DNA of 64,000 nt, taken from an uncultured Spirochaetales bacterium (GTDB lineage Bacteria > Spirochaetota > Spirochaetia > Sphaerochaetales > Sphaerochaetaceae). Below are positions 1-64,000 of this stretch, one piece after another (position 1 is the stretch's first letter; each line of letters starts with the position of its first letter). Both the position numbers and the translations under genes were made by a program. The stretch is from contig CASDRU010000018.1 in assembly GCA_949283305.1 (NCBI GenBank), forward strand, positions 62,001 to 126,000, in the 5' to 3' direction. Under the pieces are notes generated by a model that worked only from the letters and a program-made list of their open reading frames with translations, was not told the DNA's origin and ran no database searches.

Positions 1-194
1 TTGAGAGCAAGGTGGAAAACAGAAGCGGACTTAAAAGAGAAGAAGAGGATCTTCTCTTTGATCCTCAGACTTCAGGAGGCCTTGCCCTTGCCATGAAAAA
101 AGAGGATGCTCTTTCTTTCATATCTGAGTTCGGAAGTCCGGCTGGAATCATCGGAACATTCAGCAGAAAAAGAGATAAAACAATCTATTTCTGA
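1..194 (+). CDS. selD: Selenide, water dikinase (SelD), C-terminal end, 5' partial
   Basis: The frame is open from the window edge (first complete codon at base 3) and gives the last 63 or so residues. FDPQTSGGL followed by a short alpha/beta tail is the characteristic C-terminal motif of selenophosphate synthetase, which makes selenophosphate from selenide and ATP. The catalytic N-terminus lies outside the window. The yqeC and yqeB genes 6 kb downstream fit the family pattern in which SelD supplies selenium to molybdenum hydroxylases. Whether this organism also makes selenocysteine or selenouridine cannot be judged here. Confidence 0.88.
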   Translation, partial: ESKVENRSGLKREEEDLLFDPQTSGGLALAMKKEDALSFISEFGSPAGIIGTFSRKRDKTIYF

Positions 195-207
195 TTATGT
201 AAAAAGT

Positions 208-220
208 GTTGCATTTTGTT
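208..220 (+). promoter_or_regulatory. Candidate operator GTTGCATTTTGTT upstream of ygeW
   Basis: The 13-mer lies just upstream of the ygeW -35 box. Twelve of its 13 bases recur upstream of arcC at 48211-48223 (GTTGCATTCTGTT). Both genes handle carbamoyl groups, so a shared regulator is plausible. This is inference from two copies only. Confidence 0.35.
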
Positions 221-226
221 TTTTCC

Positions 227-255
227 TTGTAATAAGGCATCTCTCATGCTATGCT
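227..255 (+). promoter_or_regulatory. Sigma-70-type promoter of ygeW
   Basis: TTGTAA at 227-232, a 17-bp spacer, then TATGCT at 250-255 preceded by TGC, an extended -10. Transcription would start near 262, leaving a leader of about 10 nt that consists of little more than the GGAGG ribosome binding site. Confidence 0.55.
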
Positions 256-271
256 GAATCTGGAGGACAGA

Positions 272-1474
272 ATGTCAAAAAGCATTGAAGAAATCAAGAA
301 ATTAATTGAAGAACTGAGCAGTCTCGATACAAAGAACATGTACCTCAATGATTTCTTCCACACATGGAAGGAAACAGATGATGAGCTTGCAGCTGTGTTC
401 AAAGTTGCAGAGATTCTCAGAGGCATGAGAGAGAACAATATCTCCAGCAAGGTTTTTGATTCAGGACTCGGAATCAGCATTTTCCGCGACAACTCGACAA
501 GAACAAGATTCTCATTTGCAAGTGCATGCAATCTGCTTGGTCTTGAGGTTCAGGACCTGGATGAGAAGCTTTCTCAGATTGCTCATGGAGAGACAGTCAG
601 AGAGACAGCGAACATGGTTTCATTCATGGCTGATGTGATTGGTATCAGGGACGATATGTATATCGGCAAGGGTTACACCTATATGAAGACTGTAAGTGAG
701 GCTGTTCAGGAAGGATACCGCGACGGTGTTCTTGAGCAGAGGCCGACTCTTGTTAATCTTCAGTGTGACATCGATCATCCCACACAATGCATGGCAGACC
801 TCCTTCATGTGATTAATCATTTTGGCGGGGTAGAGAATCTTAAGGGCAAGAAAGTTGCCATGACATGGGCTTACAGCCCTTCATATGGCAAGCCGCTTTC
901 TGTTCCTCAGGGAGTAATCGGACTCTTTACAAGATTTGGAATGGATGTTGTCCTTGCTCATCCGGAAGGCTATAACGTGATGGGAGAGGTTGAGGAAATT
1001 GCCAAGAAGAATGCTGAGGCAAGCGGCGGATCATACAAGAGAGTCAACAGCATGGAAGAAGCATTCAAGGATGCAGATATCGTATATCCGAAGTCCTGGG
1101 CTCCGTTTGCTGTTATGGAAGAAAGAACCAATCTCGTAGGTGAGGGAAGGTTTGATGAGCTTAAAGATCTTGAGAAGAGATGTCTTGAGAACAATGCCAA
1201 GTTCAAGAACTGGACATGTACTGAAGAGCTTATGAAGACCACTAAAGACGGAAAGGCTCTTTACATGCACTGCCTGCCTGCAGACATAACCGGTGTTTCC
1301 TGCAAGGAAGGAGAGGTAGAGGCATCCGTATTCGACCGCTATCTTGTTCCTCTTTATAAGGAAGCAAGCTACAAGCCATATGTCATTGCTGCGATGATTT
1401 TCCTCTCGAAATTCAAGAGCCCGAGTGCAAAGCTTCAGGAGCTTCTTTTAAAGGAAAAGAAAAGAATAATGTGA
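272..1474 (+). CDS. ygeW: Knotted carbamoyltransferase, YgeW type
   Basis: A 400-residue protein of the aspartate/ornithine carbamoyltransferase fold. STRTR (about residues 75-79) binds carbamoyl phosphate, HPTQ (169-172) is the second family signature and HCLPAD (333-338) the substrate-side motif. Length and the FRDNSTRTRF context match the YgeW group rather than ArgF. In gut anaerobes YgeW belongs to anaerobic purine catabolism, where carbamoyl transfer feeds carbamate kinase. I chose ATG 272 because GGAGG lies at 262-266. An in-frame ATG at 251 would put that site inside the gene. SelD lies upstream, and arcC is 47 kb away. The exact substrate is inferred. Confidence 0.85.
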   Translation: MSKSIEEIKKLIEELSSLDTKNMYLNDFFHTWKETDDELAAVFKVAEILRGMRENNISSKVFDSGLGISIFRDNSTRTRFSFASACNLLGLEVQDLDEKLSQIAHGETVRETANMVSFMADVIGIRDDMYIGKGYTYMKTVSEAVQEGYRDGVLEQRPTLVNLQCDIDHPTQCMADLLHVINHFGGVENLKGKKVAMTWAYSPSYGKPLSVPQGVIGLFTRFGMDVVLAHPEGYNVMGEVEEIAKKNAEASGGSYKRVNSMEEAFKDADIVYPKSWAPFAVMEERTNLVGEGRFDELKDLEKRCLENNAKFKNWTCTEELMKTTKDGKALYMHCLPADITGVSCKEGEVEASVFDRYLVPLYKEASYKPYVIAAMIFLSKFKSPSAKLQELLLKEKKRIM

Positions 1475-1482
1475 TTAATATT

Positions 1483-1507
1483 GCCCTCCAGCCGGAGGGC
1501 ATTTTAT
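1483..1507. terminator. Intrinsic terminator between convergent ygeW and the ABC importer operon
   Basis: A perfect 7-bp stem GCCCTCC/GGAGGGC with loop AGCC at 1483-1500, followed by ATTTTATTT on the plus strand. It lies between the ygeW stop and the stop of the opposing binding-protein gene. Confidence 0.85.
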
Positions 1508-1520
1508 TTCATTTGTAAGA

Positions 1521-2579
1521 TTACGGCTGCGAATCAAGAAGCATATCAATCTCATCATCACTGAGGCTGTAGCCATAAAAGAGATCATAGAATGTCCTGA
1601 CTTCTTCCTCTAAGTCTATTTCGCTGTATAAATCAGGATAAAGAACAGAGCCCAGCCAGTAGATTCCGATAATCCTGTTGATTGCTGGAGGATTGTCAAT
1701 AAATGAATATGGGCTTTGCGGAATGAGATAAACCCTGTTGTTCTTCACTGCATCAAGACTTGCCCATGAAGAATCTGTTGTCACTGTTCTGTATGCATTC
1801 TCATCTACAAGCAGAATCACATCGGGATTCCAGATAAGTATCTGCTCAAGCGATACGATGTTTGAACCGCTTGAGAAATTGGCAGGTATCACATTTTCCC
1901 CTCCTACCAGCTCTATTACTTCTGCGTGGAAATTCCCTGTAGGAATTCCGTTCAATCCGTCAGGTGATGAGGAATAATATACGCTTACAGGATTTTCTAT
2001 CATCTGCCTAGCTTCATCTGCCTTGTCAATTGCCTTCTGGCTGTAGCTTGCAAGAATCTCAGCTCTCTCTTCATTTCCTACAAGGGAACCGAGTTTTCTG
2101 TAAGCATCTGCGGTGTTTGTCAAAAAGCATTCGATGAAGACTACCGGAATTCCTATTTCCTTTTCAAGGTTGTCTAGATCCTCAGCTATTCCGTCCTTTA
2201 TGTCTCCTGCATCGATAACCACATCCGGGGAGGCGTAAACCAAGGCCTCTTTATTCAAATTGGCTTTCTTTCCATAAAAGGTGCCGAAAAGCGGCAGATC
2301 TGCCATCTTTTCATCCAGATACAGCAGTTCGTTATCTGACAAGTCAGAGCTGAGGCCGACAAGTTTTTCAGGCACGAGAGAGTAGAGCACCATCTGGGAA
2401 AGACTTCCGCTTGGAGCAATCCTCTCAATTTCCCCATCAAATGTGTGAGAGCGCCCGAGCGAGTCGGTAAACTCAGTAGATTGTGTATCTGTTTCTTTGA
2501 CTGCTTCTTCTTTTGCCCCTCCTGCAAAGAGTGATAATGAAACAAGCAGAATCATAATGATGCTGAGAAATTTCCTCAT
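1521..2579 (-). CDS. Periplasmic binding protein of a FecCD-type metal or chelate ABC importer
   Basis: A 352-residue class III binding protein (FepB/BtuF/FhuD fold) that delivers ligand to the permease and ATPase upstream in the same operon. An N-terminal hydrophobic signal ends SLSLFAGGAKEE. There is no lipobox cysteine, so cleavage by signal peptidase I, as in many spirochaete binding proteins, is likely. The body carries the family features: GRSHTFDGEIERIAP early, then AYRKLGSLVGNEERAE and VIPANFSSGSNIVSLEQIL. It is the last gene of the operon; its start overlaps the methyltransferase stop by 4 bp. The ligand could be iron chelate, cobalamin or, given the nearby Mo-hydroxylase genes, molybdate/tungstate. 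The sequence does not decide. Confidence 0.82.
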   Translation of the reverse strand: MRKFLSIIMILLVSLSLFAGGAKEEAVKETDTQSTEFTDSLGRSHTFDGEIERIAPSGSLSQMVLYSLVPEKLVGLSSDLSDNELLYLDEKMADLPLFGTFYGKKANLNKEALVYASPDVVIDAGDIKDGIAEDLDNLEKEIGIPVVFIECFLTNTADAYRKLGSLVGNEERAEILASYSQKAIDKADEARQMIENPVSVYYSSSPDGLNGIPTGNFHAEVIELVGGENVIPANFSSGSNIVSLEQILIWNPDVILLVDENAYRTVTTDSSWASLDAVKNNRVYLIPQSPYSFIDNPPAINRIIGIYWLGSVLYPDLYSEIDLEEEVRTFYDLFYGYSLSDDEIDMLLDSQP

Positions 2580-3226
2580 GTCCTTTCCTCCTTTTCAATT
2601 ACATAGACATATATTTTCTTTCTGTTCCTGATTACAAACGGGAATTCTTCATCCTCATTCTTTTCAAGCTTTGAGATATTGGAAGATGAATAGGTGATGC
2701 TCATGAAATCATATGCCTCATCAATGCTTTTGAGCACCTGATCAAAATTAAATTCATATTCTTCTTTCTTGAATTTCATGTTTCTTGATGCAAGGAACAT
2801 ATCGATATCGCAGCTCTTATCCTTTCTGAAATCGGAGACGACACCTATGTGTGCGCTTGTTATATATATCAGGTTTCCTGATACATGGGAGAGAAAATAG
2901 TCCAGATTCTCTCTTATGTTGCCGAAAAATGAGAGTATTATGGTTTCATATACATCAGTCAGCTTAAATGCATCCGCTACAGAGAATATAGGTTTTTTAT
3001 GTATTCTCTCCGCTTCTTTTATCACTCTCTCATCACTATCTATCGCCTTTATTTCATATCCTTCTTCTTTAAGGATGGCAGCAAGATATCCAAGCCCGCA
3101 TCCTGCGTCAAGGATTATTTTATTCTCTCTGATATGAGGCTTTATCACAGATGCGAGGTTTTCATGAAACGAGCTTTTTTCTGCAGCATTGATGTAATAA
3201 TATATTTTCTCCTTGTTCCACCACAT
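2576..3226 (-). CDS. Class I SAM-dependent methyltransferase in ABC importer operon
   Basis: About 216 residues. LDAGCGLGYLA (glycine-rich motif I, about residues 40-50) and AIDSDERVI (motif II acidic residue) identify a Rossmann-type SAM-dependent methyltransferase. The substrate is unknown. I chose ATG 3226 because GAGGTGAG lies directly upstream at about 3230-3237. An upstream ATG at 3244 would overlap the ATPase stop and lacks such a site. It sits between the ATPase and binding-protein genes with 2-bp and 4-bp junctions, so it is co-transcribed and perhaps acts on the imported metal ligand or a transport-linked cofactor (inference). Confidence 0.75.
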   Translation of the reverse strand: MWWNKEKIYYYINAAEKSSFHENLASVIKPHIRENKIILDAGCGLGYLAAILKEEGYEIKAIDSDERVIKEAERIHKKPIFSVADAFKLTDVYETIILSFFGNIRENLDYFLSHVSGNLIYITSAHIGVVSDFRKDKSCDIDMFLASRNMKFKKEEYEFNFDQVLKSIDEAYDFMSITYSSSNISKLEKNEDEEFPFVIRNRKKIYVYVIEKEERT

Positions 3227-3228
3227 AC

Positions 3229-3990
3229 TCACCTCAGATAGCATATATATCGCTTGTTCTCCTCAAGCTTTCTTATAACCATCTCCTGATCGAAGAAATT
3301 CTCGAGCGCTCTGCTTTCAAGCAAAGAGGAAACACTGTCATATGATGAGACAGATGCATCTTTTACAAGAACAACTGAATCAGAGTAATTGAGCGCATGC
3401 TCCGGATTATGGGTTGTGAAGATTATCCCTGCCTTCTCCTTTATCTTGCATAGTCTTTTCATGAGCATTTCCTGATTGCAGTAGTCAAGGCTGCTTGCCG
3501 GTTCATCAAGGAGTATGAATGCAGAGTCCTGCATCATGGATCTGGAGAGAAGAACCAGCTGTCTCTCGCCCCCTGAAATCTCATTCATCTTCTTGTTCTT
3601 CAGCTTCAGGATTCCGAAAGATGAAAGGATTTCTTCAGCTCTTTTTTCATCATTTCTTGAAGGGCGTGCCAAGATGCTCATATTCCTCATTGCCCCCATG
3701 ATGACTGTATCAAGGACAGAAAAAGGAAATTCCTGATGAGATATCTGAGGAATATATGAGATACAGCCGGCAAGTTCTCTTCTGCTCATGCTTTTTATAT
3801 CCTTGCTGTTTATGCTTATTCTTCCTTCCTCCGGATTGAGTATGCCAAGCAGGAGGCGGAACAACGTCGTCTTTCCGCTACCGTTTCTGCCCATTACAGA
3901 ATAGATTCTGTTTTCTTCAAAATTCATGCAGACATTTTCAAGCACCTTAGCGCGCTCATATGAGAAGGAGAGATTTTCTATTCTTATCAT
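3229..3990 (-). CDS. ABC importer ATPase, FecE/BtuD type
   Basis: A 253-residue nucleotide-binding subunit that powers the FecCD permease from the cytoplasmic side. Visible motifs: Walker A GRNGSGKTT (about residues 34-42), Q-loop region YIPQISHQEF, signature SGGERQ, Walker B FILLDEP, D-loop SSLD and the switch histidine in TTHNPEHA. It overlaps the permease stop by 4 bp and is followed 2 bp later by the methyltransferase. Confidence 0.9.
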   Translation of the reverse strand: MIRIENLSFSYERAKVLENVCMNFEENRIYSVMGRNGSGKTTLFRLLLGILNPEEGRISINSKDIKSMSRRELAGCISYIPQISHQEFPFSVLDTVIMGAMRNMSILARPSRNDEKRAEEILSSFGILKLKNKKMNEISGGERQLVLLSRSMMQDSAFILLDEPASSLDYCNQEMLMKRLCKIKEKAGIIFTTHNPEHALNYSDSVVLVKDASVSSYDSVSSLLESRALENFFDQEMVIRKLEENKRYICYLR

Positions 3991-4988
3991 TTTCTGCCCT
4001 CCGCGATTATGAGATACAGGAAAACAGGCGCGCCTATAAAGCTTGTCAGTATTCCAAGAGGAATCTCGCTTGTTGTGATGCTTCTTGAAATTGTGTCAAC
4101 AAATGTCAGGAAAGCCGCACCGAGAATCGCAGACAATGGAAGGGTATCCTTTGTGTTGTTTCCGAGTATGAGGCGGGAAAAATGCGGAATCACAAGGCCG
4201 ATCCAGCTTATCTGCCCGCTTACTGCAACAGATGAGCTTGTCAGGAATGTTGCAAGACAGATTACTGCGATTCTCAGTTTTTTTATATCCACGCCAATGC
4301 TCTCAGCCTCATCGCTGCTGAGCGTCAGTGCATTCAGGCGGTAGGAAATAAGGATTAAAGGAACCATTGCCACTGATACAACGATAATCATCAGCACTAT
4401 ATCTGAAGTTCTTGTGCTTGCAAGGCTTCCCATCAGAAAATATGTGATTGCAGGCAGTGTGTTCTCGGTATCTGCAATCAGCTTGATAAAGCTTGTGGCA
4501 GAAGAGAAAAGTGAGCTGATGAGGATTCCTCCGAGAATCAGGGCAAGCATCTGGTTGTTTCTCATGGAGCGTGAAATGAGTATTACGAGGGCAACAGAAA
4601 GAAGACCGAAGAAAAAGGATGAGAGGGTCATCGCTAGGTATCCTGTACCCGTCAATAGTGCAAGGGATGCCCCGAATGCAGCTGCCTGGCTTGCTCCAAG
4701 CACATCCTGGCTTGCCATGGGATTTGAAAACACACTTTGAAGACTTATTCCGCTTACGCTTAAGGATGCACCGATTAAAAGAGACAGCACTACCCGTGGA
4801 AGCCTGATATTGAAAACAACGGTCTCCATCTGTGAACTCCATGTCCTCTCAATCGGGATGATTCTTGAAAAGAGTATCTTGATAAGCTCAAAAGGAGCAA
4901 TAGGGTATCTTCCGATTGAAAAACTCAGGATGAATGCAAGAAAGAACAGTAAAATTGCGATGCCATATGCCTTCCTTGTGTTTCTCAT
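3987..4988 (-). CDS. ABC importer permease, FecCD/BtuC type
   Basis: A 333-residue polytopic inner-membrane protein, the usual length for FecCD permeases with about 10 helices. Family signatures are SLLIGASLSVSGISLQ, NPMASQDVLGASQAAAFGA and WIGLVIPHFSRLILGN, the last close to the ATPase coupling loop. It is the first gene of the operon permease-ATPase-methyltransferase-binding protein. The start codon has no Shine-Dalgarno sequence; the promoter at 4995-5023 places the transcript start at or next to the ATG. Confidence 0.9.
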   Translation of the reverse strand: MRNTRKAYGIAILLFFLAFILSFSIGRYPIAPFELIKILFSRIIPIERTWSSQMETVVFNIRLPRVVLSLLIGASLSVSGISLQSVFSNPMASQDVLGASQAAAFGASLALLTGTGYLAMTLSSFFFGLLSVALVILISRSMRNNQMLALILGGILISSLFSSATSFIKLIADTENTLPAITYFLMGSLASTRTSDIVLMIIVVSVAMVPLILISYRLNALTLSSDEAESIGVDIKKLRIAVICLATFLTSSSVAVSGQISWIGLVIPHFSRLILGNNTKDTLPLSAILGAAFLTFVDTISRSITTSEIPLGILTSFIGAPVFLYLIIAEGRK

Positions 4989-4994
4989 GAGTAA

Positions 4995-5023
4995 ATATTA
5001 CCATTTTATTTTTTCAAATACAA
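4995..5023 (-). promoter_or_regulatory. Promoter of the FecCD operon, leaderless geometry
   Basis: On the minus strand, TTGTAT (5023-5018), a 17-bp spacer ending in TGG, and TAATAT (5000-4995), with the ATG at 4988. The expected start site coincides with the start codon, and no ribosome binding site is present. Confidence 0.6.
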
Positions 5024-5034
5024 TGGAAAATTTC

Positions 5035-6150
5035 TCAGTCTGCATAATCCGGATCGATATTGTACTGGAATGTATAGCCGGGAAATTCCTTTTTAAGAGC
5101 GCTGTCCGCTTCTTTTCTGAATTTGCTGATATCCGTAAGAGAGAAAGAGCATACAACATCAAAGTGAACGCTGTAGTTCTCAAAGTGGATATGGAAGGCA
5201 TGTATGCTGATAACAGATTCTGAGACACTCTTAAGCGTCTTCAATACTTCATTCTTCATCAATATTACCTGCGGATTCTTGTCATTTACAGCATAAAGTC
5301 CGAATGTGAAATAGATGCCCATTCTATCCAGGATCTCAATCTGGGCCTCCGTCATTGCATCAAAGACTTCTTCTGCAGAGGCATCGCTGGGAGCTTCCAC
5401 ATTGCATGTTCCAACACTGCGCTCTGGTCCGTATGAGTGAATCTGTATGTCATAGCCTCCCTTAAGCGGTTTATGTGATGCTATTATCCTCCTCAGCTCA
5501 TTTACTGTTTCCCTTTTCGGGCGCTCTCCGACAATCGATGATACGGTGCCTGAAAGGGATGAGAATCCGGCATATAGAACAAACAGCGATACAATCATGC
5601 CTGCAACGGAGTCGAAGTTGAATGACGAGAAATAGGAGAGGATCACGCTTATTACTGTGACAATGGATGAGAGAGCATCCGTAAGTGCATCTGTTCCAGA
5701 AAGGATAAGGGCCTCTGAGTCAATCTTCTTCCCGCTTTTTATATTAAAGCGCCATAAGAAGAGCTTTAAGAAAACTGTCAGTATGATCACAGCAAGCATT
5801 ATGGGAGAGACATGCACATCTTCCGGGTGGAATATCTTGCGGGCAGATGAGAAAAGGAGAGAAAAGCCGACGTAAAGAACAATGAAAGCGACTACGAGTG
5901 CAGAAATGTATTCCATTCTTCCGAATCCCAGGGGATGGGAATGCGTTGGTTTCTTCTTTGCCAGTCTGTAGCCGAGGACTGTTATAAGTGACGAGAGAGT
6001 GTCACTGGCGTTGTTGAGTCCGTCTGATATGATAGCCAGAGAGCCTGAAACAAGTCCTATTGTCACTTTTATCAGGGCAAGTGCAACATTTACGGCAATA
6101 CCGATGAATGAGTTGCGGTTTATTATATGTTTCCTTTCTTCATCAACCAT
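5035..6150 (-). CDS. Cation diffusion facilitator metal exporter, probably Mn-type
   Basis: A 371-residue CDF-family transporter with six N-terminal membrane helices and a long cytoplasmic C-terminal metal-sensing domain. SGSLAIISDGLNNASD and the SHPLGFGRMEYISAL loop are family signatures. The transport site in helix 2 reads N46-xxx-D50, and that in helix 5 reads D154-xxx-D158. Zinc-type CDFs usually have histidine-containing quartets, whereas N/D-D-D-D quartets are associated with manganese exporters such as MntE. Mn2+ (or Fe2+) efflux is therefore more likely than zinc, by inference. It is monocistronic, with a leaderless-type promoter. Confidence 0.82.
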   Translation of the reverse strand: MVDEERKHIINRNSFIGIAVNVALALIKVTIGLVSGSLAIISDGLNNASDTLSSLITVLGYRLAKKKPTHSHPLGFGRMEYISALVVAFIVLYVGFSLLFSSARKIFHPEDVHVSPIMLAVIILTVFLKLFLWRFNIKSGKKIDSEALILSGTDALTDALSSIVTVISVILSYFSSFNFDSVAGMIVSLFVLYAGFSSLSGTVSSIVGERPKRETVNELRRIIASHKPLKGGYDIQIHSYGPERSVGTCNVEAPSDASAEEVFDAMTEAQIEILDRMGIYFTFGLYAVNDKNPQVILMKNEVLKTLKSVSESVISIHAFHIHFENYSVHFDVVCSFSLTDISKFRKEADSALKKEFPGYTFQYNIDPDYAD

Positions 6151-6158
6151 AAAAATGA

Positions 6159-6187
6159 AGTTTAGCCATCTTGGGAAAAAGAAACAA
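6159..6187 (-). promoter_or_regulatory. Promoter of the CDF exporter gene, leaderless geometry
   Basis: TTGTTT (6187-6182), a 17-bp spacer and TAAACT (6164-6159) on the minus strand, with only 8 bp to the ATG at 6150. No Shine-Dalgarno sequence. Confidence 0.55.
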
Positions 6188-6208
6188 GAAAATATGTTGT
6201 AGTTAGGC

Positions 6209-6214
6209 TATAAT
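6209..6214 (+). promoter_or_regulatory. Consensus -10 box of yqeC-yqeB
   Basis: A perfect TATAAT ends 8 bp before the yqeC ATG (6223), so the transcript should begin at about the start codon. I see no convincing -35 box. It is divergent from the CDF promoter. Confidence 0.5.
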
Positions 6215-6222
6215 ATTTGCTG

Positions 6223-6939
6223 ATGAGACTTTTTGAAACGCTTTATTCAAATCATATTGAGAAAAAAGATAAAATCAGGATATCGATCACAGGAGGCGGT
6301 GGAAAGACAACCCTCTTGGAAAATCTTGGCTCATATCTGAGGAAGAAGGACCTTTCTGTCCTTGTCACTACGACAGTCAAGCTTGCAAATCCTCTTTTCC
6401 ACGATTACCTGACAGATTATGTGTACACGAAAGAAAAAGACGTGCTTTCCCACAAAGTGAAAAAGGGTGAGAGTGTGTTTTACGCTGAGACTACGCAAAT
6501 GGATATAAAGAAGGCAGTCGCTCCGCGCCCTGAGGTGCTTTCTGTGCTTCTAGAGCTTTATGATGTGGTTATAGCAGAGGCAGATGGATCAAGGGGCCTG
6601 CCGATCAAATGGCACACAGAGAGAGATCCTGTAATCCTGGATGAAAATGATCTTCTAATTGCTGTAATGGGGCTTGATGCCGTGTTTGAGAAATCATGCA
6701 GTGTTGCCTTTGGAGAAGAGAGTGAGACAATCGTCGACAAGAGATATCTTGCAAGGTATTTTTCTGACCCAGAGGGCCTGCTGAAGAAAAAAGAGACTTC
6801 ATCTGATTCACTTATAATATTCAACAAAGCAGAAAAAGCATCCTCTCTTGCAATTGCTGAGGTCCTTCAGGCTCAGCCTCCTTGCAGAAGCTATTTTGCA
6901 TCAGCAGAAAGAGATGAGATTATTAGGGAGGTCTTATGA
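6223..6939 (+). CDS. yqeC: Selenium-dependent molybdenum hydroxylase maturation protein YqeC
   Basis: About 238 residues with an N-terminal P-loop ITGGGGKTTLL (about residues 23-33), then VTTTVKLA and VIAEADGSRGLPIK, the layout of the YqeC family. The family is linked by genome context to SelD and YqeB in making selenium-containing molybdenum hydroxylases. Its biochemical step is not firmly established. I chose ATG 6223; the frame also allows a TTG at 6217. Neither has a Shine-Dalgarno sequence, and a perfect TATAAT lies 8 bp upstream. Its stop overlaps yqeB by 4 bp (ATGA), implying translational coupling. Confidence 0.85.
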   Translation: MRLFETLYSNHIEKKDKIRISITGGGGKTTLLENLGSYLRKKDLSVLVTTTVKLANPLFHDYLTDYVYTKEKDVLSHKVKKGESVFYAETTQMDIKKAVAPRPEVLSVLLELYDVVIAEADGSRGLPIKWHTERDPVILDENDLLIAVMGLDAVFEKSCSVAFGEESETIVDKRYLARYFSDPEGLLKKKETSSDSLIIFNKAEKASSLAIAEVLQAQPPCRSYFASAERDEIIREVL

Positions 6940-7727
6940 TCATTCTTGTCCGTGGAGCTGGCGATATCGCAAGCGCTGTAATCGTCCGGCTTTTCAAAGC
7001 AGGTTTTCCTGTGCTTGCACTTGAGACAGCAAAGCCTACTGTAATCAGACGCACTGTCAGTCTCGCAGATGCTGTTTATGAAAAAGAAGCAGTGGTTGAG
7101 GGTGTGCATGCTGTTCTTTCCAAGAGTATAAAAGAGGCTCTGAGCCTGATGAAGGATCATGTTGTTCCAGTTCTTGTTGATGAGAACATGGAGTGTCTTG
7201 ATGCTCTAAAGCCTTCTGTAATAGTCGATGCGATAATGGCAAAGAGGAACACAGGGCTCAAAAAGGAAATGGCAGAGCTTACAATTGCCCTCGGCCCTGG
7301 ATTTACTGCAGGAGTTGATGCTGATTATGTCATTGAGACAAAGAGAGGGCATAATCTTGGACGGATAATCGAGAAGGGAAGGGCAGAAGAGAATACAAAC
7401 ATTCCCGGAAGCATCGAGGGCTTTACATTTGAGCGTGTGATCCACAGCCCCTCTGACGGTGTGAATGTGAATTTGAAAAAGATAGGGGATATCGTTAAAA
7501 AGGGTGATGTAATAATGACTGTGGGTCAGACGGAAGTCAAAAGCAAGCTGGATGGAATGCTGCGAGGCCTAATCAGAGATAAAAGCATGCTCTTTAAAGG
7601 TGAGAAGATAGCGGATGTCGACCCACGCGGTGAGAAGGCAGAGTATCTTACGATAAGTGACAAGGCAAGGTGCATAAGCGGCTCAGTTCTTGAGCTTGTG
7701 TGCGCATTTTTCTTGAGAGAGATATAA
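6936..7727 (+). CDS. yqeB: Selenium-dependent molybdenum hydroxylase system protein YqeB
   Basis: 263 residues starting IILVRGAGDIASAV, a Rossmann-like nucleotide motif typical of the YqeB/EF2563 family. VDAIMAKRNTG, ALGPGFTAG and VIETKRGHNLGR are also family signatures. The C-terminal half (IHSPSDGVNVNLKKIGDIV) resembles a barrel-sandwich, biotinyl-lipoyl-like module. Together with SelD and YqeC it marks a genome that assembles labile selenium cofactors for xanthine dehydrogenase-type enzymes. No hydroxylase gene lies in this window. It is coupled to yqeC by ATGA overlap. Confidence 0.87.
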   Translation: MIILVRGAGDIASAVIVRLFKAGFPVLALETAKPTVIRRTVSLADAVYEKEAVVEGVHAVLSKSIKEALSLMKDHVVPVLVDENMECLDALKPSVIVDAIMAKRNTGLKKEMAELTIALGPGFTAGVDADYVIETKRGHNLGRIIEKGRAEENTNIPGSIEGFTFERVIHSPSDGVNVNLKKIGDIVKKGDVIMTVGQTEVKSKLDGMLRGLIRDKSMLFKGEKIADVDPRGEKAEYLTISDKARCISGSVLELVCAFFLREI

Positions 7728-7741
7728 TAAAGGATTATAAT
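7713..7741 (+). promoter_or_regulatory. Near-consensus promoter of proA-proB, leaderless geometry
   Basis: TTGAGA (7713-7718), a 17-bp spacer and TATAAT (7736-7741). The proA ATG at 7750 is 8 bp beyond the -10 box, so the transcript should begin 0-2 nt before it. The -35 box lies inside the 3' end of yqeB. Confidence 0.75.
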
Positions 7742-7749
7742 TTTCAGCT

Positions 7750-9027
7750 ATGAGCATCACAGAGGAGATTTTATCAGCAAAGGAGAGAAAGAGAATTCTC
7801 TCTTCTTCATCATCAGAGAGCCGCAACAAGGCGATTTTGGCAATAAGGGATGAGCTTGTTGCCAATAAAGAATACATCTTCAGTGAGAATCAGAAGGATC
7901 TTGAGAATGCCGCTTTGCTTCCTGATTCCATCAGGCATCGCCTGCTGTTTGACCAGAAGAAGCTTGAGCAGAGCATACTCTCTCTTGAAGATGTCGCGTC
8001 TCTTTCCGATCCTCTTGATAAAGTGCTTGAGAAAAGGAGTCTTTGTGAAAACCTTATTCTGCAGCGCGTATCTGTTCCTCTTGGAATCATTGCGATGATC
8101 TTTGAAGCGCGTCCTGATGCTCTCATCCAGATAGTCAGCCTTGCTCTCAAGAGCGGCAATGTGATTGTCCTTAAAGGAGGGAAGGAGGCAAAGAACTCCA
8201 ACCGTGCTCTTTTTGAGGTGATAAGAAAAGCTCTGATGAAAACAGATATCCCAGAGGATTCTGTAATCCTTATGGAAAGCCACAGCGATGTATCTGAAAT
8301 CCTTTCATTGAGCGGGATAATCGACCTTGTCATCCCGAGAGGAAGCAACAGCTTTGTGCGCTATATCATGGATAACACAAGCATTCCAGTCCTCGGCCAT
8401 GCCGACGGAGTGTGCTCTTTGTATGTAGATAAGGATGCGGATCTAGAGATGGCTGTCAAGATTGCAGTCGATTCAAAATGCCAGTATCCATCTGCATGCA
8501 ACAGCATCGAGACTCTTCTAGTGCATGAGGATGTATCAGAATCTTTCCTCCCGCTTTTGAAGGCAGCCTTTGAAAAGGAAAATGTCATTGTGCATTCAGA
8601 CAAAAAGGCTTTTTCCCTTATCGGGGGAATAAAGATAGAGGATGATGAGGAATACAGAAGGGAATTTCTTGACAAAGAAATCAATATCAAGGTTGTCTCA
8701 TCCCTTTCTGATGTTTTTGCTCACCTTGAGAGATATTCATCACATCATACAGACAGCATTGTCACAGACAATAAGGAGACAGCCCGTGTGTATGCTGAGA
8801 GTGTGGACAGTGCTGATGTGTTCATCAACTGCTCAACACGCTTTGCCGACGGCTACCGATTCGGACTTGGAGCAGAGGTGGGAATCTCCACAAGCAAGAT
8901 ACATGCACGCGGTCCTGTGGGGTTGATGGGGCTTACAAGCAGCAAGTGGATTCTCTCGGGATGCGGGGATGTTGTGAGTGATTTTGCAGAGGGCAGAAAG
9001 AAATTTGCCCATAAGGATCTTTTATGA
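7750..9027 (+). CDS. proA: Gamma-glutamyl phosphate reductase
   Basis: A 425-residue cytosolic enzyme that reduces gamma-glutamyl phosphate to glutamate semialdehyde with NADPH, the second step of proline synthesis. IFEARPDALIQI and LKSGNVIVLKGGKEA form the cofactor region. Cys250 in YPSACNSIETLLVH is the expected catalytic thiol, and FGLGAEVGISTSKIHARGPVG is the C-terminal family block. The length is normal. It precedes proB, reverse of the common proB-proA order, with an ATGA overlap. proC lies 4 kb away on the other strand. Confidence 0.95.
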   Translation: MSITEEILSAKERKRILSSSSSESRNKAILAIRDELVANKEYIFSENQKDLENAALLPDSIRHRLLFDQKKLEQSILSLEDVASLSDPLDKVLEKRSLCENLILQRVSVPLGIIAMIFEARPDALIQIVSLALKSGNVIVLKGGKEAKNSNRALFEVIRKALMKTDIPEDSVILMESHSDVSEILSLSGIIDLVIPRGSNSFVRYIMDNTSIPVLGHADGVCSLYVDKDADLEMAVKIAVDSKCQYPSACNSIETLLVHEDVSESFLPLLKAAFEKENVIVHSDKKAFSLIGGIKIEDDEEYRREFLDKEINIKVVSSLSDVFAHLERYSSHHTDSIVTDNKETARVYAESVDSADVFINCSTRFADGYRFGLGAEVGISTSKIHARGPVGLMGLTSSKWILSGCGDVVSDFAEGRKKFAHKDLL

Positions 9028-10148
9028 GGGATTTTTCAAAGGTCAAGAGGCTTGTGATCAAGGTGGGCACAAATCTGCTTTCAGATAAGAGCGGAATAAA
9101 CCGTGCACGCATATTTGACATAGCCCGTCAGGTTTCAGAAATCAGGGAAAAGGGAATAGAGGTGCTTCTTGTATCAAGCGGGGCAATAGGCTTGGGAGCA
9201 AAGAAGCTTGAGCATGAGAAAGCAGTCAGCTACATAACACTGCGTCAGGCATTTGCCGCAATAGGCCAGCCGCTTCTGATGCAGGCATATGAGGAGGCTT
9301 TCAGCATCTATAATCTTGTAACTGCTCAGGTGCTTCTTACCAGAAGCGTTATGAACAACAGGACAAGCTATAACAATCTGAGAAGCTCTGTCAGCATGCT
9401 CTTGAAGCTCGGAGTCATTCCTGTATTCAATGAAAATGATGTTATTTCCACCTCTGAAAGCGGAAACAATTTTGGAGACAATGACCGTCTTAGCGCATAT
9501 ATCGCATCAAAGATCGACGCTGATCTGCTGATTTTGCTTACAGATATAGATGCTCTATATGATTCTGATCCGAAGAAAAACAAAGATGCGCGCCGTCTTG
9601 ATACAGTCAATGAGATAACAAGCGAGATCTTCTCATATGCAAAAGGAAAGGGAAGTGAGTTCTCAACGGGGGGAATGAAGACAAAGCTTCTTGCTGCAAA
9701 AATTGCACAGCGCGGTGCATGCGCCACCGTCATTGCATCAGGCTATGAGAAAGACAGTCTTGTCAGGATAATGGAAGGGGAGAGCATCGGAACACTCATT
9801 CTTCCAAAGGAAAGGATTTCCCAGAAGCAGCGCTGGATAATGAACAGCATGCCAAAAGCCAAGATAATAATAGATGATGGAGCAAAGAAAGCACTTCTTG
9901 AAAACAACAGCTCCCTGCTTTTCAGAGGTATTCTTGAAATCAAGGGCACTTTTGAGAAAGGTGAGGTTGTATATATTTCAGACAGGGAAGGAAGGAATCT
10001 CTTCAAGGCAGTTCCTCTTCTCAATTCAACCTCACTGCGTTTGGTTGCAGGCCTGGCAAGGGATGAGTCAGAGCGCATTCTTGGAACAAGAAGGGACATC
10101 GTATTCCGTCCCGAAGACAGTATGAGGACAGAGTATGCAGAGTTATAG
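9024..10148 (+). CDS. proB: Glutamate 5-kinase with C-terminal PUA domain
   Basis: A 374-residue kinase phosphorylating the glutamate gamma-carboxylate, the first and usually proline-inhibited step. VIKVGTNLL is the N-terminal nucleotide motif, LLVSSGAIGLG follows, FNENDVIS and FGDNDRLSA bind glutamate, and GTGGMKTKL-like STGGMKTKLLAA lies near the ATP site. From about residue 275 to the end is a PUA-type domain (KIIIDDGAKKALL, GEVVYISD). Its ATG overlaps the proA stop. It also overlaps the next gene by 14 bp. Confidence 0.95.
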   Translation: MRDFSKVKRLVIKVGTNLLSDKSGINRARIFDIARQVSEIREKGIEVLLVSSGAIGLGAKKLEHEKAVSYITLRQAFAAIGQPLLMQAYEEAFSIYNLVTAQVLLTRSVMNNRTSYNNLRSSVSMLLKLGVIPVFNENDVISTSESGNNFGDNDRLSAYIASKIDADLLILLTDIDALYDSDPKKNKDARRLDTVNEITSEIFSYAKGKGSEFSTGGMKTKLLAAKIAQRGACATVIASGYEKDSLVRIMEGESIGTLILPKERISQKQRWIMNSMPKAKIIIDDGAKKALLENNSSLLFRGILEIKGTFEKGEVVYISDREGRNLFKAVPLLNSTSLRLVAGLARDESERILGTRRDIVFRPEDSMRTEYAEL

Positions 10149-11052
10149 GGTAGTACGCAGAAGACAGGATCTGGAGATGAAGATATCAGCACTTCATCGT
10201 CAGGAACAGCTTGCAATAGGCATTTTGGACATGGCAGATGTCTCTGATCTTGAGAATACAATCAGGTGGTATCTTGAGAACATGAATTTCTCCCTCCATG
10301 TCATGACCACAGCAGCAGTGGCAGAGGAAAATGGTCTTACTGAGAAATACCAGGATGTGAATTTCATCATTTTCAAGAGTGCAGTCACAACAGGGGAAGC
10401 CATAAACGCATTTTCCAACGAGTGCTATACTACACTCTTCCTAGTTGTCCGCTCTGACACAGAAATGATTGCCTACAGCGGAGAAGCTCTGATAAAAATG
10501 ATGAGCGAGAAAAATCATCCGGCAGTAATCACTCCTGTTCTCATTTCCAGCCAGGGCGATGTGATTCCCACACTGCGTTCCCCGCATCTCAGAGGTAAGG
10601 ATTTTGATCCGGTAAGCCTGAAGCCGTCTCTGGATGAGAATGTCTGGGATATGAATTTATATCCTGTTCTTGGGCTCGGGCTTTATGACAGGGCACTATT
10701 TCAGCGCCTGAGAGCCTTCGATGAGGATATTTCCGGTGAGTTCTATCAGATGGCGGATTATGGGGTGCGTGTGTATCTGATGGGATACTCTATCTCTTCC
10801 TCTGTGAATCTCGCATTCCGCTTTCCGCGCCGCATGAGCATAATAGAGGACCGCTCGGAGTGCAACGGCATCAACAGGTTCTATACAAAGAACTTCTCAA
10901 TCCACAGGATTGCAGGAAAGAACGTCGTAGAAAAATGGAAGCCCTATGTGGATAAGGGAATACTGAATGACGAAGTCAAGAAGAAGCTCCTTGTGCTCCA
11001 GAAGACTGACATATTCTCTTTAATCGAGTCATGGCCTGTTAAGGAGGATTAA
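10135..11052 (+). CDS. Glycosyltransferase-like protein of unknown function in the proBA operon
   Basis: A 305-residue soluble protein. The middle segment (TTLFLVVRSDTEMI, then LGLGLYDRALFQRLRAFDEDI and MADYGVRVYLMGY) resembles the later half of GT-A fold family 2 glycosyltransferases, in which an acidic FDE is followed by an aromatic D and an arginine. The canonical DxD motif is not evident, so activity and substrate are uncertain. I use ATG 10135, which has GAGG 7 bp upstream and overlaps proB by 14 bp; ATG 10177 is an alternative. Its stop overlaps the stop of opposing pncB. Co-transcription with proline genes is likely, but a functional link is not shown. Confidence 0.5.
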   Translation: MQSYRVVRRRQDLEMKISALHRQEQLAIGILDMADVSDLENTIRWYLENMNFSLHVMTTAAVAEENGLTEKYQDVNFIIFKSAVTTGEAINAFSNECYTTLFLVVRSDTEMIAYSGEALIKMMSEKNHPAVITPVLISSQGDVIPTLRSPHLRGKDFDPVSLKPSLDENVWDMNLYPVLGLGLYDRALFQRLRAFDEDISGEFYQMADYGVRVYLMGYSISSSVNLAFRFPRRMSIIEDRSECNGINRFYTKNFSIHRIAGKNVVEKWKPYVDKGILNDEVKKKLLVLQKTDIFSLIESWPVKED

Positions 11053-12494
11053 TTCTCCTCCTGTCTTTCCTTTGTCTCCTTGATGAGATCTGTCTTCATT
11101 TCTCTCAGCTTCGCAGAAAGCGACACCTTGTAGATATGCGGGTTTATCTGCCTTCTGTAGCTCTTGTCAAATGAAGATAAAAGTGCAATGCTCCTGTCCT
11201 GAAGCTCATGGATGTCCGGCTCCTTATACATTCTCCTGCCTTTTTCCATCTTCTTTGCAAGAAGAGCTTTCTTGTATGAGTAGTTCTTCTTTTTCAGCAC
11301 AAAATGGTCCTGAGTGCTGAATGGGTGATAAAAATGAATATTCTCACCATCCGGGACCACCTCATCAGCTAATGTAATCAGATCCGCAACTGCCATGTTG
11401 TACTGGTCATAGAACCTGTAAACCTGCTTTATTCCTGGGTTTGTTGTCTTTTCGTAGCTGTTTGATACCTTGAGCTTCGGCATGAAAACGCCGTTTTCTT
11501 CCTTTGCAGCAAGCTTATATACTCCATTCAGGCTTGCCTGGCTTCCGCCTGTGACAAGATGGGTTCCGATTCCCCATGAATCTATTGGGACAGCCTCAGC
11601 AACAAGCTGGGAGACTATCTCTTCTGTAAGATCATTGCTTATGCAGATCGTTGCATTCTCAAGACCTGCCTCATCGAGTCTTCTTCTGATAACTTTCGGA
11701 AGGTATGAAAGGTCGCCAGAGTCAATCCTGACTCCGATTTTCTTTCCTTTCTTCTTCATTTCAAGCCCGACCTTTATCGCGCTGTCGATTCCGCTTCCAA
11801 GCGTGTCGTATGTGTCAATCAGGAGAACCGCATTATCCGGATAAATCCTGCAGTATTCTCTGAAGGCCTCTTCCTCGCTGTCAAAACTCATTATCCAGGA
11901 GTGAGCCATCGTGCCGCTTACAGGAATGCCGTAGACTTTTCCCGCCATTGTGTTGCTCGTGCTTTTTGTTCCCCCGATAAAAGATGCACGGGATGCAGAG
12001 AGCGCTCCGTTTTCTCCTTGGGCACGGCGTAGCCCGAATTCCATTATCGCGCCGTTTGCTTTTGTGGCATTCACCATTCTGGATGCCTTTGTCGCAATGA
12101 GGGACTGGAAGTTTATCCTGTTCAAAAGGAAAGATTCAATGATCTGTGCATCAATCAAGTCAGTATGCACGCGGATTAAAGGCTCGTTAGGAAAAGCAGG
12201 TGTTCCTTCATCAAAGGCATAGATGTCACCATGAAAGCGGTAGGTTGAAAGATAATCGATGAAAGATGGATCGAAAAAATCCAGGCTTTTCAGGTAGTTT
12301 ATATCGCTTTCAGAGAACGAGAAGTTTTCAAGTTCTGTAAGAAGCTCCTCAAGGCCGGTAAAGATTATATATCCTCCTGAAAAGGGATTTGTCCTGTAGA
12401 ACATGTCAAAGACTACCTGAGGATTGTGTTTTTCCAGAAAATAGCCCTGCGCCATGGTCAGCTCATAGAAATCGGTTATAAGTGCACTTGCCAT
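11049..12494 (-). CDS. pncB: Nicotinate phosphoribosyltransferase
   Basis: A 481-residue enzyme making nicotinate mononucleotide from nicotinate and PRPP for NAD salvage. The N-terminus ALITDFYELTMAQGY is the family hallmark, with EFGLRRAQG, GTMAHSW (the autophosphorylated histidine region), VLLIDTYDTLGSG and RIDSGDL following. The length matches the longer bacterial form. AAGGAGGT lies just before the ATG. It follows serS after a terminator hairpin of only 25 bp or so, so it may rely on readthrough. Confidence 0.93.
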   Translation of the reverse strand: MASALITDFYELTMAQGYFLEKHNPQVVFDMFYRTNPFSGGYIIFTGLEELLTELENFSFSESDINYLKSLDFFDPSFIDYLSTYRFHGDIYAFDEGTPAFPNEPLIRVHTDLIDAQIIESFLLNRINFQSLIATKASRMVNATKANGAIMEFGLRRAQGENGALSASRASFIGGTKSTSNTMAGKVYGIPVSGTMAHSWIMSFDSEEEAFREYCRIYPDNAVLLIDTYDTLGSGIDSAIKVGLEMKKKGKKIGVRIDSGDLSYLPKVIRRRLDEAGLENATICISNDLTEEIVSQLVAEAVPIDSWGIGTHLVTGGSQASLNGVYKLAAKEENGVFMPKLKVSNSYEKTTNPGIKQVYRFYDQYNMAVADLITLADEVVPDGENIHFYHPFSTQDHFVLKKKNYSYKKALLAKKMEKGRRMYKEPDIHELQDRSIALLSSFDKSYRRQINPHIYKVSLSAKLREMKTDLIKETKERQEEN

Positions 12495-12510
12495 ACTTTA
12501 CCTCCTTGAA

Positions 12511-12534
12511 ACAAAACCCATCCTTCCGGATGGG
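12511..12534 (-). terminator. Terminator hairpin between serS and pncB
   Basis: On the minus strand, CCCATCC/GGATGGG with loop GGAA (12534-12517), then TTTTGTTTC. It ends only a few bases before the pncB ribosome binding site, so it could act as an attenuator instead of a full stop. Confidence 0.75.
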
Positions 12535-12541
12535 CATCTGC

Positions 12542-13822
12542 TTATTTTAGTTTCTCAATTCTGTCAAATCCTGTGTAGGGGACAAGAGATGGCGGAATTG
12601 TTATGGAGCCATCCTCATTCTGGTAGTTCTCCATTATCGCAACGATTGCACGGGAAAGCGCGACTGCTGTTCCGTTAAGCATGTGAACAAATTTGACTTT
12701 GCCATCATCATCACGGTAGCGTATGTTGAGGCTTCTTGCCTGGTAGTCTGTGCAGTTGCTTGTGCTTGTCACCTCACCGTATTCACCATCTTCTCCACGC
12801 CCTGGCATCCATGCCTCGATGTCAAACTTGCGGTATGCAGGTGCACCGAGATCTCCTGTAGCTGTATCTACCACGCGGTATGCAAGTCCGAGTCCGGAAA
12901 ATATTTCCTCTTCAATTGAGAGAATCTCTTTATGGAAAGCATCGCTTTCTTCAGGAAGACAGTAAATGAACATCTCAAGCTTTGAGAACTGGTGTACTCT
13001 GTACAGTCCCTTTGAGTACTGGCCCGCACCTCCTGCTTCTCTTCTGAAGCAGTGAGAAAGTCCTGTCATCTTTATAGGCAGATCTTTTTTATCGAGAATC
13101 ATGTTGGAGTAATAGCCGCCAAGAGTAATTTCTGCTGTTCCTACAAGGCATGTGCCTGTTCCCTCGATTGTATAGATGTTTGACTCTTCTCCTCTGGGGT
13201 TGAATCCGATGCCGCTGAGAATCTCTTCCTTCGCGATATCCGGTGTGATAAACGGGGTAAAGCCGTGTTTCAAGACAATATCCATTGCATAGCGCTCAAG
13301 TGCCATCTGGAGAATGACGCCCTTGTTCTTGATGTAATAGAATTTCTGACCTGCAACTTTTGCCCCCGAATCAAAGTCCAGGATATCAAGATCTTCTCCA
13401 AGAGCGACATGATCCTTTGCCTTGAATGTAAAATGCTTCGGCTCTCCGTAAAACTTTATTGCAAGATTGTCTTTGTCTTCCTTTCCGATAGGAGCATCTT
13501 TGCTTGCATAGTTTGGAATGGTCTTTGCAAGAGAAGAGAAGAGCAAGTCGACTTCGTTAAATGCTGCTTCCTTTTCAGCAAGCTCACTCTTCATCTTTTT
13601 TCCCTCTTCAATAAGAGCATCACGCTCTTCTTTTTCAAGCTTTCCCTTCATCTTTGCAGCATTTTCGTTTCTCTTTGCTCTGAGAGCCTCGATTTCCTTC
13701 AGCATCGCGCTTCTCTGGTCATAGAGAGCTATAATCCTGTCCAGGTCAACGTTCATGAACCTGTTTTCAATGTTCTTCTTTATTTCCTCTCTTCTTTCCT
13801 TGATTTCTCTAATATCAATCAT
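12542..13822 (-). CDS. serS: Seryl-tRNA synthetase
   Basis: A 426-residue class II synthetase. Residues 1 to about 110 form the tRNA-binding coiled coil (EALRAKRNENAAKMKGKLEKE). Class II motif 2 appears as MTGLSHCFRREAGGAGQYSKGLYRVHQF and motif 3 as LNGTAVALSRAIVAIMENYQ near the C-terminus. The length is normal. Its ATG overlaps the proC stop by 4 bp, which makes a T-box leader impossible at this position. Confidence 0.96.
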   Translation of the reverse strand: MIDIREIKERREEIKKNIENRFMNVDLDRIIALYDQRSAMLKEIEALRAKRNENAAKMKGKLEKEERDALIEEGKKMKSELAEKEAAFNEVDLLFSSLAKTIPNYASKDAPIGKEDKDNLAIKFYGEPKHFTFKAKDHVALGEDLDILDFDSGAKVAGQKFYYIKNKGVILQMALERYAMDIVLKHGFTPFITPDIAKEEILSGIGFNPRGEESNIYTIEGTGTCLVGTAEITLGGYYSNMILDKKDLPIKMTGLSHCFRREAGGAGQYSKGLYRVHQFSKLEMFIYCLPEESDAFHKEILSIEEEIFSGLGLAYRVVDTATGDLGAPAYRKFDIEAWMPGRGEDGEYGEVTSTSNCTDYQARSLNIRYRDDDGKVKFVHMLNGTAVALSRAIVAIMENYQNEDGSITIPPSLVPYTGFDRIEKLK

Positions 13823-14604
13823 AGAAGGTTCTCCCTGCTTCTTTTTTCAATTTCCTCTTCCTTCTTTCTGGAAGCTTCAACCGCTTTATATAATGCATTA
13901 GAAAAGCCGTTTTCTTCAAGCATTTGGATGCCGGCTATGGTAGTGCCTTTTGCAGAACATATTTTCTTGATGTTCTCATCAGGATCTCCATCAAGGGCGA
14001 TGGCGGAAATGACTGTATTCCTGACAATCTCAAGAGAGAGCGGGTAAGGAAAACCGGCTTTTACACCCGCCATGGCAGATGATGAGATGAATTTGAGAAC
14101 AAATGCAATCAAAGATCCGCTTATGCCAATGAATGCATCAAAAAGGCTTTCATCAATCTCAACTGCTTTTCCAAAGGATGATGCAAGCGATAAAGCAAGC
14201 TTCTTGAACTCCTCATCATCGCTTCTTGTTGCAACTGCAGTTATTGCAGCTTTCTTCTCTGCCGCAATATTGGGCATGAATCTTGCGACATTTACTGTCT
14301 TGAGATTTCTTTCAAGCACATCAAGCGGGATTCCTGCAGCAATGGAGATATATTCTTTGCCCTCCATTCTTATTGAGGATAGGAATTCTCTTGTTATCAT
14401 CTGGGGTTTTATGGCGATGAATACAATATCAGATGATGACAAAAGCTCTTCAAGAGTATTCAGGACTTTTCCATACTCTGAGAGTGCATGGCTTTTTTTC
14501 TCATCCCTGTCGTAAAGAAACAGATTGTAGCCTGATTTCAGGCTCTTTATTATCGCGCCTCCCATGTTTCCGCATCCGATGAAACCTATCTTTTTCATAA
14601 CCAC
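13819..14604 (-). CDS. proC: Pyrroline-5-carboxylate reductase
   Basis: A 261-residue NAD(P)H-dependent enzyme for the last step of proline synthesis. The nucleotide motif IGFIGCGNMGGAI lies at the N-terminus, IAIKPQ follows, and the C-terminal dimer region has ISGSLIAFVLKF and GTTIAGIQMLEENGF, matching the family SGSGPAY and GTT blocks in relaxed form. The reading frame starts within the 3' end of trmL (10-bp overlap) and runs into serS. Together with proA and proB the window encodes the whole glutamate-to-proline route. Confidence 0.92.
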   Translation of the reverse strand: MVMKKIGFIGCGNMGGAIIKSLKSGYNLFLYDRDEKKSHALSEYGKVLNTLEELLSSSDIVFIAIKPQMITREFLSSIRMEGKEYISIAAGIPLDVLERNLKTVNVARFMPNIAAEKKAAITAVATRSDDEEFKKLALSLASSFGKAVEIDESLFDAFIGISGSLIAFVLKFISSSAMAGVKAGFPYPLSLEIVRNTVISAIALDGDPDENIKKICSAKGTTIAGIQMLEENGFSNALYKAVEASRKKEEEIEKRSRENLL

Positions 14605-15065
14605 TCCTTATCAAATCCTTTCTGACGCAGCACTTCATAGACAGAAATTGCAACTGCGTTTGAAAGGTTGAGACTTCTTACGCTGCCGCTTGTAGGAATC
14701 CTCAAAAGACGGTCAGGGTATTTTGAAAGAAGAGATGGATCAAGTCCTGAGCTTTCCTTTCCGAAAACGAGAAAGATCTCCTCTTTGTCCCTGTAGTCTA
14801 TATCAGTATAAATCTTCTTTGCTTTCTTTGTGAAAAGGAAAAGCTCCTTTTCTCCGTTTTCCTTAAAAAAATCTTCCACACTTTCCCATACCACAACCTG
14901 TCTTTTGGGATAATAATCCAGGCATGCACGGCGAAGGTGTGCCTGATCAAGGGAAAAAGAGAAAGGACTGATGAAATGGACAAGAGCCTCTGTTGCAATT
15001 GCAGTACGGAGTATGTTTCCGGCATTCTGAGGTATTTCAGGGTTCATAAGCACAATATTAAGCAT
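14595..15065 (-). CDS. trmL: tRNA (cytidine/uridine-34 2'-O)-methyltransferase, SPOUT family
   Basis: 156 residues, the usual size for TrmL/YibK. NPEIPQNAGNILRTA at the N-terminus, FGKESSGL in the middle and RSLNLSNAVAISVYEVLRQ at the end form the knotted SAM site. It methylates the wobble ribose of certain leucine tRNAs in characterised members. It is the first gene of trmL-proC-serS. TATCAT lies 7 bp before the ATG with no Shine-Dalgarno sequence, another apparently leaderless start. Confidence 0.92.
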   Translation of the reverse strand: MLNIVLMNPEIPQNAGNILRTAIATEALVHFISPFSFSLDQAHLRRACLDYYPKRQVVVWESVEDFFKENGEKELFLFTKKAKKIYTDIDYRDKEEIFLVFGKESSGLDPSLLSKYPDRLLRIPTSGSVRSLNLSNAVAISVYEVLRQKGFDKEWL

Positions 15066-15096
15066 AGAAAGAATGATATTCCCTTCTTGATTGCTT

Positions 15097-15105
15097 TGCT
15101 ATATT
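15097..15105 (+). promoter_or_regulatory. Extended -10 promoter of uppP
   Basis: TGC directly followed by TATATT (15100-15105). The same TGCTATATTCAAT string occurs in the rpmB promoter. The ATG at 15123 has no Shine-Dalgarno sequence; the leader would be about 11 nt. Confidence 0.45.
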
Positions 15106-15122
15106 CAATTAATCTTTTTGCT

Positions 15123-15926
15123 ATGGAAATCATCAAAGCGGCAATACTTGGAATAATACAGGGCATAACGGAATGGCTTCCGATAAGCTCCACAGGGCAT
15201 CTGCTCCTGGCAGATGAGATAATCCATCTTGATGTCTCTGAGGCCTTTTATTCAGTTTTCCTTGTTGTCATACAGCTTGGGAGCATCCTTGCTGTAGTGA
15301 TTCTTTATTTTTCTGAGCTATGGCCCTTTGTCAAAGACAGGGAGAAAAGGGAGAAAAGCCTTTCTTTATGGCTTAAGGTTATTGTCGCATCAGTTCCGGC
15401 TGCAATTTTCGGTTTTCTTCTTGATGACATCATTGATGAGAAGCTTTCTTCCTGGCAGGTTATCTCCTTTGCTCTTTTTGTCTACGGCGTTCTTTACATA
15501 ATTCTGGAAAGAAAAGTCAGGATAAAGACAAAGATAGAGAGGATGGAGGATGTGAAGATTAAGGATGCATTTTTCCTTGGGCTTTTTCAGACTCTTGCCC
15601 TGATTCCCGGCACAAGCAGAAGCGGATCTACAATCCTTGGAGGAATCATAATGGGATTTTCACGTCCTCTTGCCGCGAAATTCTCATTTTTCATGGCTCT
15701 TCCTGTGATGGCAGGAGCAAGTCTGCTGAGAATACTTAAAAGCGGTTTTTCATTTTCTTCTGAGGAGTATCTGATACTCTTTGTCGGAACACTTGTGTCT
15801 TTCCTTGTGTCCCTTGTTGTGATAAAGAAGCTTGTAAGCTTCGTGCGCTCGCATGACTTTGCTCCCTTCGGTGTTTACAGGATAGTCCTGTCATTGCTTG
15901 TCGTCGCTTATTTCAGTATCAAGTGA
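15123..15926 (+). CDS. uppP: Undecaprenyl-diphosphate phosphatase
   Basis: A 267-residue integral membrane enzyme that recycles the cell-wall lipid carrier by dephosphorylating undecaprenyl diphosphate. GITEWLPISSTGHL near the N-terminus and PGTSRSGSTI around residue 160 form the active site. I chose ATG 15123 since it begins MEIIKAAILGIIQG as in homologues; the open frame upstream is antisense to trmL. Its 3' end overlaps dinB on the other strand by 36 bp. Confidence 0.95.
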   Translation: MEIIKAAILGIIQGITEWLPISSTGHLLLADEIIHLDVSEAFYSVFLVVIQLGSILAVVILYFSELWPFVKDREKREKSLSLWLKVIVASVPAAIFGFLLDDIIDEKLSSWQVISFALFVYGVLYIILERKVRIKTKIERMEDVKIKDAFFLGLFQTLALIPGTSRSGSTILGGIIMGFSRPLAAKFSFFMALPVMAGASLLRILKSGFSFSSEEYLILFVGTLVSFLVSLVVIKKLVSFVRSHDFAPFGVYRIVLSLLVVAYFSIK

Positions 15927-17066
15927 CCGGGCCTTTATTATCTTCACCCCGCTCTTTGAAAGCTCTAAAATAGCCTTCTCGAGCTTTCTTTCCTTCTCGC
16001 TTTTTTCCCTGAACAGCTCCATCTGCTCAACTTCATCTGCCTTGTATGTTGAACCTAAGACAAGGCCAAGAAGCCGTACTCCGCTGTTGTTGTATTTCTC
16101 CTTCAGCAGCCTTGATGCAATCTTGTATATGTCAGAGGACGAATACAGCGCATAGGACGGGGTATGCTGGCAGGAGTAGGTCGAGAAATCAGAATATCTT
16201 ATCTTTATTCCCACGTTGCGGGCAACAACATGCTCGTCAAGTGCTCTGAAAGAAAGTTCCTGGGCCATCTGGAAAATGAATGAATCAAGGGCATCAATAG
16301 AATATACATCAGGATAGAATGTCCTTTCACTTGACAGACTGTGGCTTTTTGCCTCTCCCTTGAAGAGTCCCGGGTCAAGCCCCCGCACTATGCTGTACAG
16401 GAAATTGCCGAGATTTTCTGAAAACAGGTGAACAAGGTTTTCCTTTTCCAGACTCCTTATGTCCTTTGTGTTTCTCAGTCCTTTCCTGTATATCAGATTA
16501 AGAGTGCTTTCTCCGATTCCCCAGAGCTTTTCAAGCCCGACTTTATCAATGAACTCCTCCTTCCTCTTTGGAGGAACAATTGTAAGCCCGTCAGGTTTAT
16601 GATAATCGCTTGCAAGCTTTGCAAGATACCGGTTTTCAGCAACACCGACGGAGACAGTCAGCCCAGTCTCTGCTTTTATCATCTCCTTGAGTTTTCTTGC
16701 GGCTTTTCCAGCAAGTCCGTGAATCTTCTCCATGTTGCTGTAATCCAAAAATGCCTCATCAATCGACATCTGCATGAAGCCTGGAGCAAATGAGGATATT
16801 ATGCTCATGACCTCCTTGCTTTTCTGGCTGTAGCGTTTGAAGTTCGGTTCAACTACCACCGCTTTTGGGCATCTTCTGAGAGCCTCGCTCATGCTCTGGG
16901 CTGAGTGTACGCCATAGGCTCGCGCCTCATATGAGCATGTTGAGACAACTGAGCGGGGACCCCTGTGTCCTATTATCAGGGGCTTTCCTTTCACTTTCGG
17001 GTTGTCAAGAATCTCAACTGAAGCAAAGAATGCATCCAGATCGATATGAAAAAACACAGTGCTCAT
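15891..17066 (-). CDS. dinB: DNA polymerase IV (Y-family)
   Basis: A 391-residue translesion polymerase. The palm motifs FFHIDLDAFFASVE (N-terminus) and MSIDEAFLD (about residue 100) carry the metal-binding acids. SVGVAENRYLAKLASD follows, helix-hairpin-helix segments lie around residues 180-215, and the little-finger domain occupies the rest. The C-terminal tail EVEQMELF resembles a beta-clamp-binding motif. It is transcribed divergently from the gene at 17114 with a short leaderless-type promoter. Confidence 0.93.
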   Translation of the reverse strand: MSTVFFHIDLDAFFASVEILDNPKVKGKPLIIGHRGPRSVVSTCSYEARAYGVHSAQSMSEALRRCPKAVVVEPNFKRYSQKSKEVMSIISSFAPGFMQMSIDEAFLDYSNMEKIHGLAGKAARKLKEMIKAETGLTVSVGVAENRYLAKLASDYHKPDGLTIVPPKRKEEFIDKVGLEKLWGIGESTLNLIYRKGLRNTKDIRSLEKENLVHLFSENLGNFLYSIVRGLDPGLFKGEAKSHSLSSERTFYPDVYSIDALDSFIFQMAQELSFRALDEHVVARNVGIKIRYSDFSTYSCQHTPSYALYSSSDIYKIASRLLKEKYNNSGVRLLGLVLGSTYKADEVEQMELFREKSEKERKLEKAILELSKSGVKIIKARSLDTEISDDKQ

Positions 17067-17072
17067 GAGAGT

Positions 17073-17105
17073 ATTCTATCAGAGAAGGGAATTTTCTGTT
17101 ATACT
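17073..17105. promoter_or_regulatory. Divergent extended -10 promoters of dinB and the 17114 gene
   Basis: On the minus strand TGA then TAGAAT (17078-17073) ends 6 bp before the dinB ATG (17066). On the plus strand TGT then TATACT (17100-17105) ends 8 bp before ATG 17114. Neither gene has a Shine-Dalgarno sequence. The intergenic region is just 47 bp. Confidence 0.55.
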
Positions 17106-17113
17106 CTGTTCTG

Positions 17114-18145
17114 ATGAAAAAGATATTCACGATGTTGATGGTGCTGCTGATTTCGCTTTCCTCGCTTTTTTGTGCCTCTTCATCATCTTTTTCATTTTCC
17201 AATCTTCTTGAAAGTCCTCTGTATTCTCCTTCTTTCAACGGAAGCTATGAGGATACTCTTGTCTCTCCTTCGGCAATGCATTTCCGCACCGATGAGTATG
17301 TGTTCTTTTCCACAGTCAGGTTTTCAGAGCATTACAGCGCATCAGCCTGGCGTGAGAATCTGAAGCTTCCATATATAAACAACTACAGGAATGAATACAT
17401 CTTTTCCTTCATGTCTCGTTATATTGCGCTCAATGTCATAAACTCTCTTTATGTTAACACTGAAAGCAGGAGCAATGAGACTCTTTATGCCAGCTTCCTA
17501 AATGATATCTCAATCTCGCTCAATTTAAGCTGGGGCATATCCTTTTTCTCAGCAGGCCTTTCACTTGACGGGGGAACGACACTGGTAAGGGAGAACAGAA
17601 GGGTTGACGGGATTGCTGACCTTGTTTCAAATGCATATTTCTCATCATACAGCACCCTTGAGGACTCTGATTTCTTCTCAATCGGTTTTTCTCTCTCATT
17701 TGACTTTGACTACATAGCATTCACATACCAGCTGGACAAGCTTGCCACGCTTGAAGATAACAGGCTCTACAGTGACGGAAATCTGATTGTTGACAACATG
17801 GTCATGTCCATTGCCCTTTCATATCCTGAATATACATCAAGAGGAAATCTCAATCTTTTCTCGCCCAGAGTCAGTTATACCATTAAAGGAAATCCGGCGG
17901 GGGAGTACAGCCTTTATGCTTCTGCAGATTTAAAGTTCAACCTGCTTCCTGATTTCTATTTCTCTCTTGCCGCCGGATATTCTGAGACTGATCACAGATT
18001 CTTCATCTTCCGTCCGGAAAACGGAATCCTCTCATTTTCTTTCTCTCTTTCATATGAGCGCTATTATTTCATGCTTGGCCTGAACATGGACACAGCATCT
18101 TTTGAGCACTACTATCCGTATATTAGCTTCACATTCGCGCTTTAG
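17114..18145 (+). CDS. Exported beta-barrel-like protein of unknown function
   Basis: 343 residues with a signal peptide ending near SLFCASSSS. The rest is rich in aromatic and serine residues in an alternating pattern (FSIGFSLSFDFDYIAFTYQL; YSLYASADLKF) and ends in an alternating aromatic strand, ISFTFAL. This is typical of outer-membrane barrels. The cysteine in LFCASS could also serve as a lipobox. I do not recognise a named family. Several similar proteins occur in this window. Confidence 0.65.
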   Translation: MKKIFTMLMVLLISLSSLFCASSSSFSFSNLLESPLYSPSFNGSYEDTLVSPSAMHFRTDEYVFFSTVRFSEHYSASAWRENLKLPYINNYRNEYIFSFMSRYIALNVINSLYVNTESRSNETLYASFLNDISISLNLSWGISFFSAGLSLDGGTTLVRENRRVDGIADLVSNAYFSSYSTLEDSDFFSIGFSLSFDFDYIAFTYQLDKLATLEDNRLYSDGNLIVDNMVMSIALSYPEYTSRGNLNLFSPRVSYTIKGNPAGEYSLYASADLKFNLLPDFYFSLAAGYSETDHRFFIFRPENGILSFSFSLSYERYYFMLGLNMDTASFEHYYPYISFTFAL

Positions 18146-19002
18146 GAAATCGTGAAAGAATTTGCATATGTTATGCTTTCACCTTTTTCAAGCTTTCTGT
18201 TCTCCTTTGCAAGAGAGACTTCCTTTTCTCTCTTCACATCTCCAAAGGATGTCATCGGCTCAAGGCAGACATATGCACCTTTTTTCCCGCTTACTGTCCA
18301 GATTGTTAATGTGTTCATATTCCCCAGTGTCGCACTTACTGTATGAGGGCCTTTTGCTGAGCAAAGCGTTACAGATCTGCTTTTGACATCATCAAGGATG
18401 ATAGCTCCTTTATCTGTCTCGCTCCTTTTCAGGTCAAGTCTCTTTCCTCTTACAAAGCCAGCCTCATATTTGAAAATGCCGTTATCAGCATATTTCCTGA
18501 CAAGGTCCTCTTCTTCGCTGAAAGTGACAAAATAGTCTTCAAGTTCACAATCCTCTCCGTTGATGAGAAGTGAGAATGCAGGATGCCAACCAAACTGGTA
18601 ATATAAATCATCTTTTGCATAAATTGTGCATTTTGCTTCATAGCCGTTATCAAGAATGGTGTATGTCACTGTGAGAGAAAAACCAAACGGATAGTTTTCC
18701 TCCCTTGTCTTCCTGCTGTCCTCTAAACGGAAAACAGCGCTTTTGCCGTCAGTCTCAACGAGATCAAATTCTGTATCCCTGGCAAAGCCGTTGTTGCTCA
18801 TCCTGTATTCTTTTCTCTCATGCCAGATTAGATCTCTCTCTGTTGGTCCGATTGATGGAAAGAGAAGGGGAGCACGGCGGAACCAGAATTCCTTATCTCC
18901 GTTCCAAAGGTACTCTCTTCCTTCCATCTTCAGGCTCTGCGGCTCAGCTCCCAGAGTTGATATGCTCATCTTTATCCTTTCATTTTCAAGTTCTACAATC
19001 AT
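18142..19002 (-). CDS. Aldose 1-epimerase family protein (LacX-like)
   Basis: A 286-residue galactose-mutarotase fold protein. TLGAEPQSLKMEGREYLWNGD at the start, LLFPSIGP, FARDTEFDL and the catalytic-type histidine in QFGWHPAFSLL follow the family layout, with the late EPMTSFGD acidic site. It probably interconverts sugar anomers, and a galactokinase gene lies elsewhere in the window. GGAGG precedes ATG 19002. Its stop overlaps the preceding barrel gene by 4 bp in convergent orientation. Confidence 0.82.
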   Translation of the reverse strand: MIVELENERIKMSISTLGAEPQSLKMEGREYLWNGDKEFWFRRAPLLFPSIGPTERDLIWHERKEYRMSNNGFARDTEFDLVETDGKSAVFRLEDSRKTREENYPFGFSLTVTYTILDNGYEAKCTIYAKDDLYYQFGWHPAFSLLINGEDCELEDYFVTFSEEEDLVRKYADNGIFKYEAGFVRGKRLDLKRSETDKGAIILDDVKSRSVTLCSAKGPHTVSATLGNMNTLTIWTVSGKKGAYVCLEPMTSFGDVKREKEVSLAKENRKLEKGESITYANSFTIS

Positions 19003-19060
19003 ATGATCCTCCGCACTTACTTTAGCATAACTATTGGTGCAAGTATAAGAAAAAAGGTAC

Positions 19061-19113
19061 TAGACATGAAAAAAACAATGTGATATAAAAGTTGAGCGTG
19101 AATTGATTCACGC
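19061..19113 (+). promoter_or_regulatory. Promoter and 5' leader hairpin of tRNA-Arg
   Basis: TAGACA (19061-19066), a 17-bp spacer ending in TGA and TATAAA (19084-19089). The predicted start near 19096 coincides with a perfect hairpin, GCGTGAA/TTCACGC with loop TTGA (19096-19113), which ends 4 bases before the mature tRNA. The precursor would begin with this stem-loop. Confidence 0.55.
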
Positions 19114-19117
19114 ATAT

Positions 19118-19191
19118 GCGCCCGTAGCTCATTTGGATAGAGCAACTGCCTTCTAAGCAGTAGGTGATTGGTTCGAATCCAATCGGGCGTA
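19118..19191 (+). tRNA. tRNA-Arg (anticodon TCT)
   Basis: A 74-nt cloverleaf: acceptor GCGCCCG pairs with CGGGCGT, the D arm is GCTC/GAGC, the anticodon stem ACTGC/GCAGT encloses loop CTTCTAA with anticodon TCT, and the T arm ATTGG/CCAAT holds TTCGAAT. The CCA end is not encoded. Confidence 0.95.
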
Positions 19192-19263
19192 TATTTTTTT
19201 GTCTCAAACTCAGTCAATATAGCAAAAGTGTTTTTTCTGTTGTATCCTGTTACGGGAGATGAT

Positions 19264-19830
19264 ATGAAAAAAATACTATTGCTTTTTCTCTTTCTTTTAA
19301 CACTTTCAGGATTATTTGCATATGAAATCGTGGTTCCTCAGGAAAATGAGGAGACATATATGGTAATGAAAGGGGATGAGAGCCTTGAAATCGATGATTA
19401 TTACTATTACAAGAGCATATTTTCATCATCCGTGCTTGTCGAGAGATTCTCAGAGCATATAACCACTCTCAAAGGCGAGGGCGTTACTGTGCTTGTGCTT
19501 CAGAACTGCAGCGAGAGCGAGCTGGAGAGCGTTCTCTTCTCTCTGTCTTTTTCAGTCGAGAACCCCGTTATCCTTTCTGTATCCTCAGAGCTTTCCTTTG
19601 AGAACATAAAAGAACTTGGAGCTTCCTATCTGTATACAGTAGATACTCTTACAAGCTCAACAAGGGCAATGCTCAGAAGCAGCGGCATCGGTTTTGAGGA
19701 GATATCATCAGGGTCAATCCTGAACGTGAAAGGCGGCTCTGTTACCTTGATCAGCGGAGACAAGAATCCTCATAAAGGTGGATTCTATATCAAGTGCCCG
19801 GACTGCGGAGCAATGATTTACGTTCCATGA
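19264..19830 (+). CDS. Exported protein with C-terminal CxxC, unknown function
   Basis: 189 residues. The N-terminus has a signal peptide (MKKILLLFLFLLTLSGLFA). A mixed alpha/beta body follows, with no recognisable family, and the very end reads CPDCGAMIYVP, a half zinc-ribbon or redox CxxC. I chose ATG 19264 over the upstream frame, which runs through the tRNA, because of GGGAG before it and the signal peptide. The promoter was not identified. A CxxC at the end of a secreted protein suggests metal binding or disulphide chemistry, without proof. Confidence 0.6.
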   Translation: MKKILLLFLFLLTLSGLFAYEIVVPQENEETYMVMKGDESLEIDDYYYYKSIFSSSVLVERFSEHITTLKGEGVTVLVLQNCSESELESVLFSLSFSVENPVILSVSSELSFENIKELGASYLYTVDTLTSSTRAMLRSSGIGFEEISSGSILNVKGGSVTLISGDKNPHKGGFYIKCPDCGAMIYVP

Positions 19831-19862
19831 TGCCTTCATGTCTTTTTTAACTTGTTGATTTA

Positions 19863-19880
19863 TTGTAAACTTACTGTAAA
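19863..19880 (+). promoter_or_regulatory. Pho-box-like direct repeat upstream of the phosphate transporter
   Basis: Two 7-bp repeats, TTGTAAA and CTGTAAA, are separated by 4 bp (CTTA), an 11-bp period like the PhoB box. A TAATAC at 19889-19894 could be the -10. The neighbouring genes are phosphate transport, which supports but does not prove this. Confidence 0.4.
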
Positions 19881-19904
19881 GACTTCATTAATACAAGGAC
19901 AATA

Positions 19905-20957
19905 ATGGACGTATCTTTATCTTATTTCATCGCTGAAGCAACATCGTCGCCGATACTTCTGGTGTCGGTACTGCTTACTCTTTCAGTAATATTTGTAAAC
20001 GGCTGGACCGATGCGCCCAATGCAATTGCCACATGTATAACGACCCGGTGTCTTTCTGCCAGGAAGGCAATAATAATGAGCGCCGTGTTCAATTTCCTTG
20101 GCGTATTGATCATGACGCATATAAATGCAAGCGTCGCATCCACTATTTCAAATATGGTAGATTTCGGAAGTGATTCAAACACCGCACTTGTTGCCCTGTC
20201 TGCATCACTTTTTTCTATTGTAGTGTATTCTACAGGAGCTTCTTGGCTCGGAATACCTACAAGCGAGAGCCATAGCCTAATTGCAGGGCTCACCGGAGCT
20301 GCAATTGCCACAAACGGCGGACTTAGCGGTGTGAATTTCTCGGAATGGGTCAAGGTCATCTACGGTCTTTTTGCATCCCTTATCCTTGGGTTCGTCATCG
20401 GCTATCTGATCTGTAAGCTCATTGCTCTTGTCTTCTTCCACGTTGAGAGAAGAAAGGCCAACACAGTATTCACATATGCACAGATTGGCGGTGCTGCCGC
20501 AATGAGCTTCATGCATGGTGCACAGGACGGGCAGAAATTTATTGGAGTTCTCTTCCTTGCTGTTGCATTCTCAAACGGCCAGAGCTCTGTTGAGGGCATG
20601 CTCATTCCTGTGTGGCTGATGGTGCTGTGCTCAATAGTGATGGGAATCGGAACCTCTGTAGGAGGGGAGAAGATCATCAAGAGTGTCGGAATGGATATGG
20701 TCAAGCTTGAAAAATATCAGGGGACGAGTGCCGACATAGCCGCATCGCTCTGCCTTCTTCTTTCATCACTTTTCGGTATTCCGGTATCAACCACACACAC
20801 AAAGACAAGCGCAATAATGGGAGTTGGTGCATCAAGACGTCTTTCTGCAATCAACTTCTCTGTTGTCAAGGATATGATGCTTACCTGGGTCTTCACATTC
20901 CCAGGATGCGGACTTATAAGCTTTATAATGGCAAAGCTGTTCATGTTCATTTTCTAA
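19905..20957 (+). CDS. pit: PiT-family inorganic phosphate transporter
   Basis: A 350-residue polytopic membrane protein. NGWTDAPNAIATCITTR near residue 30 and MGVGASRRLSAINFSVVKDM near the end are the two halves of the inverted PiT signature, and GIPTSESHSL and GIPVSTTHTKTS are the paired re-entrant motifs. It imports phosphate, possibly as a metal-phosphate complex, with H+ or Na+. AAGGA lies before the ATG. It is followed 12 bp later by a DUF47 partner, the usual pairing. Confidence 0.92.
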   Translation: MDVSLSYFIAEATSSPILLVSVLLTLSVIFVNGWTDAPNAIATCITTRCLSARKAIIMSAVFNFLGVLIMTHINASVASTISNMVDFGSDSNTALVALSASLFSIVVYSTGASWLGIPTSESHSLIAGLTGAAIATNGGLSGVNFSEWVKVIYGLFASLILGFVIGYLICKLIALVFFHVERRKANTVFTYAQIGGAAAMSFMHGAQDGQKFIGVLFLAVAFSNGQSSVEGMLIPVWLMVLCSIVMGIGTSVGGEKIIKSVGMDMVKLEKYQGTSADIAASLCLLLSSLFGIPVSTTHTKTSAIMGVGASRRLSAINFSVVKDMMLTWVFTFPGCGLISFIMAKLFMFIF

Positions 20958-20969
20958 GGAGAGATCAAA

Positions 20970-21590
20970 TTGAAGAAACAGGACGAATTTTATTTTGATA
21001 ATTTCGTGGAGTGCACTCATTATTCCCTCAAGGCTGCAAAGCTGTTGCAGCAGATCATCGAGAATTTTGACGCAAAACGTCTTGATGAGGATGTAAAGCT
21101 CATGCATGAGATAGAGCATGATGCGGATACCAAGAAGCATGAGATGCTTGCTGTTCTGATGAAGGCATTCATGACCCCGATTGAGAGGGAGGATATAATG
21201 CTTCTTTCATCATGCCTTGATGAGGTGACGGACAAGATTGAGGATGTAGTGCTCAAGATGTACTGCAACCGCGTTGACAGGATTCTTCCTGTTGCAAATG
21301 ATCTTGTGAAGGTTGTCGTTGACAGCTGTCAGGAGATGGTGAAGCTTCTTGAGGAGTTCAAGAATTTCAAGAAGAGCAAGACAATACACCAGAGCATCAT
21401 AAGGATAAACACTCTTGAAGAGGAAGGAGACAGGCTCTTTGTTGACGCTATGAGAAGCCTTCATGAGCATGAGGATGATATTCTCAATATGATCCGATGG
21501 CGAGATGTTTTCTTCTATCTTGAGAAGTGCACGGATGCAACAGAGCATGTTGCTGACATTGTCGAGAGAGTGATAATGGTCAATTCATGA
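20970..21590 (+). CDS. DUF47 PhoU-like regulator of the PiT transporter
   Basis: 206 residues, nearly all helical, with the paired metal-binding type segments HEIEHDADTKKHE and SSCLDEVTDKIEDV seen in PhoU/DUF47 proteins. These partner PiT transporters and modulate uptake. I accept the TTG at 20970 since AAGGAG lies 8 bp upstream and the sequence starts KKQDEFYFDNF as expected. The tail overlaps the opposing gene by 11 bp. Confidence 0.88.
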   Translation: MKKQDEFYFDNFVECTHYSLKAAKLLQQIIENFDAKRLDEDVKLMHEIEHDADTKKHEMLAVLMKAFMTPIEREDIMLLSSCLDEVTDKIEDVVLKMYCNRVDRILPVANDLVKVVVDSCQEMVKLLEEFKNFKKSKTIHQSIIRINTLEEEGDRLFVDAMRSLHEHEDDILNMIRWRDVFFYLEKCTDATEHVADIVERVIMVNS

Positions 21591-22293
21591 CCTCAAGTTT
21601 TCTTTCATTTTCTGTGATTATATAGCGGTATCTTGTTTCCTCCTGCCAGTTGGCATAGGTATGGCCGAGAATTATGTAACCGCTGATTTCAAGAGGGCTT
21701 TTCTCCCCGTCATCCAGAAAAATATACTGGATGAAGAGCGGAGGGTCCTCTTTTCCTTTTTCATAACTTATGCTTTCAAGGGCAAATACAGGATAGCTTG
21801 ATGCAACTCCGATTCTCAGTGTAATGTGCTCGGTAAGAGAGAGGCGGAATCCAGAATCAAAATCAAAGCTTAAAAGATTTCTAGTGTGCTTTAAATATGA
21901 GAAGGCATCGCTTTGTGTGTGCCTGTCGAACATCACATCAAGGCCGAATGTCATATACCAGGATAGAGTGGTTGAGACAAAACGTCGCACGGCAGGTCCT
22001 GATCCGAAGAGTATTGTGTATTCATTTTCAATCAGGTCCTGACTTTCTCCAAAGAAAGGATTTAAGAGAGTTGAATATGTGGACATGGCTCCGAGCCGGA
22101 TATAGAAGCCGCTTGTCATGTCAGACAAAAAGGCATTTGCTGTATAGTCAAAACCTATCTTCTCATCATCCATGACCTGCACGGAATTTCCCTGTGTGGA
22201 ATATATTGACACATCATAGGAAGAGAATATTGATGAATATGAAGGAAGGAGGATCAGAAATAGGATTATTAATGTTGAAAATGCCTTCTTCAT
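21580..22293 (-). CDS. Small exported beta-barrel-like protein, unknown function
   Basis: 237 residues with an N-terminal signal (TLIILFLILLPSYSSIF). The rest alternates polar and aromatic residues (FDYTANAFLSDMTSGFYIRLGAMSTY, HITLRIGVASSYPVFAL), suggesting an outer-membrane barrel. No family recognised. It ends within the 3' end of the DUF47 gene (convergent). No clear Shine-Dalgarno sequence. Confidence 0.6.
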   Translation of the reverse strand: MKKAFSTLIILFLILLPSYSSIFSSYDVSIYSTQGNSVQVMDDEKIGFDYTANAFLSDMTSGFYIRLGAMSTYSTLLNPFFGESQDLIENEYTILFGSGPAVRRFVSTTLSWYMTFGLDVMFDRHTQSDAFSYLKHTRNLLSFDFDSGFRLSLTEHITLRIGVASSYPVFALESISYEKGKEDPPLFIQYIFLDDGEKSPLEISGYIILGHTYANWQEETRYRYIITENERKLEVMN

Positions 22294-22348
22294 ATTACCA
22301 GCTTACAATATTTGATTAATTTTGTATCATATGAAGAGAAAAAAATAG

Positions 22349-22421
22349 TCGGGACGAATGGACTCGAACCATCGATATCCTGCTCCCAAAGCAGGCGCCA
22401 TAGCCGCTAGGCGACGTCCCG
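22349..22421 (-). tRNA. tRNA-Pro (anticodon TGG)
   Basis: On the minus strand, acceptor CGGGACG pairs with CGTCCCG, the anticodon stem CCTGC/GCAGG encloses TTTGGGA (anticodon TGG) and the T arm holds TTCGAGT. It is 73 nt including the discriminator; CCA is not encoded. The next gene starts 25 bp away on the other strand. Confidence 0.94.
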
Positions 22422-22445
22422 AACAGATAAGAGTTTAGAAAAAAT

Positions 22446-23075
22446 ATGGAATGCTTGTCAAGAGAATTGAAAATTATAGATAAATTATTTGAATATTACC
22501 CTGAAACTGCACATTTTCTTCCTTACAAGGAGGATTTCACCTTCATGACTGCCGTGATTCTCTCCCAGAGCAGCACTGATAAAATGGCAATGCGCATTAC
22601 AGACAGCATTCTTGAGCGCTATGGGGATATTGCAGCCTTGGCAGACTGCAGCCTTGGAGAGATTGAGGAAATCATAAAGAGTGCAGGACTGAAAAAGAAC
22701 AAAGCACGGGGTATAAAGAAGCTTGCCGAGATGAAAAGAGATAATCTTGAGCTTCCTTGCAATATAGCTGAGCTTACAAAGCTTCCTGCTATAAGCATAA
22801 AGAGCGCAAACTGCTATCTCTCATTTCGAGGAGAGGCTGCAATCATCGTCGACACTCATTTCTTCCGTGCTTCCAGAAGGCTTTCTCTTACATCATCTGG
22901 CACAAGGGATGGAGTTTATAAAGAGATAAGGGAAAAATATGAAAGCAGAATTTGGAGCCATTTGAGCTATGCCGTAAATGCTCTCGCCCGTGAGTTCTGT
23001 TTTAGCCGCAATCCTTCATGCATCAGCTGCCCGCTTTCCTCGCTCTGTCCCTCGAAAGCTTCTTTTTCTGAATGA
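22446..23075 (+). CDS. nth: Endonuclease III-type DNA glycosylase
   Basis: A 209-residue base-excision repair glycosylase/AP lyase. The helix-hairpin-helix region reads LPAISIKSANCYLSF; the catalytic lysine is kept, but the usual LPGVG glycines are lost. The catalytic aspartate is in VDTHFFRASRR. The C-terminal cysteines C-x6-C-x2-C-x5-C (CFSRNPSC, CISC, CPLSSLC) bind the 4Fe-4S cluster. The final 53 bp overlap the opposing hypothetical gene. Confidence 0.9.
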   Translation: MECLSRELKIIDKLFEYYPETAHFLPYKEDFTFMTAVILSQSSTDKMAMRITDSILERYGDIAALADCSLGEIEEIIKSAGLKKNKARGIKKLAEMKRDNLELPCNIAELTKLPAISIKSANCYLSFRGEAAIIVDTHFFRASRRLSLTSSGTRDGVYKEIREKYESRIWSHLSYAVNALAREFCFSRNPSCISCPLSSLCPSKASFSE

Positions 23076-23469
23076 TGATGAATGATCTGTCATCAAGCTC
23101 AGCTTTTGCAATATAGCGGATTTTTATCTGCTTTTTTTCAGCTCTTATTCCTCTTATGTGCGACGGAGTGAGAAAGAAACCGCAGTATGGATATTCTATT
23201 TTAAGTTTTCTCTTTATTTTTTCAGCTTCCTCTTTCTCTTCTATTGCGATAATTGTGCCCATATCCGTGTGCAAAATCTCATCACTGAGTGTGAAAAATG
23301 GGGGAATGTCTATGTCCGTGAAAGTGGAATATGCTTCTCCAAGTATGATTGAAGGGGGAATGAGAGGCAGATAGATATCACAAGTTGAGGCAAAGAGATT
23401 CTTTTTCCAGTGTTCAAAATAAAGAGCATCGCTCTCATCTGGAAGAAGCAGTGTAATTTCTTTCTTCAT
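23023..23469 (-). CDS. Hypothetical protein
   Basis: 148 residues, no signal peptide, alpha/beta character with a strongly basic tail (KKKLSRDRARKAGS). LPLIPPSIILGEAYSTFTDI and PYCGFFLTPSHIRGI might be family-conserved stretches, but I do not recognise them. It lies between nth, which it overlaps by 53 bp at the 3' ends, and the divergent rpmB promoter. The frame is long and codon use looks like neighbours, so I consider it real. Confidence 0.55.
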   Translation of the reverse strand: MKKEITLLLPDESDALYFEHWKKNLFASTCDIYLPLIPPSIILGEAYSTFTDIDIPPFFTLSDEILHTDMGTIIAIEEKEEAEKIKRKLKIEYPYCGFFLTPSHIRGIRAEKKQIKIRYIAKAELDDRSFIIIQKKKLSRDRARKAGS

Positions 23470-23511
23470 AATATGAAAATAGCTTTTTTTCCTTTATTTT
23501 AAAAGACTCTA

Positions 23512-23541
23512 TTTACAAACAGACAAGCTTTCTGCTATATT
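23512..23541 (+). promoter_or_regulatory. Promoter of rpmB
   Basis: TTTACA (23512-23517), an 18-bp spacer ending in TGC, and TATATT (23536-23541). This gives a leader of about 50 nt and a normal AAGGTGG site before the ATG, in contrast to the leaderless genes. Confidence 0.6.
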
Positions 23542-23599
23542 CAATCTGTTGACTGGAAAGCCGACTTAAGTGGAATAATTATTAAGGTGGAATATAACT

Positions 23600-23830
23600 A
23601 TGGCAAGAAGATGTGAAATTTGTGGAAAAGGTACAATCAGCGGATCTGTTGTTCCTCGCAAAGGTCAGGCAAAGAAGGCAGGCGGTGTCGGACAGCATAT
23701 CGGTGTTACCAAGAAGCGTGTTTTCCTTCCTAACCTTGTATCAGTGAAGACAATGGTCAATGGCACACCGAGAACAATCAAGGTATGCACAAGATGCCTC
23801 AGAAGCGGAAAGATTGAGAAGATTGTTTGA
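23600..23830 (+). CDS. rpmB: 50S ribosomal protein L28
   Basis: 76 residues, the normal length. MARRCEICGKGTISGSVV and the later KVCTRCLRSGKIEK give the two CxxC pairs of the zinc-binding form of L28. It is monocistronic: its own promoter, an AAGGTGG ribosome binding site and a strong terminator after the stop. Confidence 0.96.
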   Translation: MARRCEICGKGTISGSVVPRKGQAKKAGGVGQHIGVTKKRVFLPNLVSVKTMVNGTPRTIKVCTRCLRSGKIEKIV

Positions 23831-23851
23831 TCTTTCTGCCCTTTAAAACTG

Positions 23852-23880
23852 AAAAGCTCCGTTTCTGGAGCTTTTTTTAT
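23852..23880 (+). terminator. Intrinsic terminator of rpmB
   Basis: The stem AAAGCTCC/GGAGCTTT with loop GTTTCT runs into TTTTTTT. The T tract borders the thrA promoter, whose CATAAT -10 box preceded by TGT is at 23895-23900. Confidence 0.85.
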
Positions 23881-23920
23881 TCACTCTTTTCTGTCATAAT
23901 TACCAGAAAAAGGTGGTAAT

Positions 23921-26317
23921 ATGGCAATCCAGGTACATGCGCTTGACGGAGCACTGCTGACAAACAGGAGCAGCATCGAAAAACTTTTCAAGATACAGAA
24001 GGAAGATGGTGAAAAAAAGGTGTTCGTGATTTCTCCTGTGAGAAACGGGGAGCTTGCCTTCACACACCTTATCAGGAGTGCAGAAAAGAAAGATGAGAGA
24101 CTCTGGGCAAGTCTAGAGAAAGTGCGTAATGCATATATGGAACTTGCAGAGAACGTGGTGAAAAGGAGCTCTGAATTCTCAGCTGATGAGATAGATTCTG
24201 CTTTTCTGAAGGCAGAGGAAGTGCTCAGAGTAATCTGGCTGCTTGGCAAGGCCAGCCTTGAGGCCGAGGATTATCTTGATTCTCTTACCTCATATTTTAT
24301 CTGTCTTATTTTGAAAAACAGGGCCTTGCAGCTTTCTTTAACATCATCCCTGATTGATTCCTCCAGTGCGCTTGAGAAGGAAGAGTGGCCTGATGAAGTT
24401 TCATTTGTATATGGCAAAATGCCTTCTCCTCTTGCATATTCAGATGCGTCAGGAAAAGTAAGGGATGAAGGTGAAAGTGAATATGAGGCTTCATTGATTG
24501 CATCAAAGGTTCAGGCGGATCTTGTATTCTGGAACTCAAAATCACTTCTGCGCACAGCAAGCATAAAGGATGTGCCTTCAGCACATGTCATAGAAAGCCT
24601 GAGCTATGAGGAGGCAACGGAACTGAGCTTCTTCGGAGCTCCCATAATCCATCCTCATTCGTTTCTACCTGCACAGCTTAAGGGTCTTGATATATATTTA
24701 AGGTATTTTTCGGATATCGAGAACAAGGGAACTTTAATATCAAAAAGAAAGAGCGGGAAGGGAAAGAACGCACGCGCCTTCAGTGTTGTCAGAAACATAG
24801 TGCTTGTAAACATAGAAGGAGGAGGACTATCTGGAATACCGGGAATATCCGCACGTCTTTTTTCGTCTCTCAAGAGAGAGAAAATAAGCGTGATCTTCAT
24901 ATCCCAGGCCTCCAGTGAATACTCAATCTGTTTTGCAATCAGAAAGGCTGATGGAAGGAAAGCTGAGCGCACTATAAACAGGGAATTCATGTATGAGATT
25001 GAAAGCGGAGCGATAAATAATATCTCTATTACTGATGATGTGGCCATTCTTGCCGTTGTCGGCGACAATATGAGCGGCTCTGTAGGAACTGCGGGCCTGT
25101 TCTTCTCCTCCCTTGCACGCTCAGGGGTGAATGTGCAGGCAATCGCACAGGGCTCCAGCGAAAGAAACATCTCTGCAGTCATCAGTGAGAAGGATTCAAA
25201 GAAAGCTCTCAGAAGCCTGCACTCAACATTCTTCCTTTCAGAGCAGACCCTTTCAATCGGGCTTTATGGACCAGGAAACATAGGAGGAACTCTTCTTGAC
25301 CAGCTTGCACGTGAGAGTGTGAGACTTAAAGAGACATTTGACCTGGATCTCAGAGTTAGGGCTATTGCAAGACGTGGCTACATGATGCTCTCTGATGAAG
25401 GCATTGATCTCAGGTCTTGGAGAGAGGATTTTGACAAACAGAAGATAAAATACAATGAACAGATCTTCCTCGAGCATGTGGGGGCATCATATTATCCTCA
25501 TAAGGTCATAGTCGACTGCACTTCAAGCAATGATCTTGCGCTCAAGTATTATTCCCTGATGGAAAAGGGTTTTCATATAGTAACTCCTAACAAGAAGGCA
25601 GCAAGCGCGCCATATGAGTATTATAAGAGCCTTTTTGATATCTCCAGGAAAACTGGAAGCAAGTTCTATTACGAGACTACTGTCGGAGCTGGACTGCCGA
25701 TTATCGTGACACTGAAGGATTTAAGAGAAACCGGGGATGATGTGAAGAAGGTGGAAGGAATATTCAGCGGAACACTGGCCTGGCTGTTTTCCTCATATGA
25801 CGGATCCCTTCCGTTCTCACAACTTATCAAAAAAGCATATGAGATGGGCTACACTGAACCAGACCCCAGGGATGATCTTTCCGGAATGGATGTTGCAAGA
25901 AAGACCTGCATAGTTGCCAGGGAACTTGGATACAAGACAGAGATAAGCGAGATTCCTGTGAGAAATCTTGTTCCAGAGGATTTGAGGGAAGTGTCTCTTG
26001 AAGAGTTCTTCAGCAGGCTTGAGGAAATGGATGAGGAGATCTCATCTTTATACGAGACGGCAAGAAAAGACGGCAAGAAGCTCAGATACACCGGATGTGT
26101 GGAGGATGGAAAATGCCGTGTGGATCTTGCATTCTATGATGAGAAGCATCCTTTTTCACAGGCAAGCGGGACTGACAATGTCATACAGTTCACAACTGAG
26201 CGCTATAAAGTTCAGCCCCTGGTCATAAAAGGACCCGGTGCAGGCCCTCAGGTTACTGCAGCAGGTGTGTTCGCAGATATTCTTCGCCTTGGCGAGTATC
26301 TTGGCTCAAGGGTATAA
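23921..26317 (+). CDS. thrA: Aspartokinase-like/homoserine dehydrogenase fusion with a diverged kinase half
   Basis: 798 residues in the ThrA order. Residues 1-285 align in outline with aspartokinase: ELSFFGAPIIHP at 234-245 is conserved. However, the N-terminal KFGGTS motif is replaced by VHALDGALL, the GRxGSD motif by DEGESEYEAS, and the TDVDGVYTADPR block is unrecognisable. Two ACT domains lie at about 292-355 and 372-435. The homoserine dehydrogenase half from about 445 looks intact: GLYGPGNIGGTLLDQL, TPNKKAAS, GYTEPDPRDDLSGMDVARK. It probably works as an ACT-regulated homoserine dehydrogenase with an inactive kinase (inference). AAGGTGG precedes the ATG; thrC follows after 10 bp. Confidence 0.85.
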   Translation: MAIQVHALDGALLTNRSSIEKLFKIQKEDGEKKVFVISPVRNGELAFTHLIRSAEKKDERLWASLEKVRNAYMELAENVVKRSSEFSADEIDSAFLKAEEVLRVIWLLGKASLEAEDYLDSLTSYFICLILKNRALQLSLTSSLIDSSSALEKEEWPDEVSFVYGKMPSPLAYSDASGKVRDEGESEYEASLIASKVQADLVFWNSKSLLRTASIKDVPSAHVIESLSYEEATELSFFGAPIIHPHSFLPAQLKGLDIYLRYFSDIENKGTLISKRKSGKGKNARAFSVVRNIVLVNIEGGGLSGIPGISARLFSSLKREKISVIFISQASSEYSICFAIRKADGRKAERTINREFMYEIESGAINNISITDDVAILAVVGDNMSGSVGTAGLFFSSLARSGVNVQAIAQGSSERNISAVISEKDSKKALRSLHSTFFLSEQTLSIGLYGPGNIGGTLLDQLARESVRLKETFDLDLRVRAIARRGYMMLSDEGIDLRSWREDFDKQKIKYNEQIFLEHVGASYYPHKVIVDCTSSNDLALKYYSLMEKGFHIVTPNKKAASAPYEYYKSLFDISRKTGSKFYYETTVGAGLPIIVTLKDLRETGDDVKKVEGIFSGTLAWLFSSYDGSLPFSQLIKKAYEMGYTEPDPRDDLSGMDVARKTCIVARELGYKTEISEIPVRNLVPEDLREVSLEEFFSRLEEMDEEISSLYETARKDGKKLRYTGCVEDGKCRVDLAFYDEKHPFSQASGTDNVIQFTTERYKVQPLVIKGPGAGPQVTAAGVFADILRLGEYLGSRV

Positions 26318-26327
26318 GGGGGTATTT

Positions 26328-27581
26328 ATGAGATTTTATTCAACACGTGATAAAGAGAAGAAGCTGGTCAGTGCTTCAGATGCACTTTTGATGGGGCTGG
26401 CGGAGGACGGGGGACTCTTTGTTCCTGAATATTTTCCCTCCATCGATTTTTCATCCATCGATTTCTCTTCTTATGCATCAGTTGCCGCCTCAGTCCTTTA
26501 TCCCTTCTTCTGTGAAGATATTGATGAGGATGAGATGAAGGGAATATGCATGTCTGCTTTCAATTTTCCAGTTCCGACAAGAAGGGATGGGGGAGCTGAT
26601 ACACTTGAGCTGATATATGGTCCTACATCCGCATTCAAGGATTTCGGGGCAAGATTCCTTTCCTCCTGCATGGAATACATCTTGAAAAAGAGAGGAGAGA
26701 AAAGGACAGTGCTGGTTGCGACAAGCGGCGACACAGGAGGAGCAGTTGCTTCTGCGTTCTTCAAAAAAGAGAATATAGATGTACGTGTGCTCTTTCCTCT
26801 TTCCCGCGTCTCAGAGCGTCAGCAGGCACAGCTTACGACATGGGGAGAGAATATAAAAAGCTATGCAGTAAGGGGAAGCTTCGATGAGTGTCAGAAGATG
26901 GTCAAAGATGCGTTCATGGATGAGAGCATAGAGGGCCTTACGAGTGCAAACAGCATAAATATTGCCCGCCTTCTTCCTCAGTGTGTGTATTATGTCTATT
27001 CATCATATCTTTATTTGCTGACTTACAATGAAATGCCTGTTTTCATAATCCCCAGCGGGAATGTGGGAAATGCTACAGCATGCTACTGGGCAAAGAAGAT
27101 GGGCTCCCCGATAAAATCCATAACGCTTGCGCTTAATTCAAACAGAACAGTCCTTGATTATCTTGAAAGCGGGGTATATGAGAAGAGAACAAGCATAGCC
27201 ACGCTTGCAAATGCCATGGATGTGGGTGCGCCAAGCAACATCGAGCGCCTTTTTGATCTCTTTCCTGATTATGAGGAATTCAAAAACAATGTTTCCGCGT
27301 ACAGCGTCAGCGATGATGAGATAAGAGAAACAATCAAAAAAGAATGGGATGAGAAGAAGCACGCAATATGTCCTCATACTGCATGTGGAGAATATGTAAG
27401 GAGAAAATACCTTGATGGTGTGCCGTCAATTGTTGTCGCAACAGCCCATCCTGCCAAGTTCTATGACATAGTTGAGCCTGTCATAGGAAGTGCTGTGCCA
27501 ATACCGGAGAATCTTTTCAGAATGCTTGAAAAGAAGCAGGAATACAGCGTCATTGATGCTTCTTACACTCTCTTGTTCTGA
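26328..27581 (+). CDS. thrC: Threonine synthase
   Basis: A 417-residue PLP enzyme converting O-phosphohomoserine to threonine. MRFYSTRD at the start and GPTSAFKDFGARF with the PLP lysine near residue 104 are diagnostic. TSGDTGGAVASAF and IPSGNVGNATACYWAKKMG bind the cofactor phosphate. I chose ATG 26328 with AAGGGGGT upstream; the longer frame is internal to thrA. The 3' end overlaps the opposing MATE gene by 19 bp. thrB is not in the window. Confidence 0.95.
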   Translation: MRFYSTRDKEKKLVSASDALLMGLAEDGGLFVPEYFPSIDFSSIDFSSYASVAASVLYPFFCEDIDEDEMKGICMSAFNFPVPTRRDGGADTLELIYGPTSAFKDFGARFLSSCMEYILKKRGEKRTVLVATSGDTGGAVASAFFKKENIDVRVLFPLSRVSERQQAQLTTWGENIKSYAVRGSFDECQKMVKDAFMDESIEGLTSANSINIARLLPQCVYYVYSSYLYLLTYNEMPVFIIPSGNVGNATACYWAKKMGSPIKSITLALNSNRTVLDYLESGVYEKRTSIATLANAMDVGAPSNIERLFDLFPDYEEFKNNVSAYSVSDDEIRETIKKEWDEKKHAICPHTACGEYVRRKYLDGVPSIVVATAHPAKFYDIVEPVIGSAVPIPENLFRMLEKKQEYSVIDASYTLLF

Positions 27582-28915
27582 TTTTGAAGAATATTTCCTT
27601 TCTTGTAGTAGACAATAAGGGCAACAGAGGCAAGGAGCCATGATGAGGGGTAGCAGAACATCACAGTGCCGATTGTGTTGAGTATTCTTGTGGCGCCTTC
27701 AAGCCAGATTATCCTGAATCCGCATATTCCAACGCATGTTATTATAGTCGGGATCAGGGTCTTGCCACATCCTCTCATCGCTCCGGAAAACACTTCAATC
27801 GGCATATATGTGATCCATGTGGGCACTAGAAGTATCAAAATGCTCATGCCAATTGACAGCACCTGCTCATCGGATGCAAACAGCATCAGGAAGAAGCGTC
27901 CGAAGATCATGAAAAGGACAGAAAGCGATACTGTCAGCACACTTGCCATCAATACACTTGTCCTTACGCCTTTTCTTACCCTGCCGTAAAGTCCTGCCCC
28001 GTAGTTCTGCCCGATGAATGTGGTCACAGCAAGGCCGAATGCGTTTATCGCAAGCCAGAAAAGAGAGTCAATCTTGCCATAGGCTGCCCATGCCGCGGCA
28101 GTATCTGTTCCAAATCCGTTGACATGAGCCTGAAGAATCAGGTTGCTTATAGTGTAGAGCACGGACTGAATTCCGGCAGGAAGTCCAATCTGCATCGTTC
28201 TCTTGACCATGAAAGGATCAAGAGATGTCTTTGTTATATGATAGCGGATCTCTTCCTTTTCTTTTCTCAGGTAAACAAGGCAGAGCAGTGCGGAAATCAT
28301 CTGGCTGGAGATTGTTGCCCATGCAGCTCCAGCAACACCCATTTTAAGCGGTCCTACAAAGAGAATGTCCAGCACGATATTAACGGCACAGCTTACAATC
28401 AGGAAATACAGCGGTTTCTTGCTGTCTCCAAGTGCCCTGAATACACCGGATCCCATATTGTAGAGTGTGTTGAATACGCTTCCAAGGAAGAAAATCTTCA
28501 TGTACTCTTCTGCAAGCGGCATCACATCATCAGGAGTGCCGATAAGGTTCAGCATGTATTCTGTTGTGAAAAAGCCTGCGACGGCAATTATTATTCCTCC
28601 AGCAAGAGCAATCCCGATAGCAGTATGAATTGCCTTGTTCGTTCTTTCCATGTCGCGTGCGCCGAAGAACTGGCTTATTATGACAGTGGAACCTGTTGCT
28701 ATTCCTGTAAAGAATCCAACAAGCAGGTTTATTATCGTGCTTGTTCCTCCTCCGACAGCCGCAAGAGCTTCTTTTCCAAGGAACTGTCCTACAATGATGG
28801 CATCTGCTGTGTTATATAGCTGCTGGAAAAAGGTTCCAAAAAGTATTGGAAAGAAGAATATGAGCAGTTGTTTCCAGATAACGCCGCTGGTAATCGCATT
28901 ATCGTCATTTATCAT
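27563..28915 (-). CDS. MATE-family efflux transporter
   Basis: 450 residues with about 12 hydrophobic segments in two six-helix halves. FQQLYNTADAIIVGQFLGKEALAAVG and RALGDSKKPLYFLI in the first half, and GLPAGIQSVLYTISN and GAMRGCGKTLIPTI in the second, are the family repeats. It probably exports drugs or metabolites with Na+ or H+. GGAG precedes the ATG. No regulator lies next to it. Confidence 0.92.
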   Translation of the reverse strand: MINDDNAITSGVIWKQLLIFFFPILFGTFFQQLYNTADAIIVGQFLGKEALAAVGGGTSTIINLLVGFFTGIATGSTVIISQFFGARDMERTNKAIHTAIGIALAGGIIIAVAGFFTTEYMLNLIGTPDDVMPLAEEYMKIFFLGSVFNTLYNMGSGVFRALGDSKKPLYFLIVSCAVNIVLDILFVGPLKMGVAGAAWATISSQMISALLCLVYLRKEKEEIRYHITKTSLDPFMVKRTMQIGLPAGIQSVLYTISNLILQAHVNGFGTDTAAAWAAYGKIDSLFWLAINAFGLAVTTFIGQNYGAGLYGRVRKGVRTSVLMASVLTVSLSVLFMIFGRFFLMLFASDEQVLSIGMSILILLVPTWITYMPIEVFSGAMRGCGKTLIPTIITCVGICGFRIIWLEGATRILNTIGTVMFCYPSSWLLASVALIVYYKKGNILQNQNKRV

Positions 28916-29034
28916 GTTGGCACTCCAGAAAGAATATATATCAGAAGTGTGAGGAAATATCCATAACCTGTTTATGTTTTTTAAATCTGCAATTACCTTT
29001 CAATACAGGAAGATTTCTGTTAGATTCTAGACAG

Positions 29035-29193
29035 ATGATCAACATTATCCTGTTTATAATAATTCTTGTTCTTGTTCTTCTTGCCTTGTTTAAAATATCG
29101 AAGGCAAAGAAGAGAGGGAAATGCATATCATGCCCATATTCATCCTCATGCCAGAAAACTGACACAAAAGGAGAAAACAAATGCCGGAAATGA
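29035..29193 (+). CDS. FeoB-associated-type Cys-rich small membrane protein
   Basis: 52 residues, one N-terminal membrane helix (INIILFIIILVLVLLALF), then a basic stretch and cysteines in CISCPYSSSC and a final C near the end. This resembles the small proteins usually found beside feoB, though no feo gene is in the window. TGT-TAGATT ends 8 bp before the ATG with no Shine-Dalgarno sequence, so the transcript looks leaderless. The stop lies within the galK terminator of the other strand. Confidence 0.6.
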   Translation: MINIILFIIILVLVLLALFKISKAKKRGKCISCPYSSSCQKTDTKGENKCRK

Positions 29194-29202
29194 TTTCCCG
29201 GC
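29173..29202 (-). terminator. Probable terminator of galK
   Basis: The stem GCCGG plus AAAT pairs with ATTT and CCGGC with one bulged base (29183-29202), followed on the minus strand by ATTTGTTTTC. It overlaps the 3' end of the small gene on the plus strand. Confidence 0.6.
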
Positions 29203-29249
29203 AATATAAGCAAGAGCAAGAAGTCCTGAGAAAATGCTGATTCCTCATG

Positions 29250-30500
29250 TCAGAATATTCTGCATACAGGAACGTTCCTGATTGCGATGACTGTGCATGC
29301 ATCATCTCCAAAGAGATTTTCCATTGCGCTGATGTATTTTTCCTTCAGATAGGATGGCACGTATGCCTGGATTGTTCCGGCAAAACCGCCGCCGTGCACG
29401 CGTACAGCACCATCTCCGGCAAGCACATCTTCGCTGATTGCGATTGCAAGAGAAAGACCCTGGTCAGCACTCTGAGTAGCAGGATAGACATTCTGCAGGA
29501 AGCGGAAAGATGAGTTCCCTGATTCCTCAACAAGCATTAAAAATGTATCGATGTTTCCTTCCCTCAGTTCTTTTGACATCATCTCAACCCTTTCATTTTC
29601 TTTGAAGAAATGATATGCCCTCAAAAGCGCCCTGTCATTTTTGACTGCTTCTCTGATCTCTTTTATATTCTTTTTGAACTCATCAAAGCTGACCTGTCTC
29701 AGCACTTCCTTTCCAAAGAATCTGGCAACGCTCTTCATCTCTGGAGGAATGGAGGCATATTCTCCTGTGAGATCCGCATGATTGCCTTTCGTATCGGTGA
29801 TTACAATGCTGTAGCCTTGAGATGCAAAGTCTGCTTCAAGCTTGGTCACCTTAGGATTGCTGTTGTCTTCAAAATCGATTTCAACAAGACCTCCGTTTGC
29901 ACATGCTATCTGGTCCAGCAGCCCGCTGGGTTTCTTGAAATATACGTTTTCTGCATACTGTCCGATTTTTGCAAGCTCGACAGGAGGAAGCACATCATCA
30001 TTGAAGAGGTTGTTGAAAATCTCAGCACAGAGCACTTCAATTGCGGCAGAGCTGCTCAGTCCGCTTCCTTTCAGCACCCGTGTTGTAGTGTTTGCATTAA
30101 AGCCGCCGATTTTCAGTCCTTTATTCAGAAATCCTTTAGCAATTCCCCTTAAAAGGGCATTTGTGCTGTTTGCCTCTTCATCTTTTATTTCAAGGTCAGA
30201 GACATCGACATCAACAGTCGGAAAACCCTCGGATGAGAGAATTACACGCATGTCATCCCTTTTTGATACACAAGCAATGGTGTCAAGATTGATAGATGCT
30301 CCGATTACAAGTCCAAGGTTATGGTCTGTATGGTTACCGGCAATCTCTGTTCTTCCTGATGCAGAGAAAAGAGATATGTCTTCTCTCTTGAAAAGCTCTT
30401 TATGAGTCTCTACAAGAGAAGAGAATCTTTTGTCCATGTCGCTCTCACTGTAATCCTTTCCATAAAGAGAAGGATATACACTATGAAGTTCTTCCAGCAT
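29250..30500 (-). CDS. galK: Galactokinase
   Basis: A 416-residue GHMP kinase. GRTEIAGNHTDHNLG at about residue 50 is the substrate motif (E replaces the more usual N), VLKGSGLSSSAAIE is the ATP-binding loop, and GDGAVRVHGGGFAGT is the C-terminal motif. It phosphorylates galactose to galactose-1-phosphate. I chose ATG 30500 with GGAGGG upstream; an earlier in-frame start at 30536 has no such site. The other Leloir genes are not nearby. Confidence 0.92.
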   Translation of the reverse strand: MLEELHSVYPSLYGKDYSESDMDKRFSSLVETHKELFKREDISLFSASGRTEIAGNHTDHNLGLVIGASINLDTIACVSKRDDMRVILSSEGFPTVDVDVSDLEIKDEEANSTNALLRGIAKGFLNKGLKIGGFNANTTTRVLKGSGLSSSAAIEVLCAEIFNNLFNDDVLPPVELAKIGQYAENVYFKKPSGLLDQIACANGGLVEIDFEDNSNPKVTKLEADFASQGYSIVITDTKGNHADLTGEYASIPPEMKSVARFFGKEVLRQVSFDEFKKNIKEIREAVKNDRALLRAYHFFKENERVEMMSKELREGNIDTFLMLVEESGNSSFRFLQNVYPATQSADQGLSLAIAISEDVLAGDGAVRVHGGGFAGTIQAYVPSYLKEKYISAMENLFGDDACTVIAIRNVPVCRIF

Positions 30501-30560
30501 TGTTCCCTCCGTTTTCTCTTTTGATTGTATCAGCAACTTTCAGCAAATGGAAGAATTTAT

Positions 30561-31889
30561 TCAATAGAGGCGAGAGAAAAATGACCTGATGCTTCCTTCT
30601 TTCAAAAGGCGCTTGAATGCATTCTCTATTTCCTCATATTCACATCTTTTGAACCTGATAAGCCTTGCATTGAAAATAAGGGTATCCTTTGAATAGAGAA
30701 ATCTTCTTTTCCTGACAAGGTAAAGCAGTGTGCTGTCTACTATGCTCCTCTTTTTTATCTTGTTGCATCTGTCGCATAACAGGCAGTTGTTCCTGCTTTT
30801 TTCTCCCATAAGAAAAAGGAGTTTCCTCCTTATGCATCCGCTTGATAAGAATACACTGCTTATTCCTCCATCCCCCGGTGATACAAGAACAAATGAATGT
30901 GAGAGCTTTCCATCCCTTCCAGCTCTTCCTGATTCCTGGAGAAAGGAAAGGGCATCCTCTGGCACCTTCATATGTATGACACATCTTATGTTTTTCTTGT
31001 CGACTCCCATTCCGTATGCATTTGTCGAAAACAATATTCCGTTTTCGGAATTGAAAAACTCTTTTTCTATTCTGTTTTTGTCTTCTTTATCAAGTCCGGC
31101 ATGGTAATACCAGCATTCATATGAAGAAGAGAAGGCAAGATACAGCTCTTTGCATTCTTTTCTTGATGAGCAGAAGATTAGAGCCGGCCTCATATCTTTG
31201 TCTTTTATTATCTCTTCCATGTCTGCTTTTTTGCTGTCTGTGAATATGCTGTGGTAATATATGTTTTTCCTGTCACTTGATGCTTTGAGATATGATGCTT
31301 TTTTCTCATATACCAGATTTTGAAGTTTTTCCTTTCTTTCATTGTCAAGGGTTGCTGTGAAAGAGAGAACCTGATGCGGCTTTAAGTATGAGATTATCGT
31401 CTTTACTTCCTTCAAGCTTGTTCTGAAGCTTTCTCCCCATGTGACGATGGTATGAGCCTCATCAAGCACAAAAAGTTCAGTTTCTCCTTTCATGAAGAGT
31501 ATGTCATCGCGCATGTACATTGAAAGAAGGCTTTCTATGTTTGTAAGAAGTATTCTGCTTTCCTTTTTCTTCAGTCTTTCGAGCTCTTTATCCTTTTCCT
31601 TCCTTTCAAGGCTACCATTTATTACCGAAACTGGAATCGATGCTTCCTTATATCTTCTTTCCTGGTCGCTGATAAGAGCATTCAACGGATAGGTGATAAT
31701 GCTGTAATGCTCTGTGATGAAGGATGGAAGCATGAAACAGAGGCTTTTCCCGGCTCCGGTGGGAAGAACGGTTATGAGGTTGTTTCTTTCCTTTCTCTCA
31801 AAAGCCTCGATGATGTTCCTTATCACCATCTCCTGGTATGGCATAAGATATCTTATATTGAAAAATTCGAGCGCCTCATTTATTTCCAT
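30561..31889 (-). CDS. recQ: RecQ-like ATP-dependent DNA helicase, short form
   Basis: 442 residues. Helicase motifs: LPTGAGKSLCF (I), VLDEAHTIVTWGESFR (II, DEAH and the aromatic-rich segment), SFTATL (III), LIFCSSRKEC (IV) and QESGRAGRDG (VI). A cysteine cluster (C-x16-C-x2-C-x2-C around residues 360-385) matches the RecQ zinc domain, then a winged-helix remnant follows. An HRDC domain is missing, so it is shorter than E. coli RecQ. No Shine-Dalgarno sequence is visible at the ATG. Confidence 0.82.
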   Translation of the reverse strand: MEINEALEFFNIRYLMPYQEMVIRNIIEAFERKERNNLITVLPTGAGKSLCFMLPSFITEHYSIITYPLNALISDQERRYKEASIPVSVINGSLERKEKDKELERLKKKESRILLTNIESLLSMYMRDDILFMKGETELFVLDEAHTIVTWGESFRTSLKEVKTIISYLKPHQVLSFTATLDNERKEKLQNLVYEKKASYLKASSDRKNIYYHSIFTDSKKADMEEIIKDKDMRPALIFCSSRKECKELYLAFSSSYECWYYHAGLDKEDKNRIEKEFFNSENGILFSTNAYGMGVDKKNIRCVIHMKVPEDALSFLQESGRAGRDGKLSHSFVLVSPGDGGISSVFLSSGCIRRKLLFLMGEKSRNNCLLCDRCNKIKKRSIVDSTLLYLVRKRRFLYSKDTLIFNARLIRFKRCEYEEIENAFKRLLKEGSIRSFFSRLY

Positions 31890-31921
31890 ATAAAAAGAGA
31901 AGCGCGAATAAGGATTCCTGG

Positions 31922-31947
31922 CAAAAAAATAGACCCACCGGAGTGGG
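31922..31947 (-). terminator. Intrinsic terminator of ackA
   Basis: On the minus strand CCCAC/GTGGG with loop TCCG, followed by TCTATTTTTTT. It separates ackA from recQ. Confidence 0.8.
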
Positions 31948-31954
31948 CCATGTA

Positions 31955-33319
31955 TCAGCAGCCTGCTACAGAGCAGCTTGATTTCTTTGGAGGAACTGCA
32001 ATGATCCTCTCAAGCTCAGGAAGCTTTTTGAGATTCTCTTTAAGTCCTCTTGCTCTTGCCTTGTTCACATAGTCAGGGCTTTCAAATTCATAATGGAAGT
32101 TTGTATGAACATCATATGTGCCGTTCATCAGCGCATAAGCATCCTCTGTCATTACAAGCTCCTCATCTGTAGGAATGACAAAGATCTTGACCTTGCTGTC
32201 ATCGCTTGAGATGCATGTCTCTGCATTTCGGCAGTGTGAGAGATCGTTCTTCTTCTCATCGATTATGATTCCAAAGTTCTCAAGACCCTTCAGGGATTCC
32301 TTTCTGATATGCTCTCCCATCTCTCCGACACCGGCTGTGAACACGATAGCATCAACTCTTCCAAGAAGAGCTGCATAAGCGCCGACGTATTTTCTGATTC
32401 TGTGAGCTTCCATCTTGATTGCAAGCGCAGCTTTCTTATCCCCGTTTTCAGCCGCTTTATGCACATCTCTTCTGTCAGACATGCCGCATAGACCAATCAG
32501 GCCGCTCTTCTTGTTCATCAGGGTATCCATCTCTGATGCAGTCACTCCAAGATTGTTTGCCATGTATGGAACGATTGCAGGATCCATGTCTCCTGTTCTA
32601 GTACCCATCACAAGACCCTCAAGCGGTGTAAGACCCATTGATGTGTCTATACAGATTCCGTTCTTTACAGCGCATGCGGATGCTCCGTTTCCGATATGGA
32701 GGATGATTACATTTGTGTCCTTGTTCTCTTTTCCAAGAAGAACTGCGGCTCTTTTTGCGCAGTAAAGGTGGCTTGTTCCATGGAAGCCGTATCTTCTGAC
32801 ATTGTATTTCTCATACCACTCATACGGGACAGCATACATATATGCTTCCTCGCTCATTGTCTGATGCCATGCTGTATCCATGACTATTGCCTGCGGAACA
32901 TTTGGCATGAGTGAACGTGCAACCTCAATTCCCATGATGTTTGCCGGCATATGGAGCGGGCCAAGAGGAATGAGGGTCTTAAGCTGAGCAACAACCTCAT
33001 CTGTGACAAGTGTTGATTTCTTGAACAGCTCGCCTCCGTGAAGGACTCTGTGACCTACAGCCCCGATCTCATCAAGGCTCTTGATACAGCCATACTTCTC
33101 ATCTGTCAGCATCTTGAGAATGAGGCTGATTGCCTCTTTGTGCGTCGGGCTTGAGAATTTGTCTTCATACACTTCCTTGCCCTGTGATTTCTGTTCGATT
33201 GTTGAATAGCTCTGTCCGATTCTTTCTACGACACCGACACAGAGAACATCCTTCTTTGTCCAGTCATATACCTGATATTTTGCAGATGATGATCCGCAGT
33301 TGAGTGTTAGGATTACCAT
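31955..33319 (-). CDS. ackA: Acetate kinase with C-terminal extension
   Basis: A 454-residue ASKHA-fold kinase that makes ATP from acetyl phosphate in fermentation. VILTLNCGSSSAKYQVYD at the start, GHRVLHGGE, YGFHGTSHLY and FTAGVGEMGEHIR are family motifs. The usual enzyme is about 400 residues. The last 50 or so here, including a basic ELERIIAVPPKKSS and a CSVAGC end, form an extension. I chose ATG 33319 with GGGAG upstream. Monocistronic with a terminator. Confidence 0.94.
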   Translation of the reverse strand: MVILTLNCGSSSAKYQVYDWTKKDVLCVGVVERIGQSYSTIEQKSQGKEVYEDKFSSPTHKEAISLILKMLTDEKYGCIKSLDEIGAVGHRVLHGGELFKKSTLVTDEVVAQLKTLIPLGPLHMPANIMGIEVARSLMPNVPQAIVMDTAWHQTMSEEAYMYAVPYEWYEKYNVRRYGFHGTSHLYCAKRAAVLLGKENKDTNVIILHIGNGASACAVKNGICIDTSMGLTPLEGLVMGTRTGDMDPAIVPYMANNLGVTASEMDTLMNKKSGLIGLCGMSDRRDVHKAAENGDKKAALAIKMEAHRIRKYVGAYAALLGRVDAIVFTAGVGEMGEHIRKESLKGLENFGIIIDEKKNDLSHCRNAETCISSDDSKVKIFVIPTDEELVMTEDAYALMNGTYDVHTNFHYEFESPDYVNKARARGLKENLKKLPELERIIAVPPKKSSCSVAGC

Positions 33320-33383
33320 TGTTTTCTCCCGGATTAAAGTAAAAAGTTTTAACAAGGAAATGTTACCACCATTTTTTCCTTTT

Positions 33384-33412
33384 TTGTAGTCAGTTTTAAA
33401 ACGAGGAATACT
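33384..33412 (+). promoter_or_regulatory. Promoter of the 33421 gene, leaderless geometry
   Basis: TTGTAG (33384-33389), a 17-bp spacer and AATACT (33407-33412), 8 bp before ATG 33421. A GAGGA lies 13 bp from the ATG, too far to be a good ribosome binding site. Confidence 0.55.
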
Positions 33413-33420
33413 AATTTTTT

Positions 33421-34410
33421 ATGAAAAGAATTTTTTTTCTGCTCTTTTTGATGAATGTGCTCACAGCATTTGCGATGAAAGCGGAATTCGAGAGCCTGAA
33501 TGTAACTCTGGAGGATGAGAATTTCTCTGTTTCTCTCAATCCATTATATTTGAATGTGGAAAGCTCTTTTGCATCTTACGGCAATATTGCTGAGGAAGGG
33601 CTGTATTCCTTTCTCATTGACAAGAGAAAGGTCATCGATGATCTTTCATTTGCTGTGACCAGGAGCAGGGGAGTTCAACGCGGAGTTCTCCTGAGCTTTT
33701 CCTTTCTTGATTTCCTTGTTTCTCCAGAGACTGTCGCAGTAGCTGCAAAAAGTCCGTATTTTGACCTTGCATTTGTCTACAGTGACGGAAAGAATGAGAA
33801 AGAGGCCCTGATTTACAGCTGGAAAGATAGTATCAGGGAAAATGTCTTCACTCTGCTTGCTATGGGAAAATATAGGGAATATGTTTCAGCTCTTTTTGCT
33901 CTCTCAGTCAATGAAGATCTTCCGCTGTCAACGTTTTTCTCATTATCGCTTTCCTATGAGCCTTTTGCTGTCTCTGCCTTCCATGGCAGGCTCTATTCAT
34001 CTTCTGACGGATTTGAAAGCGGGATAAGGGCTGATATTGAAAGTGAAGCTTTTTCCTTTTCCTATTCAATTGCACTGGATGAAAAGAGTGCATACACATC
34101 TCTTTTCCGCCGTTATGAGTCAGAATATGAGCTTTCCATAAATTTCAGAGAATACTCTTTTGCCGTAAAAAGGAGCATGGGATTTTCCAGGAAAGCAGAA
34201 AGCATAAAGAAGTGGGAGATAAGCATGGATGCTCCTTCTTTTTCTGTTGCAGTCAATGAGGGCTTTAAGGTAGGAGCGGAAATCAATCATGATTTTCTCA
34301 CATACGGTATAGACTCCGGAGGATTCTACATCTCAATAAAATACAAGGATATGGATATCAGATATAAAGAGGGGAAAATTGATTTGAAGATCTGCTTAGA
34401 ATTTTCCTAG
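33421..34410 (+). CDS. Exported beta-strand-rich protein, probable outer-membrane barrel
   Basis: 329 residues with a signal peptide (RIFFLLFLMNVLTAFA). The remainder is a chain of alternating aromatic strands (FSVSLNPLYLNVESSF, SFSYSIALDEKSAYTSLFRRY, GFYISIKYKDMDIRY) and ends with LKICLEFS. I recognise no family. It resembles other exported barrel-like proteins in this window. The end overlaps murB, on the other strand, by 15 bp. Confidence 0.6.
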   Translation: MKRIFFLLFLMNVLTAFAMKAEFESLNVTLEDENFSVSLNPLYLNVESSFASYGNIAEEGLYSFLIDKRKVIDDLSFAVTRSRGVQRGVLLSFSFLDFLVSPETVAVAAKSPYFDLAFVYSDGKNEKEALIYSWKDSIRENVFTLLAMGKYREYVSALFALSVNEDLPLSTFFSLSLSYEPFAVSAFHGRLYSSSDGFESGIRADIESEAFSFSYSIALDEKSAYTSLFRRYESEYELSINFREYSFAVKRSMGFSRKAESIKKWEISMDAPSFSVAVNEGFKVGAEINHDFLTYGIDSGGFYISIKYKDMDIRYKEGKIDLKICLEFS

Positions 34411-35265
34411 AAAGGAAAGAGTTTCTTTCACTGATATTCCGTATTTCATCTTCATCTCTTTTTTTACCTTCCCGATATATTCCTTTATATCTGAGGCTCT
34501 GGTTTCTGGAAATGTGAAGAGGCTGTTCATCCTTATGGAGCATGGAGAGTCAAATGAGGATGCACATTCATCCAGAGCGCTGTACAAAGACTCATCAAGA
34601 TCAAATACAAGACCACACATGTTCATGCAGGGAGGAACGAACTGGAGAGCGACAAAATCTTCCTTTCTCTTTCTTGCCTCTGCTGTGCGGCTGTTGGGTT
34701 TGAGCGCAAGTGAGACTGAAAGTATTATCTCATTTTTCCCTGAGGGCACTCCTTCCTGTGAAAAATAGTCCATATAATGCGGTTTTCTGTAGATGTTGCC
34801 ATCATAATCCATGTAGTCGGCATAAAACACATAGTCAGAAAGCCTGACATCCTGGTAATGGGCATCAAGATAAAGGGCGCCTCCGATTGTACCAGGAATG
34901 CCTCCAAGCTCCTCCAGGGCTGTAAGATTGTGCTCTATTGCCGTGTTTATCACATCATTGAGCCTTTCTCCTGCTGATGCAGTGATCAGGTTTCCTTTTA
35001 TCGTCATGCCTTTGAGCTTTCTTGTTGATATCAAAAGCCCGTCTATGCCGCATTCGCTTATGACGCTGTGCGTTCCGTCAGCGATGATGCTGATCTCAAG
35101 ATTCTCTTCTCTTGCCTTTTCAAGCACGCTTTTAAGTTCATTCACACTCAAAGGCTCAAAAAAGTTTGAGACCCTTGCCCGTCCTCTGAAGAACGTGAGG
35201 TTTTCAAGAAACACATTTTTCTTTATTTCACTGCTCTTGTCTTTAAGGCTGAAGTTGATATCCAC
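34396..35265 (-). CDS. murB: UDP-N-acetylenolpyruvoylglucosamine reductase
   Basis: A 289-residue FAD enzyme of peptidoglycan synthesis. FFRGRARVSNFFEPLSVNEL begins the FAD-binding region, EELGGIPGTIGGALYLDAH binds FAD, and the later C-terminal part has DFVALQFVPPCMNMCGLVFD and a short second half, as in type II-like MurB. The catalytic motifs look relaxed but the order is preserved. The start is GTG 35265: a perfect TATAAT lies 7 bp upstream and no Shine-Dalgarno sequence exists, so this is a leaderless GTG start. Confidence 0.83.
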   Translation of the reverse strand: MDINFSLKDKSSEIKKNVFLENLTFFRGRARVSNFFEPLSVNELKSVLEKAREENLEISIIADGTHSVISECGIDGLLISTRKLKGMTIKGNLITASAGERLNDVINTAIEHNLTALEELGGIPGTIGGALYLDAHYQDVRLSDYVFYADYMDYDGNIYRKPHYMDYFSQEGVPSGKNEIILSVSLALKPNSRTAEARKRKEDFVALQFVPPCMNMCGLVFDLDESLYSALDECASSFDSPCSIRMNSLFTFPETRASDIKEYIGKVKKEMKMKYGISVKETLSFLGKF

Positions 35266-35272
35266 GATGAGA

Positions 35273-35278
35273 ATTATA
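35273..35278 (-). promoter_or_regulatory. Consensus -10 box of murB, leaderless GTG start
   Basis: TATAAT on the minus strand (35278-35273) with 7 bp to GTG 35265. No clear -35 box; TTTCAA at the right distance is weak. Confidence 0.55.
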
Positions 35279-35343
35279 TAATAGACGCTTACCTCTTGAA
35301 AGTGCTATTTTATATAGAGATATCTTTAGCAAATGAGGTTTTT

Positions 35344-36744
35344 ATGAAAATCTACAACACTATGGACAGAAAGATTGAGGATTTCGTTCCTATAAAGGAA
35401 AAGTGCGTCAGCATGTACTGCTGCGGTCCGACTGTCTATAATTTTGCGCATATAGGAAATTTGAGGACATATATTTTCGAGGACATCCTGCGCCGTACAT
35501 TCGAGAAATACGGCTATAAGGTCCGTCATGTGATGAACATCACTGATGTGGGGCACCTGACAGGGGACGGGGATGATGGAGAGGACAAGATGGAGAAAGC
35601 TAGCCGTGAAAGCGGAAAGAGTGTTTATGACATCGCTTCTTTCTACACCGATGCATTCTTCCTCGATGAGAAGAGACTCAACATCAAGCGTCCCAGCGTT
35701 GTGTGCAAGGCAACAGACCACATTGCCCAGATGATCGAGATCATAAAGGGTCTTGAAGAGGGAGGACACACATATATTGCCGGCGGAAATGTATATTTCT
35801 CAATCGATACCATAGATGACTACGGCAAGCTTGCAAAACTGAATCTGGATGAGCTGAAAAGCGGTGCACGCATCGAGGTTGACAGCAACAAGAGAAATCC
35901 GAAGGATTTTGTGCTCTGGTTCACCAACAGCAAGTTCAAGGATCAGGTGATGCAGTGGGATTCCCCGTGGGGAAGAGGATATCCGGGATGGCATATCGAG
36001 TGCTCTGCAATGAGCATGAAATATCTTGGGCCTCATTTTGATATCCACTGCGGAGGAATAGATGCAATTCCTGTGCACCACACAAATGAGATTGCGCAGA
36101 GCGAGGCATATACGGGCAATAAGCCATGGGTCAATTACTGGATGCATGGCGAGTTCCTTCTCAATGACAAGGGAAAGATGAGCAAGTCATCAGGGGAGTT
36201 CCTTACACTCTCTCTTCTTCTTGAAAAAGGCTATGATGCACTGGACTACAGGTATTTCTGCCTGACAGGGCATTATCGCAGCCAGCTCAAGTTCTCATTC
36301 GAGGCTCTGGATATGGCAAGAAGTGCCCGTCTTGCGCTTGTGGAGAAGACAAGGGAGCTGCTTGACAGCAGAAATGACAGCGTGGTCCTCTCTTCTTCTG
36401 CTCTTGAATACAGGAGTGCATTTGATGATGCGATGAATAATGATCTGCATACGCCGCAGGCACTTGCCAGCATCTGGAAGATGCTCAGGGACCCAGAGGT
36501 TGCTGATGCAGAGAAGCTTGCTCTCATCTATTATGCTGATGACATCCTCGCACTTTCACTGAAGGATGTGAAGAAAGAGGCAGAGAGGATCGGAAGCGAT
36601 GAGGATTATGCTCTTCTTGAAGAGAGGAGCCAGGCAAAGAAGATGAAGGATTATCAGAAGGCGGACCAGATAAGGGCGGCTCTTCTTGAAAGAGGATTCA
36701 TCGTCAAGGATACACCCTCAGGAAGCATCCTTGTTAAGGCCTGA
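35344..36744 (+). CDS. cysS: Cysteinyl-tRNA synthetase
   Basis: A 466-residue class I synthetase. CCGPTVYNFAHIGNLRTY contains the first zinc cysteine and the HIGH-type motif HIGN, GWHIECSAMSMKYLG and HHTNEIAQSEA give further zinc ligands, and KMSKSSGEFLT is the KMSKS loop. The C-terminal helical region binds tRNA. I chose ATG 35344 (GAGG nearby) as the frame upstream is non-conserved. The leader is too short for a T-box. Confidence 0.96.
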   Translation: MKIYNTMDRKIEDFVPIKEKCVSMYCCGPTVYNFAHIGNLRTYIFEDILRRTFEKYGYKVRHVMNITDVGHLTGDGDDGEDKMEKASRESGKSVYDIASFYTDAFFLDEKRLNIKRPSVVCKATDHIAQMIEIIKGLEEGGHTYIAGGNVYFSIDTIDDYGKLAKLNLDELKSGARIEVDSNKRNPKDFVLWFTNSKFKDQVMQWDSPWGRGYPGWHIECSAMSMKYLGPHFDIHCGGIDAIPVHHTNEIAQSEAYTGNKPWVNYWMHGEFLLNDKGKMSKSSGEFLTLSLLLEKGYDALDYRYFCLTGHYRSQLKFSFEALDMARSARLALVEKTRELLDSRNDSVVLSSSALEYRSAFDDAMNNDLHTPQALASIWKMLRDPEVADAEKLALIYYADDILALSLKDVKKEAERIGSDEDYALLEERSQAKKMKDYQKADQIRAALLERGFIVKDTPSGSILVKA

Positions 36745-36778
36745 TCTGTAACCTTTTCTTTTGGAGTGTGTTTACAAG

Positions 36779-37309
36779 ATGAATATCAGGAGTACTGACA
36801 CGGACGATTTCAAGCTTGTGTACGAGAGCAACTACAGCCTCCTTGTTCAGGTTGTGTTCCATATCGTCTCATCGCTTGATACTGCAGAAGATCTTGTTCA
36901 GGAGACTTTTGAGCGTTTTTACATCAAGAATATGGATTTCCCTTCTCCTGAGGACGCCAGATACTGGCTTCTGAGAGTCGCAAAGAATCTGGCTCTGAAT
37001 CAGGCAAAGAAGGAGAAAAGGAATCATAATCTTGCAAAAAAAGTCTCTTCCATGGAAGATGTGACATCTTCTTCCAGTGCAGAGGATGATCTTATTGCAA
37101 GCGAGAATGTGGAGAGTGTGAAGAGAATACTGTCCCTTCTGCCTGAAGCACTGAGGATGCCCCTTATTCTCAAGGAGTATTCCGACCTTGATTACAAGGC
37201 GATAGGGAAGGTCCTCGGAATAAGCGAGGGAAATGTGAAGGTCCGCATATTCCGCGCACGCAAGAAAGTCAGGAATCTCCTTGAGGAGGAAAAAGATGCT
37301 TTGTATTGA
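36779..37309 (+). CDS. ECF-type RNA polymerase sigma factor
   Basis: About 176 residues. Region 2 has DTAEDLVQETFERFYIK, the core-binding and -10 recognition helix, and region 4 has LPEALRMPLILKEYSDLDYKAIGKVLGISEGNVKVRIFRARKKVR, a helix-turn-helix for -35 recognition. A short acidic linker joins them. I chose ATG 36779 with GGAG upstream; a TTG at 36761 is possible. It overlaps the downstream anti-sigma gene by 14 bp. Confidence 0.9.
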   Translation: MNIRSTDTDDFKLVYESNYSLLVQVVFHIVSSLDTAEDLVQETFERFYIKNMDFPSPEDARYWLLRVAKNLALNQAKKEKRNHNLAKKVSSMEDVTSSSSAEDDLIASENVESVKRILSLLPEALRMPLILKEYSDLDYKAIGKVLGISEGNVKVRIFRARKKVRNLLEEEKDALY

Positions 37310-37823
37310 TGATCAGATGATCAGCGCATATCTTGACGGAGAACTGAAAGAGCCATACCGCCAGCAGGTTGAGGAACATCTTTCATACTGCCGTTCCTGC
37401 TCTTCACGCCTTGATGAGATGAGAAATACAGATAACATGATTTCTGCTGCTTCCCTTGATGAGAAAGAATGCACAAGGAACAAGGAAAAGATATATTCCC
37501 TTCTTGAGAAAAAGTATTTCTCAGAGGAGAACAAGAAATCATTCTTCAGAAAGAAAGTGGAATTCTCCCTTCCTTCCCTTGTCACTGCAGCTGCGGCTGT
37601 TGTCTTCATCTTTGTCGGTTCTTTTGTATTCTTCGGCTCAAATGCGGCTCAGACGGAGGAAATTCTTCCATCTTTCTCTGTCAATGCATCCTCTGGAAAT
37701 GTTGAGTTCGTCTCCCAGAGGCAGAGCAGTCTGGATGATTACACTCTTGAAGAGATTCTTTCCTACCTGGACAGCAAGGGATATGACATTTCCTTACGCC
37801 TTAAAGGCCTTGAAGATCTTTGA
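37296..37823 (+). CDS. Zinc-finger anti-sigma factor, membrane anchored
   Basis: 175 residues. The N-terminus contains ISAYLDGELKEPYRQQVEEHLSYCRSC, an HxxxCxxC zinc anti-sigma motif. A single membrane helix (VTAAAAVVFIFVGSFVFFG, about residues 95-115) and a periplasmic acidic tail follow. AGGAGG at 37284-37289 precedes ATG 37296, within the sigma gene, so the pair is translated together. It probably holds the sigma factor at the membrane until an envelope signal releases it. Confidence 0.87.
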   Translation: MLCIDDQMISAYLDGELKEPYRQQVEEHLSYCRSCSSRLDEMRNTDNMISAASLDEKECTRNKEKIYSLLEKKYFSEENKKSFFRKKVEFSLPSLVTAAAAVVFIFVGSFVFFGSNAAQTEEILPSFSVNASSGNVEFVSQRQSSLDDYTLEEILSYLDSKGYDISLRLKGLEDL

Positions 37824-37861
37824 GCTTGCCTTGCTCTGAAAATAATACTATCTTCTTTTGT

Positions 37862-38743
37862 ATGGAAAATAATGAGAAGAGACTTGAAAACCTTTATTAC
37901 AGACTGAGCATACTGCTTGAAAATGCGGTCGGCAAGGTCTTCAGCAACGAGGCTTTCATCGGGATAAATGTCAATGCAAGAGCAAATGCCAGCCTGAAAA
38001 TGATGCAGAGCAAGGATTATGATAGCTCAAGCTGCTCGATTTTCATTGACAGCGGGTACGGCATACTTCTGCCTGCTGTTTCTGTTGTCTCCAAAACATT
38101 GTTTTCCCTCGAAAACAGCATGCTCGGGATATACAGGAGCCCTTATCTTAAGGAGTTTCTTCTGGAGGATATATCAATTGAGGATGCAGTTGTTGAGGAA
38201 AACCTCAGGATTCTGAAAAAGATTGATGCAAGGGTGCGCACAAGATACAAGGACAGGGTGTATGCGCCGCTGTTGCGTCTTGCAGATAAATACCTGATGA
38301 TAATAAACAGCAAGGAAATCCGTTTCAACATGCTTTCTGTCCTTGCCCGTATGATAATCTACCGCGATCTGATCAAGCTTGATTCACGCTATGCTGGAAT
38401 CTCTTTTGAGGAAGACATGCTTTCACGCGTGGATGTCCACAATGATATTGTTAGGCGCTCAGATGTCACTGATATGGCATGCTTTATCGCAGAGTGCCTT
38501 ATTGCAGCGCTTTATCACGCATCAAATATTTCGCGCTATGTGTCGCTGCAATCTGAGGGAGCTCTGAAGGTTCTTTCCCGTGTGATGGAGAAGGGAAGAT
38601 TCTACAGTGCAAAAAGCATAGCAGACATGCTGTATCTTGATACTGACACAGTGATTCATCTGTTCATCCTCCCGGCAACTGCAACAGACCGTCTTGCAAT
38701 TCGGCGGGGCAAGGATGATGATGAGCAATATTCGATAATATGA
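37862..38743 (+). CDS. Hypothetical cytoplasmic protein downstream of sigma/anti-sigma pair
   Basis: About 293 residues, mostly helical, no signal or membrane segment. FIGINVNARANASLKMMQSKDYD near the start and YFYSAKSIADMLYLDTDTVIH-like ending (FYSAKSIADMLYLD) hint at a DNA-binding-like helix pair, but I do not recognise a family. ATG 37862 was chosen over an upstream frame; TTGAGC and TAATAC with a 17-bp spacer may be its promoter. Placement next to the sigma pair suggests it may share regulation, unproven. Confidence 0.5.
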   Translation: MENNEKRLENLYYRLSILLENAVGKVFSNEAFIGINVNARANASLKMMQSKDYDSSSCSIFIDSGYGILLPAVSVVSKTLFSLENSMLGIYRSPYLKEFLLEDISIEDAVVEENLRILKKIDARVRTRYKDRVYAPLLRLADKYLMIINSKEIRFNMLSVLARMIIYRDLIKLDSRYAGISFEEDMLSRVDVHNDIVRRSDVTDMACFIAECLIAALYHASNISRYVSLQSEGALKVLSRVMEKGRFYSAKSIADMLYLDTDTVIHLFILPATATDRLAIRRGKDDDEQYSII

Positions 38744-38790
38744 TTTAACTTTTTCCTTCTTCCTGTTAATATAGGGAGGCAGGAAAAATT

Positions 38791-41448
38791 ATGAAAGCAA
38801 TCGAATTACCAAAAGTTTTTAATCCTAAGGATTTTGAAGACAGGATTTATCAGAACTGGCTTGATAAAAACGAGTTTGCTCCCAAAAAAGATGCAAAGGG
38901 AGCACATTATTCCATCGTCATGCCCCCACCGAATGTCACAGGTATTCTTCACATGGGGCATGCGCTTAACAACAGCCTTCAGGATATCCTTATCAGATAT
39001 TACAGAATGACAGGGCGTCCCACACTCTGGGTGCCCGGAACCGACCATGCAGGAATTGCAACCCAGAATGTAGTTGAAAAGCAGCTGAAGAAAGAGGGTC
39101 TGCGTCGTCAGGATCTTGGACGTGAACGCTTTTTGGAGCGCACATGGCTTGTCAAGGAGAAACACCATGACATAATCAAGAAACAGCTGATGAAGATGGG
39201 CTGTTCCTGCGACTGGAACCATGAGCGCTTTACAATGGATGAAGGGCTTTCAAAAGCTGTCAGAAAAGCTTTCGTCACTCTTTATGAGAAAGGTCTTATC
39301 TACAAAGGAAAATATCTTGTAAATTACTGCCCGAAGTGCGGTACGGCTTTATCTGATGATGAGGTTGAATACGAGAACACTCCCGGTGCGCTCTATCATG
39401 TAAGATATTATTATTCAGATGGAAGCGGAGAGTACATCACAGTTGCGACCACAAGGCCTGAGACGATGTTCGGAGATGTCGCTGTTGCAGTAAATCCGAC
39501 AGATGAGCGCTATAAGAGCGTGGTTGGAAAGCTTCTTGATCTTCCTCTTACAGACAGAAAGATACCTATTATCCAGGACAGCTTTGTAGACAAGGAATTC
39601 GGAACAGGTATGGTCAAGATCACACCTGCACACGATATAAACGACTTTGAGTGCGGAAAGAGAAACAATCTTGAGCAGATAAACATTCTCAATCCTGATG
39701 GTACACTCAATGAGAACACTCCTGAAAAATACAGGGGCCTTGAGGCTCTGGATGCAAGGAAGATTGTTGTTGAGGACCTTGAAAAGGGTGGATATCTGGT
39801 AAAGATCGAGCCTCATAACCATGATGTCGGACACTGCTACAGATGCTCCACAATCATTGAGCCGTATCTTTCTGACCAGTGGTTTGTAAGAATGAAGGAC
39901 CTTGCGGCAAAGGCTCTGCAGGCACTTGAGGATGAAGAGATAAGATTTTATCCGAAGAGATGGGAGAACACATATACCAACTGGATGGAGAACATCCGCG
40001 ACTGGTGTATTTCCCGTCAGCTCTGGTGGGGTCACAGGATTCCTGTGTGGACATGCAAGAAGTGCGGAAAAGTCATAGTAAGCCTCAGCGATCCTCAATC
40101 CTGCCCTGAGTGCGGCTGCGATGACCTTGTGCAGGATTCTGATGTTCTTGACACATGGTTCTCCTCCTGGCTCTGGCCTTTTTCCACTTTAGGCTGGCCG
40201 GAAAAGACTGAGGATCTTGATTCCTTCTTCCCGACAAGCACACTTGTAAGCGCATATGACATAATATTCTTCTGGATCAGCCGAATGGTCATGTCCAGCA
40301 AGGAATTCATGAACAAGGCTCCGTTTAAAGACATAGTGATTACAGGCCTTGTGCGCGACATGCAGGGAAGGAAGATGAGCAAGAGCCTTGGAAACGGAAT
40401 AGATCCTCTTCTTGTCATCGACCAGTATGGTGCTGACAGCATGAAGTTCACTCTCTGCTACATGGCGGCCCAGGGTCAGGATGTCCTGATTGACATGAAT
40501 TCATTCAAAATGGGTTCAAGATTCATCAATAAAATCTGGAACGCCACCAGATTCCTTTTGATGAATACTGAATCAAGAGAGCTTGTTCCTTTCAGGATCG
40601 AGGATCTTCCTGTTAAGGACAAGTGGATATATTCCCGCTTCAACAGTGCTTCGCGCGATGTCAAGAACGCACTTGAAAGCTACCGCTTCAATGATGCTGC
40701 AAATGCTGTGTACCAGTTCTTCTGGAATGATTTCTGCGACTGGTATATCGAGGCAAGCAAGGCCAAGCTTTTGAGCGGAAGCGATGAGGAGAAGAATCTT
40801 CAGATTTCCATCCTGATGGATATCCTGGAGCGTTCCATGCGCCTGATGCATCCGTTCCTCTCCTTCGTGACAGAAGAGATTTACCAGAAGCTTCCAAACC
40901 ATGATGGGGATGTCATTGTCGCAAAGTATCCTGAGTATGATGAGGCTCTTTCTTTTGAAAAGGAGGTCTCTGCCTTTGCTCAGATGCAGGATGTGATCAG
41001 GACAATCAGGAGCGCACGCAGCTCAATAGCACTCCCGCCTGAGAAGAAAATCAGGGTAGCTCTCCGCTTCGGCAAGGATTTTGAGGCATCTGATCTTATA
41101 AAAGAGGAGAAGGATTTCATTGCTCAGATGACGCAGACTTCAGACCTTGTTCTTGACTGGGATTCAAGCTATGACATATCAAATGCGCTTCCTGCATCTT
41201 CAATTGGTGTAGAGGCATTCCTTTTTGTCAAGGATGCACTCGATGTGGATGCTGAGATCAAAAAGCTTGAGAAGGAGATAGAAAAGGCAAAAGCGGATCT
41301 TGATAAGACTGAGAAGAAGCTTTCAAATCCTGCCTTCACACAGAATGCTAAACCTGAAGCGGTTGAGAAGGAGAGGGGAAAGAAAAAAGAATTTGAAGAA
41401 GTGATTGAGAAAGCTCAGTCGCATATAGCTCTCTTAAAGAAACTATGA
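38791..41448 (+). CDS. valS: Valyl-tRNA synthetase
   Basis: An 885-residue class I synthetase. GILHMGHALNN (HIGH), a large editing insertion with TTRPETMFGDVAVAV, CPKCGTALSDDEVEYE and CKKCG/CPECG zinc-ribbon pairs, and KMSKSLGNGIDP (KMSKS) are visible. The end (from about 815) is the coiled-coil tRNA arm, DAEIKKLEKEIEKAKADLDK. Length is normal. Its 5' region of about 47 bp is too short for a T-box. A strong terminator follows. Confidence 0.97.
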   Translation: MKAIELPKVFNPKDFEDRIYQNWLDKNEFAPKKDAKGAHYSIVMPPPNVTGILHMGHALNNSLQDILIRYYRMTGRPTLWVPGTDHAGIATQNVVEKQLKKEGLRRQDLGRERFLERTWLVKEKHHDIIKKQLMKMGCSCDWNHERFTMDEGLSKAVRKAFVTLYEKGLIYKGKYLVNYCPKCGTALSDDEVEYENTPGALYHVRYYYSDGSGEYITVATTRPETMFGDVAVAVNPTDERYKSVVGKLLDLPLTDRKIPIIQDSFVDKEFGTGMVKITPAHDINDFECGKRNNLEQINILNPDGTLNENTPEKYRGLEALDARKIVVEDLEKGGYLVKIEPHNHDVGHCYRCSTIIEPYLSDQWFVRMKDLAAKALQALEDEEIRFYPKRWENTYTNWMENIRDWCISRQLWWGHRIPVWTCKKCGKVIVSLSDPQSCPECGCDDLVQDSDVLDTWFSSWLWPFSTLGWPEKTEDLDSFFPTSTLVSAYDIIFFWISRMVMSSKEFMNKAPFKDIVITGLVRDMQGRKMSKSLGNGIDPLLVIDQYGADSMKFTLCYMAAQGQDVLIDMNSFKMGSRFINKIWNATRFLLMNTESRELVPFRIEDLPVKDKWIYSRFNSASRDVKNALESYRFNDAANAVYQFFWNDFCDWYIEASKAKLLSGSDEEKNLQISILMDILERSMRLMHPFLSFVTEEIYQKLPNHDGDVIVAKYPEYDEALSFEKEVSAFAQMQDVIRTIRSARSSIALPPEKKIRVALRFGKDFEASDLIKEEKDFIAQMTQTSDLVLDWDSSYDISNALPASSIGVEAFLFVKDALDVDAEIKKLEKEIEKAKADLDKTEKKLSNPAFTQNAKPEAVEKERGKKKEFEEVIEKAQSHIALLKKL

Positions 41449-41455
41449 GCAATCC

Positions 41456-41483
41456 GGCCTCCTTTTGGGAGGCCTTTTGTTCT
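41456..41483 (+). terminator. Intrinsic terminator of valS
   Basis: GGCCTCC/GGAGGCC with loop TTTTG (41456-41474), then TTTTGTTCTTT. Confidence 0.87.
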
Positions 41484-41553
41484 TTGGATGAAGTAAGGCC
41501 CAGAATGCTTCAAACAAACTGCCAATGCCTTATAATGAAATCAAGGAGATTAT

Positions 41554-42279
41554 ATGAAAAATATTTTTAAAGTTTTCATTGTTCTTTTATCAGTATTTAC
41601 ACTCTCATCCTGTGCAAACCTTGATGTAGAGGATTCTGGTGCGACAATAAGCGTGAGAGGAGATGCTTCAGTATCAGTTGAGCCTGATGAGGCATCATTT
41701 ACAATAAGTGCTACAAACACAGCAGATACGACGGAGGAGGCGAGAAATCTTTCTGCATCCATTATAGCTGAGGCTGAGGAGATGCTTTTAAAGCAGTTCT
41801 CCATTAAAGAGGAGGATATCTCATCATCTTATATCTCTGCTTATCCGTACTATGTATGGGACAGCGATAAGGGTGAGAATGTCCTTGCCGGTCAAAAAGT
41901 CACAATCGAGATAGAGGTGAAGCTTTCTGAGCTTGAGAAAATCGGAGAAATATATACATCTTTGATGGATATTGACTCAATAAGCCTGTCTGACATCACA
42001 CTTGACAAGAAAGACAAGAGCGCGGCTGAAGAGGAAGCAAGAAGGCTTGCAGTTGAGGATGCGATTAAAAAGGCAGAGGACTATCTTGCCCCGCTTGGAT
42101 ACGAAATCAAAGCTGTCGGCAGCATTTCTGATTCGGGGGCCACAGCATATTACAGGACAAACGGGCTGTTGAAGGCAGAAGCAGCATCCCTTTCTGACTC
42201 AGCTTATATAAACTACCGCTTAGGTGATATCGAAATAAGCTCAAGTGTTTCAATCACATTCCTGATTGAGAAGATCTGA
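41554..42279 (+). CDS. SIMPL-domain (DUF541) lipoprotein
   Basis: 241 residues. The signal peptide ends in TLSSCANLD, a lipobox cysteine, so it is a lipoprotein. ISVRGDASVSVEPDEASFTISA is the typical SIMPL start, followed by an alternating alpha/beta body including SAAEEEARRLAVEDAIKKAE and a closing strand VSITFLIEKI. SIMPL proteins such as YggE are linked to stress tolerance but have no defined activity. TATAAT at 41531-41536 and AAGGAG are present upstream. Confidence 0.87.
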   Translation: MKNIFKVFIVLLSVFTLSSCANLDVEDSGATISVRGDASVSVEPDEASFTISATNTADTTEEARNLSASIIAEAEEMLLKQFSIKEEDISSSYISAYPYYVWDSDKGENVLAGQKVTIEIEVKLSELEKIGEIYTSLMDIDSISLSDITLDKKDKSAAEEEARRLAVEDAIKKAEDYLAPLGYEIKAVGSISDSGATAYYRTNGLLKAEAASLSDSAYINYRLGDIEISSSVSITFLIEKI

Positions 42280-42293
42280 TGCTTTCATCATGA

Positions 42294-42323
42294 AAAAAAC
42301 GGGTTGCCCAAAAAGCAACCCGA
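42294..42323 (-). terminator. Intrinsic terminator of the Hc1-like gene
   Basis: On the minus strand CGGGTTGC/GCAACCCG with a loop of about 7, then TTTTTTT. It also lies 3' of the SIMPL gene and may stop that transcript. Confidence 0.85.
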
Positions 42324-42341
42324 AATTTGTTTTGAACACAA

Positions 42342-42518
42342 TTACTCTGCATTCTTGCTTTCAGAAATTTCCTTTCTTCTTTCCTTGCAGAGCTTGGAAA
42401 TCTCGTTAAGGGCCTTTCTTGCTCTGGAGCCAGCTACCTTGACTCCTTTTTCTTCGAATTTGGCATTTTCTGCCACATATGTATCCCACAGGGACACAAG
42501 TGTTTCATGTGTTGTCAT
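42342..42518 (-). CDS. Histone H1-like Hc1-family small protein
   Basis: 58 residues. The central string FEEKGVKVAGSRARKALNEI and the following KLCKERRKEI match the Hc1/H1-like pattern (acidic-aromatic, then GxxxAGxRxRKAL, then K/R-rich helix), as in small chromosome-associated proteins of Chlamydia and Bacteroidetes. It probably coats or bends DNA. AAAGGTGG lies upstream of ATG 42518 and a strong terminator lies downstream, so the gene is independent. The promoter (TTGCAA and TAGAAT with 16-bp spacer) is covered by an inverted repeat. Confidence 0.75.
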   Translation of the reverse strand: MTTHETLVSLWDTYVAENAKFEEKGVKVAGSRARKALNEISKLCKERRKEISESKNAE

Positions 42519-42556
42519 ATAACCACCTTTTTTTAACCTTTATGCTAATTCTACCA

Positions 42557-42578
42557 TTATTGCTACAAATTGCAATAA
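42557..42578. promoter_or_regulatory. Inverted repeat over the Hc1-like gene promoter
   Basis: TTATTGC and GCAATAA are perfect 7-bp arms separated by 8 bp. The repeat overlaps the -35 box of the Hc1-like gene, so it could be an operator. Confidence 0.45.
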
Positions 42579-42593
42579 AAATGTTAAAAAACG

Positions 42594-43736
42594 CTACAGC
42601 TTGCGTCCTTTCCATGTAAAGCTTATCTTGAACACTTTTCTGAATATGCCTGTGACATACATTACGGCAGTCATGAAAATGGCAACAGGACCGCACAAGG
42701 ATATAGCTGTTCCTGTTTTTGTTGAAAGAGCTGAAACTGTCCAGCATAGATAGAACATTATCCATCCTGACATGCCGAGAGCGTACATCAGGAGAGATGG
42801 GTAAACAGGATAGAGGAAAGCAAGAAGCGGGGAAACTGACAAAAGAAGAAGAGCGGCAACGATTATAAAAGTGATGGGATAAACCCTTGTCCTCATTGGA
42901 ATTGCTCCGTTGACGCTTCTTGTGATTCCATTGAATGCTTCCTTTGAGTCTGGATACATGTTGCATGTGATGTATCTGCTGATCGGCACAAAATGATAGT
43001 GCATGCGGTTTCTGACCATGTAGTGGGCAAGGGCCATGTCATCGCATACATTGTCTTTTATCATCTCGTAGCCGCCAGTTTTCTCATAGCTTGAACGCTT
43101 GACCATTATGAACTGCCCGATAGCAACGGAGAAGAATGATGAGTTTATAAAGCGTTCGATGTAGTGAGGAACAAGGAATATAACGAAATTCATTGCAGAG
43201 ACGATTACGGATGCAAAGAATGTTCCGCACTTTTCATGCGGATATCCGGATATTATGTCAAGATTCCTGTCGATCATGACAGAGTAGGCGTAGCTCACTG
43301 CTCCCTTTTCGTGCACAGTATCTGCATCAGTGAGATAGAAGTACTTGCCATTTGCATGCGGCAGCACCTGCAAAAGCGCGTTTATCTTGCCGTTCTTGGC
43401 TTTCTTGAAGTCAGGTGAGCCATTGAAGATCCTGAATCTTGAGTCACCTCTTGTTTCCTCTTCAAGGATCTCTGCGGTCCTGTCTTCAGAGCAGTCATTT
43501 ATAATAAGGAATTCAATGTTCTTGTAATCCTGACTCTTGAGAGATGAAACAAGGGTCTTTATGTTTTTCTCTTCATTCCTTGCCGGCACTATGACGGAAA
43601 CGAGATCTCCGTCATCAACTAAAGTGGCCTTTCTCTTTATGTTTGAAAAATGTATGAAGTTGGAAATTGTTGTTATGACTGAATATATGCCGAGGACGAA
43701 AAGAGAGACAGAAAGTATTGAAAGAAAGATATCCAT
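42594..43736 (-). CDS. Membrane-anchored family 2 glycosyltransferase
   Basis: About 380 residues. One N-terminal helix, then a GT2 catalytic domain: VSVIVPARNEEKNIKTLVSSL (nucleotide start), LIINDCSEDRT, LTDADTVHEKGAV (DxD) and, later, VCDDMALAHYMVRN; then several C-terminal helices. It probably transfers sugar to a lipid or envelope carrier. ATG 43736 lies 1 bp after the preceding stop with a GGGG site; a longer frame begins at 43757. It is the last gene of the lon-U32-TPR-GT2 run. Confidence 0.82.
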   Translation of the reverse strand: MDIFLSILSVSLFVLGIYSVITTISNFIHFSNIKRKATLVDDGDLVSVIVPARNEEKNIKTLVSSLKSQDYKNIEFLIINDCSEDRTAEILEEETRGDSRFRIFNGSPDFKKAKNGKINALLQVLPHANGKYFYLTDADTVHEKGAVSYAYSVMIDRNLDIISGYPHEKCGTFFASVIVSAMNFVIFLVPHYIERFINSSFFSVAIGQFIMVKRSSYEKTGGYEMIKDNVCDDMALAHYMVRNRMHYHFVPISRYITCNMYPDSKEAFNGITRSVNGAIPMRTRVYPITFIIVAALLLLSVSPLLAFLYPVYPSLLMYALGMSGWIMFYLCWTVSALSTKTGTAISLCGPVAIFMTAVMYVTGIFRKVFKISFTWKGRKL

Positions 43737-43737
43737 A

Positions 43738-44457
43738 TCAGTACCCCTTTTCCTCAAGATTCTCTATATATTCCATCATCGCATTATCTGCAGGATATAT
43801 AGTCTCTGAGGCATTGAAATACGCCTTGCTCAGCGCATATTCCTTATTTTCGTACGCGCTCATTCCAAGTCCTGAAAGCAGTGAGAAAAGGTCTGTCTTG
43901 CTCACCTCACTCAGATTTGTGTAGATATCATAAAAGAGAGAGTAGGCCTTTTTCTTCGATCCGCCTGCAATCATCGGAGCATTCAGCAGCCTGAAGGCCT
44001 CTGTGAGTGCAACTATGTTTTCCTCCGGGTAATCCTCATATAGTTCTTTTGTCAGATTGTTAGTCTTTAACCCGTCTGAAATCTTCTTGTCCACATAATA
44101 CCTTGAGCTGTAGTAGTCAAGCTCTGCAAGGCGGTATGATAGGCTTCCATCGTTTTCAAGAAGTGAAAAATAATCCTCCTGGATCACAAGATGATAAGAG
44201 GCCTTCTCTTTTTCATTTCTGTCTGTGAAATACCGTATCATATGATACTCGAGCCTTACCTTGTCAGTATCAGAAAGAGATGAGAACACTTTCTCATAAA
44301 GGGAGGCAAAATCTTCATAGTCATCGTTTTCCTTTATGCTGTCGAGCAAAAGAACATAATCATAATCCTGGGCAAGATAATTGAATGAATCGGTATAGGC
44401 AAAAAGTGAGCACGTGCAGAAAAAAAACGCAAGTGTGAGAGTAAGAAGCTTTCTCAA
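43738..44457 (-). CDS. Exported helical repeat (TPR-like) protein
   Basis: 239 residues with a signal peptide (LTLTLAFFFCTCSLFAYTD; the cysteines might give a lipobox alternative). The body is helical, with A/Y/L patterning such as GLGMSAYENKEYALSKAYFNASETIYP that suggests TPR-like repeats. No known family. Its ATG overlaps the U32 stop by 4 bp and it lies upstream of the glycosyltransferase. Confidence 0.65.
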   Translation of the reverse strand: MRKLLTLTLAFFFCTCSLFAYTDSFNYLAQDYDYVLLLDSIKENDDYEDFASLYEKVFSSLSDTDKVRLEYHMIRYFTDRNEKEKASYHLVIQEDYFSLLENDGSLSYRLAELDYYSSRYYVDKKISDGLKTNNLTKELYEDYPEENIVALTEAFRLLNAPMIAGGSKKKAYSLFYDIYTNLSEVSKTDLFSLLSGLGMSAYENKEYALSKAYFNASETIYPADNAMMEYIENLEEKGY

Positions 44458-45683
44458 ACGTATTTCTCCTTCATTTCCTTTCTCAGGATATAGCCTTCCT
44501 TTAATGGGAGGGCTGTTTTTATCATAGCATATTTCCCATGGTCTGCCTGCAATAAAGGAAACATTTCTTCATCCAGTATCGTTACACTTTCTTCTGTAAG
44601 CAAAGGCACATCCGGGCCGATGAACTCGATTCTCTCTCCTTTTTTGATCTGGTTCTTCACATCAAGAAGGTAAAGGGTGGGAGAAAGCTTTTCCTTTATT
44701 GTTCCTAAAAACTGATAGCTCCTCTCATAACCGTAGCTTGTCGGACGGGATACATCTGCGACATTTCCGTCCCCTTCAATCTTTCCGTTTGAGTAGAAGA
44801 ACCCTGTTGTAAACTCCCTGTGCGATACGTTGAATATGTCCTTTTTGTATTCATCCAGGTCCTCAGCATGATCAAGTGCCTTCCGGTATGCCCTTGTAGT
44901 TACAGCCACGTAGTACACGCTCTTCATCCTTCCCTCGATTTTAAGACTCGAAAGTCCTGCATCAACAAGGTCATCGACATGATCGATCATGCAAAGGTCC
45001 TTGCTTGAGAGTATGGTGGTGTAGCCTCCGTTTTCCTCAATGGGCATGAATTTACCTTTTCTCTCTTCCTCTTCTAAATAGAGCTTGTAGTTCCAGCGGC
45101 ATGTATGGGCACAGTCTCCCTGGTTTGCGCTCCTTCCGCTTAGGAAGGCAGAGAGCATGCATCGGCCTGAATAGCTCATGCACATCGCACCATGGACGAA
45201 TGCCTCGAGCTCAATTTCAGGAACCTTGTCCTTTATTCTCTTTATCTGATCGATGCTTGCCTCTCTTCCAAGAATCACACGGGAAAAGCCCATGCTCTTA
45301 TACATCTTCACGCTTTCGCTGTTCAGACAGGAAGCTTGAGTTGAAAGATGAAGCTGGGCATGAGGGAAATTCTTCTTGAGAAAAGGAACAAGCCCTATAT
45401 CGGAGATTATGAATGCATCAAAGGGATAGGATGAAATATAATCTTTCATCTGGTCCAGCTTTTCTATCTCATCCTCATTGAAGAGGATGTTCATCGTGCA
45501 GTAAATCTTCTTACCGCTCTTTTCTTTGATCTCTCTGACTTTTTCAGCCTCAGATAAAGAGAAGTTTCCTGCATTTGCCCTCAATGAAAAATCCTTCAGG
45601 CCCATGTAGCAGGCATCTGCGCCGAAATTGAATGCAGTTACAAGCTTCTCATAATTTCCAGCAGGAGAGAGTAGTTCAACCAT
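44454..45683 (-). CDS. U32-family protein, probable tRNA-modification enzyme (TrhP/YrrO-like)
   Basis: About 409 residues. VELLSPAGNYEKLVTAFNFGADACYMG at the N-terminus and FVHGAMCMSYSGRCMLS, with the U32 cysteines, identify the family; GDCAHTCRW and LKIEGRMKSVYYV follow. Bacterial members of this kind act in wobble-uridine hydroxylation or rRNA C-hydroxylation rather than proteolysis. I chose ATG 45683, because the upstream frame runs into lon; GGAGA lies before it. It overlaps lon by 8 bp. Confidence 0.85.
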   Translation of the reverse strand: MVELLSPAGNYEKLVTAFNFGADACYMGLKDFSLRANAGNFSLSEAEKVREIKEKSGKKIYCTMNILFNEDEIEKLDQMKDYISSYPFDAFIISDIGLVPFLKKNFPHAQLHLSTQASCLNSESVKMYKSMGFSRVILGREASIDQIKRIKDKVPEIELEAFVHGAMCMSYSGRCMLSAFLSGRSANQGDCAHTCRWNYKLYLEEEERKGKFMPIEENGGYTTILSSKDLCMIDHVDDLVDAGLSSLKIEGRMKSVYYVAVTTRAYRKALDHAEDLDEYKKDIFNVSHREFTTGFFYSNGKIEGDGNVADVSRPTSYGYERSYQFLGTIKEKLSPTLYLLDVKNQIKKGERIEFIGPDVPLLTEESVTILDEEMFPLLQADHGKYAMIKTALPLKEGYILRKEMKEKYV

Positions 45684-48135
45684 TCTTCTGATTCTCCTTT
45701 TCCCAGTTCTCCTGTGCTTTCTCAAGCTCGCTCTCAGTAAGCCTTCTTGTTTTGTCAGAAGGGAATGCGAGATGAAGGACTTCTGAGATATCTGACACCA
45801 GGTGAAAAGTGATGTCTTTCTTGACATCCTCATCCAGCATCTCAAGATCCCTCTTGTTCTTCTGAGGAATTATTATCTCCTTTATATGGTTCCTCTTGGC
45901 TGCAAGCACTTTCTCCTTCAGTCCGCCAATCGGCATGACATGTCCTGTCAGCGTAAGCTCTCCAGTCATTGCAAGGTCCTTCTTGATTACTTGTTCTGTA
46001 AGCATTCCCCAGAGTGCGCATGTCATTGTGATGCCTGCACTCGGCCCGTCTTTAGGAGTTGCACCCTCTGGAACATGGAGATGAATCATATGGTGACGGA
46101 AATATGCTGGATCCATTCCTCTCAGAGCAGCCTCTTTCTTGACTGTGCTCAGTGCTATATTGCAGCTTTCCTTCATCACATCCCCAAGCTGTCCTGTTAT
46201 CTTGAAATCTTCATGAGAAAGCAGGGCTTCTGCCTCTATCAAAAGCACATCTCCTCCCATGCTTGTCCATGCAAGGCCTATTGCTGTTCCTGCCTCTTCT
46301 GCTTCAATCTTCTCGCTCAGATCAAAGCGCGGAATGGAAAGATATTTCTCAACATCCTTTTTCTCTATCAAGAGATTTCCATCACTTTTCTTTTCAAGGA
46401 TTTCAAGAGAGAGCTTCCTGAAGATCTTGTCAAGATTCTTCTCATAGTTTCTCACCCCAGCTTCTCTTGAATACTCTTCTGCTATGGACAAAAGGGCATC
46501 ATCGCTGAGGCTTATGTTCCTCTTCTCCAGTCCGTTGTTCTTTATAAGTCTCGGAATAAGATACCCTTTTGCAATGTTCAGTTTTTCCTGCGAAGTATAG
46601 CCGGAGACTTCTATGACCTCCATTCTGTCAAGAAGGGGCTCAGGGACTGTTTCAAGAGTATTTGCAGTCACGATGAAAAGCACTTTTGACAAATCATACG
46701 GAAGATCAAGATAGAGATCCCTGAAGCGGCTGTTCTGCTCTGGATCCAGTGCCTCAAGAAGCGCACTTGCGGGATCTCCCTGGAAAGAAGCGCCCATCTT
46801 GTCAATCTCGTCAATCAGGATTACAGGATCGACTTCCTTGGTCTCAAGGAGAGCCTGAATGAATTTTCCGGGAAGAGCACCGACATAAGTTCTCCTGTGT
46901 CCCTTAATCTCAGCCTCATCACGCACTCCGCCCATGCTGAAGCGGTAGTATTTTCTCCCGAGGGCTGAGGCAATAGAGCGTCCGATGCTTGTCTTTCCCA
47001 CTCCTGGAGGTCCTACAAGACATATTATTGCTCCGCTTTGAGATCTGCTCAGGGTGCGGGATGCGAGGAATTCAAGAATCCTGTCCTTGACATCCTTGAG
47101 CCCGTAGTGGTCCTTGTCCAGCTTCTCGCGAACATTTTCAATTGTGTATTTTACCTTCTGGTTCTTCTTTGAATAGGGAAGAGACAGGATTGTGTCGATA
47201 TAAGTCTTTGTAAGAGTATAGTCAGGACTTGATGGATCCATCGAATTCATCCTGCTCATTTCCTTATCAACTGTCTCAATGTAGATAGGAGGAAGCAGAT
47301 TCTTGATCTTGTCGTATTTGTCAGCAAGATCTGCCATATCCATTCCTCGTGGAGAAAATGCACCTGCGCTTCCTCCTTTGCCTGTTATCTTATCCAGCTC
47401 CTGCTGCAGTGTGCTTATCTGCTGCTTCAGAACCTGTTCCTGATTCCTTCTTTTGACATTGTCTATCAGATCGCTTCTGATCTGGTTCTGCATGATTACA
47501 AGGTCTTTCTCGCTTTCAAGATATGTAAGCACTTTCTCATAGCGGGAAATAAGGTTCTGCTGGGCAAGCACCTCCTGCAGAAATTCCTTTGGAGCTGAGA
47601 GACAGCTTGCAGTATAGTTCACAAGGTTCTCTGCGTCAGTTATGTTCGCAATATTGACCTCGCTTGCAAAGGAAAAGAGCGGGGACTGCGTTACAAGCTC
47701 TGAGAGGATCTTCCTTAAAAGCCTCATATAGGGAACAATGGGGCGCATGCTCTCATATTCAGTGTTCCTGTCCTCGACAACAGCTTCATATGGGGAAAGA
47801 AGAGTATCTACAGAGTGGACGGTGAATGTTCTCATTGTTGTCACAAACACATGCAGGCTTCCGTTTGGAAGATGTATGAATCTGTTTATTGAGCACACTG
47901 TTCCCACATCATAGAATTCAGGAGGCAGAGTGGAGTCCATGATGCAGTTGTCAAAACTGTCCCTTTCCTTTGCCATCAGGATTCCGAATATGCCACCTTT
48001 CCCAAGGTTTTCGATAAGTTTTATCTCTTCAGCTCTGGATACAACAAGAGTTGTTATTCCTCCAGGAAACACAGGACGCTCTGTCACGACCAGCAGCTTT
48101 ATAGTGTAAGTATTCTTTTCTTCGTTATTTTCCAT
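45676..48135 (-). CDS. lon: ATP-dependent protease Lon
   Basis: 819 residues. The N-terminal substrate-binding domain is followed by a coiled coil (EQVLKQQISTLQQELDKITGKGG), the AAA+ module (GPPGVGKTSIG Walker A, VDPVILIDEIDKMG Walker B) and the protease domain with catalytic serine in PKDGPSAGITM and lysine in GGLKEKVLAAKR. It degrades damaged and regulatory proteins. The transcription region contains a perfect palindrome. The downstream genes overlap, so U32, TPR and GT2 are probably co-transcribed. Confidence 0.96.
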   Translation of the reverse strand: MENNEEKNTYTIKLLVVTERPVFPGGITTLVVSRAEEIKLIENLGKGGIFGILMAKERDSFDNCIMDSTLPPEFYDVGTVCSINRFIHLPNGSLHVFVTTMRTFTVHSVDTLLSPYEAVVEDRNTEYESMRPIVPYMRLLRKILSELVTQSPLFSFASEVNIANITDAENLVNYTASCLSAPKEFLQEVLAQQNLISRYEKVLTYLESEKDLVIMQNQIRSDLIDNVKRRNQEQVLKQQISTLQQELDKITGKGGSAGAFSPRGMDMADLADKYDKIKNLLPPIYIETVDKEMSRMNSMDPSSPDYTLTKTYIDTILSLPYSKKNQKVKYTIENVREKLDKDHYGLKDVKDRILEFLASRTLSRSQSGAIICLVGPPGVGKTSIGRSIASALGRKYYRFSMGGVRDEAEIKGHRRTYVGALPGKFIQALLETKEVDPVILIDEIDKMGASFQGDPASALLEALDPEQNSRFRDLYLDLPYDLSKVLFIVTANTLETVPEPLLDRMEVIEVSGYTSQEKLNIAKGYLIPRLIKNNGLEKRNISLSDDALLSIAEEYSREAGVRNYEKNLDKIFRKLSLEILEKKSDGNLLIEKKDVEKYLSIPRFDLSEKIEAEEAGTAIGLAWTSMGGDVLLIEAEALLSHEDFKITGQLGDVMKESCNIALSTVKKEAALRGMDPAYFRHHMIHLHVPEGATPKDGPSAGITMTCALWGMLTEQVIKKDLAMTGELTLTGHVMPIGGLKEKVLAAKRNHIKEIIIPQKNKRDLEMLDEDVKKDITFHLVSDISEVLHLAFPSDKTRRLTESELEKAQENWEKENQKNG

Positions 48136-48137
48136 GA

Positions 48138-48159
48138 CATTAATTTAATAAAATTAATG
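48138..48159. promoter_or_regulatory. Perfect palindrome in the lon promoter, candidate operator
   Basis: Arms CATTAATTT and AAATTAATG around AATA, beginning 3 bp from the lon start codon. It covers the only plausible -10 region (TATTAA on the minus strand), the position expected for a repressor site. Confidence 0.5.
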
Positions 48160-48210
48160 CACTTCAGGCAAGTGATGAGTTTAAACAGAACAAACCTATA
48201 TAAGAATTAT

Positions 48211-48234
48211 GTTGCATTCTGTTGCACTTATGAT
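48211..48234 (+). promoter_or_regulatory. arcC promoter region with shared GTTGCATTCTGTT motif
   Basis: GTTGCA occurs twice 10 bp apart (48211 and 48221). The first copy extends to the 13-mer shared with ygeW (12/13). TATGAT at 48229-48234 is a possible -10, 11 bp before the arcC ATG, giving a very short leader with no Shine-Dalgarno sequence. Confidence 0.4.
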
Positions 48235-48245
48235 AAGCTTTAATT

Positions 48246-49187
48246 ATGAAAGGAAAACTTATTGTCATCGCAATCGGAGGCAACAGCCTAATTGAAGATC
48301 CATCCCATGTCACAGTCTCCTCGCAGTACGAGGCTGCAAGAAAGACAGCGCATGAGATTGCAAAGCTTGTCAGAGAGGGAAACCGTGTTGTGATTGTACA
48401 CGGTAACGGACCTCAGGTCGGGTATATACTTCTGAGGGCAGAATATGCAAGGGAAATTCTTCATACAGTTCCCCTTGATTCCTGTGTTGCAGACACGCAG
48501 GGTGCAATCGGATACCAGCTTCAGAGGGCTCTGAGAAACGAGTTTGAAGCTTTAGGCTTGAAAAAAACCGTTTCAACTGTTGTCACACAGGTTGAGGTAT
48601 CTGACGATGATCCTTCATTTTCCAATCCTACAAAACCAATCGGCTCTTTCATGAGCAGGGAGGTTGCCGAGTACCACAGGGCAAAGGACAACTGGAGCAT
48701 AGTGGAGGATGCAGGAAGAGGTTACCGCCGTGTTGTTGCATCTCCCCGCCCGGTGAAAATCATAGAAGAAGAGACAATAAAAACACTTCTTGATAACAAT
48801 CAGGTGGTAATAGCATGCGGAGGAGGCGGCATTCCGGTTGTGGAGAAAGATGGAATACTTGAAGGCAGGGAAGCAGTTATTGACAAGGATCTTGTTGCGT
48901 CCCTTCTTGCACGAAAGCTAAATGCAGATCTCTTCATAATATCCACGGCAGTGGACAAAGTGTGCATAAACTACAGAAAAGAAAACGAGAGCGCGCTTTC
49001 AGACCTTTCTGTCGAGATGGCAGAAAAATACATGGAAGAAGGTCAGTTCCCTCCAGGAAGCATGAAACCGAAGATTGAGGCTGTTCTGAGTTATATAAAG
49101 GCAACAGGAAATGAGGGAATAATCACGAGTCCTGAAAAACTTCTTCCTTCTCTTTCCCGTCTTGATGGCACGAGAGTGCATATCTGA
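48246..49187 (+). CDS. arcC: Carbamate kinase
   Basis: 313 residues. IVIAIGGNSLIEDP at the start, VIVHGNGPQVGYIL, LDSCVADTQGAIGYQL, VIACGGGGIPVVEKDG and the late MKPKIEAVLSYIKATG are carbamate kinase motifs. It makes ATP and carbamate from carbamoyl phosphate and ADP in arginine, purine or related catabolism. With the YgeW gene it suggests carbamoyl phosphate is a source of ATP here. Its 3' end overlaps the opposing gene by 65 bp. Confidence 0.95.
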   Translation: MKGKLIVIAIGGNSLIEDPSHVTVSSQYEAARKTAHEIAKLVREGNRVVIVHGNGPQVGYILLRAEYAREILHTVPLDSCVADTQGAIGYQLQRALRNEFEALGLKKTVSTVVTQVEVSDDDPSFSNPTKPIGSFMSREVAEYHRAKDNWSIVEDAGRGYRRVVASPRPVKIIEEETIKTLLDNNQVVIACGGGGIPVVEKDGILEGREAVIDKDLVASLLARKLNADLFIISTAVDKVCINYRKENESALSDLSVEMAEKYMEEGQFPPGSMKPKIEAVLSYIKATGNEGIITSPEKLLPSLSRLDGTRVHI

Positions 49188-50394
49188 TTATGTTGATGAT
49201 GTAGAGGGGGGACAGGAAAACAAACAGAAACAGGTTTTCCTGTATGAAAAAAAGCGGGAAAAGGCCTTTCAGCATTACAGCAACTGCTATGAAAGACAAG
49301 TGCATGAGAGACAGATAAAATCGTCTTCTGATGCTCTTTCCCTTTATTGCCTCAGCAGCTGCTAGTAGAAGAAGCGGGGATGCGTATATGAAATTTGAAT
49401 TGAAATACGTGACGCTGTGGTTTGAGAATATCTCTAGAATGATAAGTGCAGATGAGAGCAATGAAAAAAGAATGAATATGAGCGCAAATACAAAATCTGA
49501 AATTCGCGTGAGAAGTTTTATTCTTGAAGCATAAAGTGCAGATAATGATAAAAACAGGATTGAAGATAAAACAGCTGTCATTTCCATTAAGGTGAAGCTT
49601 CTGTATTCTGATCTTTCTGTATCCGTGTTCATCTTAACAGACGATGATGAGAAGTAATCCTCAGCAGCTTCCTTCAGCGTAAGGGGAAGATACATCTCAT
49701 CATAAAGGGATATTTCTCTGTCAATCTCGGGTCCCTGCAGATAATTTAGAAGAAAAGAGAAGAGAAAGCTCTTGTCCAGATAGAGCGCGGCAGTGTTCCT
49801 GTATGTGGCGCCGCGGTATGTATGTGAATAACTTTCAGCGAAATCCCCTCCTGTTGCCCAGTTGAGTATATCCCTTACTCTTGTAGCACAGTTATCCTCA
49901 TAATAGTGGTAGAGATATACATTGTTTCCTTCCTGGCTGTTGTAAAGAAGGAAGTCTATTATGCCTTTTTTCTCTCTGTTTTCCAGACCCGTTATTTCAG
50001 TCAGGTAATATGTCCTTCCTTCATTTTCAAAAACCTGAACTCTTCTTTCTAGGTCAGAAATCACCATGTTGTAGAGAAGAAGACCCTCAACGAATTTCAG
50101 ATAAAAGCCTTCTGAAAAAGAAAAAGAGCCGTAGTCTGCGGCAAAAGATATGCTTCCGTCTTTCACGACTGCAAGGGCAGTATGTCCGAAGAATGTGAAC
50201 ACCTCATCTCCTGTCTCGGCAGTTATCAGGTAGATTTTCACATCATCGGCTGAGAATCCTGATTCATCAAAAGAAAAATTATCAAGCTCTTCCTGGCTCT
50301 CAAACGGGTCTTCTACATTTTCACCCAGAAAGGAGAGCGCAAAAATAGAAGATGCGATGAAAAGGAGAGTGAGAAGAGAAAAAAGCTTTTTCAA
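49123..50394 (-). CDS. DUF4105/Lnb-like membrane protein, possible lipoprotein N-acyltransferase
   Basis: 423 residues: a signal sequence, then a periplasmic domain, then about 4-6 membrane segments from about residue 275. The periplasmic domain has TFFGHTALAV (histidine) and YYEDNCATRVRDILN (cysteine), the two hallmarks of the DUF4105 family, members of which in Bacteroides have been reported to N-acylate lipoproteins (Lnb). A lipoprotein acylation role is plausible but not shown. The start is TTG 50394: AGGAGG lies 7 bp upstream. The tail overlaps arcC by 65 bp. Confidence 0.7.
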   Translation of the reverse strand: MKKLFSLLTLLFIASSIFALSFLGENVEDPFESQEELDNFSFDESGFSADDVKIYLITAETGDEVFTFFGHTALAVVKDGSISFAADYGSFSFSEGFYLKFVEGLLLYNMVISDLERRVQVFENEGRTYYLTEITGLENREKKGIIDFLLYNSQEGNNVYLYHYYEDNCATRVRDILNWATGGDFAESYSHTYRGATYRNTAALYLDKSFLFSFLLNYLQGPEIDREISLYDEMYLPLTLKEAAEDYFSSSSVKMNTDTERSEYRSFTLMEMTAVLSSILFLSLSALYASRIKLLTRISDFVFALIFILFSLLSSALIILEIFSNHSVTYFNSNFIYASPLLLLAAAEAIKGKSIRRRFYLSLMHLSFIAVAVMLKGLFPLFFIQENLFLFVFLSPLYIINIIRYALSCHQDGKEKEEVFQDS

Positions 50395-50423
50395 TTGACA
50401 TCCTCCTTTCTGGCTCTTATCTT
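50395..50423 (+). promoter_or_regulatory. Promoter of recO, leaderless geometry
   Basis: Consensus TTGACA (50395-50400), a 17-bp spacer and TATCTT (50418-50423), 7 bp before ATG 50431. The complement of the spacer contains the AGGAGG ribosome binding site of the divergent DUF4105 gene. Confidence 0.7.
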
Positions 50424-50430
50424 TTTTGTG

Positions 50431-51171
50431 ATGGAAAGAGATATAAAGAGCCTTGCTACAGTAGTAAATATAGATAAAAAGGGTGAAGTAAACAAGCTTC
50501 TCACACTCTTTTCTCCATCTGATGGAATAATATATGCGACAGTATATGGCGCAAGAAAAAGCACAAAAGCCATACAGGTTCCTCTTTATGCTGAAGGAGT
50601 ATTCTCGCTTTATTATAAAAGGGAAAAGGACTCATACTCGCTAAAAGATGCAGATATTGTAAATGACAGGGAGAATATATTAAAGAGCATCGGAAAAACA
50701 CTTGCATCCTCTCTTTTTTCTGAACTAATCATAAGCAGCAAGAGTGGCGATGAGAAAAGCTATGCCCTTTATTCAAAAGCCCTTGATTATCTGAACCTTG
50801 CTGAGAATACAGAGAGGACCGTAATTGCATTCATAATACATTTTCTCTCCATTTCCGGACTTCTTCCTTCTTTTGCTTTCTGTCCCGTATGCCAGAGAGA
50901 GTATACAGATGAGGAGACACTCGGCTTCAATGACAGGTATCAGACACTGTGCTGTCTGAGCTGCGACAGCAGAAGGGAATCATTCATTCTTCCCATGAAT
51001 GCCAGGAAATTCATAAAGAGGATAAGCGAGATTTCCTTTGAGGATGCATTTCTCCTTTCTGTCAGTTCCTCTCAGGAGAAAAAAGTGCTAAACTGGCTTG
51101 TGCGTCTTTTGAAGGAAATATATCCAATTCACATCAGAAGCCTCGATTTTAATTTAGAGGATTATTTATGA
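50431..51171 (+). CDS. recO: DNA repair protein RecO
   Basis: 246 residues. An N-terminal OB fold (LATVVNIDKKGEVNKLLTLFSPSDG) leads to a helical domain with a zinc cluster: CPVCQREY and, 30 residues later, CCLSCDSRRE. RecO loads RecA on SSB-coated DNA with RecR. I chose ATG 50431, since the upstream TTG coincides with the promoter -35. The stop overlaps the recJ ATG (ATGA). Confidence 0.87.
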   Translation: MERDIKSLATVVNIDKKGEVNKLLTLFSPSDGIIYATVYGARKSTKAIQVPLYAEGVFSLYYKREKDSYSLKDADIVNDRENILKSIGKTLASSLFSELIISSKSGDEKSYALYSKALDYLNLAENTERTVIAFIIHFLSISGLLPSFAFCPVCQREYTDEETLGFNDRYQTLCCLSCDSRRESFILPMNARKFIKRISEISFEDAFLLSVSSSQEKKVLNWLVRLLKEIYPIHIRSLDFNLEDYL

Positions 51172-53306
51172 AATATCATATAAACAAGATAGATACTGAA
51201 AAATGTGCATCGATTTCTGAGACTTTCGCTCTTGATATGATCACATCCACAATCCTCTTGAGAAGAGGGATAAGTGAGAAAAAGGATCTGAAGTTTTTTT
51301 TAGAAAACGATCTGGTATATCAGCATTCTCCGTTTCTTTTTGATGACATGCAGAACTTTGTCGACAGGATCACAGAGGCAATTGAGAGAGAGGAGAATGT
51401 CCTTATTTTCGGAGACAGGGATGCTGACGGCATAACATCGACAGCCCTTCTTTACACTGAGCTGAAGAGAGCAGGAGTCAGGAATCTCTCATACCGTCTT
51501 CCTCTTTCTGATGAACAGTATGGACTGACTGATGCTGTTGTTGAAGAAATAGAGCAAAAGGAAATCACTCTTGTCATAACAGTTGACAACGGAATCAGCG
51601 CTGCATCGGAAATCCGCTCTCTAAAGAAAAAGGGCATTGACACAATAGTGCTTGACCATCATCTGGCCTCTTCTGATTTTCCTCCCGCCTGTGCTCTGAT
51701 AGATCCGAAAATCGAAGGGGAGGAGTATCCTTTTCCATCCCTTTCTGGATGCGCTGTAGCATTCAAGGCCGCTTTTGCCCTGCGTTACAGCAGAACAGGG
51801 TTTTATCAGGAACGATGCATACTCTTTCATGCTGAGCCCCAGAATGACAGCATAAGAATGAGTGCTGTGAAGATGGAGAACCTGATTGAGTATGATGAGT
51901 GCACAGAGGAAATCTCAACTGACGGATATATCAGTGCTGAGATGAGCAGGATCATTTCATTTCTGGATGACAATCTTCCGATTCTCGTGCTTGATTCCTC
52001 TTATGAGAAGAACATGCTTGAAAAAGCTTTCGGAACACAGCTTGAGATAAATCTGATCGATATCAGGAGCAGAATAGAGAAAATAATTCCCGCAGTGAAG
52101 GACAAGAGCCTTTTTGAGATATCAAAGATTTCCCATGCTCCCAGATATGAGGAAGGGGATGAGGAAATTCTGAGCCTGAAAAGCCTCTTCAAGTCTTTCT
52201 CCCTTCATTCTGACAAGAGCCTCTATGAAGATATTGACTATCCGCTCATCCTTGCATCAATCGGCACTGTAGCTGACCTCATGCCGCTGAAAGATGAGAA
52301 CAGGATAATAGTGAAGAGAGGGCTTAAGGAGTTAAAGAAAACAAAGAACAAGGCCTTCCTCTACATGCTTGGCAAGCTTAATCTGCTTTCAAAGGATTTG
52401 ACAGCAAGAGATATCTCGTTCTCAATCGCGCCTCTGCTCAATTCCTCCGGAAGGATGGGGAGGCCTGATGTGGCAGTGCGCTTCCTGCTTTCTTCCTCTG
52501 ATGATGAAATAGAAAAGCTTTATTCAGAGCTTGAGGCTATGAATAAGGAAAGACAGCGCCTGACAGAATCTCTTGCTATCAGTGCACGCTCCCAGGCTCT
52601 TTCCTCAAAGGAGTTCTTTTCAGGACGCTTTGTCCTCATCGAGTCTGAAATCCCGCGTGGTCTTACAGGGAACATCTCTTCAAAGATCATGAATGAGATG
52701 AAAATACCTACAATGGTTCTCTCCTCTGAAATGGATGACAGAATCAGTGCAAGCATGAGAAGTCCCGAAAGCTTTGATTCAAAGGCATTTCTGGATAATT
52801 TCCAGAGTTTTTTCTCAGACTATGGCGGACACAGGTGTGCAGCCGGTTTTTCTATGTCTAAAGAGAGTCTTCCTGCATTCAAGGAGGCACTTTCTGATTT
52901 TGTCCTCACAAATGCAGAATATTTTCTGCAGGAAGAAGAGAGCATTCCCGTCGATTTCGATATCCCTGAAGTCCTGATGGATACATCACTTTGGAAGATA
53001 TCATCATTCTTTGCTCCTTTCGGGATGGAGAATGAGAATATAAAGCTTCATCTTTCAAAGGCAAGTGTTGTTGAAAGCTATCACATTGCAAACAGAAATG
53101 ACTGGATGAGGCTCTCTGTTGAAATAAACAGCAAGGTATGGCCTGCAGTATGCTGGAATGCAGGGGAAGGGAAGATAAAAAGCGGTGATGAGATTGAAAT
53201 CATATTCTCACCGGAAGTGAGTGTGTACAAAGGAATAAAGAGATTTGAAATCAATATAATCCGCATGGAGAAGATTATTGACAATGAAAGTGGAAATGAG
53301 CAATAA
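51168..53306 (+). CDS. recJ: Single-strand-specific exonuclease RecJ with an internal insertion
   Basis: 712 residues. The DHH domain shows FGDRDADGIT (82-90; the usual GDYDVDG with Y-to-R and V-to-A), TVDNGIS (139-145) and VLDHH (161-165). GTVADLMPLKDENR (366-379), NSSGRMGRP (425-433) and GGHRCAAGFS (about 560) belong to the second half and DHHA1. About 145 residues, from roughly 212 to 356, sit between these conserved blocks where many RecJ proteins have a short linker. The insertion partially recalls DnaQ-type exonucleases. It is coupled to recO; rpsU follows. Confidence 0.9.
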   Translation: MKYHINKIDTEKCASISETFALDMITSTILLRRGISEKKDLKFFLENDLVYQHSPFLFDDMQNFVDRITEAIEREENVLIFGDRDADGITSTALLYTELKRAGVRNLSYRLPLSDEQYGLTDAVVEEIEQKEITLVITVDNGISAASEIRSLKKKGIDTIVLDHHLASSDFPPACALIDPKIEGEEYPFPSLSGCAVAFKAAFALRYSRTGFYQERCILFHAEPQNDSIRMSAVKMENLIEYDECTEEISTDGYISAEMSRIISFLDDNLPILVLDSSYEKNMLEKAFGTQLEINLIDIRSRIEKIIPAVKDKSLFEISKISHAPRYEEGDEEILSLKSLFKSFSLHSDKSLYEDIDYPLILASIGTVADLMPLKDENRIIVKRGLKELKKTKNKAFLYMLGKLNLLSKDLTARDISFSIAPLLNSSGRMGRPDVAVRFLLSSSDDEIEKLYSELEAMNKERQRLTESLAISARSQALSSKEFFSGRFVLIESEIPRGLTGNISSKIMNEMKIPTMVLSSEMDDRISASMRSPESFDSKAFLDNFQSFFSDYGGHRCAAGFSMSKESLPAFKEALSDFVLTNAEYFLQEEESIPVDFDIPEVLMDTSLWKISSFFAPFGMENENIKLHLSKASVVESYHIANRNDWMRLSVEINSKVWPAVCWNAGEGKIKSGDEIEIIFSPEVSVYKGIKRFEINIIRMEKIIDNESGNEQ

Positions 53307-53311
53307 TCTGT

Positions 53312-53335
53312 TTGCTTAACCGTCTTCGGAAGCAA
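53312..53335 (+). promoter_or_regulatory. Hairpin abutting the rpsU ribosome binding site
   Basis: Arms TTGCTT/AAGCAA plus CCG/CGG with loop TCTT. It lacks a T tract, so it is not an obvious recJ terminator. Its last two bases are the first two of AAGGAGGTGA, the rpsU ribosome binding site, so it could affect S21 translation. Confidence 0.4.
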
Positions 53336-53349
53336 GGAGGTGATTAATA

Positions 53350-53559
53350 GTGGCATACGTAAGAGTTGACGATAATGAACCTTTGGAGAAGTCAATCAAG
53401 AGATTCAAGAGAATGGTTGAGAAAGAAGGCATTATCCGCGAATGGAAGAAGCGTGAATACTATGAAAAGCCTTCAACAATCAAGAACAGAAAGAACAAGG
53501 CTATGGCCAGAAAGCAGATGAAGAAGGTCAGAAAGATGCACGCAAGCAAGGCCTATTAA
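53350..53559 (+). CDS. rpsU: 30S ribosomal protein S21
   Basis: 69 residues. [28 protein letters not shown] and the basic end [20 protein letters not shown] are characteristic. The start is GTG 53350, with the full anti-SD complement AAGGAGGTGA at 53334-53343. The tail is longer than that of E. coli S21 in lysine and arginine. Follows recJ after 43 bp; a terminator follows. Confidence 0.95.
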
Positions 53560-53565
53560 TCCATG

Positions 53566-53590
53566 CACCTCGAAAGAGGTGTTTTTTTTT
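53566..53590 (+). terminator. Intrinsic terminator of rpsU
   Basis: CACCTC/GAGGTG with GAAA tetraloop, then nine T residues. Confidence 0.92.
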
Positions 53591-53630
53591 CGTCCAATGC
53601 AATGATAAAACAATTAATTTTCAACTTTTT

Positions 53631-53659
53631 TTGACATATGGCAATCCTCGTGAGACAAT
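53631..53659 (+). promoter_or_regulatory. Promoter of serA-serC and following genes
   Basis: Consensus TTGACA (53631-53636), a 17-bp spacer ending TGA, then GACAAT (53654-53659). The leader is about 25 nt with AAGGAGG before ATG 53691. Confidence 0.65.
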
Positions 53660-53690
53660 TAGATTGAATCAAGAATAAGGAGGATTGTGT

Positions 53691-54578
53691 ATGTTGATTC
53701 TTATTTCCGATGCATTTGACAAATCACTTCCGGAGAAACTCAGCAGGTTCGGACAAGTGACCGAAGACAAGGAAAGACTCAGCGAAGCTGATGTCGTCCT
53801 GATCAGAAGCAAGACAAAGGCTGATAAGGCCTATCTCGACAGTGCAAAGAATCTCAAGCTCATAATACGCGGCGGGGTAGGTATGGACAATATTGACATT
53901 CCTTATGCAAAGGAAAAGCAGATTGTTGCAACCAATACTCCACATTCAAGCGCAATAGCAGTTGCGGAGCTTGCATTTTCGCTGATGCTCAGTGTTCCAA
54001 ACCATATTGTTTTCTATGATACGACAACAAAGGCCGGAGAGTGGCAGAAGAAGACAAAGCGAACTGAGCTTTATGGCAAGACTCTGGCTCTCATGGGTAT
54101 GGGAAACATCGCAAAAGAAGTTGCAAAGCGTGCCCGCGCATTTGGAATGAATGTCGTCTCCTATGATAAGTACGTGAAAGAAAGCGATCTTGCTGAAATG
54201 AAGGAAAGCGCAGCAGATGCCGTAAGATATGCTGACTACATTTCCATACATCTTCCGCTTACTGATGAGACAAAGGAAATGTTCTCAAAGAGTCTCTTTG
54301 ACAAGATGGAGAAGGCCCCTGTAATCATAAACACAGGGCGTGGAAAATGTGTAAGCGATGAGGATATGGCTACTGCTCTCAAGGAAGGAAAGGTCTCATG
54401 GTACTGCGCTGATGTATATTCAGCCGAGCCGCTTGATATGGCAAGCCCGCTTTTATCATGTGAGAATATCACCCTTACTCCTCATGTAGGAGCCAACAGC
54501 AATGAGAATCTTCTCAGAATCGGAGAAGAGGTAATCCAGACAATAGACAAATATGTTTCACTAGGAGTGTTGAAATGA
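53691..54578 (+). CDS. serA: D-3-phosphoglycerate dehydrogenase, short form
   Basis: 295 residues. IIRGGVGMDNIDIPYAKE contains the catalytic arginine, MGMGNIAKEVAKRARAFGM the NAD-binding GxGxxA, NTGRGKCVSDEDM and LTPHVGANSNEN the catalytic histidine. It oxidises 3-phosphoglycerate for serine synthesis. No C-terminal ACT domain is present, so serine feedback would need another mechanism. ATG 53691 has AAGGAGG; the TTG at 53685 is upstream. Its stop overlaps serC. Confidence 0.92.
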   Translation: MLILISDAFDKSLPEKLSRFGQVTEDKERLSEADVVLIRSKTKADKAYLDSAKNLKLIIRGGVGMDNIDIPYAKEKQIVATNTPHSSAIAVAELAFSLMLSVPNHIVFYDTTTKAGEWQKKTKRTELYGKTLALMGMGNIAKEVAKRARAFGMNVVSYDKYVKESDLAEMKESAADAVRYADYISIHLPLTDETKEMFSKSLFDKMEKAPVIINTGRGKCVSDEDMATALKEGKVSWYCADVYSAEPLDMASPLLSCENITLTPHVGANSNENLLRIGEEVIQTIDKYVSLGVLK

Positions 54579-55651
54579 GAAAGAAGAACTTTTTTGCAGG
54601 ACCGTCAGTGCTTCCTCTTGAAGTGCTGGAGAAAATAAGGGACCAGATTGTGGATTATGACAAAGAAGGGCTTTCCATGATAGAGGCAAGCCACAGGGGT
54701 GGCATGTTCGAGAAAATGTATGATGAAGCTCTCTCCACATTCCGTCGCCTGCTGGATATCCCGGATGACTATGATGTTTATTTCCTTGGCGGAGGTGCAA
54801 CACTTCAGTTCACCATGATTCCACTAAACTTCCTCATCAAGGGCAAAAAAGCCAGCTATGTAAAGACCGGAAGCTGGTCAAACAAGGCTGAAAAGGATGC
54901 AGAGAAGATAGGAGATGTTGAGATTGCATGGGACGGCAAGGACATAAACTACACCAGGATTCCAAAGGCAGAAGAACTCAAGGTCTCTCCACACAGCTCG
55001 TACCTGTATCTCTGTGCAAATGAGACAATAGGTGGAATAGAATGGAGAGATTTCCCTTCAGTCAGTATTCCTCTCATTGCTGATATGTCATCAGATATTC
55101 TTTCACGCCCTGTTGATGTATCCCGCTTTGCCATGATCTACGGCGGAGTACAGAAGAACATGGGGCCTGCAGGAGCAACGTTCATAATCATGAGAAAGGA
55201 TATGCTTGATAAGCGCAATGAAAACCTTACAGCATATATGGACTATGCTCTCCACAGCAAGGAAAAAGGGCTGTATAACACACCGCCTGTATTCTCAATC
55301 TGGGCTGTGAAGCTAGTTCTTGACTGGGTCGAGAAAATGGGTGGAGTCAAGAAGATGGATGAAAGAGCAGAAGCAAAGTCATCTTTGATTTATTCAATCA
55401 TTGATTCTTCTGATTTCTTCACAAGTCCTGTTGAGAAAGAGAGCAGGAGCAGGATGAACATTGTATTCCGTCTTCCATCTGAGGAGCTTGAAGCCCGCTT
55501 TATTGAAGAGAGCAAGAAGGAAGGAATGCTTGGTCTTAAGGGCCACAGGAGTGTAGGAGGCCTGAGGGCAAGCTTATACAATGCATGTCCAATGGAAGAT
55601 GTTGAAGCACTTGCTGCATTCATGAAGGAATTTGAGAGAAAGAACGGATAA
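54575..55651 (+). CDS. serC: Phosphoserine aminotransferase
   Basis: A 358-residue PLP enzyme for the second step of serine synthesis. NFFAGPSVLPLEVLEKI and EASHRGGMFEKM start the fold, FLGGGATLQF and KTGSWSNKA bind substrate, and MIYGGVQKNMGPAG carries the PLP lysine. It ends with GHRSVGGLRASLYNACPMEDVE, a clear family block. ATGA-coupled to serA. Confidence 0.95.
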   Translation: MRKKNFFAGPSVLPLEVLEKIRDQIVDYDKEGLSMIEASHRGGMFEKMYDEALSTFRRLLDIPDDYDVYFLGGGATLQFTMIPLNFLIKGKKASYVKTGSWSNKAEKDAEKIGDVEIAWDGKDINYTRIPKAEELKVSPHSSYLYLCANETIGGIEWRDFPSVSIPLIADMSSDILSRPVDVSRFAMIYGGVQKNMGPAGATFIIMRKDMLDKRNENLTAYMDYALHSKEKGLYNTPPVFSIWAVKLVLDWVEKMGGVKKMDERAEAKSSLIYSIIDSSDFFTSPVEKESRSRMNIVFRLPSEELEARFIEESKKEGMLGLKGHRSVGGLRASLYNACPMEDVEALAAFMKEFERKNG

Positions 55652-55664
55652 AGGGAGGATTTAT

Positions 55665-56639
55665 ATGTCAGAGCTGGATACAAAATACATGGCACTGGAA
55701 CTGAAAAGTCCTTTGATAGTCTCTTCATCGCCGCTTACGGCAAGCATAGAGAATTTGAAAAAATGCCAGGATTACGGAGCGGGAGCTGTTGTGCTCAAAA
55801 GCATTTTCGAAGAGCAGATTGAAAAGGATGCAGAGCGTGATGCTTCAGCTCTGGATACACTTGAGCATAATGACAATTATGAGTATTTCACATCTCTGAC
55901 AAAGGATTATTACATCGAAAAGTATGCAAAGCTCATAAAGGATGCCAAGAGCGCTCTTGATATCCCTGTAATTGCCTCAATCAACTGCAGCAGGATGGAC
56001 AGCTGGATTGAATATGCTGAGCGCTTTATTGCAAGCGGTGCAGATGCCATCGAGCTTAACTATTTCCCTGTCGCAAGCGACAGCAGCATAAGCGGTGAGA
56101 AAGTGGACAAGGCATTATTCTCCTTTGCCGAAAAGGCGAGAAAGAGCATATCTTGTCCTCTTTCCATCAAGCTCTCATCCAATTACTCATCACTGTCATA
56201 CATAACCAGGCGTCTTGATGAGCTTTCAATTGATTCTCTCGTGTTCTTCAACAGGGCCTTCCGCCCTGATATCGATCTTGATACGCTTTCTTTCAGGGCT
56301 CAGAATAATCTTTCTGAAGACAATGAGTACTCAAATGCTCTTCGCTGGATTGCTTTGATGAGCGCTGAAGTGTCTCTGGATTTTGCGGCAAACACTGGAA
56401 TACATGATGCAGATACTGCACTCAAGATGCTGCTTGCAGGGGCAAAGGCTGTTGAAATCTGCTCTGTGATCATAAAAGAAGGATTTGCTTCCATTACACG
56501 CATCAATGAAGGCATAAAGAGCTTTATGAAAGAGAAGGGATATGCTAATATTTCAGAGTTCACTGGTCTTTTAGCCCAGGAAAATCATGCTGAGGGCTAT
56601 AACTGGGAGAGAGTCCAGTTCCTTAAGACCATAAGGTAG
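55665..56639 (+). CDS. Dihydroorotate dehydrogenase-like protein
   Basis: 324 residues in a flavin TIM-barrel fold. ELKSPLIVSSSPLTASIENL and GAGAVVLKSIFEEQI match the DHODH-like group, and PVIASINCSRMDSWIEYAERF, DAIELNYFPV and FAANTGIHDADTALKMLLAGAKAVEICS match barrel strands. The cofactor phosphate site is kept but the usual catalytic environment differs. True PyrD is doubtful; the substrate is unknown. ATG 55665 has GGGAGG. It follows serC after 13 bp, probably in the same operon. Confidence 0.75.
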   Translation: MSELDTKYMALELKSPLIVSSSPLTASIENLKKCQDYGAGAVVLKSIFEEQIEKDAERDASALDTLEHNDNYEYFTSLTKDYYIEKYAKLIKDAKSALDIPVIASINCSRMDSWIEYAERFIASGADAIELNYFPVASDSSISGEKVDKALFSFAEKARKSISCPLSIKLSSNYSSLSYITRRLDELSIDSLVFFNRAFRPDIDLDTLSFRAQNNLSEDNEYSNALRWIALMSAEVSLDFAANTGIHDADTALKMLLAGAKAVEICSVIIKEGFASITRINEGIKSFMKEKGYANISEFTGLLAQENHAEGYNWERVQFLKTIR

Positions 56640-56643
56640 GAAT

Positions 56644-57774
56644 ATGTTTGACAGCAGTAAATACAGGGATATAGAGCCATATAAGGGTGTGGATTTCAAA
56701 GAGAGTTTTGATCGTTTCCTTTCAAAGACAGACATGCTTTCTGCATTTGTCGGGAATCTTCTTCTGGATGATGATCCGAGAAAGGATCTCTTCACTTCTT
56801 TCATCTACAGCACGAAGGACAGGATACAGAATTATTCTGATTTCCAGAATGTGATTACAGCAGGAGTCCTGATTCCGGCTATAGTGGAAAAGACAGTCAA
56901 GGAATTCACTTTCAGCGGAACTGAGAATCTTGATAACGACAAGGGCTATCTTTTCATTTCAACGCATCGTGATATAGTCCTTGACTGCGCTCTTACTGAC
57001 TATGCTCTGATGCTCAGCAAGAAACCTCTGTGCCAGATGGCTTTTGGAGATAATCTCATTTCATCTCAGTTTGTAGAGGACCTTTTTCGTCTCAACGGTG
57101 GTGTGATAGTGAAAAGAGACCTGCCGATGAGAGAGAAGTATCTTGAGTCCATCAGGCTAAGCGAATATCTAGTTGACACCGTCACTCTTGACAACTGCTC
57201 AATCTGGATTGCCCAGAAGAGCGGAAGAAGCAAGGACGGGCTCGATCTTACACATCCTGCTATAATCAAGATGCTGTATCTTTCAAAGAAGAAGGATGGG
57301 ATTTCCTTTGCTGATCTGATCAAAAGCGTGCGTATCGTTCCTGTAAGCATTTCCTATGAGTACAACCCGAATGACATAAATATGGCTCGTGAGGAAGTTG
57401 CAATAAGGAAGAACGGGGCACACGAGAAGAAAAAGTATGAGGATACGATATCAATGATGAGGGGAATCAAGGGCTATAAGGGCAGAGTGCATGTATCATT
57501 CGGTCAGGCTCTTGATGGAGAGTATGAGAATCCAGAAGAAGTTGCTAAGGAAATTGACAGACAGATTCATCTTTCATACAGACTCTTCAGCACGAACTAT
57601 ATCGCATACGACATACTTTCAGGAAAAGATGAGTTCAAGTCAAATTATTCTGATTTTGACAGAGCAAGCTTTATCAACAGACTTTCCCATCTTACAGAGG
57701 AAGTCAAGATGGAAGTCATCAGAGGGTATTCAAATCCTGTAAAGAGCTATCTCGAACAATGCGGAAAACTCTGA
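56644..57774 (+). CDS. PlsB/PlsC-type glycerol-phosphate acyltransferase-like protein
   Basis: 376 residues. ISTHRDIVLDCALTDYAL resembles the catalytic motif of the family (a variant of NHxxxxD), LNGGVIVKRDLPMREKYLE a substrate segment, and SIWIAQKSGRSKDGLDLTHPAIIKM the later blocks. It probably makes lysophosphatidic or phosphatidic acid for membrane lipids, or a related acyl transfer. No long membrane segment. It begins 4 bp after the DHODH-like stop, so it is likely in the same operon. Confidence 0.75.
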   Translation: MFDSSKYRDIEPYKGVDFKESFDRFLSKTDMLSAFVGNLLLDDDPRKDLFTSFIYSTKDRIQNYSDFQNVITAGVLIPAIVEKTVKEFTFSGTENLDNDKGYLFISTHRDIVLDCALTDYALMLSKKPLCQMAFGDNLISSQFVEDLFRLNGGVIVKRDLPMREKYLESIRLSEYLVDTVTLDNCSIWIAQKSGRSKDGLDLTHPAIIKMLYLSKKKDGISFADLIKSVRIVPVSISYEYNPNDINMAREEVAIRKNGAHEKKKYEDTISMMRGIKGYKGRVHVSFGQALDGEYENPEEVAKEIDRQIHLSYRLFSTNYIAYDILSGKDEFKSNYSDFDRASFINRLSHLTEEVKMEVIRGYSNPVKSYLEQCGKL

Positions 57775-58109
57775 TTGCTCTGTTTCTTTCCATTTTGCTG
57801 ATTTCCTGTCAGAGCAAAGAGTACACAGCCCTGATGAGGAACCTTGAGAAGACTGCTGACGGGGTATACCTCATTTCCTTCATGATAAGCGGAAGTGAGG
57901 ATTATTATTTTACCCTCACATCCCCATCTGGAATCCTTTCATGGTCCGGAATGCTTGAAAATGAGGGAGAAGATTTCTTTTCAGCCCAGATAAGGATCAC
58001 AGAAGGCGCAGTCCTGCTTGACGGTGTGTACAAATGGGAAATAATATCATCAGATGGCGTTGAAAGCAGCGGAGAATACTTATTTCGTTCTCCCGACCAG
58101 ACGCTTTAG
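57759..58109 (+). CDS. Small lipoprotein, unknown function
   Basis: 116 residues with signal peptide and lipobox LLISCQSK. The mature part is probably a small beta-sandwich (VYLISFMISGSEDYYFTLTSPSG). No family recognised. It overlaps the acyltransferase by 16 bp and the opposing mutL 3' end by 30 bp. Confidence 0.65.
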   Translation: MRKTLIALFLSILLISCQSKEYTALMRNLEKTADGVYLISFMISGSEDYYFTLTSPSGILSWSGMLENEGEDFFSAQIRITEGAVLLDGVYKWEIISSDGVESSGEYLFRSPDQTL

Positions 58110-59882
58110 CTCATCATCAGATATCTTTGCAAGGAATGTCCTTCCATGAGGACATGACGGAGAATCAAGGAGCAGTGTCTTCTCAATAAGGGATTCGGCT
58201 GTGCATCGGTCGACTTCATCTCCCTGCTTTATGGCGGCCTTGCATGCAACAATTGCAAAAATATCTGCCTCTATTTTCTTTTCATCTGCAACTGTGCTCT
58301 CAATATATGATACAATCCTGTCTTCCGTTGATCTCATGCTGGAAGGAAGCTCTGTGATGAAGAACTTTCCATCCTTCTTCTCAATCTTTATTCCGATGCT
58401 GCTGTAGATCTCGATGTTCTTTTCAAGAAAGCTCTCTGCATCCTTTTCAAGATCAAGAGCAAGAGGAATCAGAAGTTTCTGTATGCTCTTTTTTGCTTTG
58501 ATCTCTTCATAAAGTATTCTTTCATGCGCTGCATGCTGATCAAGAAAATAAAGCTCATCTCCTGATGTGAAGATAAGAAAGAGCTTGAAAGCCTGCCCGA
58601 TATATTCAAATTCAAGCTCTTTCTTCTCTTCCTTGTTTTCCTTCTTCTCGTCCTTCATCCTCTTCAGTTCCCGTGCCTGTTCTATCCATGAAGGATCTTC
58701 GGGACGCTCTGTTTTCCGCACATCTTTCTCTTTCTCATCCGTGCTTTTCTGATGTGGCATAAAGCTTCTATAGTTTTCCCTGTGCTCAAAGAAATGAGAG
58801 CGGTCTTTGTTTTCAGAGCCTGTCCTGAGATAGCTGTCATTATCAAAAAGAAGGGGATTCTGCTCTTCCTTCAGAGTAATCTTCGGTATTTTCCTCTCTA
58901 TGCCGTTTTGAATAAGAAGCACTATTGCGTGATGTATATCGCCTATGTTCCTTATCTTAACTTCTTTTTTTGCTGGATGGATATTGAAGTCAACAAGCTC
59001 AGCCTTGTCATTTATGAAGACTGCGGCAACAGGGAATGTTCCTCCTGGAAGAAGCTCCCCATAGCCGTAAATGACAGCCTGTACAAGGGAGTATTCATCA
59101 ACCTGACGGTTGTTTACATATATTCTTATTTCCTTCCTGTCGCTTCTTTTCACTCCGCTGTTTCCTGCTATGATGTCAATTGTAAAATCATCACTTTTAG
59201 TTCTCAGATGCAGAACATCAGCATCAGCAATTCCCATAGGGCGGTAGAGCATCATCATTCTTTCTTTCAGACTCTGGCACTTTTCAAACCTTACCTTGAG
59301 TGCTCCGTCTGAATAGAACCAGAATGATCTGTCAAAAAATGGCAGTGCCTTTGATATGAATGTCTTCTGGCATAATGATGATTCTGTCTGCGGCCTCTTC
59401 AAAAATGCTCTTCTAGCAGGAAGAGAGGCAAAAAGATCCTCGCTTTTAACTCTTGTGCCTTTTTCAAGAGCAGATGGCATGATCTCTGAGCGTGAAAGGT
59501 TATCTATTACAATCTCATTTGCTTTTTTCTCATCGCTGTCGAATGATGATATTGTAAGCCTGCTTACAGCACTGATGGAGTAGAGAGCTTCACCTCTGAA
59601 TCCGAGAGTGGTTATGTTATATAGATCATCTCCAGTTTTTATCTTGCTTGTCGCATGATCGTTTGCAATAAGAGAAAGGTCCGCTTTTTTAATTCCTTCC
59701 CCGTCATCCTGGACAGAAACCTCGTCAATTCCTCCTCCTTCAATGGAGCATGTGATGTTTACTGCTCCCGAATCCAGAGCATTGTCAAGGAACTCGCGGA
59801 GGATTGACTCCGGACGCTCAACAACTTCTCCTGCTGCTATGCGGGAGGCAACCAGTGAATCCAGTATGTTTATCTTTCCCAT
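58080..59882 (-). CDS. mutL: DNA mismatch repair protein MutL, endonuclease-type
   Basis: 600 residues. The GHKL ATPase domain has RIAAGEVVERPESILREFLDNALDSGA, DDGEGI and ATSKIKTGDDLYNITTLGFRGEAL. A low-complexity charged linker (about residues 370-420) precedes the C-terminal dimer domain with DQHAAHERILYEE, the metal-binding endonuclease motif, and CPHGRTF. It nicks the strand in mismatch repair without MutH. Its start shares one base with the barrel frame stop upstream. Confidence 0.95.
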   Translation of the reverse strand: MGKINILDSLVASRIAAGEVVERPESILREFLDNALDSGAVNITCSIEGGGIDEVSVQDDGEGIKKADLSLIANDHATSKIKTGDDLYNITTLGFRGEALYSISAVSRLTISSFDSDEKKANEIVIDNLSRSEIMPSALEKGTRVKSEDLFASLPARRAFLKRPQTESSLCQKTFISKALPFFDRSFWFYSDGALKVRFEKCQSLKERMMMLYRPMGIADADVLHLRTKSDDFTIDIIAGNSGVKRSDRKEIRIYVNNRQVDEYSLVQAVIYGYGELLPGGTFPVAAVFINDKAELVDFNIHPAKKEVKIRNIGDIHHAIVLLIQNGIERKIPKITLKEEQNPLLFDNDSYLRTGSENKDRSHFFEHRENYRSFMPHQKSTDEKEKDVRKTERPEDPSWIEQARELKRMKDEKKENKEEKKELEFEYIGQAFKLFLIFTSGDELYFLDQHAAHERILYEEIKAKKSIQKLLIPLALDLEKDAESFLEKNIEIYSSIGIKIEKKDGKFFITELPSSMRSTEDRIVSYIESTVADEKKIEADIFAIVACKAAIKQGDEVDRCTAESLIEKTLLLDSPSCPHGRTFLAKISDDELKRLVGRTK

Positions 59883-62230
59883 CAGAATCCCATCCTTGTC
59901 ATTATGCTGAAAAGAGGCTGTACTTCCTTCAGTTTATAAATGTTAGCATAAGAATCGTCTTTTTCGTAGATTCCTCCGCTCTCAAGGGCAAGTGACAGCT
60001 CGATATTCTCCCATTTCTTGATAAGTGATACAGAATAGATCGTATCGCTGCTTAAGAAGTATGTGCTGTAATTGATAATCTCATCCAAACTTGATATAAA
60101 GCCCTTTCTTGCAATGGAGAAATCGAGACCTATTCCGTTTCTCAGTGTGAAAGACAGTGAAAGAGAGAGTATGTCTTCATCATAAGAAGAGAAAGAGGAG
60201 AATAGTGAGATTATATCTGTAAGAGAGTATTTGAGAGTGAAGTCCACATTCTCAAAATCGAGGATAAGCTTTATCTGGCTGTAGAATGTGTTTCCTTCAG
60301 TGTCATCGAAAACAGAAGTCTCATGTCCCGGTGCAGGATTCATTGCACTGAAAGCGTTGTAGATTGCTGGCCTTATTCGTCCTGCATGAAGGCCAAGAGA
60401 GAATGAAAAATCGATATTCTCGTTGTGCCAGTTTATCTCGCTGCCCGCTAGATATCCAAAGAGCTTTTCCTTTTCCGTATCATAGATGATTCTTATGTTC
60501 TCTGCCTTTCCGTCAACATAGTCCACATGAAGTTCCCCAAAAAGGAACAGGCTGAGAGCAAGTTCTTCTGTAAGTATCTGCTTGTATGTAAGTCCTGCAA
60601 ATGTCGTAAGACTGTAGTTCTTCTCATCCTTGATTGTAAGTGATGACGGAGCAGAGAGGATCACTCCGCTTCCATCGCTGGAGAACGGGTAGAAGCCAAT
60701 TTCAGCATTGAATATCCTGATGTTCTCAAGGTCATCGGCATAAAAAGAAAGAGACATGTTCTGGAACGATACTCTGGCATTGAGAGAAAGAGAATTGTAT
60801 GAGGAGTAGTTGTCAAAGAACACATTGTTTGTCTTCTCATCCCTTGATGCTCTGATATATGTCATTTCAACCTCACTTGAAAGAGAGAATCCTTCAATGA
60901 ATGTAAATACATCTGAAATAGAATCAAAGATATCAGAAAAGTCATCATAGCTTTCTTTCACTATGTCAAAATTGCTGTCTCCCTTGTCATGATAAAGATA
61001 GAACTCGTTATCAGAGATGCTGTATCTGAGCGGAAGACGGAGCGAAAAGTAATTGTTTTCCCCACCGATTCTCATAACCGGTGTCGTATTGAAATATACA
61101 CTGTCTTTAAAGCTTGTGATCCCCAGGTTTATGTAGAAATCAAATAATCTGCTTTCCGTATTCTCAACCACATTGTCTATATCAATCAAGGCAAGCCTTG
61201 TCATGAATCCTATTGCTGGCCTGCCTTTTAGCATCTTGAGCGTGAATTCAGTTAGAAGGGATCCGCTCTGTGTCTCAAGGGATATATAGAAATCTGATGA
61301 TTTCAGGAACTCAGAATATGAGAAGAGATTATCCTTCTTCACTCCAATCTTTAAAGATGTGTTTCCCAGCGCTGCTCTGATTGATGCATCCACAAATGAC
61401 TGCTCAGGAAGGAGTGAGAAATTCTCATCAAAGCCCATGAAGGATGAGAATGTGAAATCGAAAAGCGGAGATTTCATGGTGGATGTGAGGAAAAGGGTGT
61501 ACCCGTCTTCTGGCTCTGCGCTGTAGCTTTCATTGAACATGTTGTAGCTGACTTCTCCTTTCTTATACATCATTCCCATGTTCATGAAATTGAGACGGTA
61601 AGAAAGAGGAAGTGAGACGTAGTAGGCATAATTTGTACGGCTGTCCATTCCATCAGCTATTGCACTTATATATCCTGCCCTGAGCGCTATATCAAGTTCA
61701 TCTGTCCTATAGAAGGAAAGAGAAGCATAAAGGGAGGGATAGTATGAATAGCTTCCGTTTTCAAAATCAGCATAGCTGAGCATGTTTAATCCAACAGACA
61801 AAGGTGAAAGCGGCATGACTGAGACATCAGCGCCGTAGAGAAGGGAGTAGTCTGTAAATGAGATATCAGGGGAAAATAGACGTAAAGAGAACCGTTCAGT
61901 TCGTACATCAAGATTCAGAGAAAGCTTCTCTTCTATGTTTTCCCATTTATGATCTGTGATGCTCATCAGACCAGATGTGTCCTGACGGAGCGTGGAACTT
62001 CTGTCGATGAAGAAATCAAAGCTCCTGTTATCCGTGTATTTTATTTCTTCAATAAATGAGAAAGCATAGGAGAGAATGTTCTGGACATTCTTTTCTTTCC
62101 ATGCAATTTCTGTGATTTTCAGTGCATTGAGAGAAAGGGCAAGAGAAAACCTACCGGCATAAAAAACAGGAACCAGAGATATTTCATTATATCCCTCGTT
62201 CCCGTCCTGATATGATTTGGTTTTTATCAA
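59882..62230 (-). CDS. Large outer-membrane beta-barrel frame, probably the C-terminal part of a frameshifted protein
   Basis: 782 codons of repeated aromatic strands (FSFSLGLHAGRIRPAIYNAFSAM-like, GVILSAPSSLTIKDEKNYSLT) ending GMGF, typical of a barrel. The frame has no signal peptide. Its only plausible starter is TTG 62230, with no ribosome binding site and a 4-bp overlap with the FecR-type gene. The frame stays open upstream into that gene, in the -1 position relative to it, back past the A run at 62250-62258. It is therefore most likely the continuation of that protein by frameshift. mutL follows with 1-bp overlap. Confidence 0.7.
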   Translation of the reverse strand: MIKTKSYQDGNEGYNEISLVPVFYAGRFSLALSLNALKITEIAWKEKNVQNILSYAFSFIEEIKYTDNRSFDFFIDRSSTLRQDTSGLMSITDHKWENIEEKLSLNLDVRTERFSLRLFSPDISFTDYSLLYGADVSVMPLSPLSVGLNMLSYADFENGSYSYYPSLYASLSFYRTDELDIALRAGYISAIADGMDSRTNYAYYVSLPLSYRLNFMNMGMMYKKGEVSYNMFNESYSAEPEDGYTLFLTSTMKSPLFDFTFSSFMGFDENFSLLPEQSFVDASIRAALGNTSLKIGVKKDNLFSYSEFLKSSDFYISLETQSGSLLTEFTLKMLKGRPAIGFMTRLALIDIDNVVENTESRLFDFYINLGITSFKDSVYFNTTPVMRIGGENNYFSLRLPLRYSISDNEFYLYHDKGDSNFDIVKESYDDFSDIFDSISDVFTFIEGFSLSSEVEMTYIRASRDEKTNNVFFDNYSSYNSLSLNARVSFQNMSLSFYADDLENIRIFNAEIGFYPFSSDGSGVILSAPSSLTIKDEKNYSLTTFAGLTYKQILTEELALSLFLFGELHVDYVDGKAENIRIIYDTEKEKLFGYLAGSEINWHNENIDFSFSLGLHAGRIRPAIYNAFSAMNPAPGHETSVFDDTEGNTFYSQIKLILDFENVDFTLKYSLTDIISLFSSFSSYDEDILSLSLSFTLRNGIGLDFSIARKGFISSLDEIINYSTYFLSSDTIYSVSLIKKWENIELSLALESGGIYEKDDSYANIYKLKEVQPLFSIMTRMGF

Positions 62231-63543
62231 TAAGTCAAATTTGAATCTGTTTTTTTTTCGACATCAACTGTCACAACCGGTGCAAGGAGACCGCCAACAG
62301 GTGTGACTGTAACAGATGAGAATTTCACAGGAAGCGGTGAAAGTGAAAGGCCTGGAGCAACTTCGACTGCAAAAAAGAGCGGAGCATCCGGAATATCCTT
62401 TCTTCCCTCAAGTGTGCTTGTGTATGTAATCATTGGAGCTGTAGGCACTGCTTCTTTAAGCATTTCTCTCTTCGGCTCAAGGAATGATGGAGCATCCGGT
62501 GTGACTATCAGCTCTGATGATACTGCTTCAAGAACAGCAGCAGACGGAACAGGAATCTTCTCCTCCTCCGGCATTTCAACTGTAACTGTCATCTCAGGAG
62601 CTGCTGGCACTTCAGGCACCTCAGGCTCTTCAACAGTTGCAGTCATCTCAGGAGCTGCTGGCACTTCAGGCACCTCAGGCTCTTCAACAGTTGCAGTCAT
62701 CTCAGGAGCTGTTGGCACTTCAGGCACCTCAGGCTCTTCAACAGTTGCTGTCATTTCAGGAGCTGTTGGCACTTCAGGCACCTCAGGCTCTTCAACAGTT
62801 GCAGTCATCTCAGGAGCTGTTGGCACCTCAGGTTCTTCAGCTTCTTCAACAGTTGCTGTCATTTCCGGGCTTGTCGGAACTTCTATCTCTTCTAAAACTG
62901 CAGGCTCTTCAGCTTCTTCCTCTGCCGGAGCTTCTGTTGGCTCGGCTTCTACAGGAGCATTCTTCTTTTCGTAATAAGATGAGATGAAGCTGTTGCTGTA
63001 GCGTGCCTCACTTTCATACTGGGAGAAACTGATAACATTATCATGCCCTGTAAGGATATCTGAACTTGAAAGCCAGTCAACCTGCTTCAGCTCTCCAAGA
63101 AGGGAGTCCACATAAAGTGCGCTTCCTGCAGAATAGTTAAAGAAAGCTTCCTCACTTTCTGTTGAGACAATCCTGTATTCTCCTTTTGAGTACATTCCAG
63201 CAAGAGCAACCGGTGTATATATGTTTAAATCAGCCTTGCCAAGCAGGTTTACTCTTGCTTCTCCGTTGACAAGATAGAGCTCTGCCTTGTCCTGTGTCCA
63301 GGAAAGCACTGTAATAAGAGATCCTTCATTTAAAAGGATATCGCCGAATGGACAGTTGAATGTCACATCCTCATCTGCATAGATGATCAGACCTGTGTAA
63401 TCTGTAACAGTGTTTATGTCCACGCTTGTACCATATTCATCAAAGAGGCGGATATTGCTTGTGGAGACAGTTACATATGAGGACGCGAAAAGTCCTGCAA
63501 CTGCCAAAAGCATGATTAGAAATAAACTTAATTTCTTTTTCAT
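62227..63543 (-). CDS. Exported FecR-domain protein with tandem Pro/Glu repeats
   Basis: 438 residues. Signal peptide (LSLFLIMLLAVAGLFASS), then a FecR/LysM-like beta domain of about 150 residues (GDILLNEGSLITVLSWTQDK, ARVNLLGKADLNIYTPVALAG), a charged Glu/Ala/Pro linker, and six 18-residue repeats of VPxxPEMTxTVEEPEVPE, then a Pro/Val-rich end. AAGAGG precedes the ATG. The stop comes 24 nt after a nine-A run. A -1 shift at that run would read straight into the downstream barrel frame to make about 1,220 residues. Function unknown; it could be a surface or anchoring protein. Confidence 0.72.
   Translation of the reverse strand: MKKKLSLFLIMLLAVAGLFASSYVTVSTSNIRLFDEYGTSVDINTVTDYTGLIIYADEDVTFNCPFGDILLNEGSLITVLSWTQDKAELYLVNGEARVNLLGKADLNIYTPVALAGMYSKGEYRIVSTESEEAFFNYSAGSALYVDSLLGELKQVDWLSSSDILTGHDNVISFSQYESEARYSNSFISSYYEKKNAPVEAEPTEAPAEEEAEEPAVLEEIEVPTSPEMTATVEEAEEPEVPTAPEMTATVEEPEVPEVPTAPEMTATVEEPEVPEVPTAPEMTATVEEPEVPEVPAAPEMTATVEEPEVPEVPAAPEMTVTVEMPEEEKIPVPSAAVLEAVSSELIVTPDAPSFLEPKREMLKEAVPTAPMITYTSTLEGRKDIPDAPLFFAVEVAPGLSLSPLPVKFSSVTVTPVGGLLAPVVTVDVEKKTDSNLTY
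62250..62258 (-). other. Nine-A run with in-frame A_AAA_AAA slippery heptamer
   Basis: On the minus strand the reading frame is GTC GAA AAA AAA ACA. A -1 shift gives AAC AGA TTC and then continues into the barrel frame. I see no convincing downstream pseudoknot or upstream Shine-Dalgarno-like stimulator by eye. Confidence 0.6.
62557..62880. repeat. Tandem array of six 54-bp repeats in the FecR-type gene
   Basis: Unit boundaries on the plus strand are every 54 bp from 62557 to 62880. The central copies differ at only a few bases; two are nearly identical. In protein they encode VPxxPEMTxTVEEPEVPE. Confidence 0.92.
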
Positions 63544-63602
63544 AGAAACCTCTTATCTGAGTTTAGCATATATGAAGACAAAGTTACCACTGTTTTTTGA
63601 CT

Positions 63603-64000
63603 TTATTGGTCCTTTTTGCATTCTTTGAAAGGATTTTCCAGCTCAAGAGATGAATATATATGCTCTCTTGTGAGCTTATCAAGATGAGAAAGAGAGCTGA
63701 CAATGGGCTTGAGCCTTGCTCTGACATTGCTCTGGTCATATGGGCATACGGGCTTTACAACAGGCAGATCATAGCATTCTGCCAGTCGCCTGATGGCACT
63801 TTCATGAACCTGTATCATAGGTCTTATGACATACAGCTTTCCATCAAAGAATTCCTGTACCGCCTGCATGGGTGCGAAATTTGCCCTGAAGCACAGGTTC
63901 ATAAGAACTGTCTCCACCAGATCATCAAGATGATGACCCATCGCAATCTTTTTTATTCCCATTCTGTCAGCGTAGGAAAACAGGATTCTTCTTCTGTTCC
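63603..64000 (-). CDS. TtcA-family PP-loop ATPase, 5' partial
   Basis: 132 codons to the window edge, the C-terminal part. The frame continues upstream of ATG 63962 through the edge. IKKIAMGHHLDDLVETVLMNL is the TtcA/TilS-like conserved segment following the PP-loop, FAPMQAV and RPMIQVHESAIRRLAE follow, and PVCPYDQSNVRARLKPIV supplies a likely cysteine of the 2-thiocytidine enzymes. The nucleotide PP-loop lies outside the window. It probably thiolates cytidine 32 in tRNA. Confidence 0.8.
   Translation of the reverse strand, partial: NRRRILFSYADRMGIKKIAMGHHLDDLVETVLMNLCFRANFAPMQAVQEFFDGKLYVIRPMIQVHESAIRRLAECYDLPVVKPVCPYDQSNVRARLKPIVSSLSHLDKLTREHIYSSLELENPFKECKKDQ

Follow-up and report, generated by a model that had tools for sequence, protein, structure and literature searches.

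Start-abutting promoters suggest leaderless transcription of many divergently transcribed genes in a gut spirochaete

When a -10 box ends only a few bases before a start codon, does the message carry any leader at all? This question is raised by proA in the DNA analysed here (a stretch of 64,000 nucleotides, hereafter the window), one of eleven starts from which an earlier note had claimed that leaderless transcription is common. TATAAT is the -10 box, TTGACA the -35 box and AGGAG the Shine-Dalgarno (SD) site, and the usual distance from the -10 box to the transcription start site is 6-7 nt; at that spacing from a start codon, the first transcript base therefore falls on the start codon. The optimal distance from -10 box to start is given as 7 bp in a study of bidirectional promoters (PMC12825309).

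The window (G000:C18:62001-126000) is part of a Spirochaetia MAG of 1,492,767 bases, which is 95.66% complete. Its ProA is 96% identical to the ProA of Candidatus Ornithospirochaeta avicola (Spirochaetia), the nearest named relative.

Leaderless genes are already in print, spirochaetes included. In leaderless-gene predictions on an older genome set than the present one, spirochaetes are listed with 6/18 genomes and a mean of 3.9% of genes, ranging from 1.8 to 6.9 (Zheng 2011, PMC3160421). For Leptospira interrogans, RNA-seq is reported to have mapped the start of ~440 genes to 10 nt or less from the start codon, and the parts of that study drawn on here report no promoter motif except sigma-54 (PMC5243855). 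In Deinococcus-Thermus, a -10 box lying a few bp upstream of the ORF, with no SD, is described as giving leaderless mRNA in reporter tests, the -35 box being dispensable but helpful at 17 bp (PMC12340547). Our literature search combining leaderless, Treponema and transcription start site found no paper.

Start-abutting -10 boxes in the window, the genome and its congeners

A -10-like hexamer lies 6-8 nt upstream of all eleven listed starts, as had been noted (Table 1). The description of these hexamers as good -10 boxes holds for six of them (yqeC, proA, trmL, dinB, barrel 17114 and murB, all strict matches) and is too generous elsewhere; the permease (4988), CDF (6150), small-protein (29035) and second barrel (33421) examples are weak, with matches of 4/6 at the -10 and 3/6 at the -35 position. 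The -35 boxes at 17 bp that had been named for several genes stand for proA (TTGAGA) and recO (a perfect TTGACA), while the -35 matches at the permease, CDF and barrel 33421 reach just 3/6. The small-protein ORF had no Pfam match at 1e-8.

Table 1. Promoter-like elements upstream of the eleven listed starts (positions within the window)
Feature	Position	Strand	Remark
Permease (FecCD family) -10-like TAATAT, weak	4995..5000	-	6 nt before ATG 4988
CDF transporter -10-like TAAACT, weak	6159..6164	-	8 nt before ATG 6150
yqeC -10 TATAAT	6209..6214	+	8 nt before ATG 6223
proA -35 TTGAGA	7713..7718	+	17 bp spacer
proA -10 TATAAT	7736..7741	+	8 nt before ATG 7750; identical in Ca. O. avicola L052
trmL -10 TATCAT	15073..15078	-	7 nt before ATG 15065
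dinB/barrel divergent intergenic region, two start-abutting promoters	17067..17113	.	47 nt
dinB -10 TAGAAT	17073..17078	-	6 nt before ATG 17066
Barrel -10 TATACT	17100..17105	+	8 nt before ATG 17114; overlaps dinB -35 place
Small-protein -10-like TAGATT, weak	29021..29026	+	8 nt before ATG 29035
barrel2 -10-like AATACT, weak	33407..33412	+	8 nt before ATG 33421; SD-like GAGG nearby
murB -10 TATAAT	35273..35278	-	7 nt before GTG 35265
recO -35 TTGACA	50395..50400	+	17 bp spacer
recO -10 TATCTT (4/6, weak)	50418..50423	+	7 nt before ATG 50431

For counts across the genome we scored 737,501 bases of the MAG, comprising 606 genes: 164 divergent-first, 100 tandem with a gap of at least 60 nt, 264 internal, 51 in between and 27 at edges. 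Gene starts were set by a purpose-written caller with coding score as the sole criterion for start choice, and hence upstream signals cannot bias the -10 test. The caller's weak point is signal-peptide genes; it placed both barrel starts downstream of the positions in the earlier note, so the promoters of both barrel genes are absent from the genome counts. Our strict rule asked for a box 5-9 nt upstream of the start with at least 5/6 matches to TATAAT and with the T, A and final T retained. A loose rule, whose background is high, served as supporting evidence only.

Under the strict rule, 36/164 divergent-first genes have a start-abutting box, compared with a shuffle mean of 6.6 and a maximum of 13 (60 shuffles). 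The count outside the window, which is independent of the genes picked in the earlier note, is 32/146 vs 5.6 (maximum 11 in 200 shuffles). Comparison with shuffled upstream regions was the check proposed with the original claim, and the excess is clear. The claim had been made for operon-first genes in general; it is borne out in the divergent-first class, while tandem genes with long gaps show a weak excess (7/100 vs 2.3, shuffle maximum 7). Internal genes show none (6/264 vs 3.8), and nor does an E. coli K-12 control (1/42 vs 0.8). Six congeners together have strict boxes in 23/138 divergent-first genes vs 4.2, with 0/12 in one congener (G003), and five other Spirochaetia families pooled have 11/126 vs 3.0 (shuffle maximum 8). 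The loose rule gives 58/164 in the MAG (shuffle mean 30.7, maximum 43). When single positions were scanned, gaps of 6 and 7 nt gave 15 and 14 matches, and any other gap from 0 to 44 nt gave 0-5; 29 of the 36 strict boxes lie at 6-7 nt.

De novo motif finding returned the same geometry. EM on internal genes found AGGAG with occupancy at the 0.95 ceiling, and EM on the 105 of 164 divergent-first genes that are SD-less found TATAAT, with an occupancy of 0.78, a mode at 6-7 nt and an LL of 85.9 vs 43-54 in six shuffles. Six congeners, whose 87 SD-less divergent-first genes were pooled for an independent run, also gave TATAAT with a mode at 6-7 nt (LL 59.4 vs a maximum of 41.4 over ten shuffles). 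When run on E. coli (16 genes) or on the pool of five other families (66 genes), EM did not return TATAAT. Between ~18% (strict excess) and ~36% (motif-mixture estimate, computed by hand as 0.78 x 0.73 x 105 of 164) of divergent-first genes are concerned. The claim that leaderless transcription is common is therefore supported but limited to this ~18-36% of divergent-first genes; as a share of all called genes, we would put the predicted leaderless fraction at about 5-10%.

The boxes are also conserved. Among the congener orthologues of six listed genes (68 rows, none dropped), a loose -10 box at 5-9 nt is present in 48/68 and a strict one in 30/68, compared with 7.8 and 1.0 in control windows of equal width further upstream. 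By gene, the loose box is kept in 11/11 (dinB), 10/10 (yqeC), 9/12 (recO), 8/12 (trmL), 7/10 (murB) and 3/13 (proA); proA, the anchor of the earlier note, is thus the least conserved of the six. Orthologues in other families keep the box in 8/22 (2.3 expected), out of 28 rows from which we removed five lacking a start codon close to the projected position and one with no match.

Promoter character and competing readings

The 36 strict genes were picked on the -10 box alone, and the -35 box was scored afterwards. Their match to TTGACA peaks at a spacer of 17 (2.81/6 vs 1.2-2.1 at the other spacers from 10 to 25) and reaches at least 4/6 at spacers of 16-18 in 13/36 genes, compared with 5.4 when shuffled (maximum 10); the 23 strict cases of the congeners peak at 17 again (2.83). 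An extended -10 (TGn) occurs in 11/36. The signal is hence not independent of promoter elements, as a -35 box accompanies it at a fixed spacing. This bears on the possibility that the box is no promoter but an AT-rich, non-SD ribosome-binding element within a normal leader, as in Bacteroidetes. The lack of an SD in these genes would suit such an element, as would an AT-rich box close to the start. However, -35-like hexamers at exactly 17 bp, the extended -10, the TTGAC-type -35 visible upstream of recO in most congeners and a position that matches the usual distance from -10 box to start site all argue against it, and we consider this reading very unlikely.

A good SD at the gene's own start was absent from all 36 strict genes (a looser SD rule flags one) but present in 170 of the 264 internal genes; with the AGGAG found there by EM, this agrees with the earlier claim that operon-internal genes are SD-led. 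If the start codons had been called wrongly, the true starts could lie downstream, with an SD and an ordinary short leader. The caller is indeed imperfect, reproducing exactly 29/39 annotated starts in one stretch of E. coli K-12. However, the 25 codons after each called start held no further in-frame start codon with a good SD in any of the 36 strict genes, and the congener protein alignments run from residue 1 in most orthologues of dinB, recO and trmL, which makes miscalled starts a still less probable explanation. Least probable of all is chance, by which AT-rich upstream DNA would yield TATAAT-like hexamers near starts: four of the eleven listed examples are weak, and may be due to chance, and background under the loose rule is high, but for the whole set this is already refuted by the shuffles, by the internal-gene and E. 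coli comparisons, by the single-position peak and by conservation among congeners.

We favour the leaderless reading on several grounds: the boxes sit at 6-7 nt, the SD is missing, -35 matches lie at 17 bp, congeners keep the box at its place before the start codon, and internal genes differ in being SD-led. Very probably, a sizeable minority of divergent-first genes has a housekeeping-type promoter firing at the start codon, giving an mRNA without leader or SD. Such a promoter would set RNA polymerase to start on, or 1-2 bases from, the first base of the start codon, and the ribosome would presumably load directly on this 5'-terminal codon; gaps of 8-9 nt could leave a leader of 1-3 nt. Operon-internal genes and many other first genes would use an ordinary AGGAG site. 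We infer both the real 5' ends and the mode of translation from the arrangement of these signals. A 16S tail was looked for in the MAG and not found; among 24 genomes examined, one congener and four others carry GGCTGGATCACCTCC, which we take to be the 16S-tail (anti-SD) pattern.

Median codon adaptation is lower in the putatively leaderless genes than in SD-led first genes (0.536, n=36, vs 0.576, n=58; p=7e-4), measured against a rough reference of nine genes near rpsL. The two groups do not clearly differ in how often they lead a downstream gene (14/36 vs 27/59). Pfam names were obtained for 26 of the 36 strict genes and for four others from the earlier note. The strict set includes NAD-dependent DNA ligase, the leucyl- and histidyl-tRNA synthetase families, the LytB family and MurB, enzymes that are likely essential.

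Facing promoters in divergent pairs and spread over the class

dinB and the barrel gene at 17114 are divergent, with a start-abutting -10 box on each. In all 11 congeners a divergent ORF lies 41-65 nt from dinB; tblastn confirmed it as a barrel homologue in 10/11, and the remaining locus is cut short. Facing -10 boxes (at least 5/6, 6-8 nt) were found by script in 9/11 congeners. Locus L232 does not fit, and L223 does in our reading if the start is placed two codons further in. Identity to the congener proteins is 57-68% for dinB and 25-38% for the barrel. Bidirectional promoters with shared -10 elements have been described as having start sites 7-25 bp apart (PMC10268837, PMC12825309); the predicted start sites of dinB and the barrel gene are 48 bp apart and would fall outside this definition.

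A tighter pair occurs elsewhere in the MAG (G000 L145:17572-17593), where a gene with a melibiase domain and an unassigned 383-aa gene are separated by a 22-nt gap that includes a palindrome, ATTATATAAT. The two share this sequence, each with a TATAAT 6 nt from its start codon, and their predicted start sites are 23 bp apart, one of the preferred distances given for bidirectional promoters (PMC12825309). By its predicted start sites the L145 pair would resemble those promoters (PMC10268837, PMC12825309) but differ in that both predicted transcripts would be leaderless. At both L145 and dinB/barrel, the polymerases may exclude each other.

Doubly leaderless divergent pairs are not enriched in the genome under either the loose (8/82, 10.3 expected) or the strict rule (4/82, 4.0 expected). 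The genome is compact, and eight of its 164 divergent-first genes lie 30 nt or less from their neighbour; there are none in seven other spirochaete samples or E. coli.

In a class-wide scan of 118 Spirochaetia genomes for TTGACA-N17-TATAAT-N6-ATG (up to two mismatches, not tied to genes and with mismatches allowed to hit the ATG), the N6 spacing gave 4582 matches vs 2773 for N12 and 2711 for N20. More matches fall at gap 6 than at gap 12 in 107/118 genomes, and more than at gap 20 in 101/118; by group, gap 6 outnumbers gap 20 in 34/40 (39 family codes, f1 being divided into the window's own genus and the rest). The window's own genome shows little excess (17, 15 and 11 matches at gaps 6, 12 and 20). 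One outlier, G036, has 231 matches at gap 12 vs 10 and 17 at gaps 6 and 20, which is probably a dispersed repeat with promoter-like sequence; without it the totals are 4572 at N6 vs 2542 at N12. Eight small genomes (1.0-1.8 Mb) of family f19, unlike most families, have no gap-6 excess (135, 135, 162). Without measuring its extent, the scan supports an old and broad use of this geometry.

Probable leaderless first genes beside SD-led internal genes

Together, these data support the view that many divergent-first genes are leaderless, with a geometry that looks widespread and conserved. Leptospira interrogans is likewise a spirochaete, although of a different lineage and with measured starts (PMC5243855), and Deinococcus-Thermus shares the -10 box near the ORF and the lack of an SD (PMC12340547); in our genome both starts and arrangement are predicted from sequence alone. 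Deinococcus-Thermus also belongs to another phylum and uses the arrangement at ~30% of ORFs (PMC12340547), a larger share than that estimated here.

The conserved paired form is worth testing. A bolder proposal, which we hold to be possible without quite favouring it, is that in this genus two leaderless promoters, set back to back within 22-65 nt, drive divergent gene pairs, so that the two polymerases would be mutually exclusive and both messages would lack untranslated space for regulation. The dinB/barrel layout, kept despite protein divergence, would then suggest a selected coupling of a DNA-repair polymerase and an envelope protein, and the start-abutting geometry would be a long-standing trait of the class Spirochaetia.

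If many first genes are indeed leaderless, gene callers that rely on the SD will set start codons wrongly in gut spirochaetes of this kind. With SD-led internal genes beside putatively leaderless first genes, these genomes would also be a good setting for asking how one ribosome serves both.

Follow-up and report, generated by a model that had tools for sequence, protein, structure and literature searches.

A gene of an uncultured Spirochaetales bacterium is predicted to encode a pair of exported proteins by means of programmed slippage on a run of nine A's (A9), a short protein that stops just past the run and a long one in which the same N-terminal part continues, in the -1 frame, into an outer-membrane-barrel-like half. 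We assign this reading a probability of about 0.88. Comparison of related genomes, at the level of their sequences, establishes the conservation of A9, the frame relation across it, the continuity of the alignment through the junction, and selection on the barrel half. The window, by which we mean the whole stretch of DNA analysed, comprises 64,000 nucleotides of a 1.49-Mb draft genome in 22 contigs. A sequence-only reading of the window had raised three explanations, one of them programmed slippage that fuses the frames into a single exported protein; comparison strongly supports this one, and the two alternatives offered beside it, phase variation and an assembly indel, did not survive.

Two reading frames meet at a run of nine A's

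The features of the locus are collected in Table 1. The upstream open reading frame ends just 3' of A9, and this end defines the predicted short product (438 aa). As the sequence-only reading had proposed, the upstream gene stops shortly past a nine-A run whose zero-frame reading includes A_AAA_AAA, and the barrel frame, at -1, stays open through the run, extending from just 5' of it (62257) to 59882. Its further observation that this downstream half lacks both a signal peptide and a Shine-Dalgarno site was also borne out on the sequence, the only start near the beginning of the barrel frame being an overlapping TTG (62230). A -1 shift at A9 gives a single protein of 1220 residues, close to the figure first estimated, which reads ...VEKKN-RFKFD... 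across the slip and has the junction VTVDVEKKNRFK.

Table 1. Features of the locus in the window
Feature	Position	Strand	Description
Upstream zero-frame ORF	63543..62227	minus	438 aa, begins MKKKLSLFLIMLLAVAGLFASS; signal peptide, conserved all-beta domain (weakly FecR-like) and Pro/Glu-rich repeat linker
54-bp tandem repeats	62588..62862	minus	5.1 copies; encode linker repeat VPxAPEMTATVEEPEVPE
Putative slip site, nine A's	62258..62250	minus	zero frame GAA AAA AAA ACA; C after the run
Zero-frame stop TGA	62229..62227	minus	ends 23 nt past A9
-1 frame, outer-membrane-barrel-like half	62257..59882	minus	ends LFSIMTRMGF
Terminator-like hairpin	62161..62204	minus	CGGGAACGAGGGATAT-loop-ATATCTCTGGTTCCTG then TTTTTT; in barrel frame, 45 nt past the run
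mutL	58080..59882	minus	start overlaps barrel stop; next gene in nearly all species examined

The motif GAAAAAAAAAC is present twice in the genome, and its second copy is intergenic: at 53567-53591 of the window, the sole other minus-strand GA9C of the genome lies within a rho-independent terminator, and was ruled out as another slip gene.

Conservation of the run in two sister genera

The closest relative compared is Candidatus Ornithospirochaeta avicola, to which the genome of the window stands as a sister species; its contig DXHU01000016.1 carries the same arrangement and is 96% identical. In this relative the upstream ORF has 365 aa against 438 aa in the window and the linker is ~73 residues shorter, from which it follows that the repeat copy number changes fast. 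Among 48 genomes of the genus surveyed, 21 encode the protein in a single fused frame, 11 have it split between two frames, and seven possess the N-terminal domain alone with an adjacent mutL; in the remainder the gene is absent or broken by contig ends. All split species are represented by draft genomes. Exactly nine A's are found in each of the 11 split species, in one codon phase (xAA AAA AAA ACN), with the barrel at -1 and the zero-frame stop 2-7 codons past the run. The run is kept while the sequence flanking it diverges, the barrels of different sub-clades of split species being ~33-37% identical. In a MutL tree the split species of the genus form one clade (SH-aLRT 84), beside G058 and two domain-only species. 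G058 (L064; run at oriented position 2978) also has nine A's, but its barrel lies in the zero frame; there a slip would shorten the protein, which would end within 5-10 codons, reversing the polarity. The barrel has been lost altogether in G001, G014 and others.

From each species' own codon usage, the tripeptide KKN would be written as AAAAAAAAC in only 3-20% of cases, and the product of these expectations over the 11 rows is 10^-11.7, a value that is overstated because the rows are kin. The codon AAA accounts for just 24-61% of lysine codons in the split species of the genus, and G059 (53% GC) contains no further six-A run in the three genes. By these figures, the keeping of A9 in all 11 species and the count of GAAAAAAAAAC in the genome, the arrangement is far beyond chance.

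The N-terminal domain is present in 118 of 139 genomes of the family. A family tree places the window's genus and genus g21 as sisters, and the outgroups are fused; fused single-frame homologues occur in the examined genera outside these two, complete genomes included. In genus g21, ten species are split and six have the domain only. Five of its ten split species carry nine A's in the other codon phase, xxA AAA AAA AAC (CAG) stop, again with the barrel at -1, and the other five have no A run and retain the -1 split. In all of the latter (G148 (L190) and G335, G334, G336 and G337 (L192-L195)) a zero-frame C_CCT_TTC sits 11-21 codons before the stop; this heptamer is absent from the A9 species, and no other of its kind was found near the stop in the five. 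It is a possible replacement slip site, held as a candidate only because it falls within a conserved Pro-Pro-Phe. Genes for the domain alone, which are stand-alone counterparts of the short product, have appeared in three or more lineages. In genus g122, matches to AAAAAAAAAC...TAG were rejected as this gene; the domain, where found there, is in one long frame.

The clade with the A9 split consists of gut spirochaetes. The sequence-only reading had asked what alleles related genomes carry, and the answer is nine A's with the barrel at -1 in 16 species of two genera.

Evidence for one protein across the run

The -1 product aligns without a gap through the junction with fused homologues, EKKNRFKFD in the -1 product standing against ERKKNSFSLDF in G058 and ERIKNKLGFD in G012. 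Every split species keeps 780-800 open barrel codons, and the barrel half has a dN/dS of ~0.07 in the window and of 0.07-0.11 across four species pairs; that of the zero-frame ORF is 0.12 in comparison with the closest relative. Since the barrel has no usable start and no signal peptide and yet evolves with a dN/dS of ~0.07, it would have to be reached by frameshifting.

The slippage that we infer would operate as follows. Most decoding would stop seven codons past the run, giving a short product composed of signal peptide, conserved beta domain and repeat linker, whose likely destination would be the periplasm, as a soluble protein, or the medium. In a fraction of cases, one A would be gained, by RNA polymerase realigning on A9 to make an A10 message, or one A would be re-read by the ribosome in a -1 shift, and the slipped reading would continue into a barrel that sits in the outer membrane. 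The N-terminal domain would thus be both free and barrel-tethered, in a ratio that the run would set.

For the window and its closest relative, in both of which a TTG overlaps the TGA, one might instead propose two genes, with the barrel initiated on its own or re-initiated at that TTG. Against this, the first barrel-frame start in most other split species lies 75-540 nt from the junction, with none near the beginning of the barrel; a Shine-Dalgarno site is lacking, the barrel would be left without a signal peptide, and homology to the fused proteins begins right at the run. We consider separate genes very unlikely.

Long homopolymers in surface protein genes are the usual contingency loci, and this run lies inside such a gene, where slipped-strand mispairing could alter its length and turn the barrel on and off within a population. 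Clusters of the contingency type are listed in PMC3711429. At a contingency locus, tract length varies between relatives and both on and off states are seen, but here the tract measures nine in every one of the 16 species, each time off frame, no species has an A8 or A10 allele, and G058 has nine as well. This invariance contradicts the proposal of phase variation, for which we see only a slight chance. That an ordinary fused gene was broken by an indel in sequencing or assembly, as the fused homologues and the draft state of the genome could suggest, is refuted by 16 independent assemblies in two genera that share A9, the frame relation and a close zero-frame stop, and decay of the barrel half into a pseudogene after a frame break, for which one could cite the relatives that lost the barrel wholly, is refuted by the open codons of all split species and the dN/dS of 0.07.

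The probable level of the proposed slippage

In our judgement RNA-polymerase slippage is the likelier level, ahead of ribosomal slippage. Genes with programmed transcriptional slippage have nine or more A or T at the frame transition; here A9 stands there in 16 species, and all 11 split species of the genus and all five A9 species of the sister genus keep it in one frame relation, the barrel being always at -1. The run is uninterrupted in all 16, with no AAG in it. Among the split species no shared Shine-Dalgarno-like match was found at the right distance upstream, no structure occurs at +5 to +10 past the run, and in the genus there is no folding signal from 0 to +20, the peak lying at +60; neither of the stimulators associated with ribosomal frameshifting, a structure 5-9 nt downstream or a Shine-Dalgarno-like sequence ~10 nt upstream, is therefore seen, and nothing beyond A9 looks needed. 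The exclusive use of an uninterrupted A9 in two codon phases, together with the lack of AAG and of a stimulator at normal spacing, favours RNA-polymerase slippage. In Thermus dnaX a run of nine A's is enough for 50% slippage, and it is at this length that A runs are avoided in many genomes (PMC1088944); a tested nine-A cassette gave 40% frameshifting (PMC3711429).

Programmed ribosomal -1 frameshifting, in which tRNAs re-pair one base back on an unchanged message, is a serious contender of lesser probability. Heptamers of the X_XXY_YYZ type lie in the zero frame, A_AAA_AAA in 16 of 16 A9 species and C_CCT_TTC, before the stop, in the five A9-less species of g21, and hairpins exist downstream. 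Because any A9 contains A_AAA_AAA, ribosomal slippage is compatible with the run; however, seven A's or A_AAA_AAG would suffice for it, whereas an uninterrupted nine is kept in 16 of 16 species and in two phases, the hairpins begin 20-80 nt away rather than 5-9, and no Shine-Dalgarno-like stimulator is shared. The candidate heptamer of the C_CCT_TTC group would point to ribosomal slippage in those species.

Hairpins past the run

Hairpins lie 40-105 nt past the run in nine of ten independent split species but not in 16 fused ones, and are terminator-like in the window's genus. In a post hoc scan from -200 to +1000 around the run, folding was strongest 60-110 nt past it (mean z -2.7), and at the matching place the mean z was -3.1 in split species versus -0.1 in 16 fused ones. 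Judged by synonymous shuffles, which keep the protein sequence, this stretch is on average the most structured of the barrel frame (-2.0, the profile having a mean of -0.2 and an sd of 0.45), and p is 0.002-0.04 in nine of ten independent split species, the exception being G010; the signal is absent in G010 and in G058. An internal mismatch keeps the hairpin of the window (synonymous-shuffle z -3.8, p 0.004) from being flagged by a simple terminator scanner. The stems vary in sequence from one sub-clade to another yet occupy the same stretch, and compensatory changes are apparent by eye (CCCGACA/TGTCGGG versus CCCAACA/TGTTGGG; ATAC/GTAT versus ATCCC/GGGAT). Past the stem, the U tract reads TTTTTT in both the window and its closest relative and 3-6 T of 10 in most others; no U tract follows the sister-genus hairpins of G206 and G218. 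In the domain-only G001 (L070), a textbook intrinsic terminator, AAAGGCGCTTCGGGCGCCTTTTT, is found directly 3' of the stop.

The hairpins are probably terminators that act once translation has stopped, and from their place just past the stop they would then limit transcription of the barrel and of mutL. As the start of mutL overlaps the barrel stop, its transcription may depend on read-through of the barrel. A trailing ribosome can prevent such terminator hairpins from forming (PMC5021804). A more doubtful proposal is frameshift-gated attenuation, in which the A9 slip would decide whether transcription continues as well as which protein is made. Unshifted ribosomes would leave at the stop, the hairpin would form, and transcription would end with the short gene; shifted ribosomes would cover the hairpin and so open the barrel and mutL. 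Frame choice would in that event set the length of the message as well as that of the protein. The analogy is with pyrL/pyrBI attenuation (PMC5021804), where a moving ribosome likewise masks an intrinsic terminator, but there a leader peptide is translated and here the frame would be chosen inside the gene.

Relation to known recoded genes

The closest case is tssM of Citrobacter rodentium, also described in Yersinia pseudotuberculosis (PMC4256274), in which a long A run precedes a premature stop, a frame-shifted fraction yields a longer envelope protein, and neither a Shine-Dalgarno sequence nor a hairpin acts as stimulator; the cell produces and requires both forms (PMC4256274). That gene has A11 and encodes an inner-membrane part of a secretion system, whereas the present one has exactly A9, encodes a predicted exported barrel protein, and keeps its run through deep divergence in a clade. 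The dnaX gene of Thermus thermophilus (PMC1088944, PMC3711429) shares the nine A's and two products with a common N-terminus, but there the unslipped product is long and the slip truncates it, while here the slip would extend; in polarity, G058 resembles Thermus dnaX. Escherichia coli dnaX and IS elements (A_AAA_AAG; PMC3711429, PMC4066793) likewise shift to -1 at an A-rich heptamer, unlike the present gene in having AAG, an upstream Shine-Dalgarno-like sequence and a hairpin at 5-9 nt. Magnesium chelatase and other frameshift clusters (PMC3711429) resemble it in being recoded in some species and fused in others, and differ in the protein concerned and in that domain-only relatives also exist here.

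Neither this gene nor recoding that joins a barrel is described in the portions of the literature consulted. As far as we found, the conserved programmed frameshift would be new both in the gene concerned and in extending over a clade; slippage on A runs is already known. If correct, it would be a new cellular, non-mobile, conserved recoding event that decides between a free and a barrel-tethered exported domain. The clade contains every one of the states (a single fused frame, A9 in either of two phases, A9 of reversed polarity, a candidate heptamer in place of A9, and domain only), so that the origin and turnover of recoding can be tested directly. Automated annotation will list the halves as separate genes or as broken ones.

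Domains of the protein and the upstream neighbour

The N-terminal part had been labelled a FecR domain, a label that falls below the Pfam threshold: FecR (PF04773) scores 13.5 bits against a cut-off of 24, three of 28 members match at E up to 1, and a profile comparison (hhalign) aligned the core with a probability of 11.6%. The likeness to PF04773 proteins is a weak profile similarity in the core (L..G......TP....G); unlike them, the present domain has no GVRGT signature, and it is accompanied by a signal peptide and a barrel where they are inner-membrane anti-sigma factors. No FecR above the cut-off was found in the window's genome or in the genus relatives searched; other spirochaete families have many. 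On profile scores, FecR-like is a weak lead and not a membership. Pfam searches with single sequences of the protein gave no match, PDB profile searches no credible match, and the barrel half no Pfam or PDB sequence match. For the N-terminal domain the single-sequence AlphaFold model had a pLDDT of 61, for the barrel one of 33, and a fold search with the model returned nothing significant, PupR being a weak suggestion only.

An aromatic C-terminus with alternating hydrophobic residues is the signal, termed the BamA signal, for insertion of outer-membrane barrels. A C-terminal F is present in 30 of 32 homologues, with the alternating pattern and the conserved signature ...R[IVMFL].F. The predicted barrel identity rests on this C-terminal signature and on homology, not on a fold. 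The domain order, thought at first to be new, is not new because it is the fused architecture of the family, which single-frame homologues fill. Upstream of the locus, at 63603-63998 on the minus strand, lies a PP-loop ATPase gene (PF01171), and what appears to be its counterpart stands before the domain gene in the sister genus as well.
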